From: Dictyoglomota bacterium
GTDB lineage: Bacteria; Dictyoglomota; Dictyoglomia; Dictyoglomales; Dictyoglomaceae
Assembly (NCBI GenBank): GCA_029776735.1
Contig: JAKOUL010000087.1
Coordinates: 1-10,784 of the forward strand
Direction: 5' to 3'
DNA: 10,784 nucleotides
Shown here: in pieces, positions 1-10,784 of the stretch
Layout of the letters: each line of letters starts with the position of its first letter
Position numbering within the stretch: position 1 is the first letter of the stretch
Position numbers and translations under genes: made by a program
Notes under the pieces: model-generated
What the model saw: the letters and a program-made list of their open reading frames with translations, nothing else
What the model was told of the DNA's origin: nothing
Database searches by the model: none

Positions 1-1
1 T

Positions 2-742
2 ACATACCTGTCCCAAGTTAATCAAGGACTTGCTCTTAAAACTGGTATTGAACATTGGAGAAACAATAAATTCCATACCTCTGGGGCTTTAATATGGCAG
101 TGGAATGATTGTTGTCCTGTAGTGAGTTGGAGTATTATTGATTATTATAAAGAATTAAAACCTGCTTATTATTTTGTGAAAAGGGCTTTTGGAGATATAA
201 AGGTAAATATTGAAGAAAGAGATGGAAAACTTTATATTTTCGGGGTAAATGATACGCTGAGACCTATAGAAGGAAAAATTGAAGCTATCTTCAGTACTTT
301 TAAAGGTCAAGGGAAAGGAAGAAAAGAGGTAGAAGTTGAAATTCCTGCAAATTCTTCTATAGTTCTTACTTCTATTCCTATGGGAGATGTGAATAAGTTT
401 GAGGAGTTCTTTTATGTAATTCTTTATGATAGAAAAGGTTTTATCGTTGATCGCAATGAACATTTCTTTGCTCCTTTTAAGCATTTGAATTTACCTAAAG
501 CTGAAATTCTCTACTCTTTAGAAGAACTTGATAAAGAAATATTCATGTTACACCTTGAAAGTGATTTCCTTGCCTTGTGGACTGCTTTGGAGTTAGATAA
601 TGCAGAATGGGAGGATAATTACTTCAATATTTATCCTAAGAGTAAATATAATGTAATATTTAAGGCACCTTATTCTCTAAAAGAGGTAAAAGAGAACATA
701 GAAGTTAATGGATTTAATTTAAAAAGAGCAAGAAAACTTTAA
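2..742 (+). CDS. Beta-mannosidase, glycoside hydrolase family 2 (3' part only)
   Basis: The gene enters the window already open; the frame starting at base 2 gives 246 residues and ends at TAA 740-742. Its first residues (YLSQVNQGLALKTGIEHWR, then GALIWQWND and SWSIIDYYKELKPAYYFVKRAF) match the end of the catalytic barrel of GH2 beta-mannosidases, followed by about 170 residues of beta-rich sequence typical of the C-terminal Ig-like domains. The family hydrolyses terminal beta-1,4-mannosyl residues from the non-reducing end of manno-oligosaccharides. The acid/base and nucleophile glutamates lie upstream of the window and cannot be checked. A GTG at 122 is an internal Val codon, not the start. 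One oddity is that the segment usually reading D-C-W-P reads D-C-C-P here. The gene converges on a GH130 mannoside phosphorylase gene, which fits a shared mannan pathway. No signal peptide can be assessed. Confidence 0.9.
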   Translation, partial: TYLSQVNQGLALKTGIEHWRNNKFHTSGALIWQWNDCCPVVSWSIIDYYKELKPAYYFVKRAFGDIKVNIEERDGKLYIFGVNDTLRPIEGKIEAIFSTFKGQGKGRKEVEVEIPANSSIVLTSIPMGDVNKFEEFFYVILYDRKGFIVDRNEHFFAPFKHLNLPKAEILYSLEELDKEIFMLHLESDFLALWTALELDNAEWEDNYFNIYPKSKYNVIFKAPYSLKEVKENIEVNGFNLKRARKL

Positions 743-793
743 TAAACCGTTAGAGTAAGCGGTCTTAATAGGCTTTTCTTATAGGATATTTAA

Positions 794-824
794 GGGAGGA
801 GCATATATGCCCCTCCTAATTTTT
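794..824 (+). terminator. Rho-independent terminator between convergent GH2 and GH130 genes
   Basis: The arms at 794-803 and 808-817 pair around a TATA loop: five Watson-Crick pairs (795-799 with 812-816), one A-C mismatch, then GCA/TGC, plus a G-T closing pair. A T run at 820-824 follows on the plus strand, so it best serves the GH2 gene. The T run overlaps the last codons of the opposing GH130 gene. On the minus strand only a weak T-rich stretch follows, so action in that direction is less certain. Confidence 0.75.
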
Positions 825-1824
825 ACACATATTTGATGCCGTCTTCTTTGAGAAAGTCAATGATTTCATCTATGTATGCAAAGGCAAGAGCAACTACAGT
901 GTCTGCTCCACCATAGTATATACTAAGTCTTCCTGTTTCCGCATCACATAAAGCTGCACATGGAAATGCTACATTAGGTACATCTCCTACACATTCATAA
1001 TATTCTTGAGGCGAGAGAAGATAAGCTCTAGATCTATATTTCACGATCCATGGTTTTTCTAAATCAAGGAGAGCTGCTCCAAAGCTATACACGTAGCCGT
1101 TACAAGAAAGAAGAACTCCATGATAGATAAGAAGCCATCCCTCGCTGGTCTCAATAGGAGTTGGACCTGCTCCAATTTTTAGAGACTGCCATCCTGAAAA
1201 TTGATATCCTGAAGACATCACATGTCTATGACATCCCCAGTGAATCATATCAGGACTTTCACTATAGAAAATGTCTCCAAAGGCAGTATGCCCTTGGTCA
1301 GAAGGTCTACTAAGCATAGCATACTTCCCATTGATCTTTTTAGGGAAGAGCACCCCATTTCTATTATATGGAAGGAAAGCATTCTCTATCTGATAAAATT
1401 CTTTGAAGTCAAATGTATATCCTACTCCTATAGTTGGTCCATGATATCCATTGCACCAAGTAACATAGTATCTATCATCAATAAATGTTACTCTGGGATC
1501 ATATTTATATTCATTTATTAGTGGATCTCTTGTTTTCTGAATAAAGTTTATGGGCTCTTCTTCAAGGACCCAATTTATTCCATCTTTGCTAAATCCTGCA
1601 TGCAGGTTCATGGCTCTTGTTCTGTCATCCACTCTAAAAACTCCAGCAAATTCTCCATTGAAGGTTACTACTGCACTGTTAAATATGCTATTGGATCTTT
1701 TTATATGGTTTCTCTTAATAATTGGATTTTTAGAATAGCGCCAGACTATCTCAGTACTACCCTTAGGGCGATCTTCCCACGGAAGATTAGGAATTTTTTC
1801 ACCAATAACTTGTATTTTTCCCAT
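823..1824 (-). CDS. Beta-1,4-mannoside phosphorylase, glycoside hydrolase family 130
   Basis: A complete 333-residue protein of normal length for GH130, a five-bladed beta-propeller family that phosphorolyses beta-1,4-mannosides to mannose 1-phosphate plus a shortened sugar. Visible motifs are IFNSAVV (47-53), VFRVDDR (62-68), YDPRV (108-112) with D109 the likely catalytic acid, NRNGVLFP (154-161), MLSRPSD (170-176), [11 protein letters not shown] (182-192), KIGAGPTPI (216-224) and YHG (234-236). R155, R173, K216 and H235 are the likely phosphate-binding set, which argues for a phosphorylase rather than a hydrolase. The pattern looks closest to the GH130_2 type, whose members act on manno-oligosaccharides and in some cases on Man-beta-1,4-GlcNAc; the exact substrate cannot be read here. 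No signal peptide, so cytoplasmic. The ATG is preceded by GGGAGG (1835-1840) at about 10 nt, and a promoter lies just upstream. Confidence 0.92.
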
Positions 1825-1852
1825 AATAAAGGTTCCTCCCTTTTTTGTTTTT

Positions 1853-1881
1853 ATCTTATCTTAAGGAGAGTTGTAAGTCAA
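1853..1881 (-). promoter_or_regulatory. Promoter for the GH130 gene
   Basis: On the minus strand TTGACT (1876-1881) and TAAGAT (1853-1858) are separated by exactly 17 nt, a good sigma-70-type match (5/6 and 4/6). The start of transcription would fall near 1846, about 20 nt before the ATG. An imperfect inverted repeat, TTGTA (1871-1875) and TACAA (1887-1891), straddles the -35 box and could be an operator, but its arms are only 5 bp. Confidence 0.65.
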
Positions 1882-1921
1882 CAAAATACAATGAAAATGG
1901 TAACAAGTCTAAGGATTTTTT

Positions 1922-1943
1922 GTCCCCCCGTCCCCCTCCCCGG
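1922..1943 (-). other. G-rich tract with three long G runs
   Basis: The minus strand carries G runs of 4 (1938-1941), 5 (1932-1936) and 6 (1924-1929) separated by 1-2 nt, in an otherwise AT-rich intergenic stretch between the tRNA and the GH130 promoter. It is flanked by the direct repeat AAGTCTAA (1905-1912 and 1954-1961). Function unknown: a G-quadruplex, a slippage-prone homopolymer region or a transcription pause are possible. Confidence 0.6.
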
Positions 1944-2010
1944 ATTTCTTTTAAAGTCTAAAGGCAAAAATAAGATTTAGGTTTATTTTAGGTTCTTAGA
2001 AAATTTCAGG

Positions 2011-2085
2011 TGGCTCCTCGGGCAGGATTCGAACCTGCAACCCGCCGGTTAACAGCCGGCCGCTCTACCGTTGAGCTACCGAGGA
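2011..2085 (-). tRNA. tRNA-Asn (anticodon GTT)
   Basis: Reading the minus strand from 2085, a full 75-nt cloverleaf can be drawn. The acceptor stem TCCTCGG pairs with CCGAGGA, the D stem is GCTC/GAGC with a short 7-nt loop, the anticodon stem is GCCGG/CCGGC around loop CTGTTAA (anticodon GTT), the variable loop has 5 nt, and the T stem is GCAGG/CCTGC with loop TTCGAAT. The discriminator is G and the 3' CCA is encoded in the gene. All stems pair perfectly, as expected for a thermophile. It stands alone, with its own promoter upstream. Confidence 0.97.
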
Positions 2086-2116
2086 ATGAGAGACTATAAA
2101 CTTACAATTGTGTAAA

Positions 2117-2145
2117 ATTATATATAAACTTTATTTAAAAATCAA
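2117..2145 (-). promoter_or_regulatory. Promoter for tRNA-Asn
   Basis: On the minus strand TTGATT (2140-2145) and a perfect TATAAT (2117-2122) are 17 nt apart. Transcription would start near 2110, about 25 nt before the tRNA. A small palindrome, TTACA-ATTG-TGTAA (2102-2115), covers the predicted start point; whether it is a regulatory site is not known. Confidence 0.75.
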
Positions 2146-2186
2146 GGGGTAACAAAAAAGAGGCTTATTTGTATTAAAATTTCCAT

Positions 2187-2215
2187 TTTTCTTTAAGCAT
2201 CTTATCAAGTATAAT
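2187..2215 (+). promoter_or_regulatory. Candidate promoter for the GH1 beta-glucosidase gene
   Basis: A perfect TATAAT at 2210-2215 lies 62 nt before the ATG. The -35 at the standard 17-nt spacing is a poor TTTTCT (2187-2192), which could mean dependence on an activator. It is back to back with the tRNA promoter in the 192-nt region 2086-2277, in which I see no other gene. Confidence 0.5.
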
Positions 2216-2277
2216 TTTGTTTAGTAATATAACAAAAGTGTGAAAAAAATAATAAAGTATGAAAAGGAGGAAAGTAT

Positions 2278-3618
2278 ATGGCAAAGCTTGTTTTTCCTAA
2301 AGATTTTTTATGGGGTACAGCTACAGCATCTTATCAGATAGAAGGAGCCGCTTATGAAGATGGTAAAGGAGAGAGTATATGGGATAGGTTTTCTCATACG
2401 CCTGGCACCATATATCAAAATCAAACAGGGGATGTAGCTTCTGATCATTACCACCATTGGGAAGAGGATGTAGAGTTAATGTCCTTTATGGGTCTTAAAA
2501 GTTATAGATTTTCTATTTCATGGCCAAGGATCTTTCCAGAAGGGAAAGGGTCTGTTAACCCTAAAGGAGTTGCTTTTTATGAAAATCTTGTAGAAGCACT
2601 GCTTTCAAAGGGAATAAAACCTGCTATTACGTTATATCACTGGGATCTACCTCAGGCTTTGGAGGATAAAGGAGGTTGGCTAAATAGGGATACATCTAAA
2701 TACTTTGCAGAGTATGCTAATTTTATGTTTGATAAATTTGGAGATAGGGTTCCCATCTGGATTACTTTGAATGAACCATGGGTAAATGCATTTATAGGAT
2801 ATGCTTTTGGAGCTCATGCTCCAGGGAAAAGAGATATGAAAGGGGCTTTTATTGCTTCTCATAATTTTCTTCTTGCCCATGGACTTGCAGTTCAATCTTA
2901 TAGGCAGAAGAATTATAAAGGAGAGATTGGAATTACTCTGAACTTTTCTCCTGTTTATCCTGCTACAGAAAAAGAAGAAGATCTAAAAGCAGCAAGGCTT
3001 CAAGATGCTTTTTCTAATAGACTGTTTTTGGATCCTATATTCTTCAGAAAATATCCTGAAGAACTCTGGAGAATTTTAGAAAGAAGCTACTGGAGTTTTA
3101 AACCTGAGCCTGAAGATTTTGATATTATTAGTAGACCAATAGATTTTATAGGGATAAATTACTATACAAGAACTATTGTACAGGCAGATCCAGAGAATAA
3201 AATATTTGGAATTAAAGAAATAAAAGGTCCTGGAGAATTTACAGATATGGATTGGGAGATATATCCAGATGGACTATATGATCTTTTAATACGACTGTAT
3301 AGAGATTATGAAGTACCTCTTTATATTACTGAAAATGGAGCTGCATTCAGTGATGTAGTAGAAGATGGGAAAATTAGAGATAAAAAGAGAATTGATTATT
3401 TAAGAGAACATTTTAAAAGAGCCTATTATGCCATAAGAGATGGCGTAGATCTTAGAGGTTATTTTATATGGACTCTTATGGATAATTTTGAATGGAGTAA
3501 TGGATTTAGTAAGAGATTTGGGCTAATATATGTAGATTATTCAGATCAAAAAAGGATTTTAAAAGATAGTGCATATTTCTATAAAGAAGTTATTGCAAAT
3601 AATGGTTTAGAAGAATAA
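2278..3618 (+). CDS. bglA: Beta-glucosidase, glycoside hydrolase family 1
   Basis: A complete 446-residue GH1 enzyme of standard length, a single (beta/alpha)8 barrel. FPKDFLWGTATASYQIEGA (6-24) is the N-terminal family signature with Q20 as a glycone-binding residue; YHWDLP (120-125) holds H121; TLNEP (163-167) carries the acid/base E166; YITENG (349-354) carries the nucleophile E352; and W399 with EWSNGF (405-410) completes the sugar-binding subsite. It would release glucose, and often galactose, from the non-reducing end of cello- and other beta-oligosaccharides by a retaining mechanism. There is no signal peptide, so it works in the cytoplasm on imported sugars. The ATG has a strong AGGAGG (2265-2270) 7 nt upstream. 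It is a single-gene unit ended by the hairpin at 3627-3689. The symbol is the generic one for this family; the preferred substrate cannot be read from sequence. Confidence 0.96.
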   Translation: MAKLVFPKDFLWGTATASYQIEGAAYEDGKGESIWDRFSHTPGTIYQNQTGDVASDHYHHWEEDVELMSFMGLKSYRFSISWPRIFPEGKGSVNPKGVAFYENLVEALLSKGIKPAITLYHWDLPQALEDKGGWLNRDTSKYFAEYANFMFDKFGDRVPIWITLNEPWVNAFIGYAFGAHAPGKRDMKGAFIASHNFLLAHGLAVQSYRQKNYKGEIGITLNFSPVYPATEKEEDLKAARLQDAFSNRLFLDPIFFRKYPEELWRILERSYWSFKPEPEDFDIISRPIDFIGINYYTRTIVQADPENKIFGIKEIKGPGEFTDMDWEIYPDGLYDLLIRLYRDYEVPLYITENGAAFSDVVEDGKIRDKKRIDYLREHFKRAYYAIRDGVDLRGYFIWTLMDNFEWSNGFSKRFGLIYVDYSDQKRILKDSAYFYKEVIANNGLEE

Positions 3619-3626
3619 TGACTTTG

Positions 3627-3689
3627 AAAAGTCCCTCCTTAATATTTTAGAAGAGACAAAGTTGTCTTGAATTGAAGGAGGGACTTTTT
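3627..3689. terminator. Strong bidirectional terminator overlapping the end of the radical SAM gene
   Basis: A perfect 14-bp stem (3627-3640 with 3675-3688) is extended by three more pairs across a one-base bulge, with an inner AGACA/TGTCT hairpin (3654-3658, 3663-3667) in the loop. The right arm ends in TTTTT (plus direction, for the GH1 gene) and the left arm in AAAA, read as TTTT on the minus strand. The stop codon of the opposing gene (3647-3649) falls in the loop, so the final 13 codons (365-377) of the radical SAM gene form the loop and one stem arm. Confidence 0.88.
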
Positions 3690-4780
3690 CCATTTATGAG
3701 GATAAAATCTTTACATCTTTCGGAGTTTATACCTAATTTTTTAAGATCTTTTAGATCTTTTATGCTATTTTCCTCTCTTACTTTTAAAATCTTCTTAGCA
3801 CTTTGAGGACCTATTCCAGGAATTCTCAGAAGTTCTAAGTAAGGCGCTTTATTTATCTCTATTGGGAAGAAATCAGGATGGTTTTTAGCCCATACCATTT
3901 TAGGGTCTTCATTTAAAGGAAGATTTCCATTTTCAAATACAAATTCTTCTATAGAAAAAGCGTATCTTCTTATTAAAAAGTCTGCTTGATATAGTCTAAC
4001 CTCTCTCCAAGTAGAAGTGGGAGAGAGATCTTCTAAAGGAGTTTTAGGGATTGGCTGGAAGGCACTAAAGTATGCCCTACCGAGCTGATACTCTTTATAA
4101 AGTTTAGAAGTTAAAGAAAGGATCTCTGTATCCTTTTCTTGAGAGGCTCCTACAACAAATTGAGTGGTTATTCCAGCTTTAGGTCTTATTCCTTTTTGAA
4201 GGAGTTTTTTTAAAACTTCCATCTTTTTAAATAAAAGGGAGAAATTTTTTTCAGGAGCTATTTTCTTTAGATATTCTTCTCCTGGGGCTTCAAGGTTTAT
4301 AGATACCCTATCGGCATATTTTATTGCAGTTTCTATATAATCTTCTGATGATTCTGGAAGGATTTTTAAATGTATATAACCTTTAAAGTTATACCTTTCC
4401 CTTAATATCTCTGCAACTTTTAGCATCTCTTCCATGGTATTTTTAGGAGATTTTGTTACTGCAGAGCTCAAGAATAATCCATCTACAAGATTTTTCCTTT
4501 TAAGTTCTAAAAAGAGTTTTACTAATTCATCAGCGCTAAAACTTATCCTTTGGAAAGGACGATTAGCTCTATTGGCACAGTAGTAGCAGTTATGAATACA
4601 ATCATTAGAGAGTAGTATTTTTAAAAGTCTCACGGTTTTTCCATTGGGAAGAGTTGTAGGATAAATCCATCCCTTTAATGTGGGAGTTCTTTTTACTGCT
4701 TCAGGAGAACATAAGAAGGACCCACATAGATCAAATTTTGCAGACTCTGCAAGAATCTCTAACTTATCACTTACGTACAA
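3647..4780 (-). CDS. Radical SAM protein with C-terminal helix-hairpin-helix domain (putative DNA modification/repair)
   Basis: A 377-residue protein. The cluster motif C-x3-C-x2-C (C61, C65, C68; CIHNCYYC) binds a 4Fe-4S cluster that cleaves S-adenosylmethionine. The barrel follows, with GLFLSSAV (101-108), GYIHLKILP (134-142) and RVSINLEAPG (158-167). A helix-hairpin-helix at about 313-333 (LELLRIPGIGPQSAKKIL) suggests DNA or nucleic-acid binding. The layout fits the radical SAM family annotated as putative DNA modification/repair proteins, often found beside a uracil-DNA-glycosylase-like gene; no such partner is in this window. The reaction is unknown. Two extra N-terminal cysteines (C19, C24) might bind a second metal site, which is inference. 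The start is TTG at 4780: an in-frame stop lies 15-18 nt upstream, the site GAGAGGGG (4786-4793) is 5 nt away, and the next Met is residue 116. It has its own promoter. Confidence 0.85.
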   Translation of the reverse strand: MYVSDKLEILAESAKFDLCGSFLCSPEAVKRTPTLKGWIYPTTLPNGKTVRLLKILLSNDCIHNCYYCANRANRPFQRISFSADELVKLFLELKRKNLVDGLFLSSAVTKSPKNTMEEMLKVAEILRERYNFKGYIHLKILPESSEDYIETAIKYADRVSINLEAPGEEYLKKIAPEKNFSLLFKKMEVLKKLLQKGIRPKAGITTQFVVGASQEKDTEILSLTSKLYKEYQLGRAYFSAFQPIPKTPLEDLSPTSTWREVRLYQADFLIRRYAFSIEEFVFENGNLPLNEDPKMVWAKNHPDFFPIEINKAPYLELLRIPGIGPQSAKKILKVREENSIKDLKDLKKLGINSERCKDFILINGKSPSFNSRQLCLF

Positions 4781-4811
4781 GCTTTCCCCTCTCGTTTAAG
4801 TTCTGTTTAAT

Positions 4812-4840
4812 ATTATATCACTATGAGTCCTTCTTGAAAA
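4812..4840 (-). promoter_or_regulatory. Promoter for the radical SAM gene
   Basis: On the minus strand TTTTCA (4835-4840, 4/6) and a perfect TATAAT (4812-4817) are 17 nt apart. The transcript would start near 4805, about 25 nt before the TTG start codon. It lies just downstream of the small basic ORF. Confidence 0.65.
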
Positions 4841-4849
4841 GCAAAAATT

Positions 4850-4957
4850 TTAGATTTTCTTTGATTCTTTAATCTGTAGCTTGATACGCTCTTTTTTTCT
4901 CTTTTCTCTCGCCTTTTTTCTTTTCCTTTTTTGGATTGCTTTCCACTGTTTTCCCAT
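4850..4957 (-). CDS. Small, extremely basic 35-residue protein (hypothetical)
   Basis: An ATG at 4955-4957 opens 35 codons ending in TAA 4850-4852. The protein begins MGKQWKAIQKRKRKK and ends LQIKESKKI. It has 13 Lys and 5 Arg against 3 Glu, a net charge near +15, no Cys or Pro, and a single Trp (W5); the pattern suggests one long helix. The start has a good Shine-Dalgarno, GAGGTG (4963-4968), 5 nt upstream, and a TATAAT lies at 4999-5004, so initiation and transcription signals are both in place. It fills most of the gap between the DivIC-like gene and the radical SAM gene. By composition alone it resembles tiny ribosome-associated or RNA-binding proteins; I do not recognise a family and make no homology claim. 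The alternative is a chance frame in A-rich sequence, but the ribosome site argues against that. Confidence 0.68.
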   Translation of the reverse strand: MGKQWKAIQKRKRKKAREKRKKERIKLQIKESKKI

Positions 4958-4998
4958 TTTTCCACCTCTTTACTACCTATTTTTGTTTGATAGGAAAT

Positions 4999-5004
4999 AT
5001 TATA
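4999..5004 (-). promoter_or_regulatory. Candidate -10 box for the small basic ORF
   Basis: A perfect TATAAT on the minus strand lies 42 nt upstream of the small ORF's ATG and just past the DivIC-like stop codon. No convincing -35 is seen at 16-18 nt; that position falls in the T/A-rich last codons of the DivIC-like gene. The leader would start near 4992. Confidence 0.45.
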
Positions 5005-5012
5005 TCAAAGAC

Positions 5013-5369
5013 CTATTTTTTAAAAAGATTTATAACCTTTTTAATTAAATCATCTTTGTTTTTTCCTTTTTCCTCAATTATTAAAAGTGGTTCTTCCCCT
5101 GGTCTTACCATAAAAAGTTTTTCTCTGGCAAGTTTCTCAATGATGTAGGGGTCATCCATATTATAGGCGATCTCTCTTAATGCCTTTACATCTTTTTGGA
5201 GAGCTTGTTCTCTTTTTATTAGTGCTTCTACTTTTTTTGAGTATTCTATGTAATCTCTTACTCCATGATATATAGAAGGGCTGAGGTATAGTATAAAAAG
5301 TATAAAGACTAAAAGGAAGAGATTTTTATTTTTCTTCTTTCCCTTTTTAGATTGTTCTTGCCACTCCAC
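5013..5369 (-). CDS. Septum formation initiator (DivIC/FtsB-like cell division protein)
   Basis: A 118-residue bitopic membrane protein. A short Lys-rich cytoplasmic tail (1-16) precedes one transmembrane helix (about 17-34, LFLLVFILFILYLSPSIY), a coiled-coil segment (about 40-70), and the family's ending, DPYIIEKLAREKLFMVRPGE (73-92). This order matches the DivIC/FtsB family, whose members form a complex with FtsL and FtsQ/DivIB at the division site. Whether to call it DivIC, FtsB or FtsL-like cannot be settled without its partners. The start is GTG at 5369: GAGGAG (5379-5384) is 9 nt upstream and there is no nearby ATG. The first 23 nt overlap the end of the pyruvate kinase gene, so translation is probably coupled. 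No separate promoter is evident. Confidence 0.85.
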   Translation of the reverse strand: MEWQEQSKKGKKKNKNLFLLVFILFILYLSPSIYHGVRDYIEYSKKVEALIKREQALQKDVKALREIAYNMDDPYIIEKLAREKLFMVRPGEEPLLIIEEKGKNKDDLIKKVINLFKK

Positions 5370-7092
5370 GATATATTACTCCTCTTTCAGGATCTATAGT
5401 TAGGATCTCTCCTTGAGCTAATTTATTCTGCAAGTCTTTTGCTCCTACTATTATACTAAGTCCTTTACTTCTCCATGGTATAAGAGAGGGAGGAAGTTTT
5501 TCATCTTCTATAATTAATCCTTGAATCTTGTCAAGAAGAGGTTCTAATTCAGGGCTAAAAGAAGGTATCAGAAGAATATCGCCTTCATCCACTTTACTTA
5601 TAGCCTCTTTTACATTTTTAGCAATAGTTACTTTTGCAGTTTTTGGATCTCCACCAAGTCCATGTCCTTTCCCTACCATCTCGCTAACCACATGTACTTT
5701 TATAAGATTAGTCATGCCTGATATTCCCATAGGAATGCCAGCAGTTATAACTACTACATCCCCTCTTTTCACATATTCCCTTTGAAGGAGGAGTCTTGTG
5801 GATTTATCAAACATTTCATCAGTAGTATAAAAAACCTCGGTAAGAAGAGGAACTACTCCCCAACTTAGATTCAGTCTCCTTCTTATTTCAGGGAAAGGGG
5901 TAAGGGCAAATATAGTAGAAGAAGGTCTATACTTTGAAGTCTGTCTTGCAGTAAAGCCACTATGGGTTGCTGTAATGATAGCTGAAGCTTTTATCTCTTT
6001 TGCAATTTGACAAGTAGAAAAAGTAATAGCTTGAGTAATATTTTCTTTAGAATCTGATTCTTTTAGAAATTCTTCAAAAGGAAAATTCTCTTCTACTTTT
6101 CTTGCAATTTTGTCCATCATTTTTACACTCTCTATGGGATATTTTCCCGCAGCAGTCTCATTGGAAAGCATAACTGCGTCGGTACCATCAAGTATAGCAT
6201 TTGCTACATCACTTACTTCTGCACGAGTAGGGGTAGGATTATCTACCATAGAGATAAGCATTTGAGTAGCAGTAATTACAGGTTTTCCTGCTATTCTTGT
6301 CTCTTTTATGATCCTTTTCTGAATAAGAGGAACCTCTTCATTGGACATTTCTACAGCAAGGTCACCTCTTGCTACCATAATGCCATCTGCCACTTCAAGA
6401 ATCTCGTTGAAGTTATTTACTGCTTCTCTCTTCTCAATTTTTGCGATAACAGGAATTCTTGCATCATAAAGTTCTAAAAATTCTTTTAGCTCTAAGACAT
6501 CAGAAGCCCTTTGTATAAAAGATAGGGCGATAAAATCTATCTTCTTCTCAATTCCAAAAAGAACATCTTTTTTATCTTTTTCAGTAAGTGGAGATACTTT
6601 CAAAGTGGAGTCTGGAAAGTTCACTCCCTTATGGTTTGAAAGACAACCTCCATGAATAATGCCACATATTAATTTATCATCTTTTTTATCAATAACTTTA
6701 AGTTCAATGGCTCCATCATCAATAAGGATCCTTTCTCCCACATTAATATTCTCCAGAAGGTAAGGGTAATTTATAAAGAGAAGCTTTTCATTTCCAAGAG
6801 TTTCTTTAGGGGTAAGAGCTATCTCTTCGCCATCTTTGAGATAAATTTTGTTATTTTCTACTTCTCCAACTCTAATTTTAGGACCCTGAAGATCTTGAAT
6901 GATAGCAATAGGTTTATCTAATTCCTCAGAAAATTTTCTTATTAATTTTATTTTTTCTCCATGTTCATTGTAATCTCCATGAGAGAAATTGAGCCTTGCT
7001 GCATCCATTCCTGCAATAATTAAATTCTTAAGCATATCTTCACTTTCACTAACAGGACCTATGGTACATACGATTTTTGTCTTTCTAAACAA
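5347..7092 (-). CDS. pyk: Pyruvate kinase with extra C-terminal domain
   Basis: The 581-residue enzyme converts phosphoenolpyruvate and ADP to pyruvate and ATP, the last step of glycolysis. The barrel opens with TKIVCTIGP (5-13) and RLNFSHG (33-39); IIQDLQGPKIR (64-74) leads into the B domain (about 75-171). The active site has IAKIEKREA (216-224) with K218 and metal ligand E220, MVARGDLAVE (239-248) with D244, and TATQML (274-279). SNETAAGKYPIE (310-321) and an allosteric C domain (about 350-472) follow. The extra 105 or so residues correspond to the PEP-utiliser mobile domain found on some Firmicute pyruvate kinases, but its usual L-T-S-H-A motif reads LPPSL (533-537), so the transfer histidine is gone. 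The start is TTG, with AAGGAG (7099-7104) 6 nt upstream and no upstream ATG. The gene overlaps the DivIC-like gene downstream and has its own promoter. Confidence 0.96.
   Translation of the reverse strand: MFRKTKIVCTIGPVSESEDMLKNLIIAGMDAARLNFSHGDYNEHGEKIKLIRKFSEELDKPIAIIQDLQGPKIRVGEVENNKIYLKDGEEIALTPKETLGNEKLLFINYPYLLENINVGERILIDDGAIELKVIDKKDDKLICGIIHGGCLSNHKGVNFPDSTLKVSPLTEKDKKDVLFGIEKKIDFIALSFIQRASDVLELKEFLELYDARIPVIAKIEKREAVNNFNEILEVADGIMVARGDLAVEMSNEEVPLIQKRIIKETRIAGKPVITATQMLISMVDNPTPTRAEVSDVANAILDGTDAVMLSNETAAGKYPIESVKMMDKIARKVEENFPFEEFLKESDSKENITQAITFSTCQIAKEIKASAIITATHSGFTARQTSKYRPSSTIFALTPFPEIRRRLNLSWGVVPLLTEVFYTTDEMFDKSTRLLLQREYVKRGDVVVITAGIPMGISGMTNLIKVHVVSEMVGKGHGLGGDPKTAKVTIAKNVKEAISKVDEGDILLIPSFSPELEPLLDKIQGLIIEDEKLPPSLIPWRSKGLSIIVGAKDLQNKLAQGEILTIDPERGVIYRGVARTI
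5379..5384 (-). promoter_or_regulatory. Ribosome binding site for the DivIC-like gene, inside pyk
   Basis: GAGGAG on the minus strand lies within the last codons of pyk, 9 nt before the GTG. It supports the GTG as the start in the absence of an ATG. Confidence 0.7.
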
Positions 7093-7098
7093 ATTTTT

Positions 7099-7104
7099 CT
7101 CCTT
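7099..7104 (-). promoter_or_regulatory. Ribosome binding site fixing the TTG start of pyk
   Basis: AAGGAG on the minus strand is 6 nt before TTG 7092-7090. The protein from this codon begins MFRKTKIVCTIGP, matching the usual N-terminus of pyruvate kinases, which confirms the choice. Confidence 0.8.
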
Positions 7105-7118
7105 CCTTGAATTGTTTA

Positions 7119-7147
7119 ATTATATATATTCCCCTTTTAAATCTTAA
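7119..7147 (-). promoter_or_regulatory. Candidate promoter for pyk
   Basis: On the minus strand TTAAGA (7142-7147, 4/6) and a perfect TATAAT (7119-7124) are 17 nt apart, in the 84-nt gap between the DUF401 gene and pyk. The start would be near 7112. I see no strong terminator in the gap, so read-through from the transporter genes is also likely. Confidence 0.6.
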
Positions 7148-7176
7148 CCATTATTTTATCACAAAATTTTAAAGGA

Positions 7177-8421
7177 TTAGCTTAAAAAGAATTTTAAAAA
7201 GAGAAATATTACAAATACAATACCGCTTTTTATTACATAAGAATAAAGTTTATTCCAATCTGCCTTGTAATATTCTTTTGTAATAATTAAGCAAAGGTGC
7301 ATGGGAGACATAAGTACTCCAAAATAACCACTAATAAAGGCAAATATGATATATTTTAATGGATTTTGGTAAGGAATCATTCTAATAAGTATTGGGAAAG
7401 ATATTCCTACTGAAGCTTGTGTTGATCCGGTAAGAAGTCCTGTTATAAAAGGTAGCGTAAAGAAACTTATGACGATAGGTATATTAGAGTAATTTAGGAG
7501 GTAAGCTATATCAGATACTGCACTGGTAACCTCTAACATTCTTTTAAAGATCATAACAGCGACGATGAGAAGTACGTTTTCAGGCTTTAAAGCATCTTTT
7601 AGGGTATTTTTAATATCCTGAAAATTGTATCTGAATATTAAAAATAATACTAAGATTAGTCCTAAAAGTACATATAGAAGATCTACATGAAAGATTAGAG
7701 TTATTAGTAAAAGTGCAAGTATAGGTGAGAATGATATTAAGAAGGTTTTTAATGGATTTTTATTTTCTTCTACGGGAGTTTCATCTGTATCCGGAGCTTC
7801 TTCTGAATTTTCTTCTGGAGCTTTTTCCGAGAGGTCTAATTTATAAAAGGCAAAAAATAGTCCTATAGCAAGAACAAGGAGTCCATAAGGGAGAGCTTCT
7901 CTTATCAAAATAGAGAGGCTTGTCTCGCTCAAAACAGAAGCAAGTAAAATTCCTGGGTAAACAGGAAGAAATGGTTCCCAGACATGTCTGAACCAGTAAT
8001 TTATATAACTTTTTCTTTCTGGATCAAGATTTGTATCTTTACCTGCTTCTTCTAAAAGAGGAGCAGAAAATAGAGCTCCTCCTACCGATGGTAGAAGTCC
8101 CATAATCATAGGCATAGAGATAAGAAGAAGTCTTTTTTCCTTAATAAGGGATTTGATGGAAAGTATCATGTTTTTTAAGAGATCTTTGTTCCTTAGAATA
8201 TTTTCAAGAACTGCAATTAAATATAATATTAATGCTAATTTAATAGTATCCCATGCTATAGCTCCTTCAAAAACTCCCTTCAATATATCAGAGAAAGGAA
8301 GTCCAAAACTTAGTCCCATAATGATGCTTCCACCTAAGAGTGCCCATACTAATGGAAATTTTTTACTAATAAGGACTGCTATAATACCAAAGATGATGCA
8401 TACTTTTAATAAAGCAATCAT
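7177..8421 (-). CDS. DUF401 family membrane protein (probable ion or organic-acid transporter)
   Basis: A 414-residue hydrophobic protein with about ten or more membrane segments. GLLPSVGGALFSAPLLEEAG (108-127), FITGLLTGSTQASVGISFP (325-343) and FGVLMSPMHLC (367-377) match the pair of Gly/Ser/Pro-rich re-entrant-like loops of the DUF401 family, which belongs to the wider ion/anion transporter grouping. No substrate is established for the family. A central loop (about 198-222) is unusually acidic (DLSEKAPEENSEEAPDTDE) and should be cytoplasmic, dividing the protein into two halves. I place the start at ATG 8421, not at the in-frame TTG at 8439: GGAGGT (8428-8433) is 6 nt before the ATG, and starting at the TTG would put that site inside the coding sequence. 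The ATG overlaps the stop of the upstream AEC gene as ATGA, so translation is coupled. Confidence 0.85.
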   Translation of the reverse strand: MIALLKVCIIFGIIAVLISKKFPLVWALLGGSIIMGLSFGLPFSDILKGVFEGAIAWDTIKLALILYLIAVLENILRNKDLLKNMILSIKSLIKEKRLLLISMPMIMGLLPSVGGALFSAPLLEEAGKDTNLDPERKSYINYWFRHVWEPFLPVYPGILLASVLSETSLSILIREALPYGLLVLAIGLFFAFYKLDLSEKAPEENSEEAPDTDETPVEENKNPLKTFLISFSPILALLLITLIFHVDLLYVLLGLILVLFLIFRYNFQDIKNTLKDALKPENVLLIVAVMIFKRMLEVTSAVSDIAYLLNYSNIPIVISFFTLPFITGLLTGSTQASVGISFPILIRMIPYQNPLKYIIFAFISGYFGVLMSPMHLCLIITKEYYKADWNKLYSYVIKSGIVFVIFLFLKFFLS

Positions 8422-9320
8422 TTTATTACCTCCATCCAAAGATTTAATGTGATTAAGGATAAAAGAGTAGAATAGGCTATTACATGAGAAGAGAATGGAT
8501 AATCCAGTTTGAACTGGATAGCAAGCACTAAAGCGGTAAGCATGGAAGGCATAGCAGACTCTAAGACCGTTACATTAAAAGGAATTCCAGAAAGATTAAA
8601 CAGATTGGAAAATAGAAGAGCAAATAAAGGAAAAACCAAAAGCTTTAAAATAACCCCAATACTTACTGGAAGATATGTCTCTTTACTTTCTGGCTTTTCC
8701 AAGGATAATCCCAAAAGAAACATCATAAGAGGAGTAGTAGCTTTTGCTAATATGGAGAAACTTTCTAATAGGAAATCAGGAATTTTTATAGGTTGTAAAA
8801 CAAGACCTGCTATTAAGCCCCAGAGAGGTGGGTTTACTAATATTTTTTTAAGGGAATTTTCAGCCCCAAATTCTTTTTGAGATGTAAAAAAATTAATAAC
8901 TGCAATACCTATAGTATAAACAAATATAATCATTCCCAACTGATCATAAATAATTGCAAAGCTAAGTCCTTCACTTCCATATAATCTTTCCATAATAGGA
9001 TATCCTAAAAAGGTGACATTTCCACCTATAGTGACTAAGAATAGACTTGCAATGGTTTCTTTTTTCAGTTTTAAGAGTACACCTATAAGTATAGAGAGTG
9101 CTCCTACAAGAAAACTTGTAATCCATTCTACTATTGCAACCTTTAAAAATGCTCCTTGAGGGGGATTTGAGTATATAGAGAAAAAGACTAAAGCAGGAAG
9201 AGAAAAATTATAGACGAATTTTGAAAAGGTTTCTGTATCATGTTGCTTAAAGATTTGAAATGTTCTTGAAAGAAAGCCTAAAAAACTAATTATTATTAAC
9301 GTAATTAAGGTTTTTATCAT
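8418..9320 (-). CDS. AEC family transporter (auxin efflux carrier-like permease)
   Basis: A 300-residue integral membrane protein of normal length for the AEC family, with about ten membrane helices in two repeated halves. Typical landmarks are NFSLPALVFFSI (38-49), GGNVTFLGYPIM (99-110), NPPLWGLIAGLVL (163-175), ATTPLMMFLLGLSL (194-207) and LESAMPSMLTALVLA (253-267). The paired Asn/Pro-containing broken helices are where this family binds substrate. Bacterial members move small carboxylates such as malate or malonate, or other anionic metabolites, but the substrate cannot be told here. The start is ATG 9320; an in-frame stop lies shortly upstream and no other start codon intervenes. GGAGG (9333-9337) is 12 nt away, a longer spacing than usual. 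The first 35 nt overlap the MFS gene and the last 4 overlap the DUF401 gene, so the three are probably translated together. Confidence 0.9.
   Translation of the reverse strand: MIKTLITLIIISFLGFLSRTFQIFKQHDTETFSKFVYNFSLPALVFFSIYSNPPQGAFLKVAIVEWITSFLVGALSILIGVLLKLKKETIASLFLVTIGGNVTFLGYPIMERLYGSEGLSFAIIYDQLGMIIFVYTIGIAVINFFTSQKEFGAENSLKKILVNPPLWGLIAGLVLQPIKIPDFLLESFSILAKATTPLMMFLLGLSLEKPESKETYLPVSIGVILKLLVFPLFALLFSNLFNLSGIPFNVTVLESAMPSMLTALVLAIQFKLDYPFSSHVIAYSTLLSLITLNLWMEVIK
8428..8433 (-). promoter_or_regulatory. Ribosome binding site deciding the DUF401 start
   Basis: GGAGGT on the minus strand, 6 nt before ATG 8421-8419, lies inside the last codons of the AEC gene. It supports the 414-residue protein rather than a 420-residue version beginning at TTG 8439. 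Confidence 0.85.
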
Positions 9321-10548
9321 TTTTCTTTGGATCCTCCACTTTTATTACAAAGTATATAAAGCTAAATATACTTATAAGGAGTAATGAAGAAAAAAGAAAA
9401 ATGTACCCTTTAAGGTCTGCAATCCTTCCTGCAATAAGTGGAAATGCAAAGGAGAATGGTGAAGAAATAAAGTTTAAAACTCCAACATAAAGTTCCTTTT
9501 TACCAGTCGGGGCAAGATCAAGTATTATAGCAAAATCTCCTACTGCAAAGGCACCATTAATAAATCCAAGGAGGATAAAACTTAAGTAAATACAAGTGAT
9601 AGAATTGCCAAAAATAAGAAGGATCAAATCTATAACAACAAATAATCTACCCAGAGCTAATGTTATCTTATGTCCTAATTTGTCTCCTAAGGGACCGTAT
9701 ATAAAAGAAGAAATACCTTGAGAAGCAAGAAGGATAGCTGTAAAATTTGCCACTACTTTGTCAGAAACAGAGAAATTACTTACTGCAAATACTGTTACAA
9801 AATTTGCAAAACATACAGAGAAGGCATTTATTATTCTTGAGAAGATATAGCTTTTAAAATTTTTATCTATAAAAACTTCCTTTATTCCCTTTAGATATTC
9901 CCGTAAAGGAATATCCTTCCCTGGAGCCGTATTAGGCTCTTCTTTAGTCATAGCCAAAAACACAAAGGATATCATTAAAGCAATACCCGCACATAGGAAG
10001 GAATAGCCAAAATTATGAGGGAATGGGTATTTGGAAAGAAAATATCTGGCAAGCGCAGCTCCTCCAATCCCCATTAGAGCTCCAAGGCCACTTCCAAAGG
10101 CAAAGAAAGTACCTCTTTTCTCAGGACGAATTACTTTGCTTATCATGGTCATCCATGGAGGACCTAAAAATCCTGCAGAGAATGTAGCAATTCCAAGCAT
10201 TAATAAGGAAAGGTAAAGAGCAAGTTTAGGGCTTTGAGATGCTATAAAAAAACATATTAAAGCCAAAAAGAAATATGGGAGTCTTTCTCCAAGGGTAACT
10301 TTTAATACAAGATCTAATTTCTTTTTATACTTCTCTGAATATTTTGCTCCAAGAATAGCAGGTATCGCCCACCCTAAATTAGATATGGCAGGTATAAGTC
10401 CTATCTCTAAATTTCCAGCTCCTAAATGTTTAGCAAAAAGAGGCAAAAGAGTAAGGACTGACCCAAAGGTCATTCCTAAATTGAAAAATGCCATATCTAT
10501 ACTATCTACTATAAAATTTCGTCTATAATCCTTCTCTGTTAAAGCCAT
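9286..10548 (-). CDS. Major facilitator superfamily transporter
   Basis: A 420-residue protein with about 12 membrane segments, the first gene of the three-transporter unit. The loop between helices 2 and 3 reads GAKYSEKYKKKLD (67-79); the helix 4-5 region has GPPWMTMISKVIRPEKRGTF (129-148); and the second-half motif A reads GPLGDKLGHK (285-294). A hydrophilic central loop (about 201-232) separates the two six-helix bundles. The last 20 or so residues are Lys/Asn-rich and hydrophilic (VEDPKKNDKNLNYVNNN), and their codons also carry the ribosome site and start of the next gene. The substrate is unknown. The ATG at 10548 is the only start codon after the in-frame stop upstream, yet no Shine-Dalgarno precedes it; see the nearby extended -10. 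The N-terminal sequence (DYRRNFIVDSIDMAFFNLG) looks complete for this type. Confidence 0.88.
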   Translation of the reverse strand: MALTEKDYRRNFIVDSIDMAFFNLGMTFGSVLTLLPLFAKHLGAGNLEIGLIPAISNLGWAIPAILGAKYSEKYKKKLDLVLKVTLGERLPYFFLALICFFIASQSPKLALYLSLLMLGIATFSAGFLGPPWMTMISKVIRPEKRGTFFAFGSGLGALMGIGGAALARYFLSKYPFPHNFGYSFLCAGIALMISFVFLAMTKEEPNTAPGKDIPLREYLKGIKEVFIDKNFKSYIFSRIINAFSVCFANFVTVFAVSNFSVSDKVVANFTAILLASQGISSFIYGPLGDKLGHKITLALGRLFVVIDLILLIFGNSITCIYLSFILLGFINGAFAVGDFAIILDLAPTGKKELYVGVLNFISSPFSFAFPLIAGRIADLKGYIFLFSSLLLISIFSFIYFVIKVEDPKKNDKNLNYVNNN

Positions 10549-10558
10549 AACAAAGTTA

Positions 10559-10567
10559 ATAATATCA
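10559..10567 (-). promoter_or_regulatory. Candidate extended -10 promoter for the transporter genes
   Basis: The minus strand reads TG-A-TATTAT (10567-10559), an extended -10 pattern that can work without a -35; none is seen at 17 nt. Transcription would start around 10552, only 3-5 nt before the ATG, giving a practically leaderless mRNA. An alternative start further up in the A/T-rich region 10600-10625 cannot be excluded. Confidence 0.45.
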
Positions 10568-10612
10568 GATTTTAAAAGAATAAGTAAGAGTGTAAGATAA
10601 GATTAATTTGTA

Positions 10613-10623
10613 TATAATATAAT
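10613..10623 (+). promoter_or_regulatory. Candidate -10 boxes for the carbamoyltransferase gene
   Basis: Two abutting copies of TATAAT (10613-10618 and 10618-10623) share one base and lie 22-32 nt before the ATG. No good -35 is found for either. The 97-nt region 10549-10645 is a divergent promoter region for the MFS gene and this one. Confidence 0.5.
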
Positions 10624-10645
10624 AAATTATTTTTGGAGGAGAATA

Positions 10646-10784
10646 ATGAGGCTTAAAGGAAGGGATTTGCTTTCTGTTTCTGATCTTAGCAGAGAAGATA
10701 TAGAGGAGATTTTTGCTCTTGCAAAAAACCTGAAAGTAGATGTTATGGCTGGGAAAAAACAGAGTGATTATTTAAAGGGTAAAA
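10646..10784 (+). CDS. argF: Probable ornithine carbamoyltransferase (5' part only)
   Basis: The ATG at 10646 opens 46 codons that run off the window. GGAGG (10635-10639) is 6 nt upstream. The protein starts MRLKGRDLLSVSDLSREDIE and ends DYLKGK, matching the first helix and the L-K-G-K entry to the first strand of carbamoyltransferases. The 25-30 residue spacing before LKGK, and the phrase ALAKNLK in between, fit ornithine carbamoyltransferase, which makes citrulline from ornithine and carbamoyl phosphate in arginine synthesis, better than aspartate carbamoyltransferase. The carbamoyl-phosphate motif (S-T-R-T-R type) and the ornithine or aspartate loop lie outside the window, so a pyrB-like or other carbamoyltransferase remains possible. 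It is transcribed away from the MFS gene. Confidence 0.75.
   Translation, partial: MRLKGRDLLSVSDLSREDIEEIFALAKNLKVDVMAGKKQSDYLKGK

What the first reader, a model, noticed from the sequence alone, without database searches (positions are those of the whole stretch)
4850..4957. A 35-residue, +15 charged small protein gene hidden between divIC-like and radical SAM genes
The sequence shows ATG, stop, a GAGGTG ribosome site at proper spacing and a TATAAT upstream. Half of the residues are Lys or Arg, and the peptide should be a single helix. Its size falls below normal gene-calling cutoffs, so it is probably unannotated. Composition recalls tiny ribosomal or RNA-binding proteins such as bTHX or eL41, but only composition supports that. 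Since neighbours include a division gene and a nucleic-acid radical SAM gene, a role in ribosome or nucleoid function is a guess.
Basis: partly seen in the sequence, partly recalled or inferred. Interest (0 to 1): 0.72.

Follow-up and report, generated by a model that had tools for sequence, protein, structure and literature searches.

The report
Possible tiny basic Dictyoglomus gene
A heat-loving bacterium seems to carry a 35-residue, strongly positively charged protein gene with its own start signals, but the DNA's make-up explains most of the charge, at least some gene predictions read the stretch in another frame, and no relative could be checked, so it remains an unproven candidate.

Summary
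The ORF is as described: minus strand 4957-4850, 35 aa, 18 Lys/Arg, net +15, GAGGTG five bases before the ATG, TGATATAAT ending 41 bases before it. The window is Dictyoglomus-like; neighbours are FtsB/DivIC and a TIGR03916 radical SAM gene. Start signals beat chance locally: ORF plus 6-base SD in 0.58% of shuffles, extended -10 in 0.3%. The charge does not: the strand is 80% purine and about 11% of open shuffles match it, though few (0.3%) have so few helix breakers. Against: codon usage unlike the neighbours (18 of 2926 segments as low), and a database prediction in an overlapping frame on 9 contigs. No family matched; on a bS22 profile it scores like its shuffles. Orthologues, the decisive test, were out of reach: no Dictyoglomota DNA could be fetched, and the large protein search refuses 35 aa. 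Best reading: more likely than not a small gene for a basic single-helix peptide, perhaps binding rRNA as bS22/eL41 do. Moderate to low confidence.

The parts
4850..4957 (-). 35-aa candidate gene, ATG to TAA, K/R 18 of 35, net +15
   Evidence: an ATG ORF of at least 35 aa with an SD of at least 6 bases in 0.58% of 5000 shuffles of the 232-nt gap
4963..4968 (-). Shine-Dalgarno GAGGTG, 5 bases before the ATG
   Evidence: the only GAGGTG-N3-9-ATG in the window; 0.23 expected, 45 of 200 shuffles of the whole window have one or more
4999..5007 (-). extended -10 element TGATATAAT before the small ORF; no -35 in the scan goes with it
   Evidence: 0.3% of shuffles of the 55-nt gap hold it
4812..4840 (-). 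promoter-like TTTTCA-17-TATAAT with TG extension, between the small ORF and the radical SAM gene
   Evidence: extended -10 in 0.02% of shuffles of the 69-nt gap
4813..4965 (-). rival 50-aa ORF in the overlapping frame, GTG start inside the GAGGTG; a frame predicted in public data
   Evidence: only a weak AGGT nine bases before its GTG
5013..5369 (-). FtsB/DivIC-type septum protein gene, GTG start overlapping the end of pyk
   Evidence: PF04977, E 1.5e-12
3647..4780 (-). radical SAM plus helix-hairpin-helix protein, TIGR03916 (rSAM_link_UDG), TTG start
5347..7092 (-). pyruvate kinase upstream of ftsB

Best explanation
The stretch most likely holds a small gene of its own. RNA polymerase starting at TGATATAAT (5007-4999) makes a short leader, ribosomes load at GAGGTG and translate 35 codons, and the product is one straight, strongly basic alpha-helix without a hydrophobic face. 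Such a helix would lie in a groove of structured RNA. Ribosomal RNA is the likeliest target, with the peptide acting as a structural filler in the manner of bS22/mS38 or eL41, which sit at helix 44 and the subunit interface. Shown: the ORF, its signals and their local rarity by chance, and the predicted helix. Inferred: transcription, translation, RNA binding, and the ribosome as partner.
For: ORF with a 6-base SD in 0.58% of 5000 shuffles of the gap. Extended -10 in 0.3% of shuffles of the upstream gap, and a second one after the ORF in 0.02% of shuffles of that gap, which fits a separate unit. Given base content, only 0.3% of 11615 open shuffles have so few helix-breaking residues, 2 of 34 against a mean of 7.6. 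Predicted helix 3-34 at mean pLDDT 95.2, against 72.8 for the rival frame. The RNA of the gap is not unusually structured, z -0.22. Precedent: Borrelia bS22 was unannotated, has a GUG start, is 61% K/R, and binds a pocket of h2, h27, h44 and h45 (PMC10618245 section 8).
Against: Codon usage is unlike the nine neighbouring genes (one of them partial): adaptation index 0.527 against 0.65-0.73, 18 of 2926 gene segments as low, GC3 0.38 against 0.19-0.26, ATC in 3 of 4 Ile. K/R content and charge are ordinary for so purine-rich a strand (12% and 11% of open shuffles). No homologue was found, and no DNA of a close relative could be read. A predicted protein in public data uses the other frame, and that frame also models as one long helix, 2-44, at lower confidence. 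No terminator-like site lies between the ORF and the next gene, and the two-hexamer promoter scan finds fewer sites than shuffles do, 6 against 10.3. No amphipathic pattern (82% of permutations reach the moment). The helix-breaker and local-gap tests were chosen after seeing the sequence.
Confidence: 0.37

Rival explanations
1. Chance ORF: the gap is a purine-rich spacer and 5' leader with two tandem promoters for the radical SAM gene, and no peptide of consequence is made.
For: Codon usage does not look like the genes around it. 80% purine explains the charge, and all three frames are basic. A 35-codon ATG ORF alone arises in 6.4% of shuffles. No terminator-like site separates the ORF from the radical SAM gene. 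TATAAT as such is no more frequent in the window than expected, 22 against 20.5.
Against: A correctly spaced 6-base SD on the only ATG ORF found in the gap (0.58%), and few helix breakers (0.3%).
Confidence: 0.3
2. Regulatory leader peptide: the ORF is translated for the act of translation, its run of Lys/Arg (and runs of A) slowing the ribosome and so tuning expression of the radical SAM gene 69 bases downstream.
For: Same strand, 69-nt gap, no terminator-like site between; nine AAA and four AAG codons and runs of A.
Against: The radical SAM gene has its own promoter-like site and SD after the ORF, and the RNA shows no unusual structure for a switch.
Confidence: 0.12
3. Basic DNA- or nucleoid-binding peptide, or another RNA-binding role, rather than a ribosomal one.
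For: Charge and helix suit any polyanion; the next gene is a putative DNA modification/repair enzyme. In one of 13 radical SAM loci of other lineages (L007) a 24-aa basic ORF with a TTG start ends 95 bases before the gene on the same strand.
Against: That L007 ORF lies antisense to a DivIC-type gene and is probably a by-product. In the other 12 loci my scan (22-60 aa, K/R at least 38%, net at least +8) found no such ORF right before the gene; L010 has only 63 and L001 660 bases upstream of the match.
Confidence: 0.13
4. The real gene is the overlapping 50-aa frame (GTG at 4965, stop at 4813).
For: It is a frame present in the protein database, one sequence on 9 contigs; codon index slightly higher than that of the 35-aa frame, 0.591 against 0.527 over the same stretch.
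Against: Its start lies in the SD of the other frame, with only a weak AGGT nine bases before it. It runs into the promoter-like site of the next gene. The database search gave no relative, only itself (1 of 1 candidates), although FtsB relatives are there. Weaker helix model.
Confidence: 0.08

Closest known systems
bS22 (COX24_C, PF08213; mitochondrial mS38/AURKAIP1)
   Same: About 30-35 aa in bacteria, half or more Lys/Arg, helical, unannotated in Borrelia
   Different: No KKM-x-KHK-(H/Y)-like core and no histidine at all; profile score 11.0 against a mean of 11.9 for its own shuffles and 61.8 for a true member
eL41 (PF05162)
   Same: A single basic helix, 24 aa in the structure described (PMC10618245 section 8)
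   Different: No Pfam match; eukaryotic cytosolic protein in that paper
bTHX (PF17070)
   Same: Tiny basic thermophile ribosomal protein; starts with MGK (bTHX sequence recalled, from no call)
   Different: No Pfam match of the peptide

Membership tests
bS22 / COX24_C | match to PF08213 or to a bS22 profile above its own shuffles | tested here: not met
   No Pfam match at E up to 10, while the control L018 protein matched at 1.9e-8. Own profile from 16 distinct sequences: 1178 of 2000 shuffles score at least as high
bS22 / COX24_C | bound in the pocket of 16S h2/h27/h44/h45 | not testable with these tools
   needs ribosome mass spectrometry or cryo-EM
bS22 / COX24_C | size about 30-35 aa, K/R about half or more, helical | tested here: met
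   35 aa, 51% K/R, predicted helix 3-34
bTHX | match to PF17070 | tested here: not met
   no Pfam match; the model itself works, it rang in Thermus composti and in 1 of 8 handled genomes
eL41 | match to PF05162 | tested here: inconclusive
   no Pfam match, but the model rang in none of the 14 control genomes, so no positive control
protein-coding gene | codon usage like neighbouring genes | tested here: not met
protein-coding gene | start signals beyond chance | tested here: met
   local shuffles; the SD-ATG pattern alone is not rare over the whole window
protein-coding gene | conserved frame in relatives | not testable with these tools
   no Dictyoglomota DNA reached; protein search minimum is 40 aa

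The most novel reading that the evidence does not exclude
Dictyoglomota have their own, independently evolved single-helix ribosomal protein that fills the place of bS22/eL41 without sequence kinship, encoded by a free-standing 35-codon gene that gene prediction reads in the wrong frame.
Probability: 0.13. Interest if true: 0.6.

Novelty: new variant of a known kind. Interest (0 to 1): 0.35.

Why it matters
If translated, it would be a further case of a tiny basic protein hidden by annotation, here with a database prediction in the wrong frame. If ribosomal, it would support the idea that the rRNA pocket of bS22/eL41 is filled by unrelated basic helices in different lineages, now in a thermophile phylum of its own.

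Tried and rejected
bS22 membership was tested by Pfam and by a profile of 16 distinct bS22 sequences and rejected by sequence (composition correction was switched off, which is why shuffles were the yardstick). Structured RNA or terminator in the gap: fold z -0.22, no Rfam hit there, no terminator-like site in the gap. Synteny outside Dictyoglomus: 13 radical SAM loci. By eye in the lists of ORFs of 70 aa or more, none has an FtsB-like gene upstream on the same strand; the DivIC model was run on 8 of the 13 genomes, and L007 is the one locus where I know a DivIC hit to lie beside the radical SAM gene, divergently. The same scan found three short basic ORFs (L005, L006, L007); the L007 one (24 aa, TTG) ends 95 bases before the radical SAM gene on its strand but is antisense to that DivIC gene. 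L010 has 63 and L001 660 bases upstream of the match. Dictyoglomus DNA: three viral contig scans found no relative. Hoping for stray Dictyoglomus contigs in MAGs, I searched 398, 147, 400 and 1 genomes of four phyla with the FtsB protein (at E 1e-8, at E 1e-12): two matches, 39% and 33% identity, no Dictyoglomus. P0001 in 8 genomes: nothing at E up to 10, without a positive control. A fold search with a lone helix was not made, since it would match everything. The PADLOC library was not searched.

Full report
Observation. The minus strand of 4957-4850 reads ATG to TAA as MGKQWKAIQKRKRKKAREKRKKERIKLQIKESKKI. Eighteen of 35 residues are Lys or Arg, three are acidic, net +15. GAGGTG stands five bases before the ATG, and TGATATAAT, an extended -10 element, lies at 5007-4999, ending 41 bases before the ATG. 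The gap to the upstream gene is 55 bases and to the downstream gene 69 bases.

Where it is. Of 14 FtsB relatives of the window's copy, four carry an organism name, all Dictyoglomus sp. or Dictyoglomaceae bacterium, so the window is from Dictyoglomus or a close relative. Upstream on the same strand are pyruvate kinase and FtsB/DivIC (PF04977). Downstream is a radical SAM protein with a helix-hairpin-helix end that passes the cut-off of TIGR03916, a putative DNA modification/repair protein.

Chance. In 5000 dinucleotide shuffles of the 232-base gap, 6.4% hold an ATG ORF of 35 aa or more, 1.8% also an SD of 5 bases, and 0.58% one of 6 bases. The extended -10 occurs in 0.3% of shuffles of the upstream gap; the second copy, before the radical SAM gene, occurs in 0.02% of shuffles of its gap. 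Over the whole window TGNTATAAT occurs 4 times against 0.83 expected, with 2 of 200 shuffles reaching that. Plain TATAAT is not enriched, and the two-hexamer scan of 3600-7150 gives fewer sites than shuffles, 6 against 10.3. One GAGGTG-N3-9-ATG per window is not rare by itself, 45 of 200 shuffles.

Composition. The strand is 80% purine, so every frame is basic: +15, +11 and +7. Among 11615 open shuffles (of 40000) of the ORF body, the observed K/R count is reached in 12% and the charge in 11%, so charge alone is weak evidence. Only 0.3% have as few Gly, Pro, Asn, Ser, Thr, Asp, Tyr or Cys (2 of 34; mean 7.6). This test was chosen after the sequence was seen. AlphaFold2 from the single sequence gives one helix, 3-34, mean pLDDT 95.2. 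The rival frame also gives one helix, 2-44, at mean pLDDT 72.8, so the helix as such does not separate the frames; only the confidence differs. The helix of the 35-aa frame has no hydrophobic face.

Against. Relative to 3232 codons of nine neighbouring genes (one partial) the codon adaptation index is 0.527, against 0.65-0.73 per gene. Only 18 of 2926 sliding 34-codon segments of these genes are as low, and GC3 is 0.38 against 0.19-0.26. This is either the mark of a non-coding stretch or the usage of a highly expressed class of gene (ATC 3 of 4 Ile, more AAG); no Dictyoglomus ribosomal gene was at hand to tell.

The rival frame. A 50-aa ORF, GTG 4965 to 4813, overlaps in another frame. It is in the protein database as one sequence on 9 contigs, differing only in how the first residue is written, and the search returned no relative of it (1 of 1 candidates was itself), although FtsB relatives at 75-57% identity are present (FtsB itself is on 15 contigs). 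Gene prediction therefore placed a gene here at least on those contigs, in a frame whose start sits in the SD of the 35-aa ORF. Whether the 35-aa frame is in the same database could not be asked, since the tool does not take queries under 40 aa.

Families. The peptide matched nothing in Pfam, NCBIfam or PHROGs, and in the PDB only a splicing factor chain at E 6.8. As a control, the bS22 of a genome whose record is titled Nitrospirae (L008, G007; locus L018) matched PF08213 at 1.9e-8 and solved bS22 chains. PF08213 rang in 69 of 100 genomes of that phylum. A profile was built from 31 loci (the 30 best of 70 places, and L018), 16 distinct sequences. On it the peptide scores 11.0 bits, its 2000 shuffles on average 11.9 (1178 at least as high), and the C. 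acnes chain 61.8. It is thus not a bS22 by sequence. It could still work like one: PMC10618245 (section 8 read whole; other passages) describes Borrelia bS22 as unannotated, GUG-started and 61% K/R, lying in an rRNA pocket, calls eL41 and mS38 its analogues, and expects the protein in other bacteria. PMC6582356 (passages seen) treats eL41 and mS38 as possible convergence and bS22 and mS38 as of common origin.

Limits. No whole genome is held for the window. The one genome-contig scan gave 13 loci, at best 50% identical. Searches of 946 genomes in four phyla for a stray Dictyoglomus contig failed. Literature searches for Dictyoglomus with small protein (6 papers, 5 listed), with ribosome profiling (0) and with ribosomal protein plus unannotated (0) gave nothing on this gene as far as titles and abstract starts show; PMC5167688, the D. 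turgidum genome paper, was seen in passages only and says genes were called with Prodigal.

Verdict. More likely a gene than not, by a modest margin, with a role as a basic helix on RNA, most plausibly rRNA. Only the alignment of relatives, or protein evidence, can settle it.

Noticed in passing
3647-4780 (-): The TIGR03916 (rSAM_link_UDG) radical SAM gene has an opposite-strand beta-glucosidase as its next gene here; in L005 and L010 the next gene on its strand looks alike in both (by eye), perhaps the usual partner. Whether a partner lies elsewhere in this genome is unknown.
   Followed up: partly
L007 1634-3275: In a MAG titled only 'bacterium' a DivIC-type gene lies directly beside the radical SAM gene, divergently, with a 24-aa basic ORF (1828-1902) antisense to it.
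   Followed up: no
7177-9320 (-): A DUF401/TIGR00529 membrane protein gene overlaps an AEC-type transporter gene, by 22 bases from its TTG as listed or by 4 from the ATG at 8421, which has the better GGAGGT.
   Followed up: no
2011-2085 (-): tRNA-Asn (GTT) gene.
   Followed up: no
795-816: Two overlapping opposite copies of GGAGG(A/G)GCATATATG, a palindrome-like stretch between the mannosidase-type gene and the GH130 gene.
   Followed up: no
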